IMG/VR virus record: IMGVR_UViG_3300042924_006566 | Span: 62,001-126,000 of that record | From: a virus | Direction: 5' to 3' (one strand) | DNA length: 64,000 nucleotides | Shown: positions 1 through 64,000 of the stretch, one piece after another | How the letters are laid out: every line of letters begins with the position of its first letter | Position numbering within the stretch: position 1 is the stretch's first letter | Translations under genes and position numbers: made by a program | The notes under the pieces: model-generated | Databases searched by the model: none | Told to the model about the DNA's origin: nothing | The model's input: only the letters and a program-made list of their open reading frames with translations

Positions 1-481
1 TCACAGACTTACGATTGGCAGGTAACCCGGCAGTATAACCAATTTGTTTCCAATTGTCGGCAAGATATACTGAGCCACTCTTATTCCCACCAATGGTCGT
101 GATAATCGCCCTTAGATTGTCACCATATCTTTGATACCAATCTTTTTTAACCCTTCGGCGTATGGCCTTTAATATCTGAGAGCCAAGGTTTGGAATCTTT
201 TCGACCATGCAGAATCGTTTATTGTCGGCAACTTCATTGAATATTCCATCATATTCTGATTGACTCATGCCAAAATGATTCAGAATAGATTTAGGCGTAG
301 GTTTAAAACCAGAACCAACCCAAAAGGTGCCAATATCTTTTCCCTCATATGCAGTAGAAATAATATATTTCATACAGCGGCCTACAGTTCTCGCCGAAGC
401 CACATAGGAATGGTGCTGTATGACCATTTGATCAGCAATACTCTTATCTTCGGGTGTTTCGGCAATTCTCAGAGAAATCAT
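1..481 (-). CDS. Mom/DUF4338-like protein, 3' end outside window
   Basis: The gene starts with ATG at 481, overlapping the stop of the gene upstream (ATGA), and 160 codons are visible before it runs off at base 1. Visible motifs are HHSYV (residues 23-27), GTFWVGSGFKPTP (51-63) and NWKQIGYTAG (143-152). The last resembles the C-terminal signature of Mom and DUF4338 proteins, which are GNAT-like; Mom modifies adenine in phage Mu DNA. The assignment rests on motif resemblance only. It could serve DNA modification against host restriction, or be an unrelated acetyltransferase-fold protein. Confidence 0.55.
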   Translation of the reverse strand, partial: MISLRIAETPEDKSIADQMVIQHHSYVASARTVGRCMKYIISTAYEGKDIGTFWVGSGFKPTPKSILNHFGMSQSEYDGIFNEVADNKRFCMVEKIPNLGSQILKAIRRRVKKDWYQRYGDNLRAIITTIGGNKSGSVYLADNWKQIGYTAGLPANRKSV

Positions 482-720
482 TCTACCTCAAAATAGATTC
501 CGTCTTCTTCAGCCATAATACGAACTACCTTACGGCCATCAATCGAATAACCCGCCGAAATAAATGGACCGCCAGGGGGATCGAAAAACTCTAAATCCTT
601 CATATCATTACCACCAAATCGGCAATATAGAATTTCACTACCAAACTTATAGATATTCCCACTCACGGGTACAAATGACATAACATCACCATAACTGGAT
701 TTAACAATAATTGTTTTCAT
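478..720 (-). CDS. hypothetical protein, 80 aa
   Basis: An ATG-start leftward gene directly after the AAA+ ATPase gene, ending in ATGA overlap with the Mom-like gene. It is a soluble, mixed beta-rich small protein with no motif I recognise. Its operon position suggests co-expression with the ATPase. Confidence 0.75.
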   Translation of the reverse strand: MKTIIVKSSYGDVMSFVPVSGNIYKFGSEILYCRFGGNDMKDLEFFDPPGGPFISAGYSIDGRKVVRIMAEEDGIYFEVE

Positions 721-731
721 AATTTACCTCA

Positions 732-1619
732 TCAACCACAAATAGTATACTCAGCAAGATTACGCCAGTTGGCACCTGCATTAGCGCGGATATTTGTAAC
801 CTGAATCAGAGTACGCAGCGACAATTCCTTGACCGTATCCTTGAGTTGGTCGATAAGATTAAGAGCATCTACCTTATGTTGCTTGCTGAATTCAGGCATA
901 AACTCATCAGAATCCATAATGAACCGCATACGCTCAATCTTTTGAGCAGTAGTCATGGACAGGTCAACAGCCATCGAGCGCGTGATAATGGCCTGGTCAA
1001 TCTGGGAAGAGGACAAATTGGAGATGAAAACAACACGGCCCTTAAATTCGAAGGAAGTAGGCAGGTCATCATCACGAATATCCGCACGCCATGAAATAAT
1101 ACGGCGAGAATAAGAATCAAGAGCACCTTTCAACAGATTAAGGGAAACTGGATCCTTGAGTACGGAATCGCAATCATCAAACACCAAAACACCGTCACGG
1201 TTTTCCCACAGCAAACGATACAAACCTTTCGGCGTGGAGTAACCTTTGATAACACGGAAGGACTTGTGGTGATTGATACGGAAACCAACCTCAAGGGCGT
1301 CCACGGTGGTAACATCCTTGAAACCACCATTCTCCAGAGTCTTGGACACCGTATAGGACTTGCCAAGACCACCAGGACCAGTGATAACCACGGACGATTG
1401 TGCACCATTGGCGAGCATGGTCACCATATCGGTAACGAAACCAAAGCGTTCATTGATAGAAAAGCGGGACTCACGGGAAGGCTCCTTAACATCCGCGGTT
1501 TTGGCGGACAAACCGGCCTTGCGCAAAACATAATCCATATGAGCGCGACTGGCACGCTTGACAATCTTGCCGTTGATAAGAGCCTGGTATTTGCCGTTAA
1601 CGAAAGTAACTTGGGTCAT
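732..1619 (-). CDS. AAA+ ATPase
   Basis: A 295-residue P-loop ATPase. Walker A is GPGGLGKS at about residues 81-88 and Walker B is VLVFDDCD at about 144-151, followed by a sensor-like stretch (FISNLS) and a helical C-terminal lid. An ATG at 1619 was chosen over an upstream in-frame codon at 1700 because the -10 box of its promoter lies at 1650-1655, so the upstream codon cannot be on the transcript. No clear Shine-Dalgarno sequence is present. Single-gene AAA+ ATPases of this sort occur in T4-like phages; the substrate is unknown. Confidence 0.85.
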   Translation of the reverse strand: MTQVTFVNGKYQALINGKIVKRASRAHMDYVLRKAGLSAKTADVKEPSRESRFSINERFGFVTDMVTMLANGAQSSVVITGPGGLGKSYTVSKTLENGGFKDVTTVDALEVGFRINHHKSFRVIKGYSTPKGLYRLLWENRDGVLVFDDCDSVLKDPVSLNLLKGALDSYSRRIISWRADIRDDDLPTSFEFKGRVVFISNLSSSQIDQAIITRSMAVDLSMTTAQKIERMRFIMDSDEFMPEFSKQHKVDALNLIDQLKDTVKELSLRTLIQVTNIRANAGANWRNLAEYTICG

Positions 1620-1649
1620 AGTGCTGTGCTTTGTTGAGTGAATAAATGG

Positions 1650-1677
1650 ATTGTAGCGGATGGACGGAAAATGGCAA
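1650..1677 (-). promoter_or_regulatory. sigma70-type promoter for the AAA+ ATPase
   Basis: On the minus strand TTGCCA (1677-1672), a 16-bp spacer, then TACAAT (1655-1650). It lies about 30 bp before the ATPase ATG. Confidence 0.8.
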
Positions 1678-1690
1678 GCGGAATGAAAAA

Positions 1691-1731
1691 AGTCGACCAT
1701 TGCGGTCGACTATTCGTTGTATAAAAACAAC
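1691..1731. promoter_or_regulatory. composite palindromic element upstream of promoter
   Basis: Two palindromes lie upstream of the 1650-1677 promoter. One is AGTCGACC-N5-GGTCGACT at 1691-1711, an 8-bp perfect stem. The other is a 16-bp site, GTTGTATAAAAACAAC, at 1716-1731. Related pairs occur before other early promoters at about 4.05 and 5.17 kb. Operator, protein-binding site or RNA hairpin are all possible. Confidence 0.6.
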
Positions 1732-1735
1732 ACTT

Positions 1736-1891
1736 TCAATAATTGTATACAATGTTTACAAAATTTGTAAAATTAAATGCGGACAAAAATAAACAAAACC
1801 ATCCAGATTTATTATTACCGTATTTGAAATCTTCAATTGATACTAACAAAGCCAAACCAGTTAGCATCAAAAATAAAAACATTATTAACAT
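1736..1891 (-). CDS. small membrane protein, 51 aa
   Basis: ATG at 1891 lies directly after the TAA of the upstream gene. The product is very hydrophobic, with one segment at residues 1-18 and another at about 31-46, so two membrane spans are likely. Ending with TGA at 1736, it closes immediately before the palindromic element at 1691-1731. The Shine-Dalgarno is weak (GAAAG), so coupling to the upstream gene is likely. Confidence 0.65.
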   Translation of the reverse strand: MLIMFLFLMLTGLALLVSIEDFKYGNNKSGWFCLFLSAFNFTNFVNIVYNY

Positions 1892-1892
1892 A

Positions 1893-2342
1893 TTAAACGA
1901 TTCTTTCGACTACAATCTTATCGTCAGAATCTTCACCAAAAGAAAGATTGTGGTGGTGCAGTTTAACCAATCCTTTTCGGTGCAACGATTCACAACTGAC
2001 AAACATAATCAATTGTGATACTCTTTTTCGAATAATATCAATATCAGGAATCGAATCCAATCCTTCAGCACCAGACAATAGCATTGTCAACATAACACAT
2101 TCATTGATATTGTTATTTGCTTTATTGTCTGCTTGTGATTCTTCATCACTAAAGTGTGTGAAAACTGTATCAGCTATATCGGATAGAATCTGTAAATCAG
2201 AATCGGAAAGGTTCTTGAAAAAATCCCCAACACTCAAATATGGATTACGCATCAAATCGGTTGCCAATAACCGAGTGACAGAAGAAAACTCCTTATTTGT
2301 GGCCACATTATGAAAATTAACAGTAAAATCTTTAAAATCCAT
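1893..2342 (-). CDS. hypothetical protein, 149 aa
   Basis: The ATG at 2342 follows a strong GGAGGT; an earlier in-frame codon at 2417 has no such site and overlaps the upstream gene. The protein is helical and acidic and ends in a His-rich stretch (HHHN) near residue 130. No family recognised. Confidence 0.8.
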   Translation of the reverse strand: MDFKDFTVNFHNVATNKEFSSVTRLLATDLMRNPYLSVGDFFKNLSDSDLQILSDIADTVFTHFSDEESQADNKANNNINECVMLTMLLSGAEGLDSIPDIDIIRKRVSQLIMFVSCESLHRKGLVKLHHHNLSFGEDSDDKIVVERIV

Positions 2343-2343
2343 A

Positions 2344-2694
2344 TTACCTCCAAGTTTGGTGTACTTCTGCCACCCATTCTGAACCATCATATTCCTCAAT
2401 AGTATAATCAATACCATCAGGAATTTCTACCACACCCAACCGAGAATGTGGACCACTGGCTTTGTCACCCATTTCCTGCACGACCTGAACCAATGCAGAA
2501 TCAGTCCGTTCAATATCACGGTCGGAGAAATAGTTTTCTTGTTTGATTTCATCTTTATAATAATGAACTAAATCGAAAACATCTTTCTTTTGAAATACAA
2601 GGTTAATACCTTTCAATTCGGCATAACGCATTACTGCTTCATGCGACAAGCCAAAACCACCATAACAACGATTAATTACAATTTGCTGTGCCAT
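2344..2694 (-). CDS. conserved phage protein, 116 aa
   Basis: It begins MAQQIVINRCYGGFGLSHEA, a start pattern I know from many phage early proteins of unknown function (INRCxGGFGLS). It sits in a leftward run of tightly packed early genes. No catalytic motif visible. Confidence 0.85.
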   Translation of the reverse strand: MAQQIVINRCYGGFGLSHEAVMRYAELKGINLVFQKKDVFDLVHYYKDEIKQENYFSDRDIERTDSALVQVVQEMGDKASGPHSRLGVVEIPDGIDYTIEEYDGSEWVAEVHQTWR

Positions 2695-2697
2695 ATA

Positions 2698-3156
2698 TCA
2701 CCATGAAGAATGATAGAAAAATTCGAATTTGTTGAGCTGTTCATCACTCAATAGTTTGTCCATTAGATTCTTGGTATAAGCAATATCTTCCCAATAATAC
2801 TCATCAATATCGGTGGGACCGAAAAAGAAACCAGATTGTGGAGGGAAAAGGGTAACATCCCGAGTTTCCAATGCTTTCTCGCACAGGTCACGGAGTTTTC
2901 CCATTTGTAGACGATCAATATATGCATCACGGCAATCATCAGTACCACCTTGCACATTATCGACAAACCATTTATGAATCTGGTTTGCCTTGCGCCAGTA
3001 ACCAAGATTCACCGTCACCTCAACGGAATTATCCTCACCATCATAATTGGTCAGGCCAAGAGCCTTTTTGATTTCAGCATTAATAGGCTTATCAACAGGC
3101 GTAAAATCGAAATTGCTGATATATCGACTGCCTCTGAAATACATATCGAGTCCCAT
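2698..3156 (-). CDS. conserved phage protein, 152 aa
   Basis: It opens with MGLDMYFRG, the hallmark start of a widespread small phage and bacterial family of unknown function. Aromatic-rich (several YW pairs in the last third) and soluble. Gap of 3 bases to the next gene. Confidence 0.85.
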   Translation of the reverse strand: MGLDMYFRGSRYISNFDFTPVDKPINAEIKKALGLTNYDGEDNSVEVTVNLGYWRKANQIHKWFVDNVQGGTDDCRDAYIDRLQMGKLRDLCEKALETRDVTLFPPQSGFFFGPTDIDEYYWEDIAYTKNLMDKLLSDEQLNKFEFFYHSSW

Positions 3157-3175
3157 AATTTCAACCTCTCTTATA

Positions 3176-3427
3176 TTAAACCAAATCTACCTGAACATTA
3201 ACACCATCAATAGTGCTGGCATAACCTGTGATTAGAGGTTGGTGCAGTTTCTTATTGACAAAGTTTTCGTTACCTAGCCTTTCCAGGGCTATCCATACGG
3301 GTACACGGTGTTCCCTGGTACAGATATTCTCAACATCTTGGACTTTGCAGAACATACCAAAATCATTCACCATGAGGCGGATTTTTTGGCTATTATCGAG
3401 ACCAAATACGATTCGCTTTGTACGCAT
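3176..3427 (-). CDS. hypothetical protein, 83 aa
   Basis: An ATG-start leftward gene between two early genes. Contains two cysteines (about residues 27 and 36) and no recognised motif. Confidence 0.75.
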   Translation of the reverse strand: MRTKRIVFGLDNSQKIRLMVNDFGMFCKVQDVENICTREHRVPVWIALERLGNENFVNKKLHQPLITGYASTIDGVNVQVDLV

Positions 3428-3429
3428 GA

Positions 3430-3972
3430 TTATTCCTTAGGGATAACAGTACCAGTAACACCATATTTCTTGGCAAGAAACTTCAAACAAGCATCAGCAG
3501 TAGGCCGTGCAGCTTCTTGCTTACCATTCCACATAGCGACCCATTTTTGACGGTCAGCACGGAACCACACCGTACCGTCAGGATGCACCACCTTACCACT
3601 AGGCTTCACGATAGAACCAACCGTGACATTCCCGACCTTGGAGACCACCAGGGACGCGCCACGCTTTGCCATTTTCTTAGCAGGTTGCTTGACCTTGGGT
3701 GCCTTGGTTGCAGGCGTAGGAGTATCGGTTACTTCAGCCACAGGCTTATTGGTTGCAAAATTGGGACCAGTAAGAGGACCGACCCACGGGAAAAAATCCA
3801 ATGCGGTTTTGTCCTTGTTTTGGACTGCCTCATCCATATCAATACCACAGCGACCCCATTGGTCGGTTTGTGCATTATACCATCGATACCATCGACCTTG
3901 GGCACCACGGTCGACCAGATACAGCGCGGACACGGTAGGTTTGTGGGTATTGAAAGTGAAACTGTCAAGCAT
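3430..3972 (-). CDS. two-domain hypothetical protein, 180 aa
   Basis: The N-terminal part is tryptophan-rich (RWYRWYNAQTDQWGRC, about residues 27-42). A Pro/Thr/Lys linker (about 80-105) joins it to a basic C-terminal part with DGTVWFRADRQKWVAMW. The linker and paired W/R segments suggest two small nucleic-acid- or ligand-binding modules; that is inference. A promoter lies at 4006-4033 upstream. Confidence 0.8.
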   Translation of the reverse strand: MLDSFTFNTHKPTVSALYLVDRGAQGRWYRWYNAQTDQWGRCGIDMDEAVQNKDKTALDFFPWVGPLTGPNFATNKPVAEVTDTPTPATKAPKVKQPAKKMAKRGASLVVSKVGNVTVGSIVKPSGKVVHPDGTVWFRADRQKWVAMWNGKQEAARPTADACLKFLAKKYGVTGTVIPKE

Positions 3973-4005
3973 TACAAAATTCCTTTTCGATTGTCAATAG
4001 AGACT

Positions 4006-4033
4006 ATTATACAGGTTTCCGGGCAAATGTCAA
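4006..4033 (-). promoter_or_regulatory. sigma70-type promoter
   Basis: Minus strand TTGACA (4033-4028), 16-bp spacer, TATAAT (4011-4006). Drives the 3430-3972 gene. The 16-bp palindrome GTTGTATGGAAACAAC is at 4062-4077, 28 bp upstream of the -35 box. Confidence 0.85.
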
Positions 4034-4052
4034 TGGTAATGTACCAATCCGG

Positions 4053-4187
4053 TCAAGTATTGTTGTATGGAAACAACGCTTTGCGGTGTTTAGGTTTCCG
4101 CTGATACTTGTTTTCCAGTTTATGACGGACCACCGGTTTAATCGGTGTTCGGCATACTGGTTTCTGGACTGGTACTATAATCTTCAT
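4053..4187 (-). CDS. small basic protein, 44 aa
   Basis: A short open frame with ATG at 4187, just after the preceding stop. Highly basic (K/R/H about a third of residues) and proline-rich. Its last codons overlap the palindrome at 4062-4077, and its TGA is part of the GACC-type motif. The ribosome site is weak, so it may be translated by coupling or not at all. Confidence 0.45.
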   Translation of the reverse strand: MKIIVPVQKPVCRTPIKPVVRHKLENKYQRKPKHRKALFPYNNT

Positions 4188-4189
4188 GG

Positions 4190-4441
4190 TTAGAAATCGT
4201 CAAAAAAATCATTATCGGCTACATAATCCTCATCCGTACCCCAACCCACCGAGGCCAAGGCTGATGCATGGTCGCCATCCATAGAATCATCATAATAATC
4301 ATCGGTGAAACCCATATCTTCCTCCACCGCATTAACCCATTCGATTGGGATATTCAGCCTTTCAGCAATTTCACGGTTACTATACTCACCATCCATAAGA
4401 TATTCACGGATGGACAGGTTAATATCGGACATACGGGACAT
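4190..4441 (-). CDS. acidic phage protein with HTH-like segment, 83 aa
   Basis: AGGAG six bases before the ATG at 4441. Residues about 20-40 (NREIAERLNIPIEWVNAV) look like a helix-turn-helix of sigma or LuxR type; the C-terminus is strongly acidic (DDYYDDS, DNDFFDDF). Could be a small regulator or DNA mimic; both are inference. Confidence 0.75.
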   Translation of the reverse strand: MSRMSDINLSIREYLMDGEYSNREIAERLNIPIEWVNAVEEDMGFTDDYYDDSMDGDHASALASVGWGTDEDYVADNDFFDDF

Positions 4442-4455
4442 TTGAAACTCTCCTA

Positions 4456-5100
4456 TTAATGAGAAACAGCCAGACGGATAACCTTTTTCATGGTTGCGCC
4501 ATGAGCAGGGTAAGCAATAACATCGATATTTTTGTCATAGCAAGCACGGCAATCACCACACTTACCGCCACGGGTATATGCACCACAAACAAAGGTATTT
4601 TCTGGTGCAGTATCAGCAGAGGGCACAATGGTAGAACCATGGACGCCAGGAGTAAATTCACCGTTTACAGAATCGGATGAAAAACGCACCATTACATTAG
4701 GTAGGGTTTTCATGCGATTAATGATAGATTGAAACTTGGCAAATTTGGCCATACGGGTAGGCAGCCAGTGCTTAACATGAGGCGTGCAGGCCATTACCAC
4801 ATAAATCTTTTCAGCCAATTCCAGAGAATACATATCGCCAGAATCAAACCAACGGAAATGGGTTTGCTTGGATAATGCATTAATCATATCTTCGGTCCAA
4901 GAGAATCGCTTCCAATCGTCAAAATTGGCTGCACGGACTTGCTTGGCGGCACCGAATCGGTAGAAACCACCACGCGCATAGCAACCCTGGCATGCCGGGA
5001 CCACGGATCCGTCCTTATTGCGTGAACCAGGGCAGGTATCAAACGCCTGGAGGGACCAGGACTTGGTACCGAGCTTGGATGTGGTAGAGAGCTTGACCAT
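4456..5100 (-). CDS. GP88-like phage protein
   Basis: A 214-residue Cys-rich protein with CPGS near the N-terminus, PACQGCYARGG (about 36-46), RWFDSGD, VKHWLPTR and a late CGDCRACYD. This pattern matches the GP88 family of phage proteins, whose function is unknown; paired CxxC motifs suggest metal or Fe-S binding. The ATG at 5100 has AAGGA six bases upstream and is preferred to the ATG at 5106. Confidence 0.85.
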   Translation of the reverse strand: MVKLSTTSKLGTKSWSLQAFDTCPGSRNKDGSVVPACQGCYARGGFYRFGAAKQVRAANFDDWKRFSWTEDMINALSKQTHFRWFDSGDMYSLELAEKIYVVMACTPHVKHWLPTRMAKFAKFQSIINRMKTLPNVMVRFSSDSVNGEFTPGVHGSTIVPSADTAPENTFVCGAYTRGGKCGDCRACYDKNIDVIAYPAHGATMKKVIRLAVSH

Positions 5101-5127
5101 TTGCATTCCTTAGTTACTATGCTTCGC

Positions 5128-5155
5128 AGTATACAGGCATCCGCGGAAATGGCAA
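5128..5155 (-). promoter_or_regulatory. sigma70-type promoter for GP88-like gene
   Basis: Minus strand TTGCCA (5155-5150), 16-bp spacer, TATACT (5133-5128). Preceded by GACC-N5-GGTC at 5161-5173 and the 16-bp palindrome GTTGTTTTGGTGCAAC at 5183-5198. Confidence 0.85.
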
Positions 5156-5171
5156 ATGTCGACCAAACCGG

Positions 5172-5519
5172 TCAACTATTTTGTTGTTTTGGTGCAACAG
5201 AAATATCGATGTATGGACCGTTAGGACCAGCGTTGGAGAGTGCAATAATCCATGCCAACCGACCGTGTGGTTTTGGTAGAGGATCGTATGGACCAATCAC
5301 CAGACCATTCCTATCGATTCTAGGCACACAATGCCCACCAGATACTTTTTCCAATGCACGGATTAAATGTATTGGTTCACTTACATTTTCTTCCCATGGT
5401 ACAGCAATAACATCCAAATCCCTTTGGAGAGTACCATGGAGGGCCAAGGTATAACCATACCCTAAGGTCTTTTCATATAGAATTGGATATAATTGTGCGT
5501 AAAATGGTGCACGGATCAT
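5172..5519 (-). CDS. conserved phage protein, nucleotidyltransferase-like motif, 115 aa
   Basis: Contains YGYTLALHGTLQRDLDVIAV (about residues 20-39), which resembles the GS-x-D-x-D core of small nucleotidyltransferase-fold proteins seen in many phages. Its last codons and TGA are supplied by the palindromic element at 5158-5198. Confidence 0.75.
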   Translation of the reverse strand: MIRAPFYAQLYPILYEKTLGYGYTLALHGTLQRDLDVIAVPWEENVSEPIHLIRALEKVSGGHCVPRIDRNGLVIGPYDPLPKPHGRLAWIIALSNAGPNGPYIDISVAPKQQNS

Positions 5520-5618
5520 TTAAGTAATACTGATAAAAATAACATTCAACAATAAGGCTATAGCAAGTAATGCTATGACCACACAAACAATAGAAGAAAA
5601 TATTTCTTCAGTTTTCAT
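5520..5618 (-). CDS. single-span membrane peptide, 32 aa
   Basis: ATG at 5618, TAA at 5520-5522, next gene's ATG immediately after. Residues about 9-30 are a continuous hydrophobic helix. Fits the pattern of tiny membrane proteins in this early region. Role unknown. Confidence 0.6.
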   Translation of the reverse strand: MKTEEIFSSIVCVVIALLAIALLLNVIFISIT

Positions 5619-5619
5619 A

Positions 5620-5778
5620 TTAATACTCGGAGTTTCTAGATTTTTGACGCGAAGCTAGTTTAAATGCCTGTCTAGGTTTAATAGGCTTTCGAGTATTTTG
5701 TTTATGTTGTTTTGGAGTATTTTTGATTTTATTGGTATCATTCTCAAATGATTCCAACATACGAGCAATGTTTTTCAT
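5620..5778 (-). CDS. small basic protein, 52 aa
   Basis: The start ATG at 5778 sits just downstream of the previous gene. The C-terminal half is Lys/Arg/Gln-rich, the N-terminal 15 residues helical. Probably binds nucleic acid or a host protein, but nothing specific is visible. Confidence 0.65.
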   Translation of the reverse strand: MKNIARMLESFENDTNKIKNTPKQHKQNTRKPIKPRQAFKLASRQKSRNSEY

Positions 5779-5779
5779 A

Positions 5780-5974
5780 TTAGAATTTATTTTGAATTCT
5801 GGAGTTATATTCAGTTTTAAAAATGTCCATAAATTGTTCCACCTGTTCCTGTTTATAGGATGCGGTATCTTGTGGAGACCGCCCCATATAAATTGCAAAG
5901 GTACTTTTTGGATCAAAATGTTTCAATACCTCAGCAAACTGAACCAATTCAATATCGGTAAATTTAAATTCCAT
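5780..5974 (-). CDS. hypothetical protein, 64 aa
   Basis: ATG-start acidic/aromatic small protein in the leftward early operon served by the promoter at 6002-6029. No motif recognised. Confidence 0.75.
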   Translation of the reverse strand: MEFKFTDIELVQFAEVLKHFDPKSTFAIYMGRSPQDTASYKQEQVEQFMDIFKTEYNSRIQNKF

Positions 5975-6001
5975 AATATATTCTCAAATGGCTACACCGA
6001 G

Positions 6002-6029
6002 AGTATAGACCATTTTCCTGTTTTGTCAA
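6002..6029 (-). promoter_or_regulatory. sigma70-type promoter
   Basis: Minus strand TTGACA (6029-6024), 16-bp spacer, TATACT (6007-6002), 28 bp before the ATG at 5974. Confidence 0.85.
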
Positions 6030-6244
6030 GCCGTTTCAAGTGGTATATTATACTGGTATACCAATCGTTTGAATTCCTTGTATTCTTTTACCAGATATTC
6101 GGCACAAGCCTCATGGCAATACTTGATTCCGTCATATACTTGCCATACCGATTGTGGATAATTTGCAAAACAATATTTCACAAAATCATCATAATCTAGG
6201 TCATAATCTTCGGCCAAATAGGCCAAATTGCGTTTATAAATCAC
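6026..6244 (-). CDS. hypothetical protein, 72 aa (GTG start)
   Basis: The start is GTG at 6244, with GGAG five bases upstream and GTGA overlap with the preceding stop. Tyrosine-rich (about 12 of 72) with two cysteines. The promoter of the next operon lies at its 3' end. Confidence 0.7.
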   Translation of the reverse strand: MIYKRNLAYLAEDYDLDYDDFVKYCFANYPQSVWQVYDGIKYCHEACAEYLVKEYKEFKRLVYQYNIPLETA

Positions 6245-6501
6245 AGGGTCTCCAGTTTTGCCATTAATGACGGAAAATCCTTGAATACTTCGGTATCATA
6301 ACGGGAAGTCCGTAGTACCATGAAATTCCGATTATAGATTTCAACCGTGGCGTCCAGTGTACGGGCACGACCAAAGGTAACCGAAAGGTATTTCCGTCCC
6401 TTTTGGTTGGTAAATTCACCGTCTAATACACCATATGGTGCGGTGAAATTATGACCACGAGCCCATTCACAAATATGGGCTTGAATTTCTTTTGAATTCA
6501 T
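6241..6501 (-). CDS. hypothetical protein, 86 aa
   Basis: ATG start; mixed alpha/beta, with a basic central segment (KGRKYLSVTFGRARTLDAT). Overlaps the next gene by GTGA. Looks like a small phage early protein of unknown function. Confidence 0.75.
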   Translation of the reverse strand: MNSKEIQAHICEWARGHNFTAPYGVLDGEFTNQKGRKYLSVTFGRARTLDATVEIYNRNFMVLRTSRYDTEVFKDFPSLMAKLETL

Positions 6502-6502
6502 A

Positions 6503-6715
6503 TTAGTCCAGCAGAATCATATATTCTTGGGGAAAATGACGGCGAAACCAGTCCAAACCTTTTCGGACAGTTTTATAATCATTAAACATTTGAGCACCCA
6601 TAATGGTGTCATATACTGCAACGGCTTCTGGAATCAATTCGACCGATTCACCAGAAAAAGGGTTAGTAATTACTTCGTTTTCAGAACCAACGATACATTC
6701 AAAAGGGAGTTTCAT
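6503..6715 (-). CDS. conserved phage protein, 70 aa
   Basis: Contains NPFSGESVELIPEAVAVYD and ends GLDWFRRHFPQEYMILLD, a pattern I recognise from a widespread small phage family of unknown function. The ATG at 6715 (AGG seven bases upstream) was preferred over an in-frame codon at 6739. Confidence 0.8.
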   Translation of the reverse strand: MKLPFECIVGSENEVITNPFSGESVELIPEAVAVYDTIMGAQMFNDYKTVRKGLDWFRRHFPQEYMILLD

Positions 6716-6719
6716 GATT

Positions 6720-6956
6720 TTACCTATAATAAATTGCAAATGATTTAGCGTTTTGTTTCAGGCAGGTACCCTGCCGAGCAAGTATACTCCGACCAGAATC
6801 AGCAGGAGTATTCCTAGGACCACGGTATTTGATCCGTATACGGAAATTGTTTCTACGGAAAACACTGGTCAATTCTTCCAGGTATTGCATGGGAATACCA
6901 TGGAAAATGGATCGGCGATTCATATCCGATACATATTGTTTGAAATTAGTTTGCAC
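6720..6956 (-). CDS. hypothetical basic protein, 78 aa (GTG start)
   Basis: The GTG at 6956 lies seven bases after GGAG and directly after the TAA of the upstream gene. Arg-rich centre (RRNNFRIRIKYRGPR). No family recognised. Confidence 0.7.
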   Translation of the reverse strand: MQTNFKQYVSDMNRRSIFHGIPMQYLEELTSVFRRNNFRIRIKYRGPRNTPADSGRSILARQGTCLKQNAKSFAIYYR

Positions 6957-7220
6957 TTACTGACTCCAGTATGCTTCGGTACTAGGATCACAGGAATGGG
7001 GAGTATTGGAGGGAATTTGAATCAATTCTCCTGTCATGAGATTCCGTACCGTTTTCATGGTAACAGGAAATAGAGTATCAAAATCAGTTTCCGGTACCAC
7101 TTTATACTTTTCTTCCGTCAAATTCCGATTGGAACAGGTGGCCGACCGCCTTGCACCGGCATGGGTATTGAAATACCGCTTATCCTGGTGCGGAAAATCA
7201 GTATGGTATACGATAAACAT
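6957..7220 (-). CDS. hypothetical protein, 87 aa
   Basis: ATG at 7220 follows AGAGGTAAT; the earlier in-frame ATG at 7235 would overlap the upstream gene and lacks a ribosome site. Begins MFIVYHTDFPHQDKRYFNTH; contains an Arg/Ser/Cys-rich segment. Function unknown. Confidence 0.75.
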   Translation of the reverse strand: MFIVYHTDFPHQDKRYFNTHAGARRSATCSNRNLTEEKYKVVPETDFDTLFPVTMKTVRNLMTGELIQIPSNTPHSCDPSTEAYWSQ

Positions 7221-7221
7221 A

Positions 7222-7419
7222 TTACCTCTTATCAAAATTCAATGCACAATATACTGCTTCACGGACCGCAGTATCGGTTGCCTCCGCAAAACCCTCATGC
7301 CGTGATAATCGAATTAAACTATTCTCCACCTGTTCCCAGGTCAAATCTAATTCATCCGCAGCGACCACGATACCATGTACCGCGGCATCACCAGCATGGG
7401 TAAACATATCATAATTCAT
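7222..7419 (-). CDS. hypothetical protein, 65 aa
   Basis: ATG start, mostly helical and acidic, one base from the next gene. The promoter at 7444-7472 lies 25 bp upstream. Confidence 0.75.
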   Translation of the reverse strand: MNYDMFTHAGDAAVHGIVVAADELDLTWEQVENSLIRLSRHEGFAEATDTAVREAVYCALNFDKR

Positions 7420-7443
7420 ATTTAAATCTCCAAAAGAATCAAT

Positions 7444-7472
7444 ATCTTACCTCACTTCTACCGCTTTGTCAA
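7444..7472 (-). promoter_or_regulatory. sigma70-type promoter
   Basis: Minus strand TTGACA (7472-7467), 17-bp spacer, TAAGAT (7449-7444). The -35 box overlaps the stop codon of the 7469-7714 gene. Confidence 0.75.
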
Positions 7473-7714
7473 GCAGTTTCCACAACCGTTGCACCACTGT
7501 TGCGTACCTGCAACACCTCAGAATGGTTCAGAATCACCGAATCCCGCTCGGCACCATATACCGAGATAACCTTATCCAGGTTAATATGATGCGATACCTC
7601 ACCACCATATTTGACACGGGACAACCATACCTTACCTGAAACGGGAATATTACCCATATACAGGCCAGATATATGCATACCTTCAAGATTCCAAATTGCT
7701 CCGCCCAACATCAT
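7469..7714 (-). CDS. hypothetical protein, 81 aa
   Basis: Two adjacent ATGs (7714, 7711). Beta-rich, Gly-rich N-terminus (MMLGGAIWNLEG). Its stop codon is part of the downstream promoter. Unknown function. Confidence 0.7.
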   Translation of the reverse strand: MMLGGAIWNLEGMHISGLYMGNIPVSGKVWLSRVKYGGEVSHHINLDKVISVYGAERDSVILNHSEVLQVRNSGATVVETA

Positions 7715-7740
7715 AATAAATCGACCTCTCGCTTATTCTA

Positions 7741-7953
7741 TCAACCAAAATCAACTACAAAACCATTAATCGCTTCATATTCAGTAACGATTATATCAAA
7801 CCTGCCATTTAATGCTTTCATAATATTATCCGCAGAATCATCTGGGATATTCTCCAAAAATAGAGAACCATTCTCAAAGTATACCTTAGAACCATTAGTC
7901 CGATGCGGTTCCACTAGATTTAATACTGTAGATTCGAAATTGTATTCCATCAT
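7741..7953 (-). CDS. hypothetical protein, 70 aa
   Basis: ATG at 7953 with AGGAG seven bases upstream; preferred to an in-frame codon at 7971. Acidic, mixed alpha/beta. No motif recognised. Confidence 0.75.
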   Translation of the reverse strand: MMEYNFESTVLNLVEPHRTNGSKVYFENGSLFLENIPDDSADNIMKALNGRFDIIVTEYEAINGFVVDFG

Positions 7954-7954
7954 A

Positions 7955-8143
7955 TTATCTCCTATCCGCAAACCGTTGATTATACACCTGAATCAATTCC
8001 TCATCAGAATAATCCATATAACCACGATGACCATACTTCAAGAATGATTCAATATAGTATATGGGAGAATTCTGTATGGTATCAATATCATCCGATACCA
8101 ATTCTTCAATGTAATGATTTCGAGTTTCCGAAAAAATATCCAT
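7955..8143 (-). CDS. hypothetical protein, 62 aa
   Basis: ATG start, acidic and tyrosine-rich. Ends one base before the next gene's start. Unknown. Confidence 0.75.
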   Translation of the reverse strand: MDIFSETRNHYIEELVSDDIDTIQNSPIYYIESFLKYGHRGYMDYSDEELIQVYNQRFADRR

Positions 8144-8152
8144 GATTAATCC

Positions 8153-8311
8153 TTACCATGAAATGGGATGAATTACTTCCTGCTTACGAAAATAAAATGT
8201 CCGACCATTGGATAACATTTTACCAGTACGGGTGGATGCTTTAATATAATCGTTTCCGTTATAATGAAACAACCGACCAATCCGATATTCTGAGAATTCA
8301 ATTGAATACAT
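8153..8311 (-). CDS. hypothetical protein, 52 aa
   Basis: ATG at 8311, TAA at 8153-8155. Reads as a compact beta-type peptide (IGRLFHYNGNDYIKASTRTG) resembling small SH3-like folds, which is inference only. Its upstream region carries the phased ATTGTGTC repeats. Confidence 0.65.
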   Translation of the reverse strand: MYSIEFSEYRIGRLFHYNGNDYIKASTRTGKMLSNGRTFYFRKQEVIHPISW

Positions 8312-8316
8312 GATTT

Positions 8317-8354
8317 ATTGTGTCAAATTGTGTCAAAAAGTGCAATATTGTGTC
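8317..8354. repeat. three helically phased ATTGTGTC repeats
   Basis: ATTGTGTC begins at 8317, 8327 and 8347, i.e. one and two helical turns apart, within the 139-bp gene-free stretch 8312-8450 and immediately before the ATG at 8311. On the minus strand each reads GACACAAT. Likely a protein-binding array on one face of DNA. Confidence 0.6.
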
Positions 8355-8450
8355 GCGTGGGTTTTCGCAGAATATCGTGGATATTTTGGAGAGTATCCGA
8401 CTTAGTTTCTGTCCGCGAAGGTATTTGATTTATTTTCTGCGGTTTTTCAA

Positions 8451-8633
8451 TTATTCCGCAGTATTATATGCAGCATATTCGTCAATAATCAGAAAATATG
8501 CTTGCTTTTCAATATCCGTCAGAGTATCACGCTGCAGAAAATGGTCCATTAATTCAATGGTTTCCATAAATGTCTCAGTATTATGGTTAATACTGAATTT
8601 TCCCATAATATGTTGCGCCGTTTGAATATCCAT
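8451..8633 (-). CDS. hypothetical protein, 60 aa
   Basis: ATG-start helical protein, Met-rich near the N-terminus. Promoter at 8667-8694. No recognised family. Confidence 0.75.
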   Translation of the reverse strand: MDIQTAQHIMGKFSINHNTETFMETIELMDHFLQRDTLTDIEKQAYFLIIDEYAAYNTAE

Positions 8634-8666
8634 GGAATATCTCCGCTGTTGAATTTCAATGGTCGG

Positions 8667-8694
8667 ACTGTACAGGTTCTGGTGGGTTTGTCAA
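8667..8694 (-). promoter_or_regulatory. sigma70-type promoter
   Basis: Minus strand TTGACA (8694-8689), 16-bp spacer, TACAGT (8672-8667), serving the 60-residue gene. Confidence 0.8.
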
Positions 8695-8740
8695 GCGCTG
8701 TGTGAAATGTTGACCGGTTTACTGGGTATTGGGTGGCTGG

Positions 8741-8770
8741 TTGCCATTGTCCGTTCCCGTATGATATAAT
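8741..8770 (+). promoter_or_regulatory. rightward sigma70-type promoter
   Basis: TTGCCA (8741-8746), 18-bp spacer, extended -10 TGATATAAT (TATAAT at 8765-8770). It fires into 8777 onward, where no gene follows, so a small RNA or very short message is the likely product. Confidence 0.6.
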
Positions 8771-8811
8771 GGTCCAAACGTGCGCGGCCGGAAACATATA
8801 GCAGGCAGGGG

Positions 8812-8852
8812 TGGATTAGAGCTCCGGCTTTTCCGATTGCTATGAAGCCATT
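8812..8852. repeat. 41-bp direct repeat, copy 1 (leader element)
   Basis: Matches 9415-9455 with one mismatch. Lies in the 322-bp stretch 8634-8955, where I see no convincing gene but three promoters. On the minus strand it forms the first transcribed bases below the promoter at 8850-8877 and contains a GGCTT/AAGCC hairpin. Confidence 0.75.
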
Positions 8853-8877
8853 CTAAGCGATCCACGGAAAATGGCAA
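8850..8877 (-). promoter_or_regulatory. sigma70-type promoter
   Basis: Minus strand TTGCCA (8877-8872), 16-bp spacer, TAGAAT (8855-8850). The palindrome GTTGCTAAAAAACAAC is at 8896-8911. The transcript would begin inside the 41-bp repeat. Confidence 0.75.
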
Positions 8878-8937
8878 GCACTACCCCTAGTGTCCGTTGC
8901 TAAAAAACAACCAAAATCCTCGAGGTTTTCGCATAGC

Positions 8938-8957
8938 AAGCACTATAGGTAGTGCTT
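8938..8957. terminator. 8-bp inverted repeat after the 118-aa gene
   Basis: AAGCACTA-N4-TAGTGCTT straddles the stop codon of the leftward gene ending at 8956. A second palindrome (CCTCGAGG within AAAA/TTTT flanks) follows at about 8913-8929. Either could end leftward transcripts; neither has a long U run directly after it. Confidence 0.45.
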
Positions 8958-9312
8958 AGGGCTTCCGCAGGTAACCGAAAGGTACGCCGAGGTTCCACTC
9001 CAGGAATTCGGTGTCGCCATGGGTCTGGTACGCCTCATCCAACCAACGGATGGCCATGGCACGGTCCTTGGCGCCGCATTGGATCAGCTGGGCAATCCTG
9101 TCCTCCAGCCGTGCGATACAGGTCCGGTGGTTGGCCGCCTCCTGTTCCATGGCCAGCTGCATATGAGCAGCCAAGCGGTCCCACTCCGACTGCTTTTCGG
9201 CATCGGTGGAGGTTTCCCAGGTTCTCCAGAAGGACTCGCTGGGGCGGAAGCCATAGGCGTCCTTGTGGAGGTCAGAGACCAGGTCATCGCTGAAGGTGTA
9301 TTGTGTTTCCAT
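8956..9312 (-). CDS. conserved early phage protein, 118 aa
   Basis: Begins METQYTFSDDLVSDLHKDAYG and contains RPSESFWRTW, a signature I recognise from early proteins of many unrelated phages; function unknown. The ATG at 9312 is preferred to the one at 9321, because the -10 box (9325-9320) overlaps the latter. The mRNA would then start at or next to the ATG, i.e. nearly leaderless. GC-rich compared with the genome. Confidence 0.85.
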   Translation of the reverse strand: METQYTFSDDLVSDLHKDAYGFRPSESFWRTWETSTDAEKQSEWDRLAAHMQLAMEQEAANHRTCIARLEDRIAQLIQCGAKDRAMAIRWLDEAYQTHGDTEFLEWNLGVPFGYLRKP

Positions 9313-9319
9313 GCTTTGC

Positions 9320-9347
9320 ATTGTGACAGAACCAGTGGAAATGGCAA
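9320..9347 (-). promoter_or_regulatory. sigma70-type promoter, nearly leaderless
   Basis: Minus strand TTGCCA (9347-9342), 16-bp spacer, CACAAT (9325-9320), only 7 bases above the ATG at 9312. Confidence 0.65.
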
Positions 9348-9414
9348 GCGTCTGACCATTGGAAATTCTAATCGCCGGCGCAGGACTGATAGCCGTGGAT
9401 CCAACGCGCAGGTC

Positions 9415-9455
9415 TGGATTAGAGCTCCGGCTTCTCCGATTGCTATGAAGCCATT
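9415..9455. repeat. 41-bp direct repeat, copy 2 (leader element)
   Basis: Second copy of 8812-8852, again adjoining a leftward -10 box (9453-9458). It opens a roughly 130-nt leader above the 118-aa gene. Stretch 9348-9580 otherwise holds promoters and no gene. Confidence 0.75.
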
Positions 9456-9480
9456 ATACCACTCCGAGAGCCCAAGGCAA
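9453..9480 (-). promoter_or_regulatory. sigma70-type promoter, extended -10
   Basis: Minus strand TTGCCT (9480-9475), 16-bp spacer, TGGTATAAT (TATAAT 9458-9453). Divergent to the rightward promoter at 9527-9554, with the palindrome GTTGCTTTTGTGCAAC (9511-9526) between them. Confidence 0.8.
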
Positions 9481-9526
9481 GCCACATGCAATAGTTGACC
9501 GGCCTGTAGTGTTGCTTTTGTGCAAC

Positions 9527-9554
9527 TTGCCATCCTCTGTGGTTCTGGTACAGT
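9527..9554 (+). promoter_or_regulatory. rightward sigma70-type promoter
   Basis: TTGCCA (9527-9532), 16-bp spacer ending in TGG, TACAGT (9549-9554). Drives the 45-aa gene at 9581. Confidence 0.75.
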
Positions 9555-9580
9555 CCAAACATTGACAAACGGACAAAGCA

Positions 9581-9718
9581 ATGCGATTCATTCTAGGCTT
9601 CATTTTCGGGATTGTGGCTGCCAATATTGGCTTGACCCCCATGGCTCAGGCCCTGGACCGCTTGATTTTAACATCGGAGGTTGCCATTCAGCAAGCCGCC
9701 AAGCCCCAGGGCAAATAA
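9581..9718 (+). CDS. small membrane or exported protein, 45 aa
   Basis: ATG at 9581, TAA at 9716-9718. Residues 2-24 form a hydrophobic helix or signal peptide (IMAQA-like end), followed by a short polar tail. Weak ribosome site (GGACAAAG). First gene of the rightward early block. Confidence 0.6.
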   Translation: MRFILGFIFGIVAANIGLTPMAQALDRLILTSEVAIQQAAKPQGK

Positions 9719-9742
9719 CATACCGGAACGGTCAACTACCGC

Positions 9743-9770
9743 TTGACATTCCTACCACTTCTGGTATACT
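9743..9770 (+). promoter_or_regulatory. rightward sigma70-type promoter, extended -10
   Basis: TTGACA (9743-9748), 16-bp spacer, TGGTATACT (TATACT 9765-9770). Its leader shares ATTCCATCGTAAACA and AAAGGAAAGCAAATGAG with the cassette at 10915-10981. Confidence 0.85.
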
Positions 9771-9798
9771 GTATTCCATCGTAAACAAAGGAAAGCAA

Positions 9799-10011
9799 AT
9801 GAGCTACAACGGTTGGTCCAATTATGAAACCTGGTCGGTAAATGTCTGGTATAATCCAGAATCCCGTGAGGATGTGCATTTCATCCGTGATATGATCGAG
9901 GAGCAATATGATGCCATGCCGAATGGTTTTCTGAAGGACCAAATTAATATCACCGCTATTAATTGGGACGAATTGCTCGAGCATTTTGAAGAAGAAACCG
10001 AGGAAGAATAA
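9799..10011 (+). CDS. conserved phage protein, 70 aa (GWSNYETW family)
   Basis: Starts MSYNGWSNYETWSVNVWY, the well-known start of a small family found in many phages, function unknown. AAAGGAAAG precedes the ATG at 9799. Acidic tail (EEETEEE). TAATG overlap with the next gene. Confidence 0.85.
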   Translation: MSYNGWSNYETWSVNVWYNPESREDVHFIRDMIEEQYDAMPNGFLKDQINITAINWDELLEHFEEETEEE

Positions 10012-10160
10012 TGGCTGAATTTACTGATTTGATGGATATGGTTATTGACCAAATTGTGGAAGATATTGACCGTGGTGATTTGACCGCTATTGTCGAATTG
10101 CTCAGCAATATTCCCGAAGAAAATCTCCGTGCTTTTCTTTCAGAGGTTACTAATGGCTAA
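10011..10160 (+). CDS. small acidic protein, 49 aa
   Basis: ATG overlaps the previous stop. Helical and acidic (DMVIDQIVEDID). Translated by coupling with its neighbours. Function unknown. Confidence 0.7.
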   Translation: MAEFTDLMDMVIDQIVEDIDRGDLTAIVELLSNIPEENLRAFLSEVTNG

Positions 10161-10338
10161 ATCTAATATACTTTCACAATATACCAATGCCGATGGAGTA
10201 TTGGTTACAGTATTCAAGCCACGCAGGCCGCGCCAGTCCGAGAAAACCTGGATTACCGGTGCAAAATGGTCGGTGGCAAACCTTGGTCGGAAAGCCATTG
10301 GTCTCCGGGATGCTGGTCTGGTCCATGCGAAAGGCTGA
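10153..10338 (+). CDS. small basic protein, 61 aa
   Basis: ATG at 10153 within the end of the preceding gene. Basic centre (FKPRRPRQSEKTW) and W/R-rich; may bind nucleic acid. Its TGA is the first half of the GACC-N5-GGTC motif at 10337-10349. Confidence 0.75.
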   Translation: MAKSNILSQYTNADGVLVTVFKPRRPRQSEKTWITGAKWSVANLGRKAIGLRDAGLVHAKG

Positions 10339-10366
10339 CCAATCCGGTCGACTTTTCCAATAACGC

Positions 10367-10394
10367 TTGACAATCCGTCCACTTCTGGTATACT
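10367..10394 (+). promoter_or_regulatory. rightward sigma70-type promoter, extended -10
   Basis: TTGACA (10367-10372), 16-bp spacer, TGGTATACT (TATACT 10389-10394); GACC-N5-GGTC at 10337-10349 lies 17 bp upstream. Confidence 0.85.
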
Positions 10395-10422
10395 TGCTTT
10401 CATAGATTGATAAGGAAACCAA

Positions 10423-10530
10423 ATGAACGAAAAGTACCAAACCAATGAAACGCTGTTCCTCCTGGCTTCTGTCGCCACTGGTATCAGTCTCGGCTTTGCA
10501 ATTATCGCAATTATTGAGCTGATGAAATGA
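10423..10530 (+). CDS. single-span membrane peptide, 35 aa
   Basis: ATG at 10423 after AAGGAAACC. Residues 11-31 are one hydrophobic helix. ATGA overlap with a second membrane peptide suggests the two are made together. Confidence 0.7.
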   Translation: MNEKYQTNETLFLLASVATGISLGFAIIAIIELMK

Positions 10531-10622
10531 ATCAAACCACCACTTTTTCCGATTATCTCGGTGCTATTGGCCTTGCTTTGGCAGTAGCGCTTCCCTTTGT
10601 TCCGTTTTTCTTCCCCCTTTGA
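10527..10622 (+). CDS. single-span membrane peptide, 31 aa
   Basis: ATG overlaps the stop of the preceding peptide. Residues 11-31 are hydrophobic with an FFFP end. Paired with its neighbour; possible inner-membrane effectors. Confidence 0.65.
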   Translation: MNQTTTFSDYLGAIGLALAVALPFVPFFFPL

Positions 10623-10633
10623 AAGGTAATATT

Positions 10634-10846
10634 ATGTCCACCGAAGCTCTTCAAACCCAATTAGACTCCATTAATTCTGCCATTAAGTCGGAATTGGACA
10701 CGGCTCTGGATGCACTGCTCGCTGCCAAGGCTGCTGTGCAAGCCGCCAAGGCTGCCGAAAAGCGGAAAGCTGAAGGCGCCAAGGCTGTCCGGAAGCTCAT
10801 GCGTGAGCTCAATCTAACCACTGCTGACCTAACCGATGCAGCCTAA
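10634..10846 (+). CDS. helical Ala-rich protein, 70 aa
   Basis: ATG at 10634 with GAAAGG upstream; an in-frame TTG at 10619 lies before that site and is rejected. A Lys/Ala-rich coiled-coil-like helix spans about residues 18-55. Unknown function. Confidence 0.75.
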   Translation: MSTEALQTQLDSINSAIKSELDTALDALLAAKAAVQAAKAAEKRKAEGAKAVRKLMRELNLTTADLTDAA

Positions 10847-10914
10847 CACAAACCCGACTCCAAGGCAACCAGCCACCGAAGAACCACCGGAAAGGTCAAG
10901 TATTCCATGGATGG

Positions 10915-10942
10915 TTGCCATCCTCCTTGGTTCTGGTACACT
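10915..10942 (+). promoter_or_regulatory. rightward sigma70-type promoter
   Basis: TTGCCA (10915-10920), 16-bp spacer ending TGG, TACACT (10937-10942), followed by the leader shared with 9771-9801. Confidence 0.75.
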
Positions 10943-10978
10943 GCATTCCATCGTAAACAGTAAAACAAAGGAAAGCAA

Positions 10979-11203
10979 ATGAGCAAGGCATACGATAAGC
11001 GCTATGAGTTGGCAGACAAGCTGACCGATGAGCTGGTGGAATTGGTCAAGGCCAAAGGCGAAAAGTATTCCAGCGACCGCGGTGATGCTTATGCATACGC
11101 CACTGGATACATTCGAAGCGTGCTGCAGTCCGTAGCGGCTCAGAGTCCGGCTGCCATGGAACGCCTTGAGCAGACGCTGCGAGCTGCTCGCTGGCAAGGC
11201 TGA
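10979..11203 (+). CDS. hypothetical protein, 74 aa
   Basis: AAAGGAAAGCAA before ATG at 10979. Helical, Lys/Glu/Ala-rich, GC-rich codons. Followed by a textbook terminator. Function unknown. Confidence 0.8.
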   Translation: MSKAYDKRYELADKLTDELVELVKAKGEKYSSDRGDAYAYATGYIRSVLQSVAAQSPAAMERLEQTLRAARWQG

Positions 11204-11208
11204 TAGCG

Positions 11209-11233
11209 GCAGAGCTTCGGCTCTGCTTTTTTT
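11209..11233 (+). terminator. intrinsic terminator
   Basis: GCAGAGC-TTCG-GCTCTGC then seven Ts. Ends the rightward early block. Confidence 0.9.
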
Positions 11234-11410
11234 CGACTATTGGATGGAGGATGCGGGGCCATGGGGAGCGGCGTTAGCTAAAAAAGCTCCACCAGGTCAA
11301 ACTCTTTTTTCCAATTTTTTATTTTTCCAGCCCCTCCAAGAGGATTTCGATTTTTTACTTTTCGTAATCCTAAAATTTTTTTCTCGGAGCTCCCATGATT
11401 CCTGACTATA

Positions 11411-11430
11411 TATTAGTATAAACACTAATA
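11411..11430 (+). promoter_or_regulatory. inverted repeat over a ribosome site
   Basis: Perfect 7-bp arms (TATTAGT / ACTAATA, 6-nt loop) ending one base before GGAG of the next gene. Stretch 11234-11442 otherwise shows only T-rich runs and a GGAGC/GCTCC hairpin near 11262-11287. The repeat could be an operator or a translational control hairpin. Confidence 0.45.
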
Positions 11431-11442
11431 TGGAGTTATCAA

Positions 11443-11619
11443 ATGGGTTTCATTATCTTTTTCTTACTATCTTACATTTTTCTTATCGTCGGAATTTACT
11501 TTTTCGCTGACGATAAATCGGACCTTGAGAGGTTTTTGGAAACAAAAAATCTTTCAAGTCCTGCAGAAGTTGAGTACTGGGTTCGCCGTTATGGTCAGAA
11601 GTCTCAGTCACTGTTTTAA
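11443..11619 (+). CDS. membrane-anchored small protein, 58 aa
   Basis: ATG at 11443 with GGAG eight bases upstream. Residues 2-22 form a strong transmembrane helix, then an acidic/basic cytoplasmic or periplasmic tail. Its last 137 bases overlap, in antisense, the gene on the other strand. Confidence 0.65.
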   Translation: MGFIIFFLLSYIFLIVGIYFFADDKSDLERFLETKNLSSPAEVEYWVRRYGQKSQSLF

Positions 11620-11707
11620 ACATTCTCTTTCTACAGATAGAACAGTTCATATCATAGTAGACTTCCGATAGATTTTCACTTTCACAGTAGTTGCAGGTGT
11701 CTTTCAT
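11483..11707 (-). CDS. zinc-ribbon protein, 74 aa
   Basis: CxxC at residues 5-8 and CxxC at 22-25, a typical small zinc ribbon, followed by a basic tail (YRQRKSKFRR). Start ATG at 11707 with weak GAAAG. The C-terminal half is antisense to the 11443-11619 gene, so one of the two tails may be fortuitous. Confidence 0.6.
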   Translation of the reverse strand: MKDTCNYCESENLSEVYYDMNCSICRKRMFKTVTETSDHNGEPSTQLLQDLKDFLFPKTSQGPIYRQRKSKFRR

Positions 11708-11723
11708 ATAATTATCTTTCAGT

Positions 11724-11945
11724 CTAAAGTTTGAAATGTTCTTTGACTGAAATCACACTGGCTTTGATGGTTGCACTCATCAATCCGTAATCATATGAAG
11801 TGTATGCAAAGTGTTTGGGAGTCATTTCAACGGCTTTCAAACACTCTTGTATAATCTCACGAGCAAATGCATCATGATTAACTTGTTTAACACCCATGCA
11901 TTCGATGGTGTTTCTATCAAGGATTTGTTGAATTTTCTCATTCAT
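11724..11945 (-). CDS. hypothetical protein, 73 aa
   Basis: ATG at 11945 follows CAGGTG; longer in-frame starts overlap the upstream membrane gene. Helical. Resembles unnamed T4-like phage proteins with an EIIQECLKAVEM segment. Confidence 0.75.
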   Translation of the reverse strand: MNEKIQQILDRNTIECMGVKQVNHDAFAREIIQECLKAVEMTPKHFAYTSYDYGLMSATIKASVISVKEHFKL

Positions 11946-12133
11946 AAGTTCACCTGCAAATAAAAATAAAGCGCAACGACAATAAAATAACCCACAACTT
12001 GCAACCACAAACTCTTTGGATTGCCAATTGTGGAAATTGATGAAAGTGTATAGAGCATTCCCAAGACGAAACTAAAAAGATTCAGTGCGGGTAGAGAAAT
12101 CATCAAGAAATTGTGCAATGTATTGGATTCCAT
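11942..12133 (-). CDS. membrane protein, 63 aa
   Basis: GGAG seven bases before ATG. Two hydrophobic segments (about 8-30 and 44-61). ATGA overlap with the next gene. Confidence 0.75.
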   Translation of the reverse strand: MESNTLHNFLMISLPALNLFSFVLGMLYTLSSISTIGNPKSLWLQVVGYFIVVALYFYLQVNL

Positions 12134-12162
12134 TGGAGAGCTCCGGAAGCGCTTGAAAACAC

Positions 12163-12618
12163 TCAGTTATAATTATAATGCTTCTTGTAGAGACCTTCTA
12201 GAATTTCCATAACCATATCGATAGTCATAGTATTGGATTCATCCAATCTATCCTCTAGTGGTAGAAATTCCCAAGAATTATTCTTTACGTCATACCAGGT
12301 GTATAAACAAACTTCTTCTTTAGGACGATGGATGAGACACCAAGGAGTTTGGTCGTGTTCAGGGAAAACAAACCCCTCAGTAAGTGCGTCTTTGTGAATG
12401 AAGATGGCGTATGATTCCATATTCTTGTCGCCACCTTCTTCATATCTGTACTCACCATTTTCATCCATTTCTTCCAAATCACCATGACCATCAAAAATGA
12501 TTTTCACTTCAGGATCATCAGAGATATCAACACCAATCATAAGATCATCTGGATCTCTCCATGAAGTTTCCATGAAAGCCTGAAGAATCTCACAATACCG
12601 TTCATAATCATAGTCCAT
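12163..12618 (-). CDS. hypothetical acidic protein, 151 aa
   Basis: ATG start, strongly acidic throughout (DDPEVKIIFDGHGDLEEMDENG). No motif recognised. Lies directly downstream of pstS. Confidence 0.75.
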   Translation of the reverse strand: MDYDYERYCEILQAFMETSWRDPDDLMIGVDISDDPEVKIIFDGHGDLEEMDENGEYRYEEGGDKNMESYAIFIHKDALTEGFVFPEHDQTPWCLIHRPKEEVCLYTWYDVKNNSWEFLPLEDRLDESNTMTIDMVMEILEGLYKKHYNYN

Positions 12619-12627
12619 AATATTACC

Positions 12628-13614
12628 TTATTTGATTTTTGCCAACTCAGCCTTAATCTTTGGAATCACACTGTCTGCCATGGGCACATAGTCCAGTTCT
12701 TCGGCCATTTTATCACCCTTTTCAAAGGACCACAAGAAGAATTTGATGGCTTCTTGTGCTTTTGCCGGATCAGAACTCTTGAGTGGCATAATGATGAAAG
12801 TTGCACCGGTAATTGGCCAGCTATTCTTTCCTGGTTGGTCGGTCAGGATTTGATAGAAGGATTTATTCCAGTCTGCACCAGCAGCTGCAGCCTTGAATGT
12901 TAGGTCATCAGGTGTTACCCATGTACCTTCACGGTTCTGAACTTGAACCCAATTCATCTTGGCTTGTTTCACATATGCATACTCAACATAACCAATACTT
13001 CCTGGCAATTGGCGGACCAATGCACTTACACCTTCATTACCTTTACCACCAGCACCAACTCTCCAGTTTACAGCCGTGCCCTCACCAACTTGCTCTTTCC
13101 AATCTTTGGAAACTTTACTTAGATAATTTGTCCAAATAAATGTTGTGCCTGAGCCGTCAGCTCTACGGACTGGCATGATTGTTTCGTCCGGAAGATTCAA
13201 ATTAGGATTCAAAGCTTTAATTGCTGCATCATTCCATCTTGTAATCTTACCGAGATAAATGTCGGCAAGAACTGTGCCAGTCAAACGCATTTGTCCTGGC
13301 TGTACAGTTTTCAAATTAACTACGGGAACAACTCCACCAATTACAGTTGGAAATTGCATAACTTCCATAGTCTTGAGTCTATCATCAGTCAATGGCATAT
13401 CACTCGCACCAAATACTACAGTGCGACCTTCAATTTGTTTAATACCTGCGCCAGAGCCAACACTTTGATAATTAATTCTAATTCCAGTTTCTTTATTGTA
13501 AGCATCAGCCCACTTGGCGTACAATGGTGCAGGAAATGTTGCGCCTGCTCCATTCACTTGTGCTTGTGCTGAAACAGCAAATGCTGCCAGTAGTGTCACA
13601 AATAGTTTTTTCAT
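12628..13614 (-). CDS. pstS: phosphate ABC transporter substrate-binding protein PstS
   Basis: A 328-residue full-length PstS. It has a Sec signal peptide (residues 1-18, ending AQA), GAGATFPAP, YQSVGSGAG and the RRADGSGTTF phosphate-binding loop, and a PITGATFIIM segment late on. In the cell it binds periplasmic phosphate and delivers it to PstCAB. The phage carries no pstCAB here, so it must work with the host transporter. Known as an auxiliary metabolic gene in cyanophages; the sequence style here looks betaproteobacterial, suggesting acquisition from such a host (inference). Confidence 0.95.
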   Translation of the reverse strand: MKKLFVTLLAAFAVSAQAQVNGAGATFPAPLYAKWADAYNKETGIRINYQSVGSGAGIKQIEGRTVVFGASDMPLTDDRLKTMEVMQFPTVIGGVVPVVNLKTVQPGQMRLTGTVLADIYLGKITRWNDAAIKALNPNLNLPDETIMPVRRADGSGTTFIWTNYLSKVSKDWKEQVGEGTAVNWRVGAGGKGNEGVSALVRQLPGSIGYVEYAYVKQAKMNWVQVQNREGTWVTPDDLTFKAAAAGADWNKSFYQILTDQPGKNSWPITGATFIIMPLKSSDPAKAQEAIKFFLWSFEKGDKMAEELDYVPMADSVIPKIKAELAKIK

Positions 13615-13642
13615 TTTATCTCCTTAATTTATGTTAAATGTA

Positions 13643-13918
13643 TTAAAGTCCTTGTATTGAGGACCATTTTTTCAACTTCTCTCTTTTCGCTTTTCGAGCA
13701 ACATTAATATTCGTATCGGATACAACACACTTTTCAACCATAATATCAATCATAGCCAGTAAATCACCAACTTCTTCTTCTAATGATTGTTGATTCGTTT
13801 TGTTTGTAATGGGATGAGTAGAATCGATACCAAATCTAAAAACTTTGGAAATTGCTTGAGAGACTTCGGCACATTCTTCTTGTGTGATACAGAAGATTTC
13901 TTTCACTTGATTATTCAT
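13643..13918 (-). CDS. MazG-like nucleotide pyrophosphohydrolase
   Basis: A 91-residue all-alpha protein with QEECAEVSQAISKVFRFG and EEEVGDLLAMIDIM, the paired ExxE/ExxD metal-binding helices of the MazG/all-alpha NTP pyrophosphohydrolase superfamily. Likely cleans up non-canonical NTPs or alters alarmone levels. Eight-base overlap with the gene upstream. Confidence 0.8.
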   Translation of the reverse strand: MNNQVKEIFCITQEECAEVSQAISKVFRFGIDSTHPITNKTNQQSLEEEVGDLLAMIDIMVEKCVVSDTNINVARKAKREKLKKWSSIQGL

Positions 13919-14126
13919 TTAACAACACCTTACTTGCATCAAATCCTTCAACGAAAGTTTCAGCTACAATTTCAGCTTGATCAAATGATGTAACCGTGCG
14001 TTTTTCAATAATTCGACCTCTAATGAAGAAAGTAACCTCCCATTTACTGTGTCGGGAGTCCCAGTTCGATTCAATCAAATTGACTGTTGCTTTTCTGTCA
14101 CCAGATTCATAACATTGTGAAGTCAT
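13911..14126 (-). CDS. hypothetical protein, 71 aa
   Basis: ATG-start, beta-rich, no recognised motif. Overlaps the MazG-like gene by eight bases. Confidence 0.75.
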   Translation of the reverse strand: MTSQCYESGDRKATVNLIESNWDSRHSKWEVTFFIRGRIIEKRTVTSFDQAEIVAETFVEGFDASKVLLNE

Positions 14127-14135
14127 ATAGCATCC

Positions 14136-16262
14136 TCATGTGATAAGACCAATAAAACGATTTAAAATTACTCGGTTATTAACTCGAGCGCTTGCATATT
14201 TGGAAAATGCCGAAACTAAACCACGGCGTGTGACATTTTCTTTTACTACAAAATCTGCATCTTCTTCCGTATTTAGAGAGTTGGAACGAAGTACATAATA
14301 ATCACTAAATTCAGTTGTGTCAACTACAATAAATTTTTCTTTACGGAATTTACTTTTAATGTTTTCGAGCTCATTATTATTTTGAATTGAGCCAAAAAAT
14401 TTATTAATATTCTGCATAAGTTCTCTTTGTGTTGTAACATAGAAACCAATTACATTCGAATTGGTTCTTTTTTTGAAAAGAGAAATCAAAGCATTTGTTT
14501 GCAACCAGGCACGTCTGTGATAAACATTTTTATATTTTTCCTGATTCTTTGTTACGGGATCAACTATAACAATATCCGTAATGTTTTCACGGAAATATCT
14601 ACTATCAATTTGTTCTGGTTTCAAATCGGAATTAAAATATTCCGAAATATAATTACTGTCACCATCAGTTAGAATAATAGTATTTACAATTTGCAATTTA
14701 TATTTTTTCTGAAATTCTGGAACAATTTCCATTGCACAAATGATGGATTCATTCAGAGGAGTTCCACACATTTTCAACCACGAAGGACCACAACCACTAT
14801 AGGTGTAGTTTCCTATTCCGGAAATATTCATCAAAACGCCTCCGGCTTCAATGAATTCGGACGCACTCATTCTGCTGGAGAGAATGTTCGCCAAATAGAA
14901 ATCATCAATATGAAAATCTCCTGTTTTTGGGTTTTGAATAAAGTTGCAGTGATTACCTCTATCACCAACGAAACTGTAGACCTCAAATGGAATATTTACT
15001 TTTTTGCAAAAGAAAACCAAATTTAATAACTGTTTTACTGTATTGCCAATATGTACGGACATTGAACCAGACCAATCCAAAAACATCACCAGCCCATGTG
15101 ATTTGCCACCAGGAACAACTGTAATTTTCTTAAAAATATCTTCATTGAATTGATATGAAAAAATCTTGTTTAGATCCAAATCACCGGTTTTTGCGGTACT
15201 AGAACGTTTCAGTTGTTCTGCGTTTTTACGCATTTCAAATTCTTTTACCAAATATGATACAACACGATTCGACTCGCGCCGATATTCAATAAATTTTCTC
15301 TTTGCGGAACCAAAACCTTCTTCTTTATAATTCTTGTAAAGAATTTTATAATCAAGAATGGTTTTTTCTGTTTCTACTTTTGGAATATTAATATATTTGT
15401 ACGAAATATCTTTATCAGCAAAAAGCTGACTTTCGTTTTTGCGATAGGCTTCGTCAGTAAAAGATTTAATCGCATCATCGGAAGAATATCCACCAGATGT
15501 TGAGTCATCTCTATCATCTTCATCTTCAAGATTCGAATCACCAATATCATTTGAATCCTCAGATGGTTCTGCTATAGAATCTTCCGATTCATTTGATCCA
15601 TCATATTCTTCTTGTTCATAATCATCAAATGGCATGTCGCCATTAATGGAATCATCGAAGTCATCCATAAAATCATCAGAAGACTTTCGAATTTTTTTGT
15701 TTTCTTCTTGTTGAGTCTTCATGTAATCGATAATTTTCTTTGAAACCGAAATTACATCATCAAAAGTTTCTGTGATTTCAACTTCTCTGAGTAAATTTCG
15801 TTCTTCTTCATTAAATTTAATACCAGAATTAACACCACATTTAAAATGAAGATTAATCCTATCAATAAAATTCATGAAGTTGAGATTTTTATTCTTTGTC
15901 TCGAAAAAATCGCGGTCATTTAATTCTTTATAACCTTTTAAAAATGAATTTTTCAAACCAGGATAACGCGACTTAATCTTTCTTTCGATACGAGCATCTT
16001 CAACTACATTCACGATACTCGATTGAAGATTATCTTTACGGGCTTGCAACATACCCTCAAGAGGTGTATAGAGTGCGTGACCAACTTCATGACCCATAAA
16101 CAGATCATATAAGTTGGATGAAATGTTGTTGTCCAGAATTGGAACAGTTAGAATTCGGTTTCTTACATCAAAAGATGCGGTAGTAACATTCTTTTGTTCA
16201 ATTATTAAATTCTCAGTGGCCATCAATTTGGCCAAAATAGACTTAGAATCGACTAAACTCAT
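14136..16262 (-). CDS. CobT-like VWA protein with metallopeptidase domain
   Basis: 708 residues. The N-terminal half carries HEVGHAL (residues 58-64), a zincin motif with a plausible third ligand in NVVEDARIE (about 87-95). A long Asp/Glu/Ser linker (about 210-265) follows. The C-terminal half has a von Willebrand A domain with a MIDAS-type DWSGS and a later TDGDS. Similar proteins are conserved in T4-like phages of aquatic bacteria with no assigned role; CobT-type VWA proteins usually partner an AAA+ ATPase, and the one at 732-1619 is a candidate partner (inference). Confidence 0.85.
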   Translation of the reverse strand: MSLVDSKSILAKLMATENLIIEQKNVTTASFDVRNRILTVPILDNNISSNLYDLFMGHEVGHALYTPLEGMLQARKDNLQSSIVNVVEDARIERKIKSRYPGLKNSFLKGYKELNDRDFFETKNKNLNFMNFIDRINLHFKCGVNSGIKFNEEERNLLREVEITETFDDVISVSKKIIDYMKTQQEENKKIRKSSDDFMDDFDDSINGDMPFDDYEQEEYDGSNESEDSIAEPSEDSNDIGDSNLEDEDDRDDSTSGGYSSDDAIKSFTDEAYRKNESQLFADKDISYKYINIPKVETEKTILDYKILYKNYKEEGFGSAKRKFIEYRRESNRVVSYLVKEFEMRKNAEQLKRSSTAKTGDLDLNKIFSYQFNEDIFKKITVVPGGKSHGLVMFLDWSGSMSVHIGNTVKQLLNLVFFCKKVNIPFEVYSFVGDRGNHCNFIQNPKTGDFHIDDFYLANILSSRMSASEFIEAGGVLMNISGIGNYTYSGCGPSWLKMCGTPLNESIICAMEIVPEFQKKYKLQIVNTIILTDGDSNYISEYFNSDLKPEQIDSRYFRENITDIVIVDPVTKNQEKYKNVYHRRAWLQTNALISLFKKRTNSNVIGFYVTTQRELMQNINKFFGSIQNNNELENIKSKFRKEKFIVVDTTEFSDYYVLRSNSLNTEEDADFVVKENVTRRGLVSAFSKYASARVNNRVILNRFIGLIT

Positions 16263-16286
16263 TGATTTCTCCTGTATTGAGAAAGA

Positions 16287-16315
16287 ATTCTAACACAACT
16301 TTTACAGTAAATCAA
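16287..16315 (-). promoter_or_regulatory. sigma70-type promoter for the VWA gene
   Basis: Minus strand TTGATT (16315-16310), 17-bp spacer, TAGAAT (16292-16287). Palindrome GTTGTTTTTTTACAAC at 16332-16347 is 16 bp upstream. Confidence 0.65.
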
Positions 16316-16320
16316 ATAAA

Positions 16321-16536
16321 TTATTCGGATTGTTGTTTTTTTACAACATCATCGGCTTCTTCGACGTATGAAGTATAACTCTTGTTGTAGTTATTTTTTG
16401 TAGTTTCATACTGATTTTGATCTTTTTCGTGTCCAGACAATGATGCCCAAGAACGAACAACACTTTCCAGACTTTTCCAGGGATTATTTTCCGAATTTAT
16501 TGTGTCGGAATTAACAAAATATTCATCTTCACGCAT
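16321..16536 (-). CDS. hypothetical protein, 71 aa
   Basis: ATG at 16536 with GAAAGAAAG upstream; a TTG at 16557 overlapping the preceding stop is possible but less likely. Polar, Asn/Ser/Glu-rich. Its final codons contain the 16-bp palindrome. Confidence 0.65.
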   Translation of the reverse strand: MREDEYFVNSDTINSENNPWKSLESVVRSWASLSGHEKDQNQYETTKNNYNKSYTSYVEEADDVVKKQQSE

Positions 16537-16553
16537 AAAATACTTTCTTTCTA

Positions 16554-16922
16554 TCAAAGAACTTCATTTTTTCTACCCAAAGAGGCAGGATTCATACCCT
16601 CAGACACGTAAACATAGTTACTTTTATGTAGAGGCGCTACGGACTTACTGATTGAATCGATTTTTTCACGATCCGAGGGTGAAAGGCGATGATAATCCCT
16701 CATGATTCCTGTTTTTGTTAGTGGTCCTGTAACCCAATCGTTAAGAGAATCGATTTTCTTTTCAGGTTTTAGTGTAACACTCTTAATTTCTGTCTTTTTG
16801 ACAGTAATATTGATGAATTTTTGTGCAGTCTGATGTGACTTCAGCCAATTTTCGTATTGTTCGCGCTCAGCTTTGGGTTTATTTCTTTTTTTGGATTTAG
16901 GAATCCTTGTATAGATCATCAT
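16554..16922 (-). CDS. hypothetical basic protein, 122 aa
   Basis: ATG at 16922 with AGGAG six bases upstream. Basic N-terminal third (RIPKSKKRNKPKAERE). Contains GIMRDYHRLSPSDREKI. No family recognised. Promoter at 16952-16980. Confidence 0.75.
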   Translation of the reverse strand: MMIYTRIPKSKKRNKPKAEREQYENWLKSHQTAQKFINITVKKTEIKSVTLKPEKKIDSLNDWVTGPLTKTGIMRDYHRLSPSDREKIDSISKSVAPLHKSNYVYVSEGMNPASLGRKNEVL

Positions 16923-16951
16923 AAACAACTCCTAATTGAAGTGGAGTTTGT

Positions 16952-16980
16952 ATTGTACTCATTTTTTGAGTTTGTGTCAA
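16952..16980 (-). promoter_or_regulatory. sigma70-type promoter
   Basis: Minus strand TTGACA (16980-16975), 17-bp spacer, TACAAT (16957-16952). Palindrome GTTGTTTTTTTACAAC at 16988-17003 is 7 bp upstream. Confidence 0.8.
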
Positions 16981-17004
16981 TATGACAGTTGTTTTTTTAC
17001 AACA

Positions 17005-17217
17005 CTAAGCAGTTCTTCTTCCGTTTTTTCGACTGGATTTTGTATAATCTCCATAATAGTTATCTTCTTCTTCATAAATTTTCAATAACTCATCATAATT
17101 GTGATTTTTTATCTTTTTAATTTCAGAGTGTTCATCTCGATTTCTTTTTTTATTTGAAAAACCATAATCATCATTATAATCTTTATGTTTTCGAAACTTA
17201 CCTAAAAATTTAGACAC
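17005..17217 (-). CDS. hypothetical basic protein, 70 aa (GTG start)
   Basis: GTG at 17217 has AGGAG eight bases upstream within the preceding gene's end. Lys/Arg/Asn/Asp-rich and probably disordered. Unknown. Confidence 0.65.
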   Translation of the reverse strand: MSKFLGKFRKHKDYNDDYGFSNKKRNRDEHSEIKKIKNHNYDELLKIYEEEDNYYGDYTKSSRKNGRRTA

Positions 17218-17604
17218 TTAAAAATCTCCTAGTTTTATGACTTCAAAAGTAATGCCACGTATTTTTGTTTCTGGCATATTGTGCATATCCTCATTTGAAA
17301 TGTAAAGTAATTCGGAATTAGGATAACAAATTTTTACTAATTTTAGTAGATTGCAAACGGTACCATCTGAATCGTCAAATTCAAATATTTCACTAATATA
17401 TCTGATACTTTCTAATATTTGTTTGCGCCGGTGAAAGTTTAATGTAAATCCACCGCGACAAAGTTCTAAAAAATTATCAGAGTGTAAACCAACAATTAAC
17501 CAATCGCCTTTTTTCCTACACTTTTTTAGAAAATTTAATTCCTCCAATGATATTGAATCAAATTCTCCGGATACTACAACAATTTTTTCTTTTTTCGTTG
17601 TCAT
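17218..17604 (-). CDS. degenerate cytidylyltransferase-like protein, 128 aa
   Basis: The fold signature of the TagD/RfaE-type nucleotidyltransferase superfamily is visible: VVVSGEFDS at the N-terminus, GDWLIVGLHSD, RRKQILESIRYISE. The catalytic HxGH that should follow GxFD is replaced by SISLEEL, so it may be inactive as a nucleotidyltransferase. ATGA overlap with the upstream gene. Confidence 0.7.
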   Translation of the reverse strand: MTTKKEKIVVVSGEFDSISLEELNFLKKCRKKGDWLIVGLHSDNFLELCRGGFTLNFHRRKQILESIRYISEIFEFDDSDGTVCNLLKLVKICYPNSELLYISNEDMHNMPETKIRGITFEVIKLGDF

Positions 17605-18026
17605 GGTAAAAGATTTGGAAAGGCTTCTTTTACAAATTTATAGTCCAAGCCCTTTATGCCAAAATCTTTTCTAAAGATTCCTAAAATAATTTCAACTTCA
17701 CGCGGTTCAATTGATTCTAACATTTGAGTAAGGATTTGATTTCTTTTATCGTTGGACAGAGATTCTGCTGTTGCATCTCCAACTCTAAACAAATAGAGTC
17801 TCCGCAATTGAGAATTTAAATTATCGAAAGTAATTCCTGGTAAAATATCGGTAGGTATTTTATAATTTTCTGGCAGTTCACTAATCATCCATTGATACTG
17901 TGGATGGAAACATAGTTCTAAAACTTTTACAAGAGTTGAGGAAAGATTATTTCCTATTACATCCATTCTTTCTTTTTTATTTTTAGCTTTCTCAAATTCA
18001 TCAAATATTTCATATATATTTTTCAT
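17601..18026 (-). CDS. DUF6433-like conserved T4-like phage protein
   Basis: 141 residues, helical. Contains FDEFEKAKNKKERMDVI and LPGITFDNLNSQLRRLYLF, typical of a family found next to RNase H in many T4-like phages. Role unknown. Abuts the RNase H gene. Confidence 0.8.
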   Translation of the reverse strand: MKNIYEIFDEFEKAKNKKERMDVIGNNLSSTLVKVLELCFHPQYQWMISELPENYKIPTDILPGITFDNLNSQLRRLYLFRVGDATAESLSNDKRNQILTQMLESIEPREVEIILGIFRKDFGIKGLDYKFVKEAFPNLLP

Positions 18027-18883
18027 TAAAATTCCTCAATCACCTCTATTAAGTTTTTAAGTTTATTTGCAATAAAGTAATTTAAAATCTTCGATCTCGC
18101 AACCGGCTTTGCTTCTATGTAATTATTTATGATTTTATCTTTGATTGCAACGGGCGTAAAGGATAGGTCAATTAGAGTTTGATTTCTGGAAAATCCGACT
18201 TGTGCTTCAGAAATATATTGTGAAGCATCTTCATTCAAAAACTTTTCCAATTTTGTTTTATTTATTGGTGTTTGCCGGATATCACGAACAAAACAATCAG
18301 CAGATGAAACTATATTAGGAATACCATCTCCTTTATCGCCACGAATAATTTTCTCTTTCAATTCAATCAACGGATTATCCGAAAGAATGAATTTTTTCAT
18401 TGCTGGATTATATTGTTTGATTTTAAATTTATCATTGTTATATCTTTGCAATTGCAAAAAGTCACCATCACTGGAAATAATCAAAACATTTTCATGTGCG
18501 ACACTTCTTGGTGCAAGTGTACCTATAATATCATCAGCTTCCGCACCTTCAACATCAATCACTTTATATGGCATGTTTTCACGCAGTTCATCTTTGAACT
18601 TCGCCAACATGTTAAAAATTGAATGCCAATCCAAATCGGACTTTTCTCGATTTTTCTTTCGACCAGCTTTGTAAAATGGAAAAAATTCTTTTCTCCAGTA
18701 TTTCTTGTTATCGCAACATAAAACAACTTCACCATATTCATTTCTAAAATTTTTTAGATGTGTACGGAGAATATTCAGTATCATATGTCGAATGAGATTT
18801 TCGTCCAACTTGACACCTTTTTGTGAAGAAATTTGTGCCATAAGACCGGACAACAACACTTGATTCAAATCAACCAAAATCAT
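18026..18883 (-). CDS. rnh: T4-type RNase H (FEN-1 family 5' nuclease)
   Basis: 285 residues. Metal-binding acidic residues appear in ILVDLNQVLL, CCDNKKYWRKEF, EGAEADDIIGTLA, ISSDGDFLQL and IRGDKGDGIPN, in the order of T4 Rnh and other flap nucleases. It removes RNA primers and 5' flaps from lagging strands. ATG at 18883 chosen because GAGAG lies seven bases upstream; an ATG at 18889 overlaps that site and a GTG at 18913 lacks one. Confidence 0.9.
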   Translation of the reverse strand: MILVDLNQVLLSGLMAQISSQKGVKLDENLIRHMILNILRTHLKNFRNEYGEVVLCCDNKKYWRKEFFPFYKAGRKKNREKSDLDWHSIFNMLAKFKDELRENMPYKVIDVEGAEADDIIGTLAPRSVAHENVLIISSDGDFLQLQRYNNDKFKIKQYNPAMKKFILSDNPLIELKEKIIRGDKGDGIPNIVSSADCFVRDIRQTPINKTKLEKFLNEDASQYISEAQVGFSRNQTLIDLSFTPVAIKDKIINNYIEAKPVARSKILNYFIANKLKNLIEVIEEF

Positions 18884-18915
18884 GATCATTCTCTCTTTAA
18901 AATATAGACTCACAT

Positions 18916-18944
18916 ATTTTAGTAGATTTTATCTATTCTGTCAA
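18916..18944 (-). promoter_or_regulatory. sigma70-type promoter for RNase H
   Basis: Minus strand TTGACA (18944-18939), 17-bp spacer, TAAAAT (18921-18916), inside the 3' end of the upstream gene. Confidence 0.65.
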
Positions 18945-19257
18945 TAGCTTCTTTGACAAATTTTTTTGAAGTTGTTGTTTTTTTCGCAACAAACCCATAC
19001 CAATCTTGTGGTATTAAATTTGAAACATATTCCCTCGGATCTGAAAATATTGCTTCAAACACATCTTTATCTTTTATACCATTTTCGTCGGTTTTGAAAA
19101 GAATGATGTGCCAGGTCGGTCCAATATTGCTATCATCTACAAGTTTTCCTTTTTTTCCATATCTTGCAGCTTCAATATGCACTTTATCACTTTCTTCATG
19201 TGGTAAAAAAAATAAAACATCGAAATCTGAAGAAATTTGTTTAAAAGGTTCTATCAT
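18919..19257 (-). CDS. hypothetical protein, 112 aa
   Basis: ATG-start, mixed alpha/beta, with GPTWHIILFKTDENG in the middle and a basic KKTTTSKKF segment near the end. ATGA overlap with the nuclease gene upstream. Unknown. Confidence 0.75.
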   Translation of the reverse strand: MIEPFKQISSDFDVLFFLPHEESDKVHIEAARYGKKGKLVDDSNIGPTWHIILFKTDENGIKDKDVFEAIFSDPREYVSNLIPQDWYGFVAKKTTTSKKFVKEAIDRIDKIY

Positions 19258-19664
19258 CTTAATCCTCTGATGTGTGATTTTCTCACTCTAACCATAATCC
19301 ATGTATTATAATAATTATCATTTTCTAAAACACAATTTGTGAATTGTTCTTTTGCTTCCAAATAACCACATTCACCTTTAGTTTTACATAAATGAATTAT
19401 TTCTCTTTTGAAGTTTTCTTTTCCTAGTTGATTCACATCATTTAATAGTTCTGCGTTTGAACCATAGTATATCAGCCAATCACTGAATACTTTTATTTTC
19501 TTTTTTTTACCTTTTACTTGTTTTGTTTTTGAAGAATAAAAGAATTTTTTTCCGATATATTTTTTGTTTGTTAATAGATTTGTTATACAATAAACAAAAC
19601 CATAATTTTCTTTTATTTCTTCTTCTGTAAAATTTTTATCTTTATGAGTCCAGTTTAGTTCCAT
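19254..19664 (-). CDS. GIY-YIG-like endonuclease
   Basis: 136 residues: FVYCITNLLTNKKYIGKK gives the VY...YIG variant of the GIY-YIG core, followed by SDWLIYYGSN and REIIHLC, with a late Glu (YLEAKEQF) in the catalytic position. This arrangement occurs in free-standing T4-like phage nucleases related to homing enzymes. Whether it is a homing enzyme or a DNA-degrading or repair nuclease is open. Confidence 0.75.
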   Translation of the reverse strand: MELNWTHKDKNFTEEEIKENYGFVYCITNLLTNKKYIGKKFFYSSKTKQVKGKKKKIKVFSDWLIYYGSNAELLNDVNQLGKENFKREIIHLCKTKGECGYLEAKEQFTNCVLENDNYYNTWIMVRVRKSHIRGLR

Positions 19665-19840
19665 TTGTCTCCATCATCATCAGAATCGTCATCCTCTATA
19701 TATTCTTCGGACAATTCATCGATGGCTTCGCCACAAAAAGGGCAAAACTGGGGGTATTCTTCAGAAACAAATTCTTCTCTGTATGCTACATCGAATGATG
19801 ATTCGCAATTGAGACATTCTCCGGTTACTGACTTATTCAT
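19655..19840 (-). CDS. zinc-ribbon protein, 61 aa
   Basis: CLNC at 9-12 and CPFCG at 33-37 form a zinc ribbon; the tail is Asp/Glu-rich. Overlaps the nuclease gene by 10 bases. Confidence 0.8.
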   Translation of the reverse strand: MNKSVTGECLNCESSFDVAYREEFVSEEYPQFCPFCGEAIDELSEEYIEDDDSDDDGDKWN

Positions 19841-19849
19841 TTTTTCTCC

Positions 19850-20839
19850 TTAGTTAGCCCAAACATCACCCCAATCGCCAGTCAATGCTCCCTTGGCATA
19901 ATCTGTAGCGCGGTTTTCGAAAAAATTTGTATGTGTTGGTGCATTAATCATTTCTTCAACCCAAGGCAATGGATTCTTTTTGACTTTCATAATTCCTTTA
20001 AGGCCAAGGCTGATAAGGCGACGATCAGCAATATACCGGATATAACGTTTAACGTCATTAGCGTCCAGACCATCCATAGGACCCATGCCGAATGCCAAAT
20101 CAATAAACCTGTCTTCGAGAGCAACCATTCTCTCAGCAATTGAATATATTTTTCCTTTAAGTTCGTCATTCCAGATTTCCTTATTTTCTTCAACATAAGC
20201 TCTGAATAACTTGATCATATTTTCTGCATGTTGTGTCTCGTCAACAATTGACCATGTTACAATTTGTCCCATGCCCTTCATTTTTCCGTGTCTTGGAAAA
20301 TTTAATAACATGATGAATGAACTGAATAGTTGCATACCTTCTGTGAATGCACTAAAAGCAGCAATATGTGTTGCAGTTGATTCGGCCGTTCCATTCTTAG
20401 AAGAAATTTCGGTGATATACTCATGTTTATCTCTCATTTCTTCGTATGCTAAAAATTGATTATATGTGCTCTCTGGCATACCGAGAGTTTCAATTAAATG
20501 AGAATAAGCTGCAATGTGTAGTGCTTCTCTAGCAGAGAAACCCAACAACATCATTCGGACTTCAGGTTGAGGAAAATATGGCAAATAATTGCGAACATAC
20601 CCACCAGCAACATCAATGTCTCCTTGAGTGAAAAAACGAAAAATATGAGTTAGAAATTGTTTTTCTTCATTCGTTAATCTTTTCTTCCAATCTTTAACAT
20701 CTTCCAACATCGGAACTTCTGTATGCAACCAATGACTTTGTTCATGCTTTAACCATGCATCGTAAGCCCAAGGATAATTGAAAGGTTTAAAATGATTTCT
20801 TTCATCCGTAAGTTTTTGTTCTGAAACTTTTTTAATCAT
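19850..20839 (-). CDS. nrdB: ribonucleotide reductase class I small subunit NrdB
   Basis: 329 residues. FSAREALHIAAYSHLIE supplies the ExxH iron ligands and the radical tyrosine four residues after His, as in E. coli NrdB. A second ligand set is in DETQHAENM. It forms the tyrosyl-radical subunit that, with NrdA, makes dNDPs for phage replication. ATG at 20839 is chosen: AAAGGA lies nine bases upstream and it overlaps the thioredoxin stop (ATGA). Confidence 0.95.
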   Translation of the reverse strand: MIKKVSEQKLTDERNHFKPFNYPWAYDAWLKHEQSHWLHTEVPMLEDVKDWKKRLTNEEKQFLTHIFRFFTQGDIDVAGGYVRNYLPYFPQPEVRMMLLGFSAREALHIAAYSHLIETLGMPESTYNQFLAYEEMRDKHEYITEISSKNGTAESTATHIAAFSAFTEGMQLFSSFIMLLNFPRHGKMKGMGQIVTWSIVDETQHAENMIKLFRAYVEENKEIWNDELKGKIYSIAERMVALEDRFIDLAFGMGPMDGLDANDVKRYIRYIADRRLISLGLKGIMKVKKNPLPWVEEMINAPTHTNFFENRATDYAKGALTGDWGDVWAN

Positions 20840-21075
20840 CTTGCCCATTCCTTTAATTGTTCGATTGTTTTTGTGCCTATAGATCTTTTGACTTCAATAT
20901 TTTCATCAATAAGGACTAATGTTGGAACCGATCTAATTCCGTATTCAATCGCCAAATCATTGTGAACATCAATATCAATAACTTCTACTGGTATGTTTAA
21001 TTTTGCTTCTTCCAAATTTTTGGCTAACGAGTTACAAGGCTGACACCAAGATGCTGTGAATCTAAGTATTTTCAT
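20836..21075 (-). CDS. thioredoxin
   Basis: 79 residues with FTASWCQPCNSL (CxxC active site) and the SVPTLVLID cis-Pro loop. Placed between nrdA and nrdB, so most likely the electron donor of the phage ribonucleotide reductase (inference from context). Confidence 0.9.
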   Translation of the reverse strand: MKILRFTASWCQPCNSLAKNLEEAKLNIPVEVIDIDVHNDLAIEYGIRSVPTLVLIDENIEVKRSIGTKTIEQLKEWAR

Positions 21076-21078
21076 TTT

Positions 21079-22869
21079 TTATCCTTCGCAAGCTATACAA
21101 TCGTTTCCTTGAGCAATTTGTGTCATGTCAAGTTCTTTGATTACCTGTCTTTCAATTTTCTTCGAAACTTTATCTGCTTTTCCAATTTTTTCGGATCTAC
21201 AATAATATAACGTTTTTACTCCTTTTTTCCATGCCATAAAGTGTATAGCATGAACATATTTAATGTTCGAATCGGGACGGAAAAATACATTCAATGATTG
21301 TGCTTGATCAATATACTGTTGTCTATCGGCAGCATGTTCTATGACCCATCTCTGATCAATTTCCATGGAAGTTTTGAATACAGCTTTTTCGTTTTCATCA
21401 AGCCATTCAAGATGTTGCACCGAACCATCATTAGCAATAATAGAAGACCAGACCTCTTCAGACCATCCCTCTGCATGGCCTTTTGAATGTTTTTGAATAA
21501 TTCTATCGAAATACTTATTTTTGTTTAGTGATGAGCCAGATAACGTGTCCTGACGATAAGCGTTAGCGCGATAAGGCTCGATACTAGGGCTAGTGTTTCC
21601 CATAATGATAGACGAAGAAGCATTTGGAGCAACAGCCATAAGATGACTAAAACGCAGACCAGTCCCACTAGCATCTGGAGCTTCACCTCGTTCTGCTCCC
21701 AAAACCTTATTAGCTTCATCTAATTCCTTCCTAATATGTTTGAATATTTTGTTATTTGTTACCTTTGCCATCACTCCTTCAAAAGCAATGTTATTGCATT
21801 GCAGGTAGGCATGAAAACCAAGAGCGCCAATACCAATTGAACGCTCGCGACTAGCAGAATACTTAGCCCTAGAAATGGAATCAGGAGCATTATCAATAAA
21901 ATACTGAAGCACATTATCCAGCATCTCAGCAACATCTCGCAAAAATAGTTTATCATTTTTCCAATCATCGTAATACTCTAGATTCAAACTTGATAAACAG
22001 CATACAGCAGTTCTTTCTTCATTTGTTGGCAGAATAATTTCTGAACATAAATTGGATTGATTGATTCGTAATCCTTTGTCTTTGAGCCATTGTGGCATCA
22101 TACGATTGCTCGTATCAATATAATGAATATACGGCTCACCTGTATGCATACGCAACTCTAGAATCATTTGCCATAACATCTTTGCGGAAACAACTTCACG
22201 CACTTCGCCGGTGTGTGGATCTTTAAGCTCCCAATTATCATTTGCACCAGGATCAACCATGCACTTTTCGATTACTTGCATGAAATCATCTGTGATGTTA
22301 ATACCATGATGCAGATTCAAACAACGCACATTTGGATCACCGGTTGGTTTTCGCATTTCTAAAAAGGGAATAATATCAGGATGTGAAACATCAAGATATG
22401 CAGCATAAGAGCCGCGACGAGTACGACCCTGGCGGTAGGCGAGAGAGGATGCATCGTAGATTTTAAGGTGAGGCATAACACCAGTAGACTTATCATCAGC
22501 GCTCCGAATACCGAAACCAATGCCCACGCCTCCACCCAACATAGAGAGCCAATTAGTCTCGGACAGATTATCAACTAGACCCTCTGCTGTATCTTCGATA
22601 TAATTTAGAAAACATGATATGGGCATTCCTCTTTTAGATCGGCCGAAAGAAAGTATTGGTGTTGAATATGAAAGCCAATGTTTACTTGAGTAGTCATACA
22701 ACCTCTGAGCATGTTCCGGATTAGAACCAAATGATTTTGAAACATATGCAAATCTATGTTGTGGTGAAGTTTCGTCTTCACGCATGTAAGATTCTTGGAG
22801 TCTTTTAATACCTAACTGGTCGAATAATTTATCTCTTTCTAAGTCTATATTGATGCCGAGATATTTCAT
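21079..22869 (-). CDS. nrdA: ribonucleotide reductase class I large subunit NrdA
   Basis: 596 residues, shorter than E. coli or T4 NrdA because the N-terminal ATP-cone is absent, so dATP inhibition is probably lost. All catalytic features are present: ISCFL Cys86, NLCSE (Asn273, Cys275, Glu277), CC at 290-291, the TLYYC tyrosine pair, and a C-terminal CIAC shuttle. Tight operon with thioredoxin and nrdB. Confidence 0.95.
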   Translation of the reverse strand: MKYLGINIDLERDKLFDQLGIKRLQESYMREDETSPQHRFAYVSKSFGSNPEHAQRLYDYSSKHWLSYSTPILSFGRSKRGMPISCFLNYIEDTAEGLVDNLSETNWLSMLGGGVGIGFGIRSADDKSTGVMPHLKIYDASSLAYRQGRTRRGSYAAYLDVSHPDIIPFLEMRKPTGDPNVRCLNLHHGINITDDFMQVIEKCMVDPGANDNWELKDPHTGEVREVVSAKMLWQMILELRMHTGEPYIHYIDTSNRMMPQWLKDKGLRINQSNLCSEIILPTNEERTAVCCLSSLNLEYYDDWKNDKLFLRDVAEMLDNVLQYFIDNAPDSISRAKYSASRERSIGIGALGFHAYLQCNNIAFEGVMAKVTNNKIFKHIRKELDEANKVLGAERGEAPDASGTGLRFSHLMAVAPNASSSIIMGNTSPSIEPYRANAYRQDTLSGSSLNKNKYFDRIIQKHSKGHAEGWSEEVWSSIIANDGSVQHLEWLDENEKAVFKTSMEIDQRWVIEHAADRQQYIDQAQSLNVFFRPDSNIKYVHAIHFMAWKKGVKTLYYCRSEKIGKADKVSKKIERQVIKELDMTQIAQGNDCIACEG

Positions 22870-22873
22870 GTGT

Positions 22874-23242
22874 TTATGCCTTATTATTGTCTAGAATTTT
22901 TTTAATGTCAGGAGGAGAATATGTATCTGGCTTTAAAACCTTTCCATCTTCTCTTTTGATAACTTTGCCATTGGAACTAATCTTACTGAGATTGCTTCTT
23001 GAAACTTCGTCCCAAACTTCTTGTTGGGGAATATTTAAAGAGTTTTCTAAACCTTCAATAACCCATTTTAAATCTGCACAAGCATCAGCAATTTCAATCA
23101 TATCTCGTTTCTGCACAGCATTCTTTAGTTCCCAAAATTCTTCAACAATTAAATTGAAATAGAGTGAAGATTGAGGACCAAAACCAATTTCATTCTGATC
23201 ACACGCAACCATAAATTTTTTTACATCATCACGACTGTTCAT
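22874..23242 (-). CDS. MazG-like (PRA-PH superfamily) phosphohydrolase
   Basis: 122 residues: IVEEFWELKNAV and EIADACADLKWVIEG give the ExxE and ExxD metal motifs, with WDEVSRSNLSKI and a GKVLKP...PPDI tail typical of phage PRA-PH-like NTP pyrophosphohydrolases. Within the nucleotide operon, a dNTP house-cleaning role is likely. Confidence 0.85.
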   Translation of the reverse strand: MNSRDDVKKFMVACDQNEIGFGPQSSLYFNLIVEEFWELKNAVQKRDMIEIADACADLKWVIEGLENSLNIPQQEVWDEVSRSNLSKISSNGKVIKREDGKVLKPDTYSPPDIKKILDNNKA

Positions 23243-23885
23243 TGATAAACTCCATAATCATTGGGAATATACTTTGAATTTCTTCTGCACATTTTATAGC
23301 AATTTCTTGGTGTTCTTTTTGTGTTCCATTTGCACATCGGAGTTGTATATAGTGAACCCAAGAACGCAAAGTGCCGTTCATATAAATTCTAGATTCCATC
23401 AATCCTTCAGGCAAAACTGCTCGTGCTTGTTCTTTAGCAATTCCATTTTCAACAGCCCACGCATAAGCTTCTTTTGATTCTCGGATGACACGTTTCTGCC
23501 TTTCTTCCCAAAATGCCATAAGCTGTTGATTATCAGTAGGAATGCTATTCTGTCTATTCTTCAGGTCTTGTAATCTCGCTTCTCTCTGCACAAAATCTAA
23601 ATCTTTAGTTGGGTCCGCATATCGTTGTGAAAATTCTTGAAAAGAAAAAGAACGGTGACGAATTATTTGTCTTGCAATATCGCGAGTGGTTTGAATTTCT
23701 AAACACACATTAACCATTTCGAGAGGAGACCAATGTTTATGTTTAATCAAATATCGAACTAGTTTTTCCGCATTATCATTATTATTTTGATTTGATGGGT
23801 TTGATACACGAGCGACATATGCAATTTGTTCAATCAACGATCTATTTTCAGTATCTTTTGTATAAGAAATTAATTTAACTTTCAT
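23229..23885 (-). CDS. thyX: flavin-dependent thymidylate synthase ThyX
   Basis: 218 residues with the ThyX signature RHRSFSFQEFSQRY (about 77-90) and the catalytic C-terminal SRIYMNGTLRSW segment. Converts dUMP to dTMP with FAD, NADPH and methylene-THF, replacing the T4-type Td enzyme. Overlaps the MazG-like gene by 14 bases. Confidence 0.95.
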   Translation of the reverse strand: MKVKLISYTKDTENRSLIEQIAYVARVSNPSNQNNNDNAEKLVRYLIKHKHWSPLEMVNVCLEIQTTRDIARQIIRHRSFSFQEFSQRYADPTKDLDFVQREARLQDLKNRQNSIPTDNQQLMAFWEERQKRVIRESKEAYAWAVENGIAKEQARAVLPEGLMESRIYMNGTLRSWVHYIQLRCANGTQKEHQEIAIKCAEEIQSIFPMIMEFINEQS

Positions 23886-23895
23886 TTATTCTCCA

Positions 23896-24903
23896 TTAAG
23901 TCTTTTTCCAATTTATGAATTCCATCTTCGCTCTAAGATTTACAAATGTATTTTTACTTATGATATCTTGAATTTCATCCGATGAGAAACCATCGAGTAT
24001 CATATCATTGATATCTTTTTTGTCAATCATCTCCGGCCATATTACCACATTATAATGTTCTTCAATTGCTCTTTCCATTTGTTTGTGTAATTCTTTATTT
24101 CTCGGTTCGTTATCATACACAAGAGTTACTTTTGAACGATCAAATATCTTAGAAACAGCCATCAAATTCGAATCGGCCGTAGCCACAGCATTTTTTAAAA
24201 ATAAAGAATCGATAGGGCCTTCGACTACATAAATCATTTCATCCTGGTCGATCCTGTCGAGACCAAAAACTTTATAGTTGTCTTGGTCCAATTTGATTGT
24301 TATGTACCTTAATTTAGACTCACCTAGTGAACGACCTTGAAATGCAACTAGATTTTTTTCTTCATCATAAAAGGGAATAATAAGTCTGGGATCATTATCT
24401 TTTAAACCATCTTTCTCCACATCCAATGATTCAACAAACTTTTTAAAATCTTCTGCATAATAAAGATTTAAATGGTGTTCTTCTGGAATACCTCTGGACA
24501 AAACATATGTTTTTGCATAATGTTCATCGGGTAAATCGGATATCGAAGGCAAATCAAGTTTCTGTTTAAAAGTAGTTTTGGTTTTGAATTCGTCGAAATC
24601 TGGCTTCTTATAGTTGTTGGCACCGGTTTCATTTTTATAACGCTCTAGAGCATATTCTTTGACAAGGCTTGAATCCACCTTATCGAGAAAATTATAAAAA
24701 TTGGTGGATGCACCACAATTATGGCACATGTAGAAATAATCATTCTTTTTGCGGTAGACATAACCGCGAGCTTTGGTTTTATTTTTTGAAGAATCGCCAC
24801 AGAGAGGACACCTAAAATTATAGAGATCCTCTTTTTTCTGTGTGAATTTTTGAAGCTTCGGAGAAACCCGTAGCAAAAAGGTACGATCAATGAAAACGCT
24901 CAT
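23896..24903 (-). CDS. 61: DNA primase (T4 gp61-like)
   Basis: 335 residues: N-terminal zinc motif CPLCGDS plus CHNCGAS (about 33-65), then a Toprim core with YVVEGPIDSLFL and LVYDNEPRN. Makes RNA primers with the gp41 helicase (44617-46014). Confidence 0.93.
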   Translation of the reverse strand: MSVFIDRTFLLRVSPKLQKFTQKKEDLYNFRCPLCGDSSKNKTKARGYVYRKKNDYFYMCHNCGASTNFYNFLDKVDSSLVKEYALERYKNETGANNYKKPDFDEFKTKTTFKQKLDLPSISDLPDEHYAKTYVLSRGIPEEHHLNLYYAEDFKKFVESLDVEKDGLKDNDPRLIIPFYDEEKNLVAFQGRSLGESKLRYITIKLDQDNYKVFGLDRIDQDEMIYVVEGPIDSLFLKNAVATADSNLMAVSKIFDRSKVTLVYDNEPRNKELHKQMERAIEEHYNVVIWPEMIDKKDINDMILDGFSSDEIQDIISKNTFVNLRAKMEFINWKKT

Positions 24904-24927
24904 AACAAAATTAAAGGAAAGAAAAAG

Positions 24928-25389
24928 TTAACCGAATAATTTCGAAATTATATCAAATTTAACGTGTGAAAGCAACCATGCGATTACAATAATGCCACCG
25001 GCTGCCATCCATTTCCACTCCAATATTTTTTCTATTTGGTCGTCTTCTCTTTGATTGTGTGCGTTGATTTCCTGTCTCAACGATTTAATTTCGTCCATAA
25101 TTCTTCTTTCGGTAAGTTCCAACTTATCCGAAAGATTTCTATCAACAGTGGTAATTCTGGAATGTAATTCCTTCACATCGGAAGTTGTTTCTTCCTGTTT
25201 CTTTTCAACATGATTATAAATCTCAGATTCGATTTTATCTTGTTTTTCCATCATTTTTTCTATCAGTGAATCCATTTTTCCACATAATGAGGTGATGTTA
25301 GTGATTTGCTGTTTCATCACACCAACATCAACCTGCAGGTCGACCACATCGACCCGTATATCAATTTCACCTTTTGTATTTACAGACAT
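24928..25389 (-). CDS. coiled-coil, C-terminal tail-anchored membrane protein, 153 aa
   Basis: Residues about 25-125 are heptad-like coiled coil; about 128-145 is a single membrane helix (GGIIVIAWLLS). Opens the membrane/lysis block. Function unknown. Confidence 0.75.
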   Translation of the reverse strand: MSVNTKGEIDIRVDVVDLQVDVGVMKQQITNITSLCGKMDSLIEKMMEKQDKIESEIYNHVEKKQEETTSDVKELHSRITTVDRNLSDKLELTERRIMDEIKSLRQEINAHNQREDDQIEKILEWKWMAAGGIIVIAWLLSHVKFDIISKLFG

Positions 25390-25622
25390 TATTTCTTTTC
25401 AGGAACTTTTGTTCCTTCTAATTTTTTATGAACCTTCATTTCTTTACATTCTTGCACTTGTTTGCCGGCTTTATCGAGAACTGGCTTTCCGTCTTTTGTG
25501 ACTTTATCAATGCAAACTTTTTTAACTTCGGCCGGTTTATCTTCAGCTTTAGGTGCATTTGCAAATGATGTATTTAAAAAAAGCGAAGAAGCAATTAGAG
25601 TTACGATGGCAATAGCTTTCAT
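25389..25622 (-). CDS. periplasmic small protein, 77 aa
   Basis: Signal peptide at residues 1-22 (ending ANA), then a Lys/Glu-rich tail with two cysteines. Secreted to the periplasm. Unknown function, in the lysis-type block. Confidence 0.75.
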   Translation of the reverse strand: MKAIAIVTLIASSLFLNTSFANAPKAEDKPAEVKKVCIDKVTKDGKPVLDKAGKQVQECKEMKVHKKLEGTKVPEKK

Positions 25623-25927
25623 ATTTCTCTCTCCTGTATTTTAGGTAAAGGTGTACCGTAAATTGGTTTTCTATTTATTGTTTCTGTGTGATATGGTGAG
25701 TTTATAATCGGTGCATTTCTATTTGAAAATTTTTCGGCTACAGTTACTCCCAATCCAGCTATCGCAATATACATCATGCCTTCAAACATAAATGAATCTA
25801 CTTTTTTACCCCAAAATAAATTGGCAAAAAAGGCAATACTACAAAATACAAACGCCAAGAAGGTGATGACGCGCCTACTACTTAAAGACCCATCAACACC
25901 ATCTTGGAGCAAACTTTTGATTTGCAT
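25619..25927 (-). CDS. membrane protein, holin candidate, 102 aa
   Basis: Basic N-terminus with LSSRRV, then two membrane segments (about 21-38 and 49-66) and a polar tail. Size, topology and place near endolysin and spanins fit a holin, but no specific holin family is visible. Confidence 0.6.
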   Translation of the reverse strand: MQIKSLLQDGVDGSLSSRRVITFLAFVFCSIAFFANLFWGKKVDSFMFEGMMYIAIAGLGVTVAEKFSNRNAPIINSPYHTETINRKPIYGTPLPKIQEREI

Positions 25928-25930
25928 TCA

Positions 25931-26473
25931 TCAAATCTCAGGATGTGGCGACTGTGGAGGTGCTAGTTTTCCTCCGTATCCCACAACGACTTGTCCTGGA
26001 GATTGAGTGGGAGCGTTAGACGCACCGGCACCAATTGTTATGCCCTTGTCAGTTACTGTAACTGTTGGCATCGATGGTGGCGGAGGTGGTGCGACCATTG
26101 CCTTCTTAGTAGCTTCGAAGTTTTCGTTAGCCAATTTTTGTGCGGCCAACATGGCTTCTTGATCCTCTTTCTTAGCACCAGATAACATGATGCCCGAAAG
26201 TGTACCTGTCAAGAATGTGGCAATAGGAACAATTAATTCAAAGAATTTTTGGTCGATTGGTGAAATTGCATTGAGTGGCTGTGTGACGAAAATTAAAGAA
26301 TATAAAACAACGAACACAATACCAGTGAGAGTTAATGCAAGACACACACCAATAAAGAATTTCAGACGAGCCATTAATTGCTCTTCTGTGTATACAAATT
26401 CTGGTTTATTTTCCACAGCTGACTCCTTGCGGAACACAAATTTGTTGAGAAGGTTGGTTATTGATTGCATCAT
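25931..26473 (-). CDS. membrane protein with Pro-rich tail, 180 aa
   Basis: Two membrane helices (about 40-65 and 82-102, including GTLSGIMLSGAKK), then an Ala/Lys helix and a PPPPPSMP tail. Its first 68 bases overlap the next upstream gene in another frame, which is long for this genome. Function unknown; another holin or pinholin candidate. Confidence 0.7.
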   Translation of the reverse strand: MMQSITNLLNKFVFRKESAVENKPEFVYTEEQLMARLKFFIGVCLALTLTGIVFVVLYSLIFVTQPLNAISPIDQKFFELIVPIATFLTGTLSGIMLSGAKKEDQEAMLAAQKLANENFEATKKAMVAPPPPPSMPTVTVTDKGITIGAGASNAPTQSPGQVVVGYGGKLAPPQSPHPEI

Positions 26474-26684
26474 TTGGAGGTCCTAATCTAGGATCACGTT
26501 GACCCTTAAATACGTGTTCTGGACAGGTTCTTGTCACATCACACAGTGGCTTTTGACACATCTCTTTGTCCCAATTTTTTGGATCTTGACATGGATAACG
26601 AAATCTGTCACCACCAAAAATTGCCAGTCCAATTGGAAGAACTAGAAGAAAGAGTAGGTATTTAAATAATTTTTTATCATTCAT
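26406..26684 (-). CDS. membrane-anchored Cys-rich protein, 92 aa
   Basis: Membrane helix at 7-24, then six cysteines in RFRYPCQDPKNWDKEMCQ...CDVTRTCPEH, probably disulphide-bonded in the periplasm. The pattern recurs in T4-like phages of aquatic bacteria. ATG touches the endolysin stop. Confidence 0.75.
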   Translation of the reverse strand: MNDKKLFKYLLFLLVLPIGLAIFGGDRFRYPCQDPKNWDKEMCQKPLCDVTRTCPEHVFKGQRDPRLGPPNDAINNQPSQQICVPQGVSCGK

Positions 26685-27310
26685 CAGTGACCCCCTAGAA
26701 CGTGAAGCGCATGTTCATAATGTTTAATGCGATCATCAAGCCCTATGGTTCCACCATTGATTCGCTTTGTCAAAGTTACAATGTCGCCGTTATCTGCCCA
26801 TTGATTGAGTTTATTTGTTTCCCAGAACCAACACGCGGACTGTGCAGCACCTTCAAATGTGCCTAGGTATTCTGTTGCTTCTTCGGCAGAAATTTCTAGT
26901 GAAGCTGCAAACCAAGAATAGTTATCGCGACCGGTAAGTTGAATCAAACCACGGCCACGATACTTGAATCCGTCACCAGATTCTTCGGGTCCATTACCCA
27001 TCCGGCTTGCATAAATTCTATTTGCAATTGCCTCTTGTTTGTTCGGCATTGATGCGTATCTTTGTGCGGTTGCATCATCAGGAAAATACTTTGGAAATAA
27101 TTTTCTAAGTGTTTGCCATTTGTAATTTAAATTCTCTGTGAGAATCATGAATCCACCAGACTCATGAGCACATTGAGCAATGAATGCTGCCATTCTTCTA
27201 GATGTGTTTATTTCATAGTCAGGAAATAATTGCACCAGAGCATTATGCCAATGAGTTACATAAGGATTTTTTGGAAGTAATTGTTTTAATTGTTCTAATG
27301 TTAATTCCAT
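26684..27310 (-). CDS. GH19-type endolysin
   Basis: 208 residues with the glycoside hydrolase 19 signatures AQCAHESGGF (catalytic Glu about residue 51) and KYRGRGLIQLTGRDNY. Cleaves peptidoglycan at lysis. No signal peptide, so it needs a holin. Confidence 0.92.
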   Translation of the reverse strand: MELTLEQLKQLLPKNPYVTHWHNALVQLFPDYEINTSRRMAAFIAQCAHESGGFMILTENLNYKWQTLRKLFPKYFPDDATAQRYASMPNKQEAIANRIYASRMGNGPEESGDGFKYRGRGLIQLTGRDNYSWFAASLEISAEEATEYLGTFEGAAQSACWFWETNKLNQWADNGDIVTLTKRINGGTIGLDDRIKHYEHALHVLGGH

Positions 27311-27320
27311 TTTTTATCCT

Positions 27321-27581
27321 TTAAAATCCCATCCAATTTCTTTTTGGAGCTTCAATTTTAACTGTTTCATTTTTGCATCTATCAGCAAGTGCAATTGCAC
27401 CAACTTTAGCTGAGTTGTCGCCACCTTTTGCTATTTCGGTGACAGCAGACCAACATGCTGTTTGTGACATTGTATTATCTTTACTAATTGACTTAGCTGT
27501 ATCGTAATATAATTGGTCTTTACTAGCTGTTGCACAGCCAGTGAGTGAGAGACAAGTGAGTGCTAGAATTAAATATTTCAT
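27321..27581 (-). CDS. lipoprotein, 86 aa
   Basis: Signal peptide with lipobox LTGC (Cys15). Small soluble domain with further cysteines at about 43 and 68. Outer- or inner-membrane lipoprotein beside the spanins; unknown function. Confidence 0.8.
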   Translation of the reverse strand: MKYLILALTCLSLTGCATASKDQLYYDTAKSISKDNTMSQTACWSAVTEIAKGGDNSAKVGAIALADRCKNETVKIEAPKRNWMGF

Positions 27582-27892
27582 TATTTACTCCAAATATTGT
27601 ACCAAGATTTTTGTTTTTTATCCACACCATCAAATATTTTCCGTTGTTCATCATACCATTCTTGCCAACCTTCAACTTTTGTTGAACACTCATAGTACAT
27701 TCTATAATTTTCAACCACAACTTTTAACATATCTGTAATTGAAACCTTGTCTCCCTGTAAAGTTTTTAATTCATTACATTTTTCCTGTAATGTTTTGGGC
27801 ACTTCGGGGAAATGTCTTTCAACGGGCACAACGGTTTTAAACATTGCGCAAGCCGATAATAAAAATGGTAAAATAAGTAAAACTAATCTCAT
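27581..27892 (-). CDS. o-spanin-like lipoprotein
   Basis: Signal peptide with lipobox LSAC (Cys15), then a 90-residue periplasmic part including HFPEVPKTLQEKC. It overlaps the i-spanin-like gene by ATGA, the usual arrangement of Rz/Rz1-type pairs. Expected to sit in the outer membrane and fuse it with the inner membrane at lysis. Confidence 0.75.
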   Translation of the reverse strand: MRLVLLILPFLLSACAMFKTVVPVERHFPEVPKTLQEKCNELKTLQGDKVSITDMLKVVVENYRMYYECSTKVEGWQEWYDEQRKIFDGVDKKQKSWYNIWSK

Positions 27893-28344
27893 TTTTTATT
27901 TAGGCTTGCAGCTGCATTGTGAGCGTTAATGATGTCATTTGGTATAGGACAGTTTTCAACAAATTTGACAACTTCTTCTTTTTTTACCACTTCTCTGTCC
28001 ACATACTTAATGATATCATCACCCTTTTCTTTTATAACTTGAGTCTTCGTGACTACTTTTTCAACAATTTCGGTATTTTTTTCGGCTGCCTTTTTTTCGG
28101 ATTCAGATACTTTAGTTTCAAGTTCTTTGACTTTTGCCAACCAGGATTCTTCGTTTGATATTGCACCAGACATATAGGTGCCTATAACGACTAGAACAAT
28201 CGATACTAGTTGTATTGCAGTTTTATAAAGATATAGACCAGGAATAGGTAAAAAACGCATCAGAAAGGTTGCAGCCAGTCCCAATACACCTATCAGAAGT
28301 ATAACATAAAATATCCAAAAAGGCAACCATTCTAAAATCCACAT
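27889..28344 (-). CDS. i-spanin-like membrane protein
   Basis: Two hydrophobic segments within residues 1-63, then a long Lys/Glu coiled coil (about 70-130) and a conserved-looking end (ENCPIPNDIINAHNAAA). Topology fits an inner-membrane spanin, although a second membrane span is unusual. Paired with the o-spanin-like gene. Confidence 0.75.
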   Translation of the reverse strand: MWILEWLPFWIFYVILLIGVLGLAATFLMRFLPIPGLYLYKTAIQLVSIVLVVIGTYMSGAISNEESWLAKVKELETKVSESEKKAAEKNTEIVEKVVTKTQVIKEKGDDIIKYVDREVVKKEEVVKFVENCPIPNDIINAHNAAASLNKK

Positions 28345-28353
28345 TTTAATATC

Positions 28354-28545
28354 CTACATTTTCGGTTGTTTTCTTTTAAAAAATCCCATCATTGGATTTC
28401 TTTTTTTGCTGACTCCTGGTTCACCAGATTTGCTACCAGGTGGTTGACCCATACCAGCTACTTGACCGGATCCTGTTGTATTTGTGGGTGCGGCAGCTAC
28501 TGCGCCGACACCATCTTCGTATACGAATTTTTTGAAATTTTTCAT
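28354..28545 (-). CDS. small Gly/Ala/Pro-rich protein, 63 aa
   Basis: MKNFKKFVYEDGVGAV opening and a basic end (KKRNPMMGFFKRKQPK). Similar short proteins occur in T4-like phages of aquatic bacteria; possibly a virion-associated peptide. Function unknown. Confidence 0.7.
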   Translation of the reverse strand: MKNFKKFVYEDGVGAVAAAPTNTTGSGQVAGMGQPPGSKSGEPGVSKKRNPMMGFFKRKQPKM

Positions 28546-28928
28546 ATTTTACTTAATATTTCTGCAATATTCGAATCAATAGGAATGTCTTCTATGTGTA
28601 TGTTTTTACCTTTGATGCCACACACCACATCAGGCATAATATTTAAGTACATTAAAAATGTCTTTAAAACATCATAATCGCGTTCATCTGTTTTGTAAAA
28701 CAAAATTCTTGTTGTTGCTTCATTACCAAATACATTATTTAACAGAATAATATGGTTCAATATTAAACGTTCTTTTAATGACTTAGTAATTTTATATCTT
28801 CGAAACAATCTTTTTAGATATTTTGTTCTTTTTATATCACCTTCAAATTCCGACATAATACAATGCGGAGAAGTATAACACTTCATTGCGTAGATGATAA
28901 AATTATCTTCATTCAAATTATCAAACAT
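28542..28928 (-). CDS. conserved T4-like phage protein, 128 aa
   Basis: Contains NFIIYAMKCY, KRTKYLKRLFRRYK, ERLILNHIILLNNVFG and LKTFLMYLNIMP, a pattern I know from a conserved T4-like hypothetical family (DUF7207-like). Function unknown. Confidence 0.8.
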   Translation of the reverse strand: MFDNLNEDNFIIYAMKCYTSPHCIMSEFEGDIKRTKYLKRLFRRYKITKSLKERLILNHIILLNNVFGNEATTRILFYKTDERDYDVLKTFLMYLNIMPDVVCGIKGKNIHIEDIPIDSNIAEILSKI

Positions 28929-28932
28929 AATT

Positions 28933-28955
28933 AAAAAGGGGCAGCGAACTGCCCC
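28933..28955 (-). terminator. intrinsic terminator after the Ig-like gene
   Basis: On the minus strand GGGGCAG-TTCG-CTGCCCC followed by five Ts, between the Ig-like gene (stop 28965) and the next ATG (28928). Confidence 0.9.
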
Positions 28956-28964
28956 GTTCTAAAA

Positions 28965-29648
28965 TTACATAATTGTAACGATTGCGTTGGCGGATGTTGC
29001 TGATACACCCTGATCGGCTGCCGTAACAATTGCGCGAACAACATACTGGTTTGCGGTTGCGTTGTATGGGTAAACCTTGAGTGTATTGGTTGTTCCGTCC
29101 AGGTAACCAGTTGCGGTTGGTGTATTGTTTGCAACATTTGTCCAACCAAGGGAACCTGTATTGCTATTAATTTGCCACTGGTAAGACAGTGTTGCACTTG
29201 TGTTTCCAACCAATGATGTTCCAACGGTAAATGTCGCAAAGTTGGCGTTGGATGTATTGGAAGTTACTGTTGCACCGGATGGGCTGACTAAAGTGATAGA
29301 CACATTAGGATACTGCTGCGCATCACCGTCAGGTCCTTTCATTTCACTTAAAGCAACAAGCACTTCATGTTGTACTCTGTTAGCACGGCCACCAGAACCT
29401 GTAGTTCTCAACACCCATCCGGTGTGTTGAGCATGAGTAACTGTAGCTTCTTGTGCATCAACACCAAACAGACCGATGGTTTCACCTGATGTGTATACAT
29501 CAGCGGTTGTGTTGCCATATAATAAAGCAACGTTTGCGGCCGTAGGTGCTGCAGCGGAAGCCTTTACTCCAGCTGCATTTACGATTGTAGAATTGACTGC
29601 CCAATATGGAGCATTGGCAGCATTGTCGTTATTTCCCCAAGATGACAT
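28965..29648 (-). CDS. Ig-like virion surface protein candidate, 227 aa
   Basis: Starts MSSWGNNDNAANAPYWAVN, a start shared by virion-type proteins of T4-like aquatic phages. The C-terminal 110 residues read as an Ig-like fold (VSITLVSPSGATVT, ATLSYQWQINS, YVVRAIVT). Could decorate capsid or tail like Hoc. It has its own terminator and a late-type box (GATAAATA, 29689-29682) upstream. Confidence 0.75.
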   Translation of the reverse strand: MSSWGNNDNAANAPYWAVNSTIVNAAGVKASAAAPTAANVALLYGNTTADVYTSGETIGLFGVDAQEATVTHAQHTGWVLRTTGSGGRANRVQHEVLVALSEMKGPDGDAQQYPNVSITLVSPSGATVTSNTSNANFATFTVGTSLVGNTSATLSYQWQINSNTGSLGWTNVANNTPTATGYLDGTTNTLKVYPYNATANQYVVRAIVTAADQGVSATSANAIVTIM

Positions 29649-29681
29649 TGTTATTCTCCTTTTAACCGAGGGTTATGTTAC

Positions 29682-29689
29682 TATTTATC
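29682..29689 (-). promoter_or_regulatory. possible T4-type late promoter box
   Basis: Minus strand GATAAATA, one base off the T4 late consensus TATAAATA, 33 bp before the Ig-like gene ATG. Confidence 0.35.
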
Positions 29690-31019
29690 TTTTTGTTGGA
29701 TCTACTTGACCCGACTTATCGGAAACTCCAACTTTGAATTTCATCATTGGGTCAATTTCTACTGTATCTCTTTTTTCACCAGTCATGGTGGTTCCACCAG
29801 ACATGACTGCAGCAGCCGCAGGCATTTTTCCGATTTCGCCAGCTATTTCAGACACTTTAGGTTTTTTACCTAAAGAAGGAACTTTCTTTTCCTTTTCATG
29901 ATCATATAATTCCTCTTTCACGTTCTTTTTTTTATAAATCGATTTTATGATTCTTGCAGATTTAGATAATTCTTTTTTTCTACTTGGAACAGAATCTGTA
30001 TCAATTTCCATACCGACTGTCTGTGTGGCAGCATAAGGATCTTGAAACTTGTCTTCTTTCACACAAGATCCTTTATCATAAGCTTTTTTACCTTTAACTG
30101 GTCTGTAACCAGGCCAGCATCTCTCGTCAACTTGTTCCGATTCTTCGTTCGTACTTCTCCAACCACCACCCATGGATTTGTATTTCTTGGCTGCCCAAGC
30201 ATTTGCATATGCGGAAGGATAAACTGCAAATTTGGATTTTGCAGCCGCCTTTGCACGAGCCCACTTTTCTGGACTTGTTGGTTTATTTTTTTCGTTCAAT
30301 TCTTCAACTTCTTCTGTACGCACATTAATTGGACTTCCTCTTCTTTCGGGATTAGGATCTTCTCTGCGCTTGCGTTTAGCCGCAGATGCGCGACCTTCTT
30401 TTCCTAAAGCATGCGCTCTAGCCATAGGCAGACACTTTGGTTTTCCTTCACCCGGTTCACGAGCACAATCACCTTTTATGTTACCTTTGGTATCCATACG
30501 CACCCACTTTTGTTTAAACCATTTTCTCAGGTCTTCATCCAACATGTCATGCATTTCATCCGTAACTTCAAAACCTTCTTTAATGTTGGCAACATAATCA
30601 TAATCGTCCATAGTCAATACGCCTTTGTTGCGTATTTCAATTAATTTTTCAACAACACGATGCAAATCAGCGTCCGACTTCAAATCTTCTCTGGCTAACT
30701 CCAACATGCGAATTATCAATGGTATGTCGAAAGTGATTGTATCTTTTTTATCAGCTTCTTCCGATATATTATGGTCAGACTTCCATTTAGAAAATTCTCC
30801 AGATTTCGAATGACTGATCATTGTGTCTTTTGTGACATATCGCGGATCAACACCTTTTGATTTCAAGAAACGAACCAAAGCAGAGCTTTGTTTCCATTCG
30901 TTGATGGAAGATTCAGTCACATTTGATTTTGTTGCCCATGGATTTTGTGGGTCCGTACCGAATGTGGTAGGAGGACCCTTTTTCTTCACAACTGATTTGA
31001 TAATTTGTGATTTATTCAT
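29685..31019 (-). CDS. Lys-rich conserved phage protein, 444 aa (DUF5872-like segment)
   Basis: Mostly charged and probably modular. Segment KWVRMDTKGNIKGDCA...GKPKCLPMARAHALGKEGRA (about 168-208) and SKFAVYPSAYANAWAAKKYK (about 265-285) are found in uncharacterised proteins of T4-like aquatic phages; CWPGYRPVKGKKAYDKGSC follows. Could be a virion-internal protein; no enzyme motif seen. Confidence 0.75.
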   Translation of the reverse strand: MNKSQIIKSVVKKKGPPTTFGTDPQNPWATKSNVTESSINEWKQSSALVRFLKSKGVDPRYVTKDTMISHSKSGEFSKWKSDHNISEEADKKDTITFDIPLIIRMLELAREDLKSDADLHRVVEKLIEIRNKGVLTMDDYDYVANIKEGFEVTDEMHDMLDEDLRKWFKQKWVRMDTKGNIKGDCAREPGEGKPKCLPMARAHALGKEGRASAAKRKRREDPNPERRGSPINVRTEEVEELNEKNKPTSPEKWARAKAAAKSKFAVYPSAYANAWAAKKYKSMGGGWRSTNEESEQVDERCWPGYRPVKGKKAYDKGSCVKEDKFQDPYAATQTVGMEIDTDSVPSRKKELSKSARIIKSIYKKKNVKEELYDHEKEKKVPSLGKKPKVSEIAGEIGKMPAAAAVMSGGTTMTGEKRDTVEIDPMMKFKVGVSDKSGQVDPTKR

Positions 31020-31027
31020 CTTAGACC

Positions 31028-32227
31028 TTATTCAGAAGTGCCTGTTTTTCCCATCATTTCTGCTTTAACTTTTTTCATTGATTGTTTAGCTAAGTGTTTG
31101 ACTCTCGACATAGGAGTATGTTTTGCTCCAGATTTGTCGACCACAGAAGCTGAACTAGATTTTTTATAAGGACCCTCAAATGGCACATCACTCACAAAAG
31201 GAACAGTGTCACTCTCGGGTCTTTTCATTTCATTTACTTTTTTTTTATCATCTTCCGGTTCTGCTTTATGTTTTTTAGAATAAACAGTGCCGGTCGAAAT
31301 TTTCTTGGAGTCAAATCCAGCTTTTTCACCTGGTTTGGTTTTCATTTGACTTTTATAGTCGGGACTGAATGGATTAGCAGATTCTTCAACTTCAATTTCT
31401 TCTTTTGCCATTTTCTTATCTGCTAATTTAGCACGAATGCTCGAAACGGTTGCGCCAGTTTCTTTTGGATTCGAAGTGAAATGACTTTTTGATTTGCCAT
31501 ATTGTTTCTGAAATTCGTCATGCGACATATCTTTCAAATCAATAGAAAGTTCTTTCATCTTACCTTCATCCAATTGTTCAACTTCTTCATTACGTTGTTT
31601 TGCATAATAGGCAGCCAAAGCCATTTCTTTGCGTTTAGCTTTAGACTTGCCCTTGAATTTTGGATTATCAGAATGAACGAAATCGTGAATCCAATCACCA
31701 GCGGATGCGTCTTTACCCAAGACTTCATTGATCAGTTCGTCCAAAATAGGTTCTTCTATTTCTTCTCTAAACGATTTTAATGTTTTAACTGATTCAGATG
31801 TTGGCTTAACACCAGTTACACGATGGTGAGCTCTCATCAGACTTTCTTGATCCTTCTTCGGATCTTTGCCCGGAAGTGAATCCATTTTCTTGCCAATATA
31901 AGATTTTACAGTTGACTTTTTCAGTTCATCCAGTTGTTCCGATTCTTCTTTAACATTTCCTGGAACATCCATCAAAACTTTCTTTGAGAGGAACCGATTA
32001 TCACTTTTTTTCTCGCGACCTTTTAATGTATCTGTTGTTGTGTTATTAGGATCGATTTCTTCACTAGTTGGTTTATGACCAGCTCTCAACTTAGCCAAAT
32101 CACCAGCGTCAATCTTGTCTTCTGGTGGAGACATTTTTGCAATTTTCTTTTGTTTTGTGGACAATTCTTTTTCCAAAATTGATTGGATTGAATCGGCAAC
32201 TGAATCTTTTTTTCTTAGGTCGTTCAT
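31028..32227 (-). CDS. Lys/Glu-rich conserved phage protein, 399 aa
   Basis: Low-complexity charged protein sharing style with both neighbours. Contains LMRAHHRVTG and HSDNPKFKGKSKAKRKEMALAAYYAKQR-type segments (about 130-140 and 185-212). Several EEVEQLDE-like stretches recur. Possibly packaged with the genome; unknown. Confidence 0.75.
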   Translation of the reverse strand: MNDLRKKDSVADSIQSILEKELSTKQKKIAKMSPPEDKIDAGDLAKLRAGHKPTSEEIDPNNTTTDTLKGREKKSDNRFLSKKVLMDVPGNVKEESEQLDELKKSTVKSYIGKKMDSLPGKDPKKDQESLMRAHHRVTGVKPTSESVKTLKSFREEIEEPILDELINEVLGKDASAGDWIHDFVHSDNPKFKGKSKAKRKEMALAAYYAKQRNEEVEQLDEGKMKELSIDLKDMSHDEFQKQYGKSKSHFTSNPKETGATVSSIRAKLADKKMAKEEIEVEESANPFSPDYKSQMKTKPGEKAGFDSKKISTGTVYSKKHKAEPEDDKKKVNEMKRPESDTVPFVSDVPFEGPYKKSSSASVVDKSGAKHTPMSRVKHLAKQSMKKVKAEMMGKTGTSE

Positions 32228-32241
32228 TTATTGTTCTCCGT

Positions 32242-33357
32242 TTAGCAGTTCCACTTGCGTAGTGATTTGTTGATTCTAGAATTTGGATCTTTTGCTGTCT
32301 TGGCAGAAGTCAATCTCTTTTTCATTCCTGTCATTCTGGCACAAAAAGATTTGCGGCGATTAGCTGCCTTAGAACCTGGTTTTAATTTTGATGGTTTAGT
32401 TGTAACAGCCATTGATAACTTGGAACCAGGATTTTGGCGTCTGTAACTTGCAATACCTTTTCTATTTAAGCCACCAGATTCAGACTTGCCTTCTTTGCGT
32501 TGCCAGGCTGGTGTGGCTTCCTCAATATTTTCAACTTCTTCTTTATTGAGTTCTCTAACCGTGTTGTTGCTGGCACTATATTGTTCGCCTGGTTGCAATC
32601 TACCAACTTTATTTTCATGTCGGTTCATTGCAATATGTTTGGCGTGTCTCGGACTCTGAGCGTTTTTCACAATATATTCATGATCAACCGTTTGACCATC
32701 TTTGGTGTGTTTAACAGTTACCGAATAATCACCTTCATAAATTTCTTCGACTTCTTCGTTAACTTTTTCATTCTTGCTTGCCATATAACCAGCAACTGTT
32801 TCCATATAATCAGCAGCCAAAGTTACTTTGGATTGTACCCATGCAGGTAATTGCATTTCTGGATCTTTGATTTCTTTACGAAGCATTTCACATGAACGCT
32901 GAATTTGATCCAGCTGATTCATGATCATACTTCCTTCATCATCCATTTCTTTACCCATTGCAATTGCAACATGGCTTTCATCAATGCTTTCTTTAACGGG
33001 TGGTTTATTTGGGTTTGGTTTCTTTCGAAGCTCACCCTTGGCAGTATAGGCACCATATTTTCTTTCGTATGCGTAAGTTCCTTTTGGTGGTTCACCATGA
33101 AGTGTTTTTCTAGGTGTTACAATGCTTTCGCCTTCTTCAATCCTTTCAACACCTTCCTTTATGGAGTTTAAGTGATCATATTGCTTCATGAAATGAGCAT
33201 GTTTTGCCATGAATGTTACATGACCATCGAGGTCACCTCGCATCAAAGAGGTTTCAGCCGACAGTTTACTCTTTTCGGCCATATCCCTAAAATGTGCAAG
33301 TTGTCTTTCTATCTCAGACTTTTCATAATCTTTGCTGTGTTGTAGGAATGTTTTCAT
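32242..33357 (-). CDS. DUF6321-like conserved phage protein, 371 aa
   Basis: The C-terminus (KPGSKAANRRKSFCARM then GMKKRLTSAKTAKDPNSRI) matches a domain I know as DUF6321 in T4-like aquatic phages. The N-terminal 70 residues are helical, the middle charged. ATGA overlap with the upstream gene. Confidence 0.8.
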   Translation of the reverse strand: MKTFLQHSKDYEKSEIERQLAHFRDMAEKSKLSAETSLMRGDLDGHVTFMAKHAHFMKQYDHLNSIKEGVERIEEGESIVTPRKTLHGEPPKGTYAYERKYGAYTAKGELRKKPNPNKPPVKESIDESHVAIAMGKEMDDEGSMIMNQLDQIQRSCEMLRKEIKDPEMQLPAWVQSKVTLAADYMETVAGYMASKNEKVNEEVEEIYEGDYSVTVKHTKDGQTVDHEYIVKNAQSPRHAKHIAMNRHENKVGRLQPGEQYSASNNTVRELNKEEVENIEEATPAWQRKEGKSESGGLNRKGIASYRRQNPGSKLSMAVTTKPSKLKPGSKAANRRKSFCARMTGMKKRLTSAKTAKDPNSRINKSLRKWNC

Positions 33358-35168
33358 TTCTTTTTATTCTTTTTTATTGTGTAAGTTTGACCTAATTTAT
33401 CCTTTGGGTTTTCCATCGGTTCTTTGTTTGTTGATCCACCTAATACGCCACCAACACCCATTTCATTGTCGCCCGGATCCATGTGAGATTCTAAGAATTT
33501 TTTAAAATTTCTAAAATTCTTTTCTTCTCTATATGTCACATCTCCTAAACCAGACATTGGGTACACAGTTCCTTGTTGTCTAGTATCAAACTCTGGACCT
33601 AAACTCGTCACATTTCTCATTCTTTGACTGACTGTTGGTGCATCAACTATACCCCTTTTCTTTACTTTTTCTTTGTCTTTACTGAAGTTGGTTTCTTTTG
33701 GTTGTGGGTAGACCTTGATTTGCGGGGTGCCTTTGGCTTCACTGTAGGTTCTGAAGGTGTAGGTTTTTGTTCTTTTTGGTGCGTCCCACTTGATGTTGTC
33801 TGTGTTGGTGTCACTGGCTCTGTTGTCTGGGGTAATGTCTCCTGGACCTTCTGCTCTTGGACCACCGGTTGATATTTTGCTATATCCAGTGGGTGTTTTT
33901 CCTGCACGGCTGGTTTTGTAATTCTCAAAAAATCTAGAATTTTTCTTAACATAGTCATTTTCCTTCAAAGTAGATGTGGTTTCATTTTTACCACGGTTTT
34001 CCATACAATAAGAAGCAATCTCATTATAGTTCTTGCCCTCAATAAATGTATTTATTTCTTTATAGGTATCAGTAATATCATCTTCTATTTCTTGATAGGA
34101 TCCACTGTTATTGATATAGATGAATTCATCGAAACAATTTTGATAAGATTCCTTGCATTTTTGTGCTTCCATCCATTTTTCTTGGCGCATCGATTCCGAT
34201 ATCATTTTCGACAATTTCATGTTTCTTTGTTTTGAAACTTCATTTGTCGTATCAACAAACACCATCATTGTCTGGTAACCGAGTTCTTCCAGTTCTTCTT
34301 TCACCCAAATCATTTCTTTTCCTGAATCGGCCGGTCCATTGATAATTAATGGGCCACGAAGACGGATCGATTCTCTGCGATAATCATTTGTTTTTTCTGC
34401 CAGTTTATGTTTATCACAGAGAAAATCATATGCTTGAGTGATATTAATTTCAACGGCTTTTTGTTCAGAAATTGCTTCTCGGATAACAATATCTTTTCCG
34501 GAACCTGGCCCACCCGTCACAAAGATGGCTTTGAAAATACCACGATTTGTGTCTTCATTTAAACCCATACCTTTTCTAACATCATGAAATAACTCTTTAG
34601 CATGATTTGGATTTTTCCTCATTGACGAGGATAGATTTGCATGAAAAGATTTGAAATCGTTGTTCTGTGCATGATTGCGCATATCGGTGCCAGAAATACC
34701 TTTTTTTCTTTCACCAGTCGAAACAACTTTGATGCTCTTGAAATTATAACCACCATGGCCAACTGGTGTTCCAGCTTCATCTTTGAATTTGCCATTGTAG
34801 TGATTCAATAATCTTTCATATTCAGGTACGCGGTCTGCACCAGCAACAACCGTCAAATGACTATAACCTTTTTTATATGCATCTGCAGCATGATGCATGA
34901 TTGATGGTTTCTCTTTACTGGATGTAATGACATTCGTATCTGGAAATGAACGTTTTAGATGCTTCAATTTAACATCAGGAGAAAGTGGATTTTTCTTTGC
35001 ATCTTGTGAATGTGAAGCAACAACAAGATGGTCGGCACCATTTCGTTGGGCCATTTTTTTCATTCCCTCGACGTTTTCTTCGTGACCTTTAGTTGGTGGA
35101 TTCATGCGTCCAAACAACATCACGAGATGTTTGTTTTTTTCTTCTACTAATTCTGAAAATTTCTTCAT
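33354..35168 (-). CDS. nucleotidylyltransferase-P-loop kinase fusion protein
   Basis: 604 residues. Residues about 1-165 are a HIGH-superfamily nucleotidylyltransferase: GRMNPPTKGH (20-29) and ISGTDMR (158-164) match the (H/T)xGH and ISxTxxR motifs of NMN/pantetheine-phosphate adenylyltransferases. Residues about 212-390 are a P-loop domain with VTGGPGSGKD (217-226). The rest is low-complexity with FENYKTSRAGKTPTGYSKIS. Conserved in T4-like aquatic phages; substrate unknown. Neighbouring KxDG-type protein suggests a joint pathway. Confidence 0.85.
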   Translation of the reverse strand: MKKFSELVEEKNKHLVMLFGRMNPPTKGHEENVEGMKKMAQRNGADHLVVASHSQDAKKNPLSPDVKLKHLKRSFPDTNVITSSKEKPSIMHHAADAYKKGYSHLTVVAGADRVPEYERLLNHYNGKFKDEAGTPVGHGGYNFKSIKVVSTGERKKGISGTDMRNHAQNNDFKSFHANLSSSMRKNPNHAKELFHDVRKGMGLNEDTNRGIFKAIFVTGGPGSGKDIVIREAISEQKAVEINITQAYDFLCDKHKLAEKTNDYRRESIRLRGPLIINGPADSGKEMIWVKEELEELGYQTMMVFVDTTNEVSKQRNMKLSKMISESMRQEKWMEAQKCKESYQNCFDEFIYINNSGSYQEIEDDITDTYKEINTFIEGKNYNEIASYCMENRGKNETTSTLKENDYVKKNSRFFENYKTSRAGKTPTGYSKISTGGPRAEGPGDITPDNRASDTNTDNIKWDAPKRTKTYTFRTYSEAKGTPQIKVYPQPKETNFSKDKEKVKKRGIVDAPTVSQRMRNVTSLGPEFDTRQQGTVYPMSGLGDVTYREEKNFRNFKKFLESHMDPGDNEMGVGGVLGGSTNKEPMENPKDKLGQTYTIKKNKKK

Positions 35169-36358
35169 TTTGATCTTGCTAGTCTGTTGAGTCTATTGAA
35201 TTCATTGCGGTCATTGAATTTTGATAGTTGACCTTCATGGTTAATTACAAATCCCTCAGGTTTCACTGGTTGTCCTTTATATTCATGTTTGAGACCACCA
35301 GTATGTGTTGAGAGTGCATGTACGAGAACATCTTTAGCTTTCTGCAAGTGATGGTGTACAGAGAATACATTTTCTAAGTTTTGTTTGTGTAAATTGGTAT
35401 GTTTAATGTGACTCGCAACTTCATCCTGATACTTTTTCTTGGCAGCATCAGTTTTAACTTTGTCGATCTGTTTGTTGTATTTGTTTTCCAAATGTTTCTG
35501 TAAACCCGGAACAGATGGTTTTTCTTGTGTATCCACAGTTGAATTAATGTATGTTTTCACATGATCACGAAGTGATCCATAGGATCCAGGGTTTTCCAGC
35601 GCATCATACATGTAGTTGCCGTGTGCATTATGCACTTTATTTGCAGCTTTCAGATGTTGCGCATATTCAACATGTTGATTGCCAGTCATTTTGACCTTAG
35701 ATGTATCATGACCACCCATTCGGTGATATACCTCGGGATGTTCTTTGAAATTTTCAAAGTTGGGACTGTAGTTTGCAGTCATTGCCTTGGCAGACTTACC
35801 AACATACTCTGTATGATTATAGATGCCGAATTTGGCCTTACGGATCTTTTTTTCTTCTTCCGGATTGTCTGCGGAATAAGTGATTGTGTTGGGAGTAAAC
35901 TTTGTTACACCGCCGGAAGTAGTCTTGTCTTTGCCGGAGAAAAGAACATCACCTTGAAAAACACCCTGTTTTGGTGTAATTTTAGGTAGGTGTTGTAGTG
36001 CGTGAGTTAATTTTTCTACTAGACCTGGTGCATGGCCATGGTTATTTTTAATATCTTCTGGTGTGTAGTTGATTTTTGGATTCTTATTGAAAGCCGATTT
36101 TGATGCCACAAAAAACTTGCCAGTTTCAGGATGATGACCAAATACAATAGAAGGTGATCCATCGTGTTTCATAGTCAAAGTTGAATCGTGACTACCAGCA
36201 ATGATGTGTTTGTGTGCCTGATCTAATGCACCAACGGCGTGTTCAAATCCCCTTTTACCATCGTTAATAGGATGGTCTTCTAGGTGCTCAATATGTTTGA
36301 GTTTTTCGCCTTCCGGCTGTTCTGATTCTTCACGGAGAAACGAAACGAAAGATTTCAT
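35165..36358 (-). CDS. DUF6267-like protein with covalent nucleotidyltransferase motifs
   Basis: 397 residues. Motifs of the ligase/capping-enzyme superfamily are visible in order: KHDG (Lys64, motif I), GVFQGDVLF (132-140, motif III-like), PEGFVI (367-372, motif IV) and SK (Lys380, motif V). The family is uncharacterised. ATG at 36358 has AGAGGT six bases upstream; a GTG at 36385 does not. ATGA overlap with the nucleotidylyltransferase-kinase gene implies joint function. Confidence 0.8.
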   Translation of the reverse strand: MKSFVSFLREESEQPEGEKLKHIEHLEDHPINDGKRGFEHAVGALDQAHKHIIAGSHDSTLTMKHDGSPSIVFGHHPETGKFFVASKSAFNKNPKINYTPEDIKNNHGHAPGLVEKLTHALQHLPKITPKQGVFQGDVLFSGKDKTTSGGVTKFTPNTITYSADNPEEEKKIRKAKFGIYNHTEYVGKSAKAMTANYSPNFENFKEHPEVYHRMGGHDTSKVKMTGNQHVEYAQHLKAANKVHNAHGNYMYDALENPGSYGSLRDHVKTYINSTVDTQEKPSVPGLQKHLENKYNKQIDKVKTDAAKKKYQDEVASHIKHTNLHKQNLENVFSVHHHLQKAKDVLVHALSTHTGGLKHEYKGQPVKPEGFVINHEGQLSKFNDRNEFNRLNRLARSK

Positions 36359-36403
36359 TAATTTACCTCTAGATATGCAACACACTTTGGTTGCCCGTGG
36401 AGT

Positions 36404-36444
36404 TATTTATAACGAATTATATCATAAGAGGTTTAAAAAGTCAA
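36404..36444 (-). promoter_or_regulatory. tandem early and late-type promoters
   Basis: Minus strand TTGACT (36444-36439), 17-bp spacer, extended -10 TATAAT (36421-36416), then TATAAATA (36411-36404), the T4 late box, just downstream. Serves 36358 and the genes below. Stretch 36359-36481 holds nothing else. Confidence 0.7.
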
Positions 36445-36481
36445 ATCTTGTATTTGATATATAAAAGTCAAAACCTTGGAA

Positions 36482-37177
36482 TTAATATACCTCGGTCGCA
36501 CCATTTCCTGCCAAAAAACCCACGCAACCTATATTATCGAACTCCACTAAGTATTTTTTTGGTATGTTTACAAAGTGTGCATGTTCGGTGTCCATATAAT
36601 TCAATAATCTGAAATTCTCATTGATGACATTCAAGTATACATCAATCAACGAGGGACAAAAAGAAAACAGTCTTGTTATTAAAAGATTCGTTGCATCATT
36701 TTGTACATTTTGCATCCAAGTTGGTATTCTTTTCTTGAAAACAAACTTGCCGAAAAGATTATCATAATCTTCTAATCTAAAGTTTTCATTTAAGTTTGTT
36801 CGTGCAGAATATTTGAATATTCTTTTCACAGAATACATCATTTTCTGTGAATTTACACCTTGTTTTAGTGATGCCAATACTCCAAACATTAGAGCATTTT
36901 CGGCATGACTTTTTAGACCTTTAGATGAAAGTTCTCTGACATGAGGAAAATTATTCATGTCAATAAACAAATTGCAATATCGATTTAGTTTATCTAATTC
37001 TTTTTCGGTGAGTTTATTTACAGATGCATCACACAAAAATATAATCGCATCAGGATCTTTTTCTCTAATTGATATTAGTGAATCGATTGTTTGCAAAAAT
37101 CTAACTTCTTCTGAAAAAACACCAATTACGGGTTTTATACAAGATGTTACAATAAATAAATTTTTATCTGGAATCAT
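36482..37177 (-). CDS. glycan-cluster protein of unknown function, 231 aa
   Basis: Opens NLFIVTSCIKPVIGVFSEE, with FLCDASVNKLTEKELDKL and a C-terminal CVGFLAGNGATEV. Similar proteins occur in glycosyltransferase loci of T4-like phages. Probably a nucleotide-sugar-type or transferase-like fold, not provable here. Confidence 0.65.
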   Translation of the reverse strand: MIPDKNLFIVTSCIKPVIGVFSEEVRFLQTIDSLISIREKDPDAIIFLCDASVNKLTEKELDKLNRYCNLFIDMNNFPHVRELSSKGLKSHAENALMFGVLASLKQGVNSQKMMYSVKRIFKYSARTNLNENFRLEDYDNLFGKFVFKKRIPTWMQNVQNDATNLLITRLFSFCPSLIDVYLNVINENFRLLNYMDTEHAHFVNIPKKYLVEFDNIGCVGFLAGNGATEVY

Positions 37178-38205
37178 AGAAAATTTTTCAATAAATCATC
37201 ATCTCTGAATAAATTTATAGCCTCGGCCCTCGGAAAAGGATTTCCAGCATTAAAATCATTTATCAGTATTCGTTTGGAATTAAGTAATCCGGAAATCAAT
37301 TGAATGTTTTTGAAACCTAAAGATTCTAACATGGACCGTGTAATGTGATCAACAGATTTAGGTCGAGAAGTGGTAAAAATAATTTGTGCGCCTTTACTTT
37401 GATATTCCAACATAATTTTTACATTGTTCTCTAAAACAATTGGTGGATCATAATATGTGTTTGATCCAACTCTTGTTTGTGATTTTATGAGTGTGCCGTC
37501 AATATCACAGAAGAATACAGGTTTATCATTATATTCAAACCAATCTTGTGCAGTACCAACATCAAAATAATTCGTCACATCTTTTTTGATGAAAACATGA
37601 TTTTTGTCAATCATCCTTCCAATTACATCAGATACAAATATTTCTCCTGTATATTTGCATATTTCTTCATACGATTCGATATAATCTTTTGCTCTGCTGA
37701 ATTTATAACCACCAACACAAAATGTATTAGAAACAACCCGCTTTTCAATTATGTTCGTAATGATCATCTGTTCATTTGCAATAACAAAGCTTTTTGATGA
37801 GAGTTTTTTCAACACTTCGTGCTTTGTAATGTCTGAAACACAAATATAATTTCCAGATTCTATTTCATGATCAAAGAAACTGTCACAATCTTTGATAAAG
37901 ATTTCGTCATCGACAATATTTGCTATCTTTAGGATTTCATAGACGGTTTCAGCAGGACCTCTCGTTGGCTTTTCTAAAATTACAACTCGCACATCTTCTC
38001 CCAATTCATGATGTATAAAATCTTTTGCGTTGTATTTTTCATCATGTTCCTTTAAGATACCAATAGTGATATTGTGTCCCATCTCCTTATATCTGTAAAC
38101 AGAATTTGAGAGCATCATATCGTGTTTGTAGTCAAAAAGAAGATATTTTGGTTTCATATCTGGAAAACGAGTTGATAATCCAGCCGCAGGCACAATAATT
38201 TCCAT
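37174..38205 (-). CDS. sugar-nucleotidyltransferase / HAD phosphatase fusion
   Basis: 343 residues. Residues about 1-225 are an NTP-transferase: VPAAGLSTRFP...KPKYLL (G-x-G-x-R...K motif) and KDCDSFFDHEI. Residues about 228-343 are a HAD-type domain with FFCDIDGTLI (DxDGT) and TTSRPKS. Predicted to make an NDP-sugar and dephosphorylate an intermediate. Confidence 0.85.
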   Translation of the reverse strand: MEIIVPAAGLSTRFPDMKPKYLLFDYKHDMMLSNSVYRYKEMGHNITIGILKEHDEKYNAKDFIHHELGEDVRVVILEKPTRGPAETVYEILKIANIVDDEIFIKDCDSFFDHEIESGNYICVSDITKHEVLKKLSSKSFVIANEQMIITNIIEKRVVSNTFCVGGYKFSRAKDYIESYEEICKYTGEIFVSDVIGRMIDKNHVFIKKDVTNYFDVGTAQDWFEYNDKPVFFCDIDGTLIKSQTRVGSNTYYDPPIVLENNVKIMLEYQSKGAQIIFTTSRPKSVDHITRSMLESLGFKNIQLISGLLNSKRILINDFNAGNPFPRAEAINLFRDDDLLKNFL

Positions 38206-38221
38206 AGTTATTCCATTTCAC

Positions 38222-38977
38222 TTATGTTTTTAAATAATTCCACAATTGTTCTATATTTCTTTTCACAAAATTATAATTGAAATCATCTTTTTTGCAATGT
38301 ACATAAACTCTGAGTAACATCAGTATTAATAATGAATCATTGAAAGCTTGTGGATAAAAATATTTTAATTCATCTTTAATATTCTGTAACTTAACATCCA
38401 ATTTTAGATTTTCATTTCTCAGAAACCATTTACATTCCAAATCTTGTCTCAATTTAGCTATATCAAATATGTATGAGTCATATTCGATTGTCACGGGATC
38501 AATAAAATAGAAACCTTTTTTTGTATGCATAATATTTTCTAATGTCATATCGCCGTGATATAATGATTGTGGTAATTTTTTAGGTAATAATTCTATTAGT
38601 TCATCTTTTGTAAATGGTAGATTACTATCTTGATTCATCCACATTAACTTCTGATTGTATATTTCCGTGTAGTCTTTTTCTTTTGTATTAGACTTAAATT
38701 TATCTATTGTTTCCTTGATAAAATTAATCAAAGGATCTGTGTCGGAATGAATTAAATAATTTTTCATGTCGAGACCATGAATATATTGCATATTCATTGT
38801 TTGCGAGTCACAAATATAAATTTTTGGCACGGGAAAACCAGCATTCAATAATGCCTGCATCCTTTCGATGTTTCTTAACACATTACCATTTTTCTTAACA
38901 TATAGTCCGTGTTCATTCTCCATCAAATAAACTTGGCTACCAGAATGGCCATGAAATTCTTTTACGATTTTATCCAT
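38222..38977 (-). CDS. APH-type phosphotransferase
   Basis: 251 residues, aminoglycoside/choline kinase fold: YHGDMTLENIM (HGDxxxxN) and FIDPVTIEYDSYIFDIAKL, with a C-terminal helical part. Likely phosphorylates a sugar or lipid-carrier-type small molecule in the glycan pathway. Confidence 0.8.
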   Translation of the reverse strand: MDKIVKEFHGHSGSQVYLMENEHGLYVKKNGNVLRNIERMQALLNAGFPVPKIYICDSQTMNMQYIHGLDMKNYLIHSDTDPLINFIKETIDKFKSNTKEKDYTEIYNQKLMWMNQDSNLPFTKDELIELLPKKLPQSLYHGDMTLENIMHTKKGFYFIDPVTIEYDSYIFDIAKLRQDLECKWFLRNENLKLDVKLQNIKDELKYFYPQAFNDSLLILMLLRVYVHCKKDDFNYNFVKRNIEQLWNYLKT

Positions 38978-39639
38978 TGGTCATAATCATCACGAATCAA
39001 AGAATGCCATGTTCCATTGTGCGGACCTGGAGGAAAAGGATTGTTCATGTTAACATAAACAAGTTTTTCTCCGTGTAAATTGTGTTCATGTAGATTTGCT
39101 CGCATCATATCTTCACCTATGAATTGATTTCCTGCATTATAATACTTATCAATGTTATTGTAGGTCGACATGTACTTCAACATATTTTCATGCGAACTAA
39201 AAGCAAACTGATCATTACCAAAATTTCTTTCAGGTACCATTCTACAATTTGGTATATAAAGTATTCGACTATCAAGTTTTTCAAAGGGTATCTTCACATT
39301 CAACGCATAATCTGTACGAGACTTGATAATCCAATCGTATTCTCCTAATATAATTTGGCTGCACCTATACATGGAATATAACATTCGGTATGTAAATTTT
39401 GGTGGATGCTTTTGGGGATTAGGAGTATTAGTGTAACGATTATCAAAATCACCAAGAGGGGGAGTTTCGAATTCATAATTTTTTGGTCGGTATAATTCTA
39501 ACAGTTTTCTTTCGTTTTCGAATTTCCAAGAATGCACATAAACATCCACATCATAGTGATCCAAAAGATTTTTCTTATAAAATTCGAAACCTTTTTCAAA
39601 GGATCTGGCCTGGCCAGAAAAACATAGTGCTATTTTCAT
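38962..39639 (-). CDS. putative glycosyltransferase, 225 aa
   Basis: Begins MKIALCFSGQARSFEKGF and contains VYVHSWKF and WIIKSRTDYALN; the same layout as its upstream neighbour. FSGQxR-type proteins are found in surface-polysaccharide loci and are predicted GT-A transferases. Confidence 0.7.
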   Translation of the reverse strand: MKIALCFSGQARSFEKGFEFYKKNLLDHYDVDVYVHSWKFENERKLLELYRPKNYEFETPPLGDFDNRYTNTPNPQKHPPKFTYRMLYSMYRCSQIILGEYDWIIKSRTDYALNVKIPFEKLDSRILYIPNCRMVPERNFGNDQFAFSSHENMLKYMSTYNNIDKYYNAGNQFIGEDMMRANLHEHNLHGEKLVYVNMNNPFPPGPHNGTWHSLIRDDYDQWIKS

Positions 39640-40322
39640 CTCTGTAGACCCACTGGCAAATTGAATGTTTCAAATGGTGTATTAGTCATTACCAAATTTC
39701 TAAGTAACATCATATGTGGGCAATAACGTTCATGTTTATGAATTCTAATATTTTCTTCACCGTAAACTTTTTTATATCTCAAATAATCTTCAAAATCTTT
39801 TTCAAATTGTGTTGAGTGTAATTTTTCATAATTGTCATATATAAAATAATTTTTTGCATAGTCAAACGGCATTATTGCAAAAATATCCGATATCAGATTG
39901 TATGATTCTTCTAAGGGAGTATAAATTTTATCGACATTTTCAAATTGAAAAGGATACTTGAATGCAATATCATATCTGCAATAAACTAGTATGTCATATT
40001 TTTCTTCTATCAGATCAAAGGCTCTCTTTCGACTAAAATTCATTGATGCATTTCCAGCAACTTTATCGTCTGGAGCATTTTTCGGATTCGTTGATCGTAT
40101 TCTAGATTCAATTTTGTTGAATTGATCCTCGTATTTTTTAAAATCTTCACAGAGAATAGCTCTGGGAACAAGAGTATGTTTGACATCATCTATTTCTCTC
40201 GCATCCATCGACCAGATATGGCAATAAACATCCATATCATTAATATCAATGAATTTTTTGATATTCTCTTTGGTCTTTTCAAATGTTCTGTATTGACCTG
40301 ATAATATTATACACTTTTTCAT
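39636..40322 (-). CDS. putative glycosyltransferase, 228 aa
   Basis: KKCIILSGQYRTFEKTK, VYCHIWSMD and ILVYCRYDIAF mirror the neighbouring 225-residue protein, so the two are probably paralogues. ATG at 40322 overlaps the methyltransferase stop (ATGA); an in-frame TTG at 40337 is rejected. Confidence 0.7.
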   Translation of the reverse strand: MKKCIILSGQYRTFEKTKENIKKFIDINDMDVYCHIWSMDAREIDDVKHTLVPRAILCEDFKKYEDQFNKIESRIRSTNPKNAPDDKVAGNASMNFSRKRAFDLIEEKYDILVYCRYDIAFKYPFQFENVDKIYTPLEESYNLISDIFAIMPFDYAKNYFIYDNYEKLHSTQFEKDFEDYLRYKKVYGEENIRIHKHERYCPHMMLLRNLVMTNTPFETFNLPVGLQR

Positions 40323-40894
40323 TTGTACCAATACCAAACATCACATTCGGTTGTCATTATTTCTTTGTTGACCTTTGTTGCAAATTCATTCGCTGCACGA
40401 TTGACACCTTCAATTGCTGTAAAATCATGTCCCGAGAATATGCCTCCAGGTTTTAAGAATTTATAATAGTTTTCACAGTCTTTAGATAATTGATCATAAG
40501 TATGTAAACCATCAATAAAAATAAAATCAAATTGTTCTTCGTGAAAATCAACTACCGCATCATCAGAAGTTTTTCTGATAAGCGTGAAACGATTGTTAAA
40601 AATTTTCATTCTTTCCATCATTCGATTGAAAACTTCTTCTCGTTCATTTAGTGGTCGACCATTCCAATCAACATAGTTCTCATACGGATCAATCGAAATT
40701 AGATTTAAATCTTCTTTTGAACTTAACAAAAATTCTGTTGTGTCACCGATATCACATCCAATTTCTAATCCAATAGGATTATTAAAATCTTTTATCAGTT
40801 CGGATAGACCATATCCAGAACACTTGAAAATATTTTTTGGTGTTTGTGTTCCAAAAGCTTGTTGAAAAGTATTGAATTTTATAAGGTCACTCAT
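40319..40894 (-). CDS. class I SAM-dependent methyltransferase
   Basis: 191 residues: GLEIGCDIGDTTEFLL (motif I), ISIDPYENY, DFIFIDGLHTYDQL (motif IV-like) and LKPGGIFSGHDF. Methyltransf_24-type, usually acting on sugars in glycan clusters. Confidence 0.88.
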   Translation of the reverse strand: MSDLIKFNTFQQAFGTQTPKNIFKCSGYGLSELIKDFNNPIGLEIGCDIGDTTEFLLSSKEDLNLISIDPYENYVDWNGRPLNEREEVFNRMMERMKIFNNRFTLIRKTSDDAVVDFHEEQFDFIFIDGLHTYDQLSKDCENYYKFLKPGGIFSGHDFTAIEGVNRAANEFATKVNKEIMTTECDVWYWYK

Positions 40895-41775
40895 TATACT
40901 GTCCTGTAAACAAAATGTTGATTGGGATCGTCTTGATCATATTTTTCTTGTATAAACTTTTTCCATTCAGGAACTCGGTCGTACTGATGCACGATGCAAA
41001 ATGGAGTTCCTTTTTTACAATGTGACGAATCTTGACCAGTTAAAACTTTACCGTTTTCCCACAAAGGTTCGGCTTCAGTTAAGAAAGGTCTGAATTTTTC
41101 TATTTTTGATCGATCAACTGTGGTGCCGGCTTGACAAGCCCATCCATCGGACTGTGATGCAAAAAATGTAACATCTTTATATGGTTGTGTATTCAATAGA
41201 ACATTATACACCGCTTGATCAACTATTGGAATAGGTCTATTAATAGCATTTGTGAAAATGTTGAAGACCAGGTCTTTCACATATTCTGATTTACCACCGA
41301 TGGTACCCACATTGTATATTACAGTGTCTTTAAACAAGTTGTGTATATAAGGACCATATGCTTGCATCAAATTTTCATTTCCCCAAGGTTCATCTTTATA
41401 TCTCATACTTTCAGAACCAGCAACTAACTTATACTTAGTGTTTATATGAAAATCTAACCACTCACACGGATCAATTTGAAAATAAACATCTTTAACATCT
41501 GTTGTCACAACATAATTATAATTTTGCCAGTTATTTCTAAGATATTCGTATATTGATAAAAATCGAGCAACATGAATGGGCACATTCATCTGTGGCATAT
41601 CGACCAATACGAATCCTTTTTCTTGTAACTTATTTTTTGTTTCCTGTGATGCGTTGCCAACAACCATCACTTTATCACCACTAAAACCACATTCATCAAT
41701 TGATTCGACCCAAGGTTTCAACTGACTATAATTGTAATTGGTGAAACCTCCAATAATTAAATTCTTTTTCTCCAT
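40894..41775 (-). CDS. putative glycosyltransferase, 293 aa
   Basis: GGFTNYNYSQLKPWVESI start, VVTTDVKDVYFQIDP (metal-binding DxxD), VYNVGTIGGKSEYVKDL, and VDQAVYNVLL. Matches the layout of GT-A transferases annotated in phage and bacterial surface-sugar loci. Confidence 0.75.
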   Translation of the reverse strand: MEKKNLIIGGFTNYNYSQLKPWVESIDECGFSGDKVMVVGNASQETKNKLQEKGFVLVDMPQMNVPIHVARFLSIYEYLRNNWQNYNYVVTTDVKDVYFQIDPCEWLDFHINTKYKLVAGSESMRYKDEPWGNENLMQAYGPYIHNLFKDTVIYNVGTIGGKSEYVKDLVFNIFTNAINRPIPIVDQAVYNVLLNTQPYKDVTFFASQSDGWACQAGTTVDRSKIEKFRPFLTEAEPLWENGKVLTGQDSSHCKKGTPFCIVHQYDRVPEWKKFIQEKYDQDDPNQHFVYRTV

Positions 41776-42470
41776 GGGAAATCTCCATCATAACGTCTAT
41801 TCATAACTTCATTACCATTATAAAAGAAGTCGGCGGTTACTGAACCAGCATTTCCATCAACTCTATAATTTAATGTGTAAAGGCCTGTGCAATCATATTT
41901 CGGAAAATGTTGCGATAAAACTTGAAGCCAAACTCTGTCTTGACCCCAACCTCCATGCCAAACCTGTGCCAATTTTATCGCAACTTCAGTTTTAATGCAA
42001 TAACAATTAGTATCTATATGATTTACTCCGTGATAAGTTTTCCATGCACCGAGAGATTCACAATCGTCATTGCAAAGGTACTTGCCCTCTTTATTGCATA
42101 TTTTACGGAGTGAATAGGACCAATCCAGGTCGTTTCTTTCGATAGACTTGATACATTCTTCTACATGATTTGGTTCAAACCAACAGTCCTGATCCAGGTA
42201 AAGAACGTATTGAGTATCAATTAAGTGTGTAAAAGCGGCATATATTCTGTGTCCATAGAAACCATTTGCACCAACATTAATTGGTAGTTTGGTGTATTTT
42301 ACATTTTTGCAACCACCAAAATCGGAAATTATAACATCAGATTTACCGCCATATTGTTCACCATCACATACAACATAACATTGAGTTTCCATAGTTTGTT
42401 TTAGTACAGATTCTATAGCATTCCGAACTTCTGGTGAACCAGTGGTCGGTATAATCACAGTAGCTTTCAT
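41757..42470 (-). CDS. family 2-type glycosyltransferase
   Basis: 237 residues: TVIIPTTGSPEVRNAIESVL start and YVLYLDQDCWF (DxD-like) are classic GT2 features. Overlaps the next gene by 19 bases. Head of the glycan cassette. Confidence 0.85.
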   Translation of the reverse strand: MKATVIIPTTGSPEVRNAIESVLKQTMETQCYVVCDGEQYGGKSDVIISDFGGCKNVKYTKLPINVGANGFYGHRIYAAFTHLIDTQYVLYLDQDCWFEPNHVEECIKSIERNDLDWSYSLRKICNKEGKYLCNDDCESLGAWKTYHGVNHIDTNCYCIKTEVAIKLAQVWHGGWGQDRVWLQVLSQHFPKYDCTGLYTLNYRVDGNAGSVTADFFYNGNEVMNRRYDGDFPWRKRI

Positions 42471-42472
42471 AA

Positions 42473-42754
42473 TTAACCTCTTGTCAGTTTCAATATTTTT
42501 TCAATTTGTTTTTCTATGATTGGTTTTCTGTTTGGCCAGTAGATATATTCTTTATCGCCAGTGGTATGAAGTTTTTTCAAAAATGGTATCACCAACTTTT
42601 CAATTTCTTCTAATCTATCCTTCAAATTTTCCGCAGTCTCTGTGGTATCGGAAATTACTTTATTGTATTCTTCCTCAGAAACAGCCGAGAATCCAAAATC
42701 ATCTTCGAAGTCGCCGAATTCTTCTAGTATTTTATCTATATTACTTGGTGTCAT
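42473..42754 (-). CDS. conserved T4-like phage protein, 93 aa
   Basis: EEFGDFEDDFGFSAVSEEEY start and KEYIYWPNRKPIIEKQIEKI end, a pattern I recall from T4-like aquatic phages. Helical. Function unknown. Confidence 0.8.
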   Translation of the reverse strand: MTPSNIDKILEEFGDFEDDFGFSAVSEEEYNKVISDTTETAENLKDRLEEIEKLVIPFLKKLHTTGDKEYIYWPNRKPIIEKQIEKILKLTRG

Positions 42755-42755
42755 A

Positions 42756-43505
42756 TTACATGAAGCAATTTAAGTTTAAAAGTTCTTTTTTTATTGCAAC
42801 AGTTTTTCCATCGACTGGAGCAATATTGAATGGTGACTTCTTACTTGCTGGTATTGAAAATTGCATTTCAAAAGTGAATTGATAATTATCACTTCCTTTA
42901 TATTGAACTCTTGCTCTGTAAGTAGCTTTAGCTGATTGTCCAAAAAGGGGTACTCCTTTTAGTTTCAATGGATTTTTCTTTCCCATTAGAAAAAAACCAT
43001 GAGTGCCCACATTTACATAGTAAGTATTTTTTCTATTATAGTATTGTTCTATTTTTGAAGCAGGGATTTCTCCTCGTATATCAGGAAATGTATCTCTGTC
43101 TCTTTCGTATTGTTGTTTTTTTGTTAATTTACCTGCCGTAGCTTTCCAGAGATCATCTTTCTCTCGTTTGAAAGGCATTTCTTTCCACTCTTTTTTGATA
43201 ATATCGAATAATCCAACTTCTTCTGCTAAGTCTTTGATAAATGTTTTTTCAGCATCATCTTCACCGATATCACCAAACTTCCATGGATTTCGTTTATCGC
43301 CGGTATCATATTTTAAAACCAAAGAACCAGCTGATGCTGCTGTTATTTTTAACTCACAACCAGCTTTTACCTTTTTATGTTCTAACATTAAATCTGGTTG
43401 ATCATGACCAGCTCCAGCAGGAACAAAAGATTTAGGCACTAAACCCAAAGGCTTTAGAACATTTGCAGCATTAATTTCATATTGAAAACCTTGTTGTGCA
43501 GCCAT
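42756..43505 (-). CDS. PD-(D/E)xK nuclease-like phage protein, 249 aa
   Basis: AGAGHDQPDLMLEHKKVKAG then CELKITAASAGSLVLKY gives a PD...ExK arrangement (about residues 33-58) typical of restriction-endonuclease-fold enzymes. Conserved in T4-like phages without assigned role. A late-type box lies upstream at 43524-43531. Confidence 0.7.
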   Translation of the reverse strand: MAAQQGFQYEINAANVLKPLGLVPKSFVPAGAGHDQPDLMLEHKKVKAGCELKITAASAGSLVLKYDTGDKRNPWKFGDIGEDDAEKTFIKDLAEEVGLFDIIKKEWKEMPFKREKDDLWKATAGKLTKKQQYERDRDTFPDIRGEIPASKIEQYYNRKNTYYVNVGTHGFFLMGKKNPLKLKGVPLFGQSAKATYRARVQYKGSDNYQFTFEMQFSIPASKKSPFNIAPVDGKTVAIKKELLNLNCFM

Positions 43506-43523
43506 TTGAACCCCAAATAAAAA

Positions 43524-43531
43524 TATTTATC
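43524..43531 (-). promoter_or_regulatory. possible T4-type late promoter box
   Basis: Minus strand GATAAATA, 18 bp before the ATG at 43505. Confidence 0.3.
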
Positions 43532-44633
43532 TAATTATCTGAATATCTTTTCCTGAGGTCCACACTTCAAGTTCATTGCGTAAACGGCCTTCCGATTTCA
43601 ATGTGTCGTATCGATTCGATGCTTTATTTCGCCACCATCCAATCAAATTTACCAAATGATGTTTTTCATAGTTTTCGCCAGGAATAAGCATGTCCGACTT
43701 ACAGTTAACATAATCCACCATATTTTTATAACCATAGTCACTGATATAATATCTTTTCTGTTCTGTCAACCCCTTAGCCTTCTCAATCGTTGCTTGGAAT
43801 GAGCCGCCTTCAGAAGTACCTTTGAGTGCTGATTTGGTGAGAGCAATAATTCTCATGGTAGTTTTTAGCTTCTTACTGGAAGCATCCGGATCCACAATAT
43901 CACCAATCTTGTCTTCCACAAAATTTCTCAAATCTTCGTATGGCTTTCCGTGCATCAACGGCACAAAATCTGAATCAGTCAATCCTTTATAACGAATATA
44001 TGGTTTCAAACCATCATATTGTGATACTGTCTTAGAACTACCATAGAGACTTGTGGTTTCAAACAAACAAAAATTCATTCCATACTTCTTGTTAATGATT
44101 TCGCGTACTTCATGTGAAGTGCAAATAAGTGCAAGAAGTTTACCACCAAGATAATTATAACCGAATGGTTGTGAAGGAACAATTACAAAACCCATCATGG
44201 CAGAATCATTGAATTGTTTTGCCCATTCTGGTTGTTGTGTAAAAACCTGACCGAGCATTTCGTTTCTCGGCTTCATGTTAATAACGGGTGAACCGAGTCG
44301 AAGAAAACCAACAAATTTATTTGTATTTGTTTCTCTGACAGCCAAACGAATCTGTCGACCAACTGGCGCAACATTAATATGTGATGATGTGATATTGAGT
44401 AATGTTTCCCATGTATCTTGTGCAATTTCACACACTTCAAAATTCATATCTGATGGATGAATCGCAAAATTTGAAAACAAATCATCTTCAATCGGAAAAA
44501 GTGGATTAGTCGGTATCTCCGATAGAGATGCCAACTTTTGATCCTTCATGTATTCATCGATGCGATTAAAATTACCAAAATAATTTTCAAAAACTTTGGC
44601 ACAATATAAAGCGTCATCAAACTTTAAATGCAC
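43527..44633 (-). CDS. DUF4338-like conserved phage protein, 368 aa (GTG start)
   Basis: Contains KFVGFLRLGSPVINMKPRN, GFVIVPSQPFGYNYLGGKLL, TTSLYGSS and QYDGLKPYIRYKGLT, a set seen in DUF4338-type, GNAT-like proteins related to Mom. A role in base modification or defence evasion is possible. GTG at 44633 has GAAGGA eight bases upstream; an in-frame TTG at 44672 does not. Confidence 0.65.
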   Translation of the reverse strand: MHLKFDDALYCAKVFENYFGNFNRIDEYMKDQKLASLSEIPTNPLFPIEDDLFSNFAIHPSDMNFEVCEIAQDTWETLLNITSSHINVAPVGRQIRLAVRETNTNKFVGFLRLGSPVINMKPRNEMLGQVFTQQPEWAKQFNDSAMMGFVIVPSQPFGYNYLGGKLLALICTSHEVREIINKKYGMNFCLFETTSLYGSSKTVSQYDGLKPYIRYKGLTDSDFVPLMHGKPYEDLRNFVEDKIGDIVDPDASSKKLKTTMRIIALTKSALKGTSEGGSFQATIEKAKGLTEQKRYYISDYGYKNMVDYVNCKSDMLIPGENYEKHHLVNLIGWWRNKASNRYDTLKSEGRLRNELEVWTSGKDIQIIR

Positions 44634-46014
44634 TGAACTTGTCCTTCTTTGTGTTTCTTTCTCGGTCACCAAATGTGTTTAATGGTTTATCGGTAATTCC
44701 AGCATCCGCCAAACCATTTTGTGCTGATTGTTCAACATCATATAATCTCATTTTAGACCTGTCAATACCTAGAGCAAATCTTTTGAATTGTGTTGGATCT
44801 GAATAACGATTCTTCAATTGTTTGACCATAATTTGCCCAAGTTCTTCCAATTCCTCTGACGAAACTAAAGCAAACATCATATCAGCAGTTGCTGGAAGAC
44901 CAAACGATTCTGATGTATCTTCCAAACCAGGATCACTACTTGTAAATCCTGATCGTGTAGTTTGTGTAGCAGATACAATAGGAACATTGAACTCAACTGC
45001 TAGACCTCTAAGTTCTTCAGCAATCGATTTAACATATGTGTATGAATTAATATTTGAACCTGGTTTAATACGGGAAGAACAACAGATGTTAAGATAATCG
45101 ACAAAGATAATATCTGGTACAAAAGACTTTTTTAGATTAAGTTCATTCAAAAGTGTTCTGAAGTGTGTAACTGATGCTGATGCTGTTGGGTACTCTTTGA
45201 TGATTAATTTACCAACAACTTTATCTTTGATTCGATTAATTTTTTTATCATATAAATCTTTTGGTAGTTCAATCAATTCATCAACTGTGACATTCAAAAG
45301 ATTCGCGTCAATACGTTCTGCAATTTTTTCTTCAGCCATCTCAAGGGTGATATAAAGTACATTTTTACCCAAAGATAGACACGAAGCGGCAACATGACAC
45401 ATAAAGAGAGACTTGCCCACACCGGTACCAGCAAGAGCAACATTAAGAGTTTTGGCAGGAAGACCACCTTTTGTAATCTTGTTGAAGTATTCCAGGTCAA
45501 ATGGGATTCTTTCTTCTTTTCTGTGGTAGAAGTCATATCGTTCATCTGAATTCTCCAAATAATCGTGGCCAACTGAATTGTCGAAACTTACTGCTAAGGC
45601 GTCCGATAGTATCTTGGGAATCGAACCTTTGTCGTTTGTTTTGTCTTTTCCATCGAGAATAGAAATAGACCCCAATACTGCATTGTAGATAGCTTTTTCC
45701 TGACAAAACTTTTCTGTCTTGTCAACAAGCCATTGAACCTGGGATTTTTCTGATGCAGTCTTTTCAATTTCTTTAAGATAAGATTCACATCTCTCCACTT
45801 CATCATTTGTGAGATTACGCCTCTCTTTGACGGCCAATTCAATTGCTTCAATCGATGGCGTGTTATTGTAAGTCTGTACGAACGATGAAATTTCATTGAA
45901 TATAGTTTTATCTGTTCTATCGGTAAAATATTCTTCTTTTAGAAAAGGTAGGACTTTCCGTAAATATTCTTCATTGTAAACTAGGTTTTTCAGTATCGTC
46001 TGTTCCAGTTTCAT
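44617..46014 (-). CDS. 41: replicative DNA helicase (T4 gp41-like)
   Basis: 465 residues, DnaB/RecA fold: GTGVGKS Walker A (about 197-203), TLEMAEEKIAERIDAN, Walker B DIIFVDYLN, and SATQTTRSG sensor loop. Hexameric 5'-3' helicase working with primase gp61. ATG at 46014 has AGGAAA six bases upstream; the in-frame TTG at 46032 is rejected. Confidence 0.95.
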   Translation of the reverse strand: MKLEQTILKNLVYNEEYLRKVLPFLKEEYFTDRTDKTIFNEISSFVQTYNNTPSIEAIELAVKERRNLTNDEVERCESYLKEIEKTASEKSQVQWLVDKTEKFCQEKAIYNAVLGSISILDGKDKTNDKGSIPKILSDALAVSFDNSVGHDYLENSDERYDFYHRKEERIPFDLEYFNKITKGGLPAKTLNVALAGTGVGKSLFMCHVAASCLSLGKNVLYITLEMAEEKIAERIDANLLNVTVDELIELPKDLYDKKINRIKDKVVGKLIIKEYPTASASVTHFRTLLNELNLKKSFVPDIIFVDYLNICCSSRIKPGSNINSYTYVKSIAEELRGLAVEFNVPIVSATQTTRSGFTSSDPGLEDTSESFGLPATADMMFALVSSEELEELGQIMVKQLKNRYSDPTQFKRFALGIDRSKMRLYDVEQSAQNGLADAGITDKPLNTFGDRERNTKKDKFSAFKV

Positions 46015-46294
46015 CAATAATTTCCTGTTCAATATTGGATGACATGAGCTCTACGAGAAGGTCGCCTATGTAGTTTTTGAACTTCTCATCTTTTTCCATC
46101 TTTGATGGTTTCGCGTTTGTTGATTCTATCACATCATACGCGAAAAGTAAATATACGGAATCGTTTTCTTCCTTAAATTTAACTTTACCGTATTTAAAAA
46201 CAGTATCTTTATAAGGACCTTCCAGTAGCTTTATGTGTACCAACGAACTATCATTTTTCGGATAAATGAAACAGTAGTCTATACCTTCAATCAT
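45971..46294 (-). CDS. conserved phage protein, 107 aa
   Basis: Beta-rich N-terminal 60 residues (DSSLVHIKLLEGPYKDTVFKY) and acidic tail. Sits between uvsX and 41 and overlaps 41 by 44 bases. Function unknown; position suggests a recombination or replication accessory. Confidence 0.75.
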   Translation of the reverse strand: MIEGIDYCFIYPKNDSSLVHIKLLEGPYKDTVFKYGKVKFKEENDSVYLLFAYDVIESTNAKPSKMEKDEKFKNYIGDLLVELMSSNIEQEIIDETGTDDTEKPSLQ

Positions 46295-47336
46295 TTTCTT
46301 CCTCCACTTCTTCTGGTCGCAGAATATCTGTGGAAGCGACTCGATATTTACTTTCTACAAATTCGTGGAAGGATTTATCACTTAGTACTGGCAACCAAAA
46401 TTCTTTAGTTTCAGTATCTTTAATTCGGTGTTTTTCACCAACTTCTCCGGTCTCTTGATTAACTTTTGCATACCAACCATTGGTTGGTTTTACGACATGA
46501 CCAGATTCAAGTGCGAGGTCAAGTAAACCGGACCATTTACTAATACCACCCTCAAATGAGACAGAAACAGGTATCTTTGATTTCTCTTTTACATAACGTG
46601 ATTTTTCTACATTGATAATAAAGTTGTAACCGGTAATTTCTGTACCTTCTTTTTCTTGTTGTCGACCAATAATAAAAATATTATCAGCAGAATAGTAAGA
46701 ACCTGTTCCACCACCGACAATATCTTTCGGAAACATACCGATTTCTTTGTATGTATGGTTCACAACAATCATTGGAATATCCTTTAAAGAAAGGTGTGGT
46801 GTTACCATACGGAATAAACTTTTAACTTGTTTTGCTCTAGACATATCCGCAACAGATTTTTGTTCCAAAGCATCTTCGACTTCTTTCTTTGATGCAAGAT
46901 TACCAATAGAATCCACAACAATAATTAACCTGTCTCCCCGTTCTAGGTTTGTTAATTGATTCATAATATCAAACTTCAGTTGTTCTATATCGGTGATTGG
47001 TGTATGCAAAACACGATTGGTATCGATACCAAATGAATCAAAGTAAGACTGAGGAGTACCAAATTCACTATCATAAAATAGTAGAGCGGCATCATCATAT
47101 TTCTCCAAGTAAGATTTTGCCATCAACAGACTAAATGCAGTCTTGAAGTGCTTTGATGGTCCCGCCCACATGGTCAGTCCTGGTGTCAATCCACCACTCA
47201 ATCGACCAGAAAGTGCCACATTTACAATGGGCACAGGAGTAGGAATCATATCTTTCTCATTGAAAAACTTCGATTGAGACAGAATAGCTGAATCTTTGAT
47301 ACTACTATTCTTTTTAATTTTATCTAGAATGCTCAT
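46287..47336 (-). CDS. uvsX: RecA-like recombinase UvsX
   Basis: 349 residues: Walker A GPSKHFKT (about 58-65), YDSEFGTP, Walker B-like LIIVVDSIGNL, and VVNHTYKEIG. Strand exchange and recombination-dependent replication. Confidence 0.95.
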   Translation of the reverse strand: MSILDKIKKNSSIKDSAILSQSKFFNEKDMIPTPVPIVNVALSGRLSGGLTPGLTMWAGPSKHFKTAFSLLMAKSYLEKYDDAALLFYDSEFGTPQSYFDSFGIDTNRVLHTPITDIEQLKFDIMNQLTNLERGDRLIIVVDSIGNLASKKEVEDALEQKSVADMSRAKQVKSLFRMVTPHLSLKDIPMIVVNHTYKEIGMFPKDIVGGGTGSYYSADNIFIIGRQQEKEGTEITGYNFIINVEKSRYVKEKSKIPVSVSFEGGISKWSGLLDLALESGHVVKPTNGWYAKVNQETGEVGEKHRIKDTETKEFWLPVLSDKSFHEFVESKYRVASTDILRPEEVEEEND

Positions 47337-47345
47337 GTTTAATCC

Positions 47346-49892
47346 TTATGAAAAGAAATCTTCAATCGAATTTGTTTTCTCCGCAGACCAATTCATACAA
47401 TCAAGAATTACTCTAATCGGTTCCAAAAACGATTTTTCAAATTGTACATCATAATCAATATATTTGTCAAGACCAAATTCTTTTGGTAATCTACCAGGAT
47501 AAGAAATTACCATATCTTTGAAATGATTGGGCATTTTTAGATATGTGAATTTGATTTTTTCACCTTCTTGAATGAGAGGATATTTCTTTGTTAATTTCAT
47601 CTCTTTCAGATAATGATTATATAGAATTGCACCCTTCACATGAATCGGTGTTCCTTTGGTGTATAGATTTACCGAATCTGAATAAGTTTTGAGTCCATTC
47701 AAACCACGAGGAAAAGAAATTTCTTCTGGTGGTAATCTTTTAAATTCTTCCTTGAATTTCTGAATAAAGTCTTGTACTTCAGATTCGGTACCACGCATCA
47801 TCAATTCAATTGTTTGACTCATTTTTTCGCGAATTGCAGAAGGTGTGGAAGACTTAATCATTTCTAGACCCATAACTTTCATGTATGGTTCATCGTATGC
47901 GACACCTTCATTGTTGTATACATTCAGAATATATCTTTTCTTGGCTGTCCAAACTCCTTTGTCGGCCAGGGCTTCTCGTTTCATTTGCATCTTCTGGTCA
48001 TATGCATTAACATAATTTGCCAATTCTTCGTATGAATTATCGATATATGGTTGAATCTTGTCCTCACAAACACGATCCATGAAGTCAATAACTTTTTGTT
48101 TGGGCATCGAAACTTTTCCATCTGATCCGTAAACTTTGTTGACCAGATCACCCAAACGGAGATAAATTGAATCGGTGTCCGATGCAATAACATAATCAGC
48201 TTCCGTCTTCAGAAGTTTGTTCATATAATCATTAATCTTCGCTTCAATCCAACGAATTGACAATTGACCAGCAGTTGTTACACCAAGAGCCATTCGCAAA
48301 TCATAAAATCGGAAATACTGTGAACCAAGAGCACCATAAGCAGAGTTCAATGAAACTTTTTTTGCTAACTGAAGATTATTATATCGTGCAATCTTCTTTT
48401 CAAGTTCATTTCTTACTTTTGGATCTTTTTCTTTCTGATATTCCTGTTTTGCAGAAATCATCATCTTCTTGAATTTCTTGCGATCTTCATACATTTCTTC
48501 CAACATCTTGGGTAAGAAACCTTGAATATCTGTGCGAAAGAATTGTCCATTTGGTGTAATTGTTGCACCAGTCAATTTTGACAAATCAGCTTTTTTGGCC
48601 AACAACTTATCAACACTGATACCTTGAGAAATGATATTTCGCATTTCTTCTGTATAATTTTCCGGTTCGATCAGAGTTTCTGGAGAAATATTATACTGCA
48701 TCATGAGATGCGGATACAGACTGTTCAGATCGAAAGAGGCCACCCATTCATGCATTCCAACTTGTGGTACTTTAACATAAGCACCTTCAAAAGCAGAGTC
48801 TTTCTCTTTTACTTCTTTCGGAGGAACAACAATATTTTGTTGCAACAAATAGGAATATGTAAGAGAATCCCACATTCTTGTTTGCGCAAAAACGTCTTCA
48901 TAATTTGACTTGGTATCATACGCAAGAGTTAAGGCCAACTCTAACAACTTCAGTTTATCTTCAAGTTTTAGAATCAGTTGTACGTCTTTGATGTTATACT
49001 CAATAAATTTCTGATAGTTCAGTTTGTAAAGTTGATGCAGGTTGTCATATTCATCATACGAAATCTTACCTTCACCGAGCTCGACATTTGCAATATTATC
49101 CAATCGATAAGATTCTTGTGATTTACCACCTGGCGCATACCATTTGTAGAGTTCAATGTAATCAAGAGAACCAACACCGACAATTTCATATGCTTTCATT
49201 TGTCGACCATTGATTACAGTATTTCTCTCAGAGATCATATTCCAAGGAGAAAGTTTCTTTGCATAATCTTCACCGAGAATGCGGTTGAATCGATTAATTA
49301 GATATGGAATATCAAAAAACTTGGTGTTCCAACCGGTGATAACATCTGGACATTTGTTCATCCAATCTTCAAGGAATCTCTTGCAAAGTGTCCATTCGTC
49401 CTTACATTTCACATAAGAAACATTATCATCATAGTTGTTGTAATCACCACATCCATAGACATAAGTATACCCATTCAGATAGGTTATGGTGATTGCGGTG
49501 ATTGGTTCGTTTGCTTCGTAAGGATCTGGAAAACCATTTTCGGAACCAACTTCAATATCAACTACGGCAATAGAAATCAAATCTTGGTCCCACTCGACCA
49601 TTTCGGGGTGTTGATCTGCTATGAAAGCATATTCATATCTGGTATTACCATAGATTTTGGTGGCATTCACTAAACCATCAAATTGTTTGGTGTATTCTCT
49701 CGCTTCATGAATACTATCGAAAACTTTTTTGTCGAGATATTTTCCATCCAGTGTTTTGTAATTGGTTACTTTCTTGGAGGGAATGTAAAGTGATGGTGTA
49801 TAATCAATTTTTTGTTTGACTCTTTTACCGCCGATTACACCACGGTAAAGGATTTTACCACCGATAGATTGTACGTTTGTATAAAAACTCAT
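47346..49892 (-). CDS. 43: family B DNA polymerase (T4 gp43-like)
   Basis: 848 residues, close to T4 gp43 (898). Exonuclease motifs: VVDIEVGSE, WNTKFFDIPYL, YNIKDVQL. Polymerase motifs: DLNSLYPHLM (A), KKVSLNSAYGALG (B) and ASDTDSIYL (C). All catalytic acids are present. Confidence 0.97.
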   Translation of the reverse strand: MSFYTNVQSIGGKILYRGVIGGKRVKQKIDYTPSLYIPSKKVTNYKTLDGKYLDKKVFDSIHEAREYTKQFDGLVNATKIYGNTRYEYAFIADQHPEMVEWDQDLISIAVVDIEVGSENGFPDPYEANEPITAITITYLNGYTYVYGCGDYNNYDDNVSYVKCKDEWTLCKRFLEDWMNKCPDVITGWNTKFFDIPYLINRFNRILGEDYAKKLSPWNMISERNTVINGRQMKAYEIVGVGSLDYIELYKWYAPGGKSQESYRLDNIANVELGEGKISYDEYDNLHQLYKLNYQKFIEYNIKDVQLILKLEDKLKLLELALTLAYDTKSNYEDVFAQTRMWDSLTYSYLLQQNIVVPPKEVKEKDSAFEGAYVKVPQVGMHEWVASFDLNSLYPHLMMQYNISPETLIEPENYTEEMRNIISQGISVDKLLAKKADLSKLTGATITPNGQFFRTDIQGFLPKMLEEMYEDRKKFKKMMISAKQEYQKEKDPKVRNELEKKIARYNNLQLAKKVSLNSAYGALGSQYFRFYDLRMALGVTTAGQLSIRWIEAKINDYMNKLLKTEADYVIASDTDSIYLRLGDLVNKVYGSDGKVSMPKQKVIDFMDRVCEDKIQPYIDNSYEELANYVNAYDQKMQMKREALADKGVWTAKKRYILNVYNNEGVAYDEPYMKVMGLEMIKSSTPSAIREKMSQTIELMMRGTESEVQDFIQKFKEEFKRLPPEEISFPRGLNGLKTYSDSVNLYTKGTPIHVKGAILYNHYLKEMKLTKKYPLIQEGEKIKFTYLKMPNHFKDMVISYPGRLPKEFGLDKYIDYDVQFEKSFLEPIRVILDCMNWSAEKTNSIEDFFS

Positions 49893-50194
49893 GTAATAAG
49901 CTGTTTGTTGGGAACAATAATTCCAGAACCGAATATTTGATTATAATTATTGATAAAATCTTCGGCAGGAACATATGAGTATACAATATGTTTCTTCACC
50001 AAGGCAATAGTCGAACCTCTTTTTTGTTCGGCATGAATAGGAAATGGTGCAAAACCTACATTGGGAGCACCGTCCTGGCCACGAACAACTGCAATTCCTA
50101 CTGGATTGACTAAGACAAATTCGGTTTCCGATTCGGATTCTATTTCACCTAGGATTTCTTCGCCGGTAATTAATTTCAATACAATTATATCCAT
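49889..50194 (-). CDS. small beta-barrel (Sm-like) protein, 101 aa
   Basis: VLKLITGEEILGEIESESET then FVLVNPVGIAVV and ALVKKHIVYSYVPAEDFINNY follow the Sm1/Sm2 strand pattern of LSm-like proteins. Overlaps the polymerase gene by ATGA. RNA-binding or polymerase-accessory role would be inference. Confidence 0.7.
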   Translation of the reverse strand: MDIIVLKLITGEEILGEIESESETEFVLVNPVGIAVVRGQDGAPNVGFAPFPIHAEQKRGSTIALVKKHIVYSYVPAEDFINNYNQIFGSGIIVPNKQLIT

Positions 50195-50215
50195 AATTTA
50201 AATTCCCAATAAAAG

Positions 50216-50293
50216 TGGAGCGGGTAGGGAGAGTCGAACTCCGCGATCTTCAGCTTGGAAGGCTGTTGGTGGCCCCTTCACCTGTCTACCCGC
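50216..50293 (-). tRNA. tRNA-Gly(TCC), codon GGA
   Basis: Acceptor GCGGGTA/TACCCGC, loop CTTCCAA, encoded CCA. Stands apart from the main array, before the rightward island. Confidence 0.9.
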
Positions 50294-50300
50294 ATAAATA
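50293..50300 (+). promoter_or_regulatory. possible late-type promoter box
   Basis: CATAAATA, one base off TATAAATA, touching the 5' end of tRNA-Gly and facing the rightward island (first ATG 50399). Confidence 0.35.
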
Positions 50301-50398
50301 AGAGTGATACAATTATATATGATTTTGTTCGGACATGCAATATGTCCCTGAAACATTTACCAATGTTTTTTTTCATAACAAAATTAAAAGGAAATCAA

Positions 50399-51661
50399 AT
50401 GAACTTCAAAAAGTTGGCTTTAGCCTTACTTTTTGTTATGGGTACAGCATTTGCGCAAACAACAAGTACGCAGAGTACAACCGGTGGAACAACAACAAGC
50501 ACAACTACACCTATTAATCAAGGTAGTTATGATTCAAAGACATTAGTGGATACCAACTCCACTTCAAATAGCACAAGTACCGTTACCACAAACAATAATA
50601 GTACCAGTACAAGCACGACCACCAGTACAAGTACCGTCAACAGCACCAATGTCAACACAAACAATAATGTGAACAGCGGTACTGTGACTTACAATAACAA
50701 TAATAACAATGTGCAAAGTGGAACAGTTACAAACATCAATCAAAATACCACAAATGGCACTATCACAAACAATAACAACAATGTGATGAGCGGTTCTGTT
50801 ACTTACACAAACAATAATGTACAAAGTGGAACAGTTACAAACAATAACAACAATGTAAACACCAATACATCCTCATCAACAAATTCAAATACAAATTATA
50901 ATATTAATAGTGGCACACAAACATTCAATAACAACAATGTAAGTACCAGCACTTCAACAAATACGAACCATAACATTAATTCTGGTACAATGACATATAA
51001 CAACAATAATGTCAGCACAAGCACCAACATTAATAGAAATGAAAATACTGGTACAATGACAAATAACAATAATAATGTTAATACTTCAACAAGCACAAGT
51101 AGAAATACAAATTTAAATGTAAACAATAGTCAAAGTACAAATGTCAATCAGAATATCAATTCTGGAACAATGACTTATAACAATAATAATGTAAATCAAA
51201 CAACAAGTACAAATGTAAACCAAAATAATAACACATCAACTGCAACAAATGTTAATCAAAACATTCAGTCAGGTGAAATGACCAATCGCAATATCAATGA
51301 AAGTACCGTCACACAAAAAGTTGTTCAACCTCCACCAACAGCAATCGCACCTGCAATGATGAGTATGGGCTCAGACCTTTGCGTGACTGGTGTTTCTGGT
51401 GCTACACAAACTCAAGTTTTTGGTTTAAGTTTTGGTGGTACAATGCGTGACCAAAATTGCGAAAGATTAAAACTTTCCAAAACACTATTTGACATGGGTA
51501 TGAAAGTTGCCGCAGTTGCCACGATGTGTCAGGATCGTAGAGTATTTGATGCCATGATGGCAGCCGGTACACCTTGCCCATATGAAGGTTTGATTGGTGA
51601 ACAAGCTAAAGTCGCTTGGGCTGCAAATCCGGACAAAATTCCTAAAGCTATAAGAGAATGA
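50399..51661 (+). CDS. secreted Asn/Thr/Ser repeat protein, 420 aa
   Basis: Signal peptide (residues 1-19, ending AFAQ). Residues about 20-310 are almost only N, T, S, V and G, with about ten repeats of the form SGT(V/M)T(Y/N)NNNN, likely stacked beta-strands as in solenoid adhesins. The C-terminal 100 residues are a normal domain with four Cys (LCVTGVSG, MCQDRRVFDAMM, TPCPYEG). ATG at 50399 follows AAAAGGAAATCAA. Rightward, ATGA overlap with the next secreted protein. Surface structure or virion fibre; no enzyme motif. Confidence 0.85.
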   Translation: MNFKKLALALLFVMGTAFAQTTSTQSTTGGTTTSTTTPINQGSYDSKTLVDTNSTSNSTSTVTTNNNSTSTSTTTSTSTVNSTNVNTNNNVNSGTVTYNNNNNNVQSGTVTNINQNTTNGTITNNNNNVMSGSVTYTNNNVQSGTVTNNNNNVNTNTSSSTNSNTNYNINSGTQTFNNNNVSTSTSTNTNHNINSGTMTYNNNNVSTSTNINRNENTGTMTNNNNNVNTSTSTSRNTNLNVNNSQSTNVNQNINSGTMTYNNNNVNQTTSTNVNQNNNTSTATNVNQNIQSGEMTNRNINESTVTQKVVQPPPTAIAPAMMSMGSDLCVTGVSGATQTQVFGLSFGGTMRDQNCERLKLSKTLFDMGMKVAAVATMCQDRRVFDAMMAAGTPCPYEGLIGEQAKVAWAANPDKIPKAIRE

Positions 51662-53448
51662 AAAATCTCTTTTTTGCTTTGATGGTTTTTTTATCATCAA
51701 TTGCAACCGCTCAAACACTTGATCCAACTCAAGTTTACACCACAGGAAATGTGGTGCAACCGACTGTTTCTGGTACAAACACAACACCATGGGTCAATGG
51801 TGTTTATCAGGATAGTTTGACTTGTTGGGCTTCGGGTGATCCCGGATATTGTGGTCCAAATGCTATTGTCCGACCAGGCAATAATATAAATTTTTCATAT
51901 GGTACTACAAATTTATATCAGATGCAACTTATATCCAGTCTTCTTCCAAATTCAGGAACAGGATTGCGTGTAAATGGTTATAATTTTAGTTTCACAGCGA
52001 AAAACGGTAATGGTTGGGACGATGGTCGAATTGACTATCTTAACGCTTATGTGAGTTTTTACGATTCAAAAGGATCAACTGTTTTCAATCGAAACTATGA
52101 TTTAACATATAAGTTTGATTGGACCAATTTTAATTTTTCGGAAAACTTCACAACACCATTTGCTACAAAAGATTTAGGAAGTGTGCAATATGGTTTTGTT
52201 GGCCGAGACAATAATTTTTGGGCAGGGCCTTATGGACCTGAGGTTTACAATGTGAGTTTCAGTTTAAAGTATTCGGTTGATCCGTGTTTCAACAATCCAT
52301 TGTATAGTCCAACTTGTCCTGGTTTTGCTGATGCTCTAGCAAAGCTGACGCCGCCTTTGCCAACAAGTACGACAGAGATTGTAACAAACACAAACACCAC
52401 AAGTACAATGCCTCAGGCTCCAACGACCACAGTAACACAATCTCCGGTAACCGAATCGAGCTTAACTACAGTCGCTACACCATCTGTAACATTAACATCA
52501 ACTGTAAATAATAAAGAAACAACTGTTAATTCTAATGGCGTTTCAATTGGTTTGAGTGTTGTTGCTAGAAATCAACAAAGAGAACAATCTATTGCAATGC
52601 AGGCTGCACAGAATGCTGTTGCTGCTGCCGAACAAACTGCACAGCAAGCGCAGCAAGAAGCGGTAAATATTGCTCAATCTTCAAGTTTAGCAAGTAGTCA
52701 AAGTCTTATTGGTTCTTCTTTAAGAATTAGTCCAGTTGCACAAAGAAGTGATCAGTCAAGTAATCAAATACAAACTACACAATCTTCTTCTGTTTCAACA
52801 TTTACTCAGCCTAACATACAAACTTCTACCACAAGAGCAAATGATACAAATCGTTTTGGTTCAACAAATAGTGTTTCTCCAGATAATTCGATTGTACAAT
52901 CCACGGTTACAACAAATTTGTTCCAAGAACAAACTCAAAATGCACAAACACAAATAATATATTCGTTATTGCCACCACAACAACAGTTACAAAATGCAAC
53001 TACACAAAATTTTGTTCCAATATCAACCGAAACAACACAAGTTTCTCAAACTTCGTTTTCAACAAATCAACAATCAACTACTTCATCTTTCGAAATGTCT
53101 ATGTCTGAATCTCAAAGATTTTTGACCGATAGAACAAATCCGATTAATCAAATAATAGAAGGTCGCGGTGTTGACTTACAAACAACAACATCTGTACAAC
53201 CAAAAACAAGCGTAAACACAAATGTGTCTGATAATGAAATTGCTGGTGGTGTCAACATTTCTAGAATGGCAACAACACCTGTTGGTTATAATCAGTATTT
53301 GAATCTTGTCATTGCAGATGCGGCTTTTTATGCACCGAAAGAAATTTATAAAGGACAGAAAAATGTTGACAATGTTCGAGCATTAAGACAAATGAGTTCG
53401 GATAGATTACATCAAGAAATGGTCAACCAACAATATAAAAGGAATTAA
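51658..53448 (+). CDS. secreted two-part protein with Gln/Thr-rich stalk, 596 aa
   Basis: Signal peptide (1-18, ATAQ). Residues about 25-200 form an aromatic, beta-type globular domain (SGDPGYCGPNAIVRPGNNINFSY, WAGPYGPEVYNVSFSL). Residues about 225-540 are Thr/Gln/Ser/Asn-rich stalk with an Ala/Gln coiled segment near 300-330. A short C-terminal domain (YNQYLNLVIADAAFYAPKEIY) ends it. Probable cell-surface or virion appendage. Confidence 0.8.
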   Translation: MKNLFFALMVFLSSIATAQTLDPTQVYTTGNVVQPTVSGTNTTPWVNGVYQDSLTCWASGDPGYCGPNAIVRPGNNINFSYGTTNLYQMQLISSLLPNSGTGLRVNGYNFSFTAKNGNGWDDGRIDYLNAYVSFYDSKGSTVFNRNYDLTYKFDWTNFNFSENFTTPFATKDLGSVQYGFVGRDNNFWAGPYGPEVYNVSFSLKYSVDPCFNNPLYSPTCPGFADALAKLTPPLPTSTTEIVTNTNTTSTMPQAPTTTVTQSPVTESSLTTVATPSVTLTSTVNNKETTVNSNGVSIGLSVVARNQQREQSIAMQAAQNAVAAAEQTAQQAQQEAVNIAQSSSLASSQSLIGSSLRISPVAQRSDQSSNQIQTTQSSSVSTFTQPNIQTSTTRANDTNRFGSTNSVSPDNSIVQSTVTTNLFQEQTQNAQTQIIYSLLPPQQQLQNATTQNFVPISTETTQVSQTSFSTNQQSTTSSFEMSMSESQRFLTDRTNPINQIIEGRGVDLQTTTSVQPKTSVNTNVSDNEIAGGVNISRMATTPVGYNQYLNLVIADAAFYAPKEIYKGQKNVDNVRALRQMSSDRLHQEMVNQQYKRN

Positions 53449-53449
53449 A

Positions 53450-54070
53450 ATGGGAGAAGAAATTAAAGACGTAAACAAAAAAATTGATGAAGCGGAAGCT
53501 GCTGTCAAAAAATATGCCAGCAAAGATACTGTCATCAGTGTTGGTGGTTACGAATTTACACCGGCAAAACTTATGATTGCATTTACTCTTGTCTCATCTT
53601 TATTGGGTGGTCTTTATGGTGTTTTTGAAGCCTACAAAGATTATATGGGAATGAAAAAGAAAATTGCCGAATATGTTTCACCAGATTTGTCGGATTTCGA
53701 CAAACGACTTGCTGTTATTGAAGAAAACAGTCAAAAGACCAGTGATTACACTAGAGATATTAAAAATGATTTAAAGAGTGATATTCGTAGAAATGAATCT
53801 GTTACTGAACAAGTTGAGCGCTCAGTTAAACAAGCTCAAAGAGAAACCGAATCTGAAATGCGTGAAATGCGTAAGGCTGTTCGTGAGGATTTGGAGAAGG
53901 CTAGAACAGAAGCAAACAATATCCGTAGGGATATGGAACAAACACGCAAAGAAATCAATAGTGAATTTACCGCAGCTCGTCGTGAAATCAACAGAGAAGT
54001 TGAAACATTGAAGAAAGATGTTGACAGTAAGATTCAAAAGGCGATGGATAATCCATTGGCAAACAAATGA
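53450..54070 (+). CDS. membrane-anchored coiled-coil protein, 206 aa
   Basis: One membrane helix at about 41-62 followed by a continuous Arg/Glu/Lys coiled coil (about 85-200). Soluble N-terminal 35 residues. ATGA overlap with the next gene. Function unknown. Confidence 0.8.
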   Translation: MGEEIKDVNKKIDEAEAAVKKYASKDTVISVGGYEFTPAKLMIAFTLVSSLLGGLYGVFEAYKDYMGMKKKIAEYVSPDLSDFDKRLAVIEENSQKTSDYTRDIKNDLKSDIRRNESVTEQVERSVKQAQRETESEMREMRKAVREDLEKARTEANNIRRDMEQTRKEINSEFTAARREINREVETLKKDVDSKIQKAMDNPLANK

Positions 54071-54564
54071 TTGATCCAATTACAGCATTAGCCGGCATTC
54101 AGTCGGCAGTAGCGCTGGTCAAAAAAATATCAAAAACGGTAGACGATGTTTCATCGTTAGGGCCAGTTTTGGGTAAATATTTTGATGCCAAAAGCACCGC
54201 AACAAAAGCCGCAGTAGAAGCTAAGAGAAGTGGGACTAGTTCCAGTATGGGTGCAGCCATTCAAATTGAAATGGCCTTAGATCAAGCTAAACAATTTGAA
54301 AATGAATTGCAACTTCTTTTTATGCAAGCTGGAAAAATTGATGTTTGGAATAAAATAAAAGCAAGAGCTGCAGCAATGGACATAGAAGCTGCACATGAAG
54401 CTAGAAGGGCAAAAGAATTTGCAGCCAAAAGAAAAAGACAAATTTTAGAAGCAATAGAAATGTCTATTTCTATAACTATAATTCTTTTATTTCTTGTTGG
54501 ACTTTTTTGGGGTGGTTACGAACTCATCCAATATTGTAATAATACAGGAAGTTGCGGGAGATAA
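54067..54564 (+). CDS. conserved T4-like phage membrane protein, 165 aa
   Basis: MIDPITALAGIQSAVALVKK start, KYFDAKSTATKAAVEAKRSG, and a C-terminal membrane helix (about 130-152). I recognise the start from proteins of T4-like aquatic phages. Function unknown. Confidence 0.8.
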   Translation: MIDPITALAGIQSAVALVKKISKTVDDVSSLGPVLGKYFDAKSTATKAAVEAKRSGTSSSMGAAIQIEMALDQAKQFENELQLLFMQAGKIDVWNKIKARAAAMDIEAAHEARRAKEFAAKRKRQILEAIEMSISITIILLFLVGLFWGGYELIQYCNNTGSCGR

Positions 54565-54568
54565 ATCT

Positions 54569-54751
54569 ATGAAATATTTAATCTTATTACTTTCATTTAC
54601 ACTTGTTGCTTGCACGGATCCGGTAGAAAAATGCGTCGAAAAAAAACAAAAGAATTGGAGAGAAAATAATCCAAAGGCTGATTATGGAAAAGCCGCTTCA
54701 GCTAATGAAAAGTTTAGGAATGAATGTTTGGTGGGCACAAAAAAACAGTGA
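54569..54751 (+). CDS. lipoprotein, 60 aa
   Basis: ATG at 54569 after GGGAG. Lipobox VACT (Cys15) and a short Lys/Asn/Cys-containing domain. Envelope-located. Confidence 0.8.
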   Translation: MKYLILLLSFTLVACTDPVEKCVEKKQKNWRENNPKADYGKAASANEKFRNECLVGTKKQ

Positions 54752-54783
54752 CTAAGTAGAGTATACACTATGGAGATTTTAAA

Positions 54784-55512
54784 TTGCTATACAAAATTAT
54801 TTCTTTATTGTTGGTTTTCGCCGCATTTTATACTGAACCAGTTAACGCAACACAGCCTATTACCGCAAAAGCCTGGATTGTGTCAGACGAAAATGGCAAA
54901 ATAATTGAAGGTAAAAATACAACTGATGTGAGGTCGATTGCCAGTATTACAAAATTGGTCACATCGATGGTTGTTTTAGATGCACAACAAGACCTAAATG
55001 AAAAAATAGGTAAGTTGACAAGGAAAGAATTGATACAATTGGCAATGGTGAATTCAAGTAATTCCGCGGCCGTAACATTATGTGAGAACTATCCTGGTGG
55101 AACTTCTGCGTGTATCTATAGTATGAATCTAAAAATGCGTATGCATGGCCTGGAACAGACCAGATTCGTGGAACCAACAGGTTTAAGTATAATGAATATC
55201 AGTACAGCTGAAGAACTGATTAAAATTGTAATGATGGCAAAAGATTATCCTGAAATTGTTGAAAGTAGTAAAATGCCATCAATAAAAATACAAACAACAA
55301 AAAATAAATTTTTAACCTACAACAATACAAATCCGTTGGTTCAACAATATGAATTTATTGTAAGTAAAACTGGATTCATAACAGCATCTGGTGGATGTAT
55401 TGCTATGATGTTGACAAATGGAATCAGTCAACGAATTGTTATATTGTTGGGAAGCCAGAACACAAAAACAAGAATACCGGAAGCACTCAGTTTATTTAAA
55501 TTGCATTCTTAG
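54784..55512 (+). CDS. D-alanyl-D-alanine carboxypeptidase-like protein (S11, TTG start)
   Basis: 242 residues with a signal peptide (1-22, VNA) and the full penicillin-binding triad: SITK (Ser about 54), SSN (about 90-92) and SKTG (about 195-198). It trims pentapeptide side chains in the periplasm. TTG at 54784 has GGAG eight bases upstream and no ATG alternative before the signal peptide. Unusual for a phage; may remodel the wall or block superinfection. Confidence 0.85.
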   Translation: MLYKIISLLLVFAAFYTEPVNATQPITAKAWIVSDENGKIIEGKNTTDVRSIASITKLVTSMVVLDAQQDLNEKIGKLTRKELIQLAMVNSSNSAAVTLCENYPGGTSACIYSMNLKMRMHGLEQTRFVEPTGLSIMNISTAEELIKIVMMAKDYPEIVESSKMPSIKIQTTKNKFLTYNNTNPLVQQYEFIVSKTGFITASGGCIAMMLTNGISQRIVILLGSQNTKTRIPEALSLFKLHS

Positions 55513-55587
55513 TGGTTGCGGGAGCAGGATTTGAACCTGCGATCTCCAGCTTATGAGGCTGGCGAGTTGCCACTTCTCCATCCCGCG
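55513..55587 (-). tRNA. tRNA-Met(CAT), initiator-like
   Basis: C1-A72 mismatch with GCGGGA/TCCCGC below it, as in initiator tRNAs; loop CTCATAA. The anticodon stem lacks the full run of three G-C pairs, so initiator identity is not certain. CCA encoded. Confidence 0.85.
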
Positions 55588-55591
55588 CATT

Positions 55592-55659
55592 TGGAGCGGC
55601 GTCTTGGGTTTGCACCAAGCAAGTGAATTGGACATCCACTCTGTTCTACAACACACCGC
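55592..55659 (-). tRNA. degenerate tRNA-like gene, anticodon TCC or unclear
   Basis: Acceptor (GCGGTGT/ACGCCGC), T-arm (CTTGG/CCAAG) and anticodon stem (GTGGA/TTCAC) pair, and CCA is encoded. But the D-arm region has only 13 bases with its 5' strand missing, position 33 is G instead of T, and the T-loop is TGCAAAC. May be a pseudo-tRNA. Confidence 0.55.
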
Positions 55660-55671
55660 ATTTATGAATTA

Positions 55672-55699
55672 ATTATAACAGAAAAATTTGTAGAGTCAA
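55672..55699 (-). promoter_or_regulatory. internal promoter of the tRNA array
   Basis: Minus strand TTGACT (55699-55694), 16-bp spacer, TATAAT (55677-55672); serves the last two tRNA genes. Confidence 0.75.
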
Positions 55700-55717
55700 G
55701 AATTATTATGGTATATT

Positions 55718-55791
55718 TGGAGCGGGATACCAGAGTCGAACTGGTCACTAAACCTTGGCAAGGTTTCGTTTTACCGATAAACTAATCCCGC
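55718..55791 (-). tRNA. tRNA-Gly(GCC)
   Basis: Acceptor GCGGGAT/ATCCCGC, stem AAACC/GGTTT, loop TTGCCAA, CCA encoded. Confidence 0.92.
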
Positions 55792-55804
55792 ATACTACTA
55801 TATA

Positions 55805-55889
55805 TGGTGCGACTGGCCGGAATCGAACCGGCACGACCGAAGTCGAGAGATTTTAAGTCTCTTGTGTCTACCTATTTCACCACAGTCGC
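55805..55889 (-). tRNA. tRNA-Leu(TAA)
   Basis: Acceptor GCGACTG/CAGTCGC, stem AGAGA/TCTCT, loop CTTAAAA, long variable arm, CCA encoded. Confidence 0.92.
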
Positions 55890-55894
55890 ATATC

Positions 55895-55969
55895 TGGTCC
55901 GGCCGCCAGGAATCGAACCTGGATTGATTGCTTAGAAGGCAACTGTATTCTCCATTATACTACGGCCAG
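55895..55969 (-). tRNA. tRNA-Arg(TCT)
   Basis: Acceptor CTGGCCG/CGGCCGG, stem GTTGC/GCAAT, loop CTTCTAA, CCA encoded. Reads AGA, a common codon in AT-rich phages. Confidence 0.9.
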
Positions 55970-55975
55970 TTTATT

Positions 55976-56052
55976 TGGTGCCCCAGAGGAGAGTCGAACT
56001 CCTAAAATTTGGCTTCTAAGACCAACACGTATACCAATTCCGTCACCGGGGC
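55976..56052 (-). tRNA. tRNA-Leu(TAG)
   Basis: Acceptor GCCCCGG pairs with CTGGGGC (one mismatch-type pair), stem TTGGT/GCCAA, loop CTTAGAA, CCA encoded. Confidence 0.9.
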
Positions 56053-56243
56053 TAAACTTTTACATCAATGTTTGTTTTGTTGTTTTCATTCGTATCAATT
56101 TTTGCTTTGTCATTATACACATAATAAGTCACAATGTCAACAACTTTTTTATCCGTCACAGGATCCACCAATGTTTTGTATACCGTTTCTTTAGTATAAA
56201 CAGGCCAAATGGTAAAAAGTTTTTGGATGCTTTCTATGTACAT
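56052..56243 (-). CDS. small protein between tRNAs, 63 aa
   Basis: AGGAGAG six bases before the ATG. Polar, no membrane span, ends in NNKTNIDVKV. Its stop shares one base with tRNA-Leu(TAG). Unknown function. Confidence 0.7.
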   Translation of the reverse strand: MYIESIQKLFTIWPVYTKETVYKTLVDPVTDKKVVDIVTYYVYNDKAKIDTNENNKTNIDVKV

Positions 56244-56254
56244 TTTATCTCTCC

Positions 56255-56328
56255 TGGTGCCTCTTGACAGAATCGAACTGCCGTAACCGTCTTGTAAGGG
56301 CGGAGTTTTACCATTAAACTAAAGAGGC
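56255..56328 (-). tRNA. tRNA-Val(TAC)
   Basis: Acceptor GCCTCTT/AAGAGGC, loop CTTACAA, CCA encoded. One C-A mismatch in the anticodon stem. Confidence 0.88.
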
Positions 56329-56335
56329 TTAAAAT

Positions 56336-56575
56336 TTACTCAATGATAGCAATAATACTATCAATTGAAATTTTATAATTTTCTTTATCGATTTGAAGTG
56401 CTTTATTCCAATCCAACAGTACCTTGTCTGAAATCGACACATCAACAACATCAGGTCCAATATTCACTACGACACCATAATCGGCTTCATCACTTCTTTG
56501 CAAAATAATACCTGAACCTGTTGTCAGATTTTTTTCTGCACGTTTCACAATAACATTATTACCTAGTGGTTTCAT
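56336..56575 (-). CDS. GroES-like co-chaperonin (T4 gp31 analogue)
   Basis: 79 residues. MKPLGNNVIVKRAEKN, then the mobile-loop-like TTGSGIILQ, then YGVVVNIGPDV and DKVLLDWNKAL follow the GroES/Cpn10 order. Likely caps host GroEL to fold phage proteins such as the major capsid protein. Embedded in the tRNA array. Confidence 0.88.
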   Translation of the reverse strand: MKPLGNNVIVKRAEKNLTTGSGIILQRSDEADYGVVVNIGPDVVDVSISDKVLLDWNKALQIDKENYKISIDSIIAIIE

Positions 56576-56590
56576 AATTAATCCTTATTT

Positions 56591-56665
56591 TGGGGTGTCT
56601 AACGAGTACCGACCTCGTACCTACTCTTTCACAGAGAGCAATGCTTCCACTACACCATAGACACC
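56591..56665 (-). tRNA. tRNA-His(GTG)
   Basis: GGTGTCT/AGACACC with the extra 5' G paired to C73, the His identity element; stem GCTCT/AGAGT, loop CTGTGAA, CCA encoded. Confidence 0.92.
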
Positions 56666-56666
56666 A

Positions 56667-57149
56667 TTAAACAACTTTTGCCATAGCCATCACATGTTTC
56701 AGTCTATCTGCTGCATATGAAGCAGCAAATGCTTTTGGTTTCACCATTGGTACAACATCACATGTACCTTTGATATAACCTATTGCTTGTTGCACCACGC
56801 AAGAAGAACCATAGTGCTCATCTGGATTAATATCCAGGTGAACTTCTACATGTCTATCTTCCAACACATCAATTAATTGGTGAAACAAATCTGCTACTTT
56901 ATAAACTTCATTCATCAATCGCATAGCAGGTTTGCTTTTCTTGTGATCATAATCCAACTCACGATGAACTTCACCAAATATCTTACATCCATGTCGACCA
57001 TCAATATGAACTACAACAGCAAGAGTGTAATCAGCATACCATTTACCATTCATATGAAATCTTTCCGAGTCTGCACCAAGGTAAATTTTAGTATCCGGAC
57101 TTTGTGATTGAATAAAATCCTTAACCTCTTGAATGTTGAGTTTTAACAT
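56667..57149 (-). CDS. DUF458-like RNase H-fold protein
   Basis: 160 residues: IYLGADSERF (first catalytic Asp position), GEVHRELDYD, and VEVHLDINPDEHYGSSCVVQQAIGYI match the YkuK/DUF458 family, predicted RNase H-like. ATG at 57149 has AAAGG six bases upstream; longer frames run into tRNA-Trp. Being inside the tRNA array, a role in RNA processing is tempting but unproven. Confidence 0.82.
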   Translation of the reverse strand: MLKLNIQEVKDFIQSQSPDTKIYLGADSERFHMNGKWYADYTLAVVVHIDGRHGCKIFGEVHRELDYDHKKSKPAMRLMNEVYKVADLFHQLIDVLEDRHVEVHLDINPDEHYGSSCVVQQAIGYIKGTCDVVPMVKPKAFAASYAADRLKHVMAMAKVV

Positions 57150-57164
57150 AATAAACCTTTCTAT

Positions 57165-57238
57165 TGGCACCTCGCCAGGGATTCGAACCCCGACCAACGG
57201 TTTTGGAGACCGGTATGCTGCCGTTACACTAGCGAGAT
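57165..57238 (-). tRNA. tRNA-Trp(CCA)
   Basis: Acceptor ATCTCGC/GCGAGGT, G73, loop CTCCAAA, CCA encoded. Its 5' end overlaps the 3' end of the small gene upstream by 10 bases. Confidence 0.9.
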
Positions 57239-57405
57239 ATACTCTTTATATATTGAGTTTCTTCATTGTTTCTAGTTAATTTATCTTCTACTTCTTCGTT
57301 TTTTGGTTCTTTATCTTTCTTAAAGATATTGTCCCAATTTTTTGAAAATTCTTCATGTGAGACACTATACGGTCTCGGTGAAGAACCTTTACCTCCATCC
57401 GACAT
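57229..57405 (-). CDS. small phage protein, 58 aa
   Basis: MSDGGKGSSPRPYSVSHEEF start with AAGGAG upstream, a recurrent small phage family of unknown function. Longer in-frame starts overlap tRNA-Ile and are rejected. Confidence 0.8.
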   Translation of the reverse strand: MSDGGKGSSPRPYSVSHEEFSKNWDNIFKKDKEPKNEEVEDKLTRNNEETQYIKSISR

Positions 57406-57429
57406 ATTATTCTCCTTATATTTAATCGA

Positions 57430-57504
57430 TGGTACCGACAGGTGGGATTGAACCACCGACCAACGCCTTATCAAGACGCTGCTCTACCGCTGAGCTATGT
57501 CGGT
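57430..57504 (-). tRNA. tRNA-Ile(GAT)
   Basis: Acceptor ACCGACA/TGTCGGT, stem GCGTC/GGCGT, loop TTGATAA, CCA encoded. Confidence 0.92.
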
Positions 57505-57512
57505 GTGAAATT

Positions 57513-57588
57513 TGGTGGTGATAGTAGGATCCGAGCCTACAACCGTCTCCGTATGAAGGAGGTGCTCTACCAGTTGAGCTATATCACC
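57513..57588 (-). tRNA. tRNA(CAT): Met or Ile2
   Basis: Acceptor GGTGATA/TATCACC, loop TTCATAC, CCA encoded. One mismatch at the top of the anticodon stem and an unusual T-loop CTCGGAT. Elongator Met versus lysidine-type Ile cannot be told from sequence alone. Confidence 0.82.
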
Positions 57589-57785
57589 ATATGCTCTGAC
57601 GGACCCTGGCGGTAATTATAGTGCATCAAGCCTGCAGGCCATCACTTGCACCTTCCACCCGCTTCCCAACAGGTCCCGTTCTCGCATTGCCAGCGCTGGT
57701 TCGGTAGGACCAGAACCACCCTGTAGACGTCATCTACCTTCTCATCGTCCGGGTCAGACTAGCCGTTGACGAAACGGCACGTTCT
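57589..57785. other. GC-rich spacer in tRNA array, no gene found
   Basis: A 197-bp stretch clearly richer in G and C than its surroundings. It holds a GCCGTT/AACGGC hairpin at 57762-57778 and a short leftward open frame without a proper start. It does not fold as a tRNA. Possibly a decayed gene or an unrecognised RNA. Confidence 0.5.
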
Positions 57786-57860
57786 TGGTGGACCGCTGGA
57801 GGATCGAACTCCAACCTCCGCCGTGCAAAGGCGGCGTGCTCCCATTATCACTAGCAGCCC
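57786..57860 (-). tRNA. tRNA-Ala(TGC)
   Basis: Stem CCGCC/GGCGG, loop TTTGCAC, CCA encoded; the acceptor contains two G-T pairs. Confidence 0.9.
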
Positions 57861-57866
57861 AAAGTC

Positions 57867-57940
57867 TGGTGCCCCCACCGTGAATCGAACACGGACCTGA
57901 TGCTTACAAGGCAACTGCACGACCTTCATGCTACAGGGGC
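57867..57940 (-). tRNA. tRNA-Thr(TGT)
   Basis: Acceptor GCCCCTG/TGGGGGC, stem GTTGC/GCATC, loop CTTGTAA, CCA encoded. Confidence 0.9.
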
Positions 57941-57949
57941 TTTTTAATA

Positions 57950-58027
57950 TGGTCGGGGTGGTGGGATTCGAACTCACGACCTCCTGCTCCCAAAGCAGGC
58001 GCACTAACCAGGCTGTGCTACACCCCG
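57950..58027 (-). tRNA. tRNA-Pro(TGG)
   Basis: Acceptor CGGGGTG/CACCCCG, stem CCTGC/GCAGG, loop TTTGGGA, CCA encoded. Confidence 0.93.
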
Positions 58028-58034
58028 AAAAAAC

Positions 58035-58109
58035 TGGCTCCCCAGCGTGGGATCGAACCACGGACCAACAGATTAACAGTCTGCTGCTCTACCGCTGAGC
58101 TACTAGGGA
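58035..58109 (-). tRNA. tRNA-Asn(GTT)
   Basis: Acceptor TCCCTAG/CTGGGGA, stem GCAGA/TCTGT, loop CTGTTAA, G73, CCA encoded. Confidence 0.93.
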
Positions 58110-58145
58110 ATTGAACCATTATATATGGCGGCCTCAATGAGGCCA

Positions 58146-58230
58146 TGGTGGAGAACCAGGGATTCGAACCCCGTATGCCTGAGGCGACAGATTTACAGTC
58201 TGCTGAAGTCACCAATGCTTCTCGTTCTCC
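58146..58230 (-). tRNA. tRNA-Tyr(GTA)
   Basis: Acceptor GGAGAAC/GTTCTCC type, loop CTGTAAA, long variable arm, CCA encoded. Confidence 0.93.
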
Positions 58231-58235
58231 TTATT

Positions 58236-58311
58236 TGGTAGGACGTGCGGGGTTCGAACCCACGACCAATAGATTAAAAGTCTACTGCTCTACCAACTGA
58301 GCTAACGTCCC
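58236..58311 (-). tRNA. tRNA-Lys(TTT)
   Basis: Acceptor GGGACGT/ACGTCCT, stem GTAGA/TCTAT, loop CTTTTAA, CCA encoded. Confidence 0.93.
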
Positions 58312-58430
58312 ATTTGTTTTGCTGACTGCACTATTTGCTGTGCTCATGCGGGATAGTCTAGAATTACCGCAATTATGTACACAGTTACTCGGGCATGATC
58401 AAGCCCATGGCTTACAATCAGCAAAACAAA
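58312..58430 (-). ncRNA. structured RNA between two tRNAs
   Basis: Fills exactly the gap between the 5' end of tRNA-Lys and the 3' CCA of tRNA-Glu. A 14-bp perfect closing stem (58312-58325 with 58418-58431) encloses three hairpins: GCAC/GTGC (58328-58343), TGCGG/CCGCA (58347-58371) and GGGC/GCCC (58391-58406), giving a four-way junction. tRNA end processing on both sides would release it. T4 encodes two stable RNAs of unknown role (C and D) in its tRNA cluster, a precedent. No protein is encoded. Confidence 0.65.
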
Positions 58431-58506
58431 TGGCACTCGGTACGGGAATCGAACCCGTCTTTCCAGCGTGAAAGGCTAGCGTCCTAAACCGATAGACGAA
58501 CCGAGC
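58431..58506 (-). tRNA. tRNA-Glu(TTC)
   Basis: Acceptor GCTCGGT/ACCGAGT, stem CTAGC/GCTGG, loop CTTTCAC, G73, CCA encoded. Confidence 0.92.
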
Positions 58507-58509
58507 AAT

Positions 58510-58585
58510 TGGAGTATGCGACAGGAATCGAACCTGCATAAAACGGATTTGCAATCCGCTCCCTAACCGTTCGGGTCACGCATAC
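58510..58585 (-). tRNA. tRNA-Cys(GCA)
   Basis: Stem GCGGA/TCCGT, loop TTGCAAA, T73 as required for Cys, CCA encoded. Confidence 0.92.
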
Positions 58586-58591
58586 AAAATT

Positions 58592-58669
58592 TGGTAGGCC
58601 GGGTCAGAGTCGAACTGACCACCAATGGATTATGAGTCCACTGCTCTAACCAGCATGAGCTACCGGCCC
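58592..58669 (-). tRNA. tRNA(CAT): Met or Ile2
   Basis: Acceptor GGGCCGG/CCGGCCT, stem GTGGA/TCCAT, loop CTCATAA, CCA encoded. The body resembles bacterial tRNA-Ile2 (k2CAU) as well as elongator Met. Confidence 0.85.
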
Positions 58670-58675
58670 TTTGTT

Positions 58676-58765
58676 TGGTCCCGCCATGTGGAATCGAACC
58701 ACATCCTGGGTCTTATCTGGACGAAAGCGTTATAAGCGCTCCTGCTCTCCATGAGCTATGGCGGG
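58676..58765 (-). tRNA. tRNA-Ile(TAT) with long variable arm
   Basis: Acceptor CCCGCCA/TGGCGGG, stem GAGCG/CGCTT, loop CTTATAA, CCA encoded. The variable region is 21 nt and the D-loop only 5 nt, an unusual class II-like shape for Ile. Confidence 0.75.
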
Positions 58766-58772
58766 GATGATT

Positions 58773-58864
58773 TGGCGGTGAGTATAGGATTCGAACCTAT
58801 GCTCCCGTTTAAAGAGGAGGACAGTTTAGCAAACTGCTGCTTTCGACCACTCAGCCAACTCACC
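58773..58864 (-). tRNA. tRNA-Ser(GCT)
   Basis: Acceptor GGTGAGT/ACTCACC, loop TTGCTAA, long variable arm, G73, CCA encoded. Confidence 0.93.
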
Positions 58865-58869
58865 TTTAA

Positions 58870-58959
58870 TGGCGGAAACGGTGAGATTCGAACTCACGGT
58901 GCCATTTCTGACACGCTGGTTTTCAAGACCAGTTCCATAAACCGCTCGGACACGTTTCC
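58870..58959 (-). tRNA. tRNA-Ser(TGA)
   Basis: Acceptor GGAAACG/CGTTTCC, stem CTGGT/ACCAG, loop CTTGAAA, long variable arm, G73, CCA encoded. Confidence 0.93.
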
Positions 58960-58993
58960 AAAAGACTCTACAAATTTTTAAAGAACAAAACGC

Positions 58994-59022
58994 AGTATAC
59001 AACGGGTTTTGTGTGTTGTCAA
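58994..59022 (-). promoter_or_regulatory. main promoter of the tRNA array
   Basis: Minus strand TTGACA (59022-59017), 17-bp spacer, TATACT (58999-58994). The palindrome GTTGTAAAAATACAAC (59028-59043) lies 5 bp upstream of the -35 box. Confidence 0.9.
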
Positions 59023-59043
59023 CTGGTGTTGTAAAAATACAAC

Positions 59044-59078
59044 AAAAAACCCCTAGACCTTTCGGTACTAGGGGTTTT
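59044..59078 (-). terminator. intrinsic terminator
   Basis: AAAACCCCTAG...CTAGGGGTTTT, 11-nt loop region, followed on the minus strand by a T run. Separates the 59.1-64 kb operon from the tRNA array. Confidence 0.9.
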
Positions 59079-59099
59079 AGTATATTATATAGGTATTTT

Positions 59100-59606
59100 T
59101 TATTTCTTCCACTTAATAGGTGTAGAAACTATAGGTAAGTTTGGATTTTTAAATTCTTCAAATACTTCCCACAAACAATTTTTAACACTATATTTGTAGA
59201 ATAAACCGACTTCTCGACCATGTGCATCTAATTCCCATGGATGATCCCAATAATCAACTTCATCGGAATTTATTTTTTTGCCTCTCCAAATAGATAGTTT
59301 GTCATCAGTTTCACCATTTATATATTGTTTCACATGAACCATTTCATGAGCAAGTGTCGATAATATATTTTTTACACCTATACCAGGATGTATTTCAATT
59401 AAAAATTGTCTGGGATTCTTCTGAGTATTATATTCTTCGATTGAAGCATAACCATATTCTTTTAATGAAGCATCAAATCGTATTGTTGTGTAACAATTAT
59501 TTCGAATTCTAGTATTGGTTATTAATTCCTGAGCATAAAAGAGTGCTGCATCCTCAATATAAGGTTTAAATTCTTTGTCTGGACAATTGAACACCTTTAT
59601 TCTCAT
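59100..59606 (-). CDS. zinc metallopeptidase (SprT-like)
   Basis: 168 residues with LAHEMVHVKQY (HExxH, about residues 87-91) and a later HPWELDAHGRE that can supply the third ligand. Similar small HExxH proteins occur in T4-like phages. Substrate unknown. Confidence 0.8.
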   Translation of the reverse strand: MRIKVFNCPDKEFKPYIEDAALFYAQELITNTRIRNNCYTTIRFDASLKEYGYASIEEYNTQKNPRQFLIEIHPGIGVKNILSTLAHEMVHVKQYINGETDDKLSIWRGKKINSDEVDYWDHPWELDAHGREVGLFYKYSVKNCLWEVFEEFKNPNLPIVSTPIKWKK

Positions 59607-59638
59607 AAAATCCTCCCATCCAGATTATATTTATTGCC

Positions 59639-60067
59639 TTACAGTTTTTCTACTTTCACTCCTGCTTTCTCCAGGAAATTAATTCCATCATCGTTACGAT
59701 AAGAGTTACGATAATAAACACTGTTAATACCACTTTGGTAAATAAGTTTACCGCATTCCAAGCATGGGGAATGAGTGATAAACATAGTAGCCTGGTTACC
59801 AGATTCATTAGATTTTGCCAGTTTAGCAATTGCATTAGTTTCAGCATGTAATACCTCCGGTTTTGTTTTTAAATAATATCCTTCATGTAATCCAAATTCT
59901 TCTGTTTCACAATTATTATCCCAACCAGATGGCATGCCGTTATAACCAATAGAAATGATGCGATCATCTTTAACAATAATCGCACCAACATGAAGTCTGC
60001 GAGCCGAGGATAGTTCAGCAAACACCTCGGCCGTTTTCATATACGCATCACGAAATTTTTGTTTCAT
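59639..60067 (-). CDS. dCMP deaminase
   Basis: 142 residues: LHAETNAIAKL (HAE zinc/catalytic motif) and HSPCLECGKLI (PCxxC). Makes dUMP, the ThyX substrate. Contains an extra regulatory-like N-terminal segment with GYNGMPSG. Confidence 0.93.
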   Translation of the reverse strand: MKQKFRDAYMKTAEVFAELSSARRLHVGAIIVKDDRIISIGYNGMPSGWDNNCETEEFGLHEGYYLKTKPEVLHAETNAIAKLAKSNESGNQATMFITHSPCLECGKLIYQSGINSVYYRNSYRNDDGINFLEKAGVKVEKL

Positions 60068-60068
60068 A

Positions 60069-60209
60069 TCACTCCATCAAAACATAATCCTGTTTTGAAA
60101 CGCCGCATTCTGGACAATTAACTTCGTCAGGCAAACTCAACCAATCAGATTCAGACAATGTGTGGCCACAAACAATACAAACATAGATTCTTTCTTTTTG
60201 TTCAGACAT
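60069..60209 (-). CDS. rubredoxin, 46 aa
   Basis: ATG at 60209 overlaps the rubrerythrin TAA. YVCIVCGHTLSE (CxxCG) and NCPECGVSKQDY (CPxCG) are the two iron-binding knuckles of rubredoxin. Short but complete. Likely electron donor to the rubrerythrin encoded just upstream. Confidence 0.85.
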   Translation of the reverse strand: MSEQKERIYVCIVCGHTLSESDWLSLPDEVNCPECGVSKQDYVLME

Positions 60210-60658
60210 TATAGACCTCCTAGTACATTTTTGTAAGCATTGGCGTGTCTTTCTTCCACTTTCTTGAGTGCTGCAAAACGCTTTTCCGCCAATTCTAAAA
60301 TTTCAATGAATTCTTTGGCGTGACGGCGCGATTCGAATAATTGTTCTTTTGCTTCTTCGGCACTTTTTAGATCACCCTCAGCAACCGCTTCAGCATGAAA
60401 CTTAGGATACATCTCCGTAAATTCGTATGTTTCACCTTCAATTGCTTTTTCAAGACATTCTTTCGTAGAAGGTTTACCAATCAACAACTCCAGATGACCC
60501 CAAGCGTGTTTAATTTCTTGATCTGCTGTATGTTCAAAATGTTTTGCAACATCTTCGAATCCTTCTTCACGAGCAATCTTTGCAAAATAACGATATTTGA
60601 TATGTGCCATTGACTCTCCAGCCAATGCACTTTCTAGGTTTTTAATCGTGAGTGACAT
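60209..60658 (-). CDS. rubrerythrin (ferritin-like domain only)
   Basis: 149 residues: NLESALAGESMAHIKYRYFA, DQEIKHAWGHL (ExxH), then EFTEMYPKFHAEA and a late ESRRHAKEF make the di-iron four-helix bundle. The usual C-terminal rubredoxin domain is missing and encoded as the next gene. Reduces hydrogen peroxide. Confidence 0.92.
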   Translation of the reverse strand: MSLTIKNLESALAGESMAHIKYRYFAKIAREEGFEDVAKHFEHTADQEIKHAWGHLELLIGKPSTKECLEKAIEGETYEFTEMYPKFHAEAVAEGDLKSAEEAKEQLFESRRHAKEFIEILELAEKRFAALKKVEERHANAYKNVLGGL

Positions 60659-60703
60659 GATTTTCCTTTCAAAAGTTAAGTAACTCCAATGATTACTTAT
60701 AAT

Positions 60704-60732
60704 AGTATAACACTATTAATGAAGAAAGTCTA
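60704..60732 (-). promoter_or_regulatory. promoter of the rubrerythrin operon
   Basis: Minus strand TAGACT (60732-60727), 17-bp spacer, extended -10 TGTTATACT (TATACT 60709-60704). Confidence 0.65.
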
Positions 60733-60766
60733 ATTGTATTTTTTAATCACAACGATAGTTTGTAAA

Positions 60767-60979
60767 TTAATCGAGAAGATTGCGAACAATTTTATCTTTA
60801 ATCATATCAGGAACAGACAAATATGGCCATTCCAGTAGAAATGGACATGTGCCCATAGCACTTGTATTTTTCCATGCGTTCTCTTGCATAAAAATGCGAA
60901 CTAATTTTAAATGTTCACTATTTGATGGATCAAAAATTTTGCGATTGGCCAGCTGTTCATTCAGTTTATTCAAAATCAT
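60767..60979 (-). CDS. conserved phage protein, 70 aa
   Basis: ATGA overlap with the upstream gene. Contains WKNTSAMGTCPFLLEWPYLSVPDMI, a pattern I recall from T4-like phages. Function unknown. Confidence 0.75.
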   Translation of the reverse strand: MILNKLNEQLANRKIFDPSNSEHLKLVRIFMQENAWKNTSAMGTCPFLLEWPYLSVPDMIKDKIVRNLLD

Positions 60980-61161
60980 TTAATATTCTCCAAAGAATCC
61001 TTGCGCATGAGTTTAGGTGTTTCTCTCACGGCAGGATTTTTAATCACATAGACAAAAACTATACCATCAACCTCTTTGGTTTCCCAAGAAGGTGAGGTGT
61101 AGTAAATGTCTGTACCATTACGAGGACGAACTTTACGGAATGTAATGTTTTGTTTTTTCAT
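60976..61161 (-). CDS. small basic protein, 61 aa, leaderless mRNA predicted
   Basis: The -10 box ends at 61168, so transcription should begin at about 61161, on the second of two adjacent ATGs (61164, 61161). No ribosome site precedes either. Basic N-terminus (MKKQNITFRKVRPRNG). Function unknown. Confidence 0.7.
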   Translation of the reverse strand: MKKQNITFRKVRPRNGTDIYYTSPSWETKEVDGIVFVYVIKNPAVRETPKLMRKDSLENIK

Positions 61162-61167
61162 CATAGT

Positions 61168-61196
61168 ATTATACAAAAAATAAAGGGCTCTGTCAA
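61168..61196 (-). promoter_or_regulatory. consensus promoter embedded in a terminator
   Basis: Minus strand TTGACA (61196-61191), 17-bp spacer, TATAAT (61173-61168). The -35 box lies in the loop and arm of the hsp20 terminator hairpin (61185-61202). Confidence 0.85.
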
Positions 61197-61202
61197 GAGC
61201 CC
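61176..61202 (-). terminator. hsp20 intrinsic terminator
   Basis: GGGCTCT-TGAC-AGAGCCC then TTTATTTTTT on the minus strand. A second 7-bp hairpin (CGGTTAT/ATAACCG) lies at 61207-61231. Confidence 0.9.
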
Positions 61203-61233
61203 CTTTCGGTTATTTACCTAAAAGATAACCGAT

Positions 61234-61677
61234 TTATTTTTCTTCTTTGGAAACCAAAGGAATCTTTTTCACTAGGTCTTGTGCCTTAATCATATTCTGC
61301 AACCAAATCTTCAACATACCGTTAGCCAATTCTGCATTTTCAATTTCAATCTTGTCATTGATTTTGAATTCACGGGAAAAATTACGATTTGCAATACCTT
61401 TGAAAATGAAATTGTCGTCGGTTTCATTTTCTTGAGTATTACCCTTAACGATAAGTTTATTACCTTCCAAAGTAATTTCAATATCAGACTTGCTAAAACC
61501 AGCAACAGCCATTTCGATAACATACTTGTTTTCTTTGACTTGTTTGATATTGTATGGAGGATAACTAACTGCCTTTAGATTCTTGGACATTTCTTGTAGG
61601 TCCTTGAAAACATCATTGAATCCGACAGCAAAAGGATCAAACTTGTGAAAATCGAAAAGATTATGAATAGAGGTCAT
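61234..61677 (-). CDS. small heat-shock protein Hsp20
   Basis: 147 residues, alpha-crystallin domain from about residue 42: YPPYNIKQV, KYVIEMAVAGFSKSDIEITL, GNKLIVKG, FKGIANRNFSREF, ANGMLKIWL. Holdase chaperone. The C-terminal I-x-I-type tail is atypical (KKIPLVSKEE). Preceded by a structured leader at 61678-61788. Confidence 0.93.
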   Translation of the reverse strand: MTSIHNLFDFHKFDPFAVGFNDVFKDLQEMSKNLKAVSYPPYNIKQVKENKYVIEMAVAGFSKSDIEITLEGNKLIVKGNTQENETDDNFIFKGIANRNFSREFKINDKIEIENAELANGMLKIWLQNMIKAQDLVKKIPLVSKEEK

Positions 61678-61683
61678 TTAAAT

Positions 61684-61788
61684 CTCCTTAAATAAGCGAG
61701 TTAATAATGCCAACCCAAAAGGCGTTGGCCCGAGGAATTTATATGCAGCCTGACCTCGGACTGCTGCTCCCATCCCGATGGGACTAGG
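61684..61788 (-). promoter_or_regulatory. ROSE-like RNA thermometer leader of hsp20
   Basis: The roughly 105-nt leader folds into successive hairpins: CCCAT/ATGGG (61782-61769), CCGAGG/CCTCGG (61759-61730) and GCCAAC/GTTGGC (61729-61709). The last, CTCGCTT-ATTT-AAGGAG (61700-61684), pairs the Shine-Dalgarno AAGGAG with CTC-CTT, leaving a bulged G. That is the ROSE layout (UYGCU anti-SD with bulged G) known from bacterial small heat-shock genes. ATG is at 61677. Confidence 0.75.
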
Positions 61789-61818
61789 ATTATATAAGTA
61801 TTTATATTAATTTGTCAA
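61789..61818 (-). promoter_or_regulatory. hsp20 promoter(s)
   Basis: Minus strand TTGACA (61818-61813), 18-bp spacer, TATAAT (61794-61789). A T4-type late box TATAAATA (61806-61799) lies inside the spacer. Confidence 0.75.
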
Positions 61819-62222
61819 TCTTTTTGTGCTTTTTTACCAATACTATATTTTGGTACTAATTGCCAATCTTTTTTCTCTTTATGTGAAATGATTTTAATCT
61901 GTGAGAGAAAAATTGGTTCTGGTGTTTGTGTCTTTTCTTTTTTGACAATTTTTACCAGTCCCCAATCTTCCAATAAATTTACAATTGCATTTCTGCGAGA
62001 AAGATCACTTTCAGTAATATCTGTTGGTTTTCCGTCTAATGCAAACAATTCCTTAAAATGCACCACGTAATATTGCCCTCTTTTGTGGAGGATGTGGCAA
62101 GATTGGTATAAAATTTTTTCTTTCTTGGAAGCAACACCAATCCGTGTTAAGGTTTCTCGTACTTTTAGAAAATCATCCTGTTCATTTAGTGTCACTTCAA
62201 CTAAATCTTCTACATTAATCAT
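61815..62222 (-). CDS. regA: translational repressor RegA
   Basis: 135 residues; order 44-62-regA as in T4. Contains VTLNEQDDFLKVRETLTRIGVA, YQSCHILHKRGQYYVVHFKE and RRNAIVNLLEDWGLV, typical RegA segments. Binds start regions of early mRNAs. ATGA overlap with 62. Confidence 0.92.
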   Translation of the reverse strand: MINVEDLVEVTLNEQDDFLKVRETLTRIGVASKKEKILYQSCHILHKRGQYYVVHFKELFALDGKPTDITESDLSRRNAIVNLLEDWGLVKIVKKEKTQTPEPIFLSQIKIISHKEKKDWQLVPKYSIGKKAQKD

Positions 62223-62605
62223 TTCATTCCGCCCTTATCTGTTATTATTTTTATCTCAGCGATTTGTTCTTCGGTGAGAATAAGGAGGGCTTCCTTGGCT
62301 CTGTTGTCCGAATAACCAAAAAAGGCTTTCACACACTCAATATTCTCAACTTTATTAGATTTCTGCCACGGTTTAAATTTCCGTTTCATTGATCTAATAC
62401 TATTTAGATAATACTGATATTGCATGTCTTTATCGATTTCTGGATACATGTTCATTTCATTTACGAAAGCAACGCAATCCAAGTGATAGGACAAGGCCCG
62501 GTTGACTATATAAGGCGCATAAGACTTTGCATCAATATCGTCATTTATAACAGATTTTTTGGTTTCCAGAATAGATGGGATTATTTCTTTAAAAATATCT
62601 GGCAT
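62219..62605 (-). CDS. 62: clamp loader small subunit (T4 gp62-like)
   Basis: 128 residues: YIVNRALSYHLDCVAFVNEMN and FFGYSDNRAKEALLILTEEQI match gp62. Sits between 44 and regA with 1-4 base overlaps. Confidence 0.92.
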   Translation of the reverse strand: MPDIFKEIIPSILETKKSVINDDIDAKSYAPYIVNRALSYHLDCVAFVNEMNMYPEIDKDMQYQYYLNSIRSMKRKFKPWQKSNKVENIECVKAFFGYSDNRAKEALLILTEEQIAEIKIITDKGGMK

Positions 62606-63543
62606 TATTTGAACTCACAATCTACCATTATTTCTGTGAGACAAGCAACCATATTAATTTCATGGTCAGCGACAAACGCAGCTTGATATTGATACTTAGC
62701 TAAAATCAAAACCAACTGTGGTATAGAATTGGGTTTAAGAGATTCGTTTAAGCTATCATAGAGTTTGCGAAAAATCCGAGAAGGATCATTATCTAGATTA
62801 TTGGTCGCCCACTTACGAGCAGAAGAAAAATCTTTTTCTTTTAGTGATTTGATCAGTTCATTAATTAGAACATCACTAACTGAGCTTAGAATACCTTTAT
62901 CGATACGACCGGAAACAGAGTATCGTTGCAGTTCGTTTAGAATTCGCCGATTGTCGGGAAAATGTTTCGTGATGACGGCAGCAACAACTTCTTTTTCATA
63001 CTGAACATTTTCTTCTTCAAGAATCCATTCGACACGCTTAAAGAATTGTGTAGCTAGTTTAGCTTTATTGCCGTTTACTTTAAAATCAATAACTGTACAC
63101 CTAGAGTGAATAGGATCAATAATTCTATTCTTAAAATTACAGGTGAAGATAAACGAACAGTTGGAGGCGAACTCCTCAATTGCACCACGAAGTGCAGGTT
63201 GAGTTGAATTTGGATTTAGATAATCTGCCTCATCGATAATAATGACCTTACGACCACCAGATAAACTAACAGAAGATGCATAGTTCTTAATCTTGTTCCG
63301 AAGAACATCGATTCCTGACTCATCGGAACCATTAATTACAATATAATCACAACCAATCTCATTACACAGAGCTTTTGCAATGGTTGTCTTGCCGACACCA
63401 GCTGTTCCCGAAAGGAGAAGATTCGGAATTTCTTTTCTGTTTACATATTCTTGAAAAGTTGCCTTGATATTATCAGGCAGAATACAATCTTCCACTTTCT
63501 GTGGGCGATACTTCTCGACCCACAACACATGTTGTTCGTTCAT
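62605..63543 (-). CDS. 44: clamp loader ATPase subunit (T4 gp44-like)
   Basis: 312 residues, AAA+: EKYRPQKVEDCILP start, GTAGVGKTT Walker A (about 46-54), IIIDEADYL Walker B (DEAD-type), SRCTVIDF sensor/SRC motif. Loads the sliding clamp. Confidence 0.95.
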   Translation of the reverse strand: MNEQHVLWVEKYRPQKVEDCILPDNIKATFQEYVNRKEIPNLLLSGTAGVGKTTIAKALCNEIGCDYIVINGSDESGIDVLRNKIKNYASSVSLSGGRKVIIIDEADYLNPNSTQPALRGAIEEFASNCSFIFTCNFKNRIIDPIHSRCTVIDFKVNGNKAKLATQFFKRVEWILEEENVQYEKEVVAAVITKHFPDNRRILNELQRYSVSGRIDKGILSSVSDVLINELIKSLKEKDFSSARKWATNNLDNDPSRIFRKLYDSLNESLKPNSIPQLVLILAKYQYQAAFVADHEINMVACLTEIMVDCEFK

Positions 63544-63575
63544 TCACATTCTCCATAGTATAAAAAAACATTATA

Positions 63576-63905
63576 TCAAATTTTACGCCAAGTGTCATTC
63601 TCTTTGACGTACAGTTTACCATCAGGACCAGGCACAATATTTACCGAAACTTCTTTTTTTGTACCTTCAACATAATTTTCATAACCAGAAATATAAAATG
63701 AATTTGGTGGCAGAGGTTTTAATTCCCCGTATGTTGCACTTAATTGAAGAACTGGTTTACCTTCAAGTTGTTTTTCCAATTCTGATGTTGGAAGTTCATC
63801 TTGTTTATAAACAATTCTTTCTTTAACTTCTCTATAACCTGCAACACCAGCCAAAAAAAGGCCTGCTAAACCCAGGCCTTTTGCAAAGTTTCTGCGACCA
63901 TTCAT
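63576..63905 (-). CDS. membrane-anchored conserved phage protein, 109 aa
   Basis: ATG at 63905 overlaps the preceding TGA (TGATG). Basic N-terminus and one membrane helix (about 7-22), then a soluble domain ending GPDGKLYVKENDTWRKI, a tail I recall from T4-like aquatic phages. Function unknown. Confidence 0.75.
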   Translation of the reverse strand: MNGRRNFAKGLGLAGLFLAGVAGYREVKERIVYKQDELPTSELEKQLEGKPVLQLSATYGELKPLPPNSFYISGYENYVEGTKKEVSVNIVPGPDGKLYVKENDTWRKI

Positions 63906-64000
63906 CACTTGACCTCGTTCATGCCCTCAAACAAGGCTTCAAATTCTTTATACTCTGCAACCTCACTTTGAAAGGACTGATTACGTTGTACCTTGATCAT
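63905..64000 (-). CDS. partial gene, C-terminal 31 codons
   Basis: An open leftward frame enters from beyond base 64000 and stops at 63905. An ATG falls at the window edge, but the true start may lie outside. In T4 the gene upstream of 44 is the sliding clamp 45; the visible residues do not let me confirm that. Confidence 0.55.
   Translation of the reverse strand: MIKVQRNQSFQSEVAEYKEFEALFEGMNEVK

Follow-up and report, generated by a model that had tools for sequence, protein, structure and literature searches.

The T4 RNAs C and D (species 1 and 2) are small RNAs from the tRNA region of the phage, whose role is described as undefined in PMC3014915 and which are assigned to the late class in PMC9697503. 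GOLLD and ROOL are structured RNAs of phages and prophages that often lie near tRNA islands; they are described without an assigned function and form homo-oligomers held together in part by kissing loops (PMC12286853). In loop L9.3 of the OLE RNA the central tetranucleotide switches among the palindromes GGCC, GAUC and AGCU, and such palindrome switching in OLE and GOLLD backed kissing contacts that were also seen by cryo-EM (PMC12286853). The HIV-1 DIS carries a 6-nt palindrome with conserved purine flanks, and the phage-encoded phi29 prohead RNA (pRNA) oligomerises via loop-loop pairing (PMC7357161).

Here we analysed a 119-nt element in a phage tRNA array. Its broad kind, phage RNAs near tRNAs without an assigned role (T4 RNA C and D, GOLLD, ROOL), is already known, whereas this family, which is small and has a freely switching palindrome, appears to be undescribed, judging by Rfam 15 and by searches of open-access literature other than preprints. 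Like T4 RNA C and D the element would be a small RNA from among the tRNAs of a T4-like phage, but neither its sequence nor its covariance model matches them, and its conserved anatomy is different. GOLLD and ROOL are cages of several hundred nt, whereas the element has about 120 nt and one three-way junction; the likeness to the homo-oligomers of GOLLD, ROOL and OLE lies in a probable oligomer of the element, suggested by covariation-type evidence. With OLE L9.3 and the HIV-1 DIS it shares a self-complementary apical loop, but RNA and context are unrelated and about 12 different hexamers occupy the loop. The short form of phi29 pRNA is about 120 nt long and has a three-way junction. Membership of the element in this group was considered and rejected: pRNA molecules join head to tail through two different loops that are complementary, whereas the element lacks two such loops and has a single self-complementary one instead, and phages and sequence are different, with no Rfam match.

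An Rfam 15 search of the window (the whole stretch of 64,000 nt that was analysed) at gathering thresholds revealed tRNA only and left the element without a match; at a loose threshold its best match was mir-19, whose 19 bits fall short of the cut-off of 50. Searches of six loci with diverse members likewise detected solely tRNA at gathering, and the GOLLD, ROOL, ribozyme and riboswitch models gave no match.

A 119-nt element between tRNA-Glu and tRNA-Lys

The window corresponds to positions 62001-126000 of a source record of 156,624 bases and contains T4-like genes. Its DNA polymerase is about 50% identical to those of T4-like phages over the full length, with cyanophages as best matches. ARAGORN detected an array of 22 tRNAs on the minus strand, running from 58959 to 55513, and a candidate promoter at 59022-58994 lies about 35 nt upstream of its first tRNA (Ser). 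The transcript of the element was assigned to the minus strand because both flanking tRNAs lie on it. The features are as follows.

58994..59022, minus strand: sigma-70-like promoter TTGACA-17-TATACT, 11 of 12 consensus bases; candidate from a consensus scan only
58431..58506, minus strand: tRNA-Glu (UUC), directly upstream of the element in the transcript (ARAGORN)
58312..58430, minus strand: whole RNA element, 119 nt, between tRNA-Glu and tRNA-Lys; 5' end 58430, 3' end 58312
58413..58430, minus strand: P1 5' strand, 18 nt, with pairing that continues into the tRNA-Glu CCA (fold and covariation)
58391..58406, minus strand: P2 hairpin, GGGC ... GCCC with loop UUGAUCAU (fold, alignment and covariation)
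58385..58390, minus strand: junction strand GAGUAA, P2 to P3, columns invariant or at least 90% conserved in 82 aligned sequences
58380..58384, minus strand: P3 5' strand CUGUG (fold and covariation)
58367..58371, minus strand: P3b 5' strand UGCGG (fold)
58357..58362, minus strand: apical-loop palindrome UCUAGA, proposed homodimer kissing site at the family-wide palindrome position
58347..58351, minus strand: P3b 3' strand CCGCA (fold)
58338..58342, minus strand: P3 3' strand CACAG (fold and covariation)
58331..58337, minus strand: junction strand CAAAUAG, P3 to P1, near-invariant in 82 aligned sequences
58313..58330, minus strand: P1 3' strand (fold and covariation)
58236..58311, minus strand: tRNA-Lys (UUU), directly downstream of the element in the transcript (ARAGORN)

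A first-pass annotation of this DNA had described a non-tRNA RNA without an open frame, fitted exactly between the two tRNAs and closed by a perfect 14-bp stem, and the sequence analysis bore this out in part. The 119-nt gap at 58312-58430 is flush on both sides (ARAGORN), with the CCA of tRNA-Glu at one end and the 5' base of tRNA-Lys at the other. The perfect 14-bp inverted repeat pairs 58312-58325 with 58418-58431, and its outermost pair includes the last base, A, of the CCA end of tRNA-Glu. ARAGORN and Rfam match both neighbours and not the element, and the open frames across it encode just 21-51 aa.

On the minus strand the element folds with -44.0 kcal/mol (z -5.34; better than 200 of 200 dinucleotide shuffles) into a closing helix of 18 bp, including G-U pairs, with two arms inside. 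The plus-strand fold of -39.3 kcal/mol (z -4.05) also surpassed 200 of 200 shuffles; it was rejected, as the tRNA transcript runs on the other strand. The three hairpins of the cloverleaf proposed by the annotation are present in this plus-strand minimum-energy fold, but the tRNA strand forms a three-way junction with two arms.

An RNA family with a conserved junction

Exact matches to the initial 20 bases of the element occur in five further viral contigs; tRNA genes surround all of them, and compensated changes are already visible there. A pattern of the junction strands matched 104 contigs, 97 of which have the element (three of these cut by the contig end); two patterns with other anchors matched 113 and 91 contigs, and another scan gave 70 matches, mostly non-members. 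Chance matches, which have the pattern but lack the remainder of the element, were removed from the 104-contig set (L007, L020, L022, L028, L043, L074, L078), as were later ones (L175, L198) and those from the patterns with other anchors, including L166, L172, L177, L180, L188, L191, L192, L199, L200 and L206-L209. Copies truncated at a contig edge (L053, L064, L100) are excluded from the counts. The final set comprises 127 elements, the one in the window and 126 further copies from IMG/VR phage contigs, with 92 distinct sequences in the compared stretch. Exact core patterns inflate apparent conservation, a bias that the use of three patterns with different anchors limits; as sampling was anchored on the junction strands, the conservation of these strands is somewhat overstated.

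A covariance model, R1, was built from 39 elements, the window not among them. It matched the element in the window over the full length (58308-58436; 110.3 bits; E 5.7e-22), with scores of up to 148 bits for members, and the window element belongs to the R1-defined family by model match, palindrome position and proximity to a tRNA on the same strand. Among 31 whole records R1 matched 30, the sole miss (G007) being the record of the chance locus L022. Of these 30 member records 22 contain a relative of the window polymerase; in 21 the identity is 43-100%, and the relative in G012 is more distant. The two copies with different palindromes in G012 (524,565 bases; L037 and L079) were not used as a case of two dimer types in one phage; this record may be a chimera or an inverted-repeat assembly, because polymerase pieces lie near both its ends on opposite strands.

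The alignment of the 39 sequences showed pairing in 97.5% of the cells, and 18 of 35 pairs had changed on both sides. Its covariation score of 0.391 compares with 0.135 in shuffles (0 of 500 reached it) and with 0.040-0.092 when the partners were slid by 1-3 columns. The family consensus is a three-way junction with a long closing stem P1, a hairpin P2, an arm P3/P3b and near-invariant junction strands. P1 has 20 or more pairs of highly variable sequence, 14 of its 21 model pairs having changed on both sides; compensation is also seen for some pairs in P2 and in P3. P3 pairs 58-102 and 59-101 are each broken in 5 of the 39 sequences. P3b is nearly fixed among these 39; other clades in an alignment of 82 sequences use other P3b sequences. 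In all 82 the columns of GUAACU and AGCA show no variation, nor do parts of those of AAGCC and AUAGU, and the unpaired junction strands are conserved far better than the helices. The element is almost certainly a member of a structured RNA family. A comparison of related phages had been called for in advance, and the strong covariation that it revealed supports the proposal of an undescribed class of discrete non-tRNA, non-coding structured RNAs in phage tRNA arrays.

The inverted repeat, which is perfect and terminal in the window, would also suit the insertion of a mobile inverted-repeat element into the tRNA array, which the first-pass annotation had named as a finding that would speak against its proposal. 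This explanation hardly deserves credence: 29 of the 30 member records have one copy and one has two (G012, possibly chimeric), the repeat varies with compensation rather than being conserved in sequence, and the orientation is always that of the tRNAs.

Junction strands conserved beyond their helices are typical of ribozymes and aptamers, and a small ribozyme or riboswitch-like ligand binder, with the junction as catalytic or binding pocket, would have a precedent for its dimer in the hatchet ribozyme, whose crystal is a palindromic kissing-loop dimer (PMC7357161). We consider such a function distinctly unlikely, as no ribozyme or riboswitch model of Rfam matches and the downstream gene is not fixed in the loci inspected.

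The annotation had further suggested a relation to the stable RNAs of T4. Like the element, T4 RNA D is 119 nt long and adjacent to a tRNA, and the two have short strings in common, among them GGUAAGUC and CCUGAGUAAG. However, R1 run without filters on 68-77 kb of T4 gave no match in the RNA C/D stretch, and RNA D folds little better than its shuffles (z -0.83). Eight further RNA D stretches retain the shared strings in part, keep a different anatomy and have no palindromic loop that stands out. Kinship with RNA C or D was thus not upheld and homology is very improbable; that both are 119 nt long appears to be accidental. Rfam detected only tRNA at gathering in the T4 stretch. The relatives of T4 (NC_000866) RNA D (L217, L298-L305) keep AAACCGGGTCGCTACCGGTAAGTCGTCGGACTGA, with one base off in VR25, and CACAGC-GAAACGGCGC, while their middle hairpin varies freely; in RNA D of Shigella phage Sf25 the middle part seems lost.

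A switching palindrome in the apical loop

A 6-nt palindrome is centred 20 or 21 nt before AGCAAA in all 92 distinct elements (64 + 28), where about 3 of 92 would be expected by chance at two fixed positions. About 12 different hexamers occur at this position, against at most three at any other single offset. Counted by distinct loops, the palindrome is present in 54 of 54, compared with 14.4 expected from shuffling each loop. There are 24 different full palindromes of 6-10 nt, and those of 8 to 10 nt occur in many members. Two elements, L016 and L038, differ at only 1 of 111 positions outside the loop, yet their loop palindromes are wholly different. Mean loop-to-loop duplex energies, calculated as plain duplexes of the loops alone and not as kissing energies, were -14.9 kcal/mol for self-pairing, -9.6 kcal/mol for shuffled loops and -6.7 kcal/mol for loops with different centres. 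As a control, P2 showed a 6-nt palindrome, mostly UGAUCA, in just 7 of 26 distinct inner sequences and is thus not constrained to palindromes. A tree built without the loop columns gave at least 36 hexamer changes; it is based on few columns and poorly resolved, and for this reason we prefer the plain minimum of 11 switches among 12 hexamers.

The central bases adjoin one another and are unable to pair within one molecule, so that their joint change suggests pairing across two, an argument also put forward for OLE and GOLLD (PMC12286853). A palindrome that changes and yet stays self-complementary points to a symmetric kissing loop, and we consider it very likely, from this pattern of sequence change, that the RNA homodimerises through its loop palindrome.

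The loops are also perfect palindromes as DNA, and several resemble restriction sites. Together with the very different tRNA order among the arrays of these phages, this could suggest a site for a dimeric DNA-binding protein, or for a recombinase that shuffles tRNA arrays, with the fold as incidental or a mere carrier. Such a site would be kept as one sequence, yet about 12 hexamers occupy one place, a variety that argues against it. In every case, moreover, the palindrome caps a conserved RNA arm; P1 and P2 show the covariation of RNA helices, and the orientation follows the tRNAs in 120 of 120 cases; a DNA-level site is very unlikely.

Distribution, with proposed release and role

A tRNA lies within 800 nt of 120 of the 127 elements, and on the same strand in all 120. 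At the upstream side 54 of the 127 begin directly at a tRNA end (41 Glu, 7 Ala, 4 Asn, 2 Leu), and in 40 of these 54 the P1 3' strand contains TGG, so that P1 is able to pair with the tRNA CCA. A downstream tRNA (Lys, Asp, Tyr, Gln and others) follows within 31 nt in 84 of 127, and 36 of 127 have tight tRNAs on both sides; in other copies 60 to more than 1000 nt separate the element from tRNAs. As the neighbours vary, the long helix and not the tRNA ends forms the constant boundary. Release by ordinary tRNA processing, as first proposed, fits the window, but it would not extend readily to the family at large, with only 36 of 127 members tight on both sides and 7 of 127 without a near tRNA. In several of these seven (L030, L040, L047, L056, L099, L104, L171) an open frame begins shortly past the P1 3' strand, which leaves room for a cis role in such members.

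The family is patchy across T4-like phages and usually occurs once per genome. Among 80 loci picked by polymerase kinship, many of them fragments, the element was present in two, corresponding to 2 of the 12 loci with ten or more tRNAs; this patchiness suggests that the RNA is dispensable in many relatives. Blastn searches of named phages with the versions of the window, L002, L030 and L013, and of plasmids with the L016 version, revealed short chance matches or none. R1 matched 0 of 13 whole records of named phages under stricter filters, a result that is weak as negative evidence alone, and a pattern search of bacterial genomes gave seven matches, none with the rest of the element, which we regard as chance.

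The position on the tRNA strand in 120 of 120 cases and the possible pairing of P1 with the upstream CCA (TGG in 40 of 54 flush cases) would also be consistent with a cis element of the tRNA precursor that aids downstream tRNAs, as an RNase III processing signal, a spacer or an antitermination element; RNase III could plausibly act on such a long helix. Most arrays, however, do without the element (10 of the 12 tRNA-rich kin loci), its upstream (Glu, Ala, Asn, Leu and others) and downstream neighbours vary, and 7 of 127 copies have no near tRNA. Varying neighbours and patchy presence argue against a purely cis role, and a processing signal would leave the invariant junction core and the switching palindrome unexplained. 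We regard this explanation as unlikely.

The explanation that we favour, with a probability of roughly 0.7, is a small structured noncoding RNA that is released, forms homodimers and acts in trans. It would be transcribed together with the phage tRNAs and excised from the precursor by the enzymes that process the tRNAs on either side, with RNase III perhaps acting on the long P1 helix. The RNA would adopt the three-way junction fold, in which P1 closes the structure, P2 is a short hairpin and the P3/P3b arm has an internal loop; the fold is supported by covariation for P1 and for some pairs of P2 and P3. The near-invariant junction strands, whose conservation is observed, may be the working core. 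Pairing of the P3b loop palindromes of two copies would create a symmetric homodimer that displays two cores, and this stable dimer might, as a guess, hold, block or scaffold a conserved partner in trans during infection. A stable RNA released from the tRNA transcript probably acts in trans; a partner tied to translation or tRNA metabolism is a tentative idea. Equally speculative is the possibility that the palindrome is a changeable self-recognition tag, by which the RNAs of a lineage would pair with their own kind and poorly with others and which would be exchanged as a whole while the remainder of the RNA scarcely changes, that the target of the dimer might be a conserved host factor in RNA metabolism, translation or defence, which it would inhibit or redirect, and that tRNA arrays could be nurseries of unlisted structured RNAs.

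The family represents a new RNA with an unusually clear self-recognition signature in large phages of many environmental metagenomes. As a natural homodimer candidate of about 120 nt it is far smaller than GOLLD, ROOL and OLE and offers dozens of natural compensated variants. It also revives, with strong comparative evidence, the old question of why the tRNA clusters of T4-like phages also give rise to stable RNAs other than tRNAs.

The same array contains, between tRNA-Met and tRNA-Ala (57589-57785, minus strand), a further conserved non-tRNA RNA with a length of about 197 nt, which suggests that a systematic search of the gaps in phage tRNA arrays is worthwhile. Its relatives in many loci are about 70-77% identical over long stretches. 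In eight aligned sequences 22 of 52 predicted pairs had changed on both sides, and the covariation score was 0.485 against 0.189 in shuffles, a score biased towards the predicted structure, because one alignment served for both prediction and scoring. Its single-sequence fold is unremarkable (z -0.23), and a search against Rfam gave no match.

A long gap of 150-300 nt between the upstream tRNA and the element was found at 40 loci (32 distinct sequences), including L002, L003, L006, L016, L023 and L026. Most of the 22 gap sequences listed share a closing repeat, TACTAAAACAYATTGGGT ... ACCCCAATGTGTTTTAGTA, and are likely a third RNA family. A different motif, GGACAG and then GTAAC or a close variant of it, is common to the gaps of L012, L034, L049 and L054.

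The leader downstream of the candidate promoter at 59022 reads TTCTTTAAAAA, a sequence reminiscent of boxA. Inside the tRNA array a perfect match to the sigma-70-like consensus, TTGACA-17-TATAAT, lies at 56140-56112 on the minus strand. A perfect 16-nt inverted repeat (55682-55697 and 58964-58979), with arms 3.3 kb apart, has one arm in the array leader and the other near the array's end.

Follow-up and report, generated by a model that had tools for sequence, protein, structure and literature searches.

A predicted ROSE-type RNA thermometer precedes hsp20 in a T4-like phage and in related aquatic phages

The hsp20 locus and its leader

The DNA stretch analysed here (the window, 64,000 nucleotides) lies inside a 156,624-base virus record and comes from a T4-like phage, as its markers gp44, gp62, regA, dCMP deaminase, rubrerythrin, Cpn10 and 19 tRNAs indicate. 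Small heat-shock protein genes (hsp20) are frequent in T4-like cyanophages, and the region 61,678-61,818 of the window carries the leader of such a gene (Table 1). An earlier note on this DNA had described a leader of about 105 nt starting from a consensus promoter, a description that both the promoter and the start codon bear out. The spacer of this promoter also contains the TATAAATA box, and both early and late expression of hsp20 would be possible. A TAAATA motif was also noticed about 10 nt 5' of hairpin A in cyanophage leaders. The terminator-like hairpin found 3' of hsp20 makes it probable that the gene forms its own transcription unit. Further stress-protein genes of the same phage, encoding a Cpn10-like co-chaperonin and rubrerythrin, are located at window positions 56336-56575 and 60209-60658.

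Table 1. Features of the hsp20 locus in the window
Feature	Coordinates	Strand	Basis or remark
regA	62222-61815	-	directly upstream of the hsp20 promoter
Consensus sigma-70-type promoter, TTGACA-18-TATAAT	61818-61789	-	12/12 consensus positions
TATAAATA box, T4-late-promoter-like, in the spacer of the sigma-70-type promoter	61799-61806	-	sequence; also in relatives
Leader, about 105 nt	between promoter and hsp20 ATG at 61677	-	read from sequence
5'-terminal hairpin, UCCCAU-CGGG-AUGGGA	61783-61768	-	sequence; near-identical in many relatives
Probable H-type pseudoknot	61767-61730	-	S1 61767-61763/61749-61745; S2 61759-61754/61735-61730
Complete two-hairpin ROSE element (predicted)	61729-61682	-	matches of models R1 and R2; ROSE_3 24.6 bits
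Hairpin A, GCCAAC-G-CC UUUU GG-GUUGGC	61729-61709	-	matches of R1 and R2; covariation
Hairpin B (putative thermosensor), CUC-G-CUU AUUU AAGGAG	61700-61684	-	sequence; covariance model matches of R1 and R2
Shine-Dalgarno AAGGAG, wholly within hairpin B	61689-61684	-	sequence
hsp20, IbpA-type small heat-shock protein, 147 aa	61677-61234	-	Pfam HSP20 3e-17
Terminator-like hairpin, 3' of hsp20	61205-61182	-	

The earlier note had proposed that the last hairpin of the leader hides the ribosome site AAGGAG by pairing it with CTCGCTT around one bulged G. This is what we read from the sequence: hairpin B has six pairs, leaves the G at 61697 bulged and holds the entire AAGGAG in paired form. Hairpin A possesses a conserved bulged G of its own at 61723. 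Of the "chain of hairpins" that had been described, the hairpins are indeed present, but part of the upstream segment is better described as a probable H-type pseudoknot. The complementarity of this pseudoknot survives changes on both sides in the relatives L009, L389 and L390, which are few variants; among the window and these three leaders, its second stem takes the forms CCGAGG/CCUCGG, GGAGGU/ACCUUC, CGGUGG/CCACUG and GGUGGU/ACCAUC. Five freshwater leaders (L031, L005, L033, L014 and L012) carry other structured modules in place of the window pseudoknot. Among these modules are a pseudoknot of a second kind, which combines CUACC..GGUAG and CCUGUG/CACAGG, and hairpins whose loops (ACCUUA/UAAGGU) are complementary; a search of these upstream modules against Rfam gave no match.

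Identification, conservation and linkage of the element

At gathering cut-offs, the Rfam families detected in the window were tRNAs only, and the same was true of 20 relatives. When 191 bases at the leader were searched at a relaxed cut-off, ROSE_3 (24.6 bits, E 0.0023) and ROSE_2 (22.7 bits, E 0.0071) were the top two of 4227 families, albeit both under their curated cut-offs, the gathering cut-off of ROSE_3 (RF02523) being 43 bits. Marine bacterial ibpA leaders also remain under the ROSE_3 cut-off, at 26-35 bits. Over the whole virus record ROSE_3 reached E 4.4e-4 at the hsp20 leader and 0.41 at the next-best place, and it was the best Rfam family for the leaders of Syn2 (E 0.0033) and L066 (E 3.7e-6). 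No ROSE match appeared at E<1 in 34 kb of cyanophage loci because of the search size, a 91-nt query giving ROSE_3 at E 0.0033.

Two independent covariance models were trained with the window left out, R1 on 18 cyanophage leaders only and R2 on eight leaders of bacterial ibpA homologues only (SAR86, PS1 and other marine proteobacteria), these being homologues by sequence and not experimentally proven thermometers. Since MAFFT misplaces the Shine-Dalgarno sequence (SD) when loop lengths differ, the training sets were limited to equal loops. With a short calibration that makes the E-values rough, the hsp20 leader was the sole match in the 64-kb window both for R1 (29.4 bits, E 1.3e-5) and for R2 (46.0 bits, E 1.7e-9), and the only place found by R1 in the full 156-kb record. 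On 62 held-out loci (293 kb), R1 gave 60 matches, 59 of them heading hsp20 units, and the first other match had an E-value of 5.3. With R2, 46 of the 47 phage hsp20 loci scored ahead of the first false match. R1 also recognised ibpA leaders of marine bacteria, with E-values as low as 1e-7, and gave weak matches to E. coli ibpA and ibpB.

We searched for relatives of the locus by tblastn and collected 80 close hsp20 loci from viral contigs in addition to cyanophage loci; an hsp20 match was present in 502 named phage records. Upstream sequences vary widely among these loci, whereas the last 50-60 nt before hsp20 share one design, stem-Y-G-CC-NNNN-GG-G-stem followed by CUYGCUU-N-AAGGAG. The element was found in cyanophages of many genera, in the pelagiphages HTVC008M, Mosig and HTVC103P (a 54-kb phage), in the Methylophilales phage Melnitz-2 and in the Pseudomonas jumbo phage PA5oct. 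The Syn2 leader alone had matches in 316 named cyanophage records, located at or adjoining hsp20 among the matches listed. Both the anti-SD/SD element and the bulged-G parse of hairpin B fit all of the 114 distinct phage hsp20 leaders checked. By sequence, the element is thus widespread across cyanophages and predicted in hundreds of aquatic phages. A group of loci at first taken to be without it (L005-L008, L010 and L047) was reclassified, as this lineage has the element about 240 nt upstream, in front of a small ORF that has been inserted (checked in L005 and L006). Two annotated hsp20 starts look wrong: that of L181 (P-HM1), at 257, is a GTG inside hairpin A, and for that of L175 (S-CAM3), at 473, the true start lies upstream, after the ROSE element. 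The unverified record of Pseudomonas phage Y7 (L169) contains a typical Pseudomonas ibpA with ROSE_3 (69 bits), which is probably host DNA in the record and not a phage gene.

Compensatory changes, which the earlier note had suggested looking for in relatives, were found in both hairpins. In an alignment of 66 distinct phage leaders to R1, a procedure that favours the figures since the alignment is fitted to the structure, 98.6% of pair cells were standard pairs (less than 70% paired in slid controls) and double-sided changes occupied 84 cells as compared to 25.7 +- 3.4 in shuffles, a value reached in none of 500 shuffles. Four of the six modelled pairs of hairpin A vary on both sides among relatives. 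Hairpin B, because it contains the SD, is mostly invariant and its covariation rests on the closing pair, which was C-G in 108, G-C in 2, A-U in 1, U-G in 3 and unpaired in none of the 114 distinct leaders (0/5000 shuffles reached this result). The G-C pair occurs in two related phages, Sf-CH1b and ACG-2014e, whose SD is AAGGAC, and the A-U pair in HTVC103P, whose SD is AAAGGAU.

The linkage to hsp20 was examined independently of any protein by running the DNA pattern GCCTTCGGGG-N12-36-TCGCTT-N2-7-AGGAG over 2.9 million viral contigs. At least 120 stretches were found and, among the 120 listed, 119 begin hsp20 units: hsp20 is directly next in 104, four precede an hsp20-like ORF start cut by the contig end and eleven precede a small conserved ORF of about 70 aa, while one looks like chance. 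In the ten complete listed cases of this small ORF, as well as in L006, hsp20 follows immediately, so that insertion of a gene in front of hsp20 leaves the element in its leading position in the unit. In viruses, linkage of the predicted element to hsp20 is therefore near-exclusive. The small ORF itself (L006:3765-3989, also in L201, L202, L220, L252 and others) matched no Pfam family.

In view of these observations, a fortuitous match within AT-rich DNA close to a strong SD has a negligible probability. Individual AGGAG/CTCGCT pairings are admittedly short, the Rfam scores are sub-threshold and the folding energy of the leader is ordinary (z -0.95, so that energy alone would not have revealed the element). 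Against this, the leader is the sole match in 64 kb with both models and in 156 kb, it covaries and it is conserved over hundreds of phages; the held-out model searches refute a chance origin. The traits of ROSE elements are present together: a match to a covariance model of known-type members (R2, 46 bits), a U(U/C)GCU anti-SD paired with the SD (UCGCU/AAGGAG at 61700-61684), a bulged G opposite the SD that is also part of R1 and R2, two to four leader hairpins (A, B and the 5' hairpin) and a small heat-shock gene. We conclude on sequence grounds that the leader is a two-hairpin ROSE-type element of the bacterial ibpA kind, and not Rfam ROSE_3 proper because the curated cut-off was missed. 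The ROSE-like identity claimed earlier is upheld by the anti-SD, the bulged G, the two hairpins, hsp20, the bacterial ibpA model and the compensatory changes; the outcome that the earlier note had named as fatal, neither a covariance match nor compensatory changes, did not occur.

Predicted temperature response and alternative modes of control

The closest known counterparts are the two-hairpin ROSE elements of Pseudomonas ibpA, which are experimentally proven thermometers (PMC3669281). There, temperature is sensed by the second hairpin only, the GC-rich first one being insensitive to it (PMC3669281). The window and Pseudomonas ibpA (ROSE_3, RF02523; PMC3669281) have in common a short leader, two hairpins, a stable first hairpin, an IbpA-type gene and a second hairpin in which U(U/C)GCU pairs with the SD around a bulged G; the first hairpin of P. 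aeruginosa even has the same UGCC..GGG bulged-G tip. Unlike the Pseudomonas elements, that of the window is phage-borne, has a shorter and weaker hairpin B, a consensus sigma-70-type promoter and an Rfam score under the curated cut-off, and in its lineage is preceded by an extra hairpin and a pseudoknot. E. coli ibpA and ibpB (ROSE_2, RF01832) share the CUCGCU/AGGAG core identically (CUCGCU...AGGAG and CUCGCUU...AAGGAG, respectively) and the IbpA-type gene, but in E. coli ibpA the leader is longer, with multiple hairpins, and the sensor hairpin is more stable. Marine bacterial ibpA leaders (SAR11, SAR86, PS1 and Woeseiaceae; L308-L387) have the same two-hairpin architecture, with an anti-SD that is mostly UUGCU instead of the UCGCU of the window. 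The phage genes lambda cIII and SPbeta blyA (fourU) are likewise under RNA temperature control, but their structures and genes differ from those of the window and they are not ROSE elements.

Since the window shares the Pseudomonas ibpA architecture, we infer that hairpin B melts on warming, and it is very likely that this two-hairpin ibpA-type element permits Hsp20 synthesis through melting of its SD hairpin. At low temperature the weak bulged-G helix CUC-G-CUU/AAG-GAG of hairpin B would keep the SD closed, hairpin A upstream serving as a stable support for folding and mRNA stability. Upon warming the short hairpin B would open and free the SD, ribosomes would load and the IbpA-type Hsp20 would be made. 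Temperature control of the phage gene, including melting in the cell and its temperature range, is thus proposed by homology. Nearest-neighbour parameters give hairpin B -5.1 kcal/mol at 10 C, -3.2 at 25 C and -1.7 at 37 C, as compared to -4.1 kcal/mol for the E. coli ibpA core at 37 C, and this weaker predicted helix points to opening in a cooler range, which would suit aquatic hosts. ViennaRNA folding between 5 and 60 C gave no sharp melting for the window leader, but it also mispredicted the proven E. coli ibpA thermometer; energy folding is for this reason uninformative on melting and the temperature curves were discarded as evidence. The program favours a competing window hairpin, AUUUAA-GGAGA-UUUAAAU, which has GGAG in its loop; L009 and other relatives show no clear counterpart of it. 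This competing structure would likewise hinder initiation, since the start codon would be paired.

It is improbable that the hairpin is only a constitutive brake or a protection of the SD, devoid of sensing, against RegB-like cleavage at GGAG or RegA repression. The gene regA is located directly upstream in the window and in several relatives, and predicted SD occlusion exceeds that of other genes (median unpaired 0.13 in hsp20 leaders versus 0.40 in other genes at 30 C). Many element-bearing phages nevertheless have no adjacent regA, and a brake leaves unexplained the conserved bulged G, the UYGCU motif, the bacterial ibpA identity and the exclusive IbpA-type link.

Possible, though we do not favour it, is that the leader RNA acts chiefly as a target of Hsp20, whose free oligomers would bind it and thereby block translation. 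Proteins of phage or host that misfold would then titrate Hsp20 away and open synthesis, making the leader an aggregation sensor with temperature as one of several triggers; such binding can coexist with thermosensing. E. coli IbpA binds the ROSE-bearing ibpA 5' UTR and represses its own translation, for which R93 and an aromatic residue at position 34 are needed (PMC10474464). Of 107 phage Hsp20 proteins, 106 keep R93 and all have an aromatic residue at position 34; IbpB, in which position 93 is Q, does not repress itself. Conservation of R93 may however be structural, and position 98, where E. coli IbpA needs the charge of K98, is cationic in just 2 of the 107 phage proteins. The statement of the earlier note that the phage could time chaperone synthesis "without any protein" may accordingly be too strong given the self-repression of E. 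coli IbpA (PMC10474464) and the key arginine kept in phage proteins, and Hsp20 autoregulation alongside temperature is, by analogy, a live possibility. A dual sensor, in which the ROSE hairpin would be read by both temperature and Hsp20 so that output tracks the misfolded load, with interchangeable upstream pseudoknots adding a further layer, is a speculative extension that we regard as rather unlikely. Under the favoured reading of a hairpin that melts on warming, synthesis of the chaperone by phages is probably coupled to heat or to stress on protein folding.

Bacterial origin and significance

The best NCBIfam models for the Hsp20 proteins of the window, Syn2, HTVC008M and PA5oct are IbpA and IbpB, below the equivalog cut-offs (112 bits against IbpA for the window protein, the cut-off being 212). 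The anti-SD/SD motif precedes the gene in 77 of 80 bacterial IbpA relatives, and nearly all distinct relatives having this motif form the bulged-G hairpin. A scan of bacterial genomes with the single leader sequence found no relative of it, but an alignment-based scan did recover relatives. In a tree of phage and bacterial Hsp20 proteins the phages cluster, a topology that fits one or several acquisitions. In a published protein phylogeny, the small heat-shock proteins of cyanophages fall with bacterial class A and not with those of the cyanobacterial hosts (PMC3827213). Proteobacterial ibpA is the probable source from which phages obtained the chaperone gene together with the element, and, as far as sequence comparison indicates, the two have been kept as a unit since. 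This suggests that a chaperone gene and its RNA switch moved jointly from proteobacteria to viruses of cyanobacteria, in agreement with the published phylogeny (PMC3827213).

ROSE elements have been said to belong without exception to small heat-shock genes of bacteria (PMC4166951), and only a few RNA thermometers, of whatever type, have been reported from phages (PMC11182007). Our literature search, whose coverage of subscription papers and preprints was thin, found no report of a ROSE element at a phage hsp20, in line with the earlier remark that no well-described phage example exists, and two published papers on cyanophage small heat-shock proteins do not mention a thermometer. The mechanism is already known, whereas its occurrence in phages at such a scale appears to be new. 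A conserved ROSE family is now placed in hundreds of phages, where a regulator of proven type provides a testable hypothesis for the timing of phage chaperone synthesis. Under this hypothesis, the outcome of infection in lakes and oceans would be linked to temperature or folding stress.
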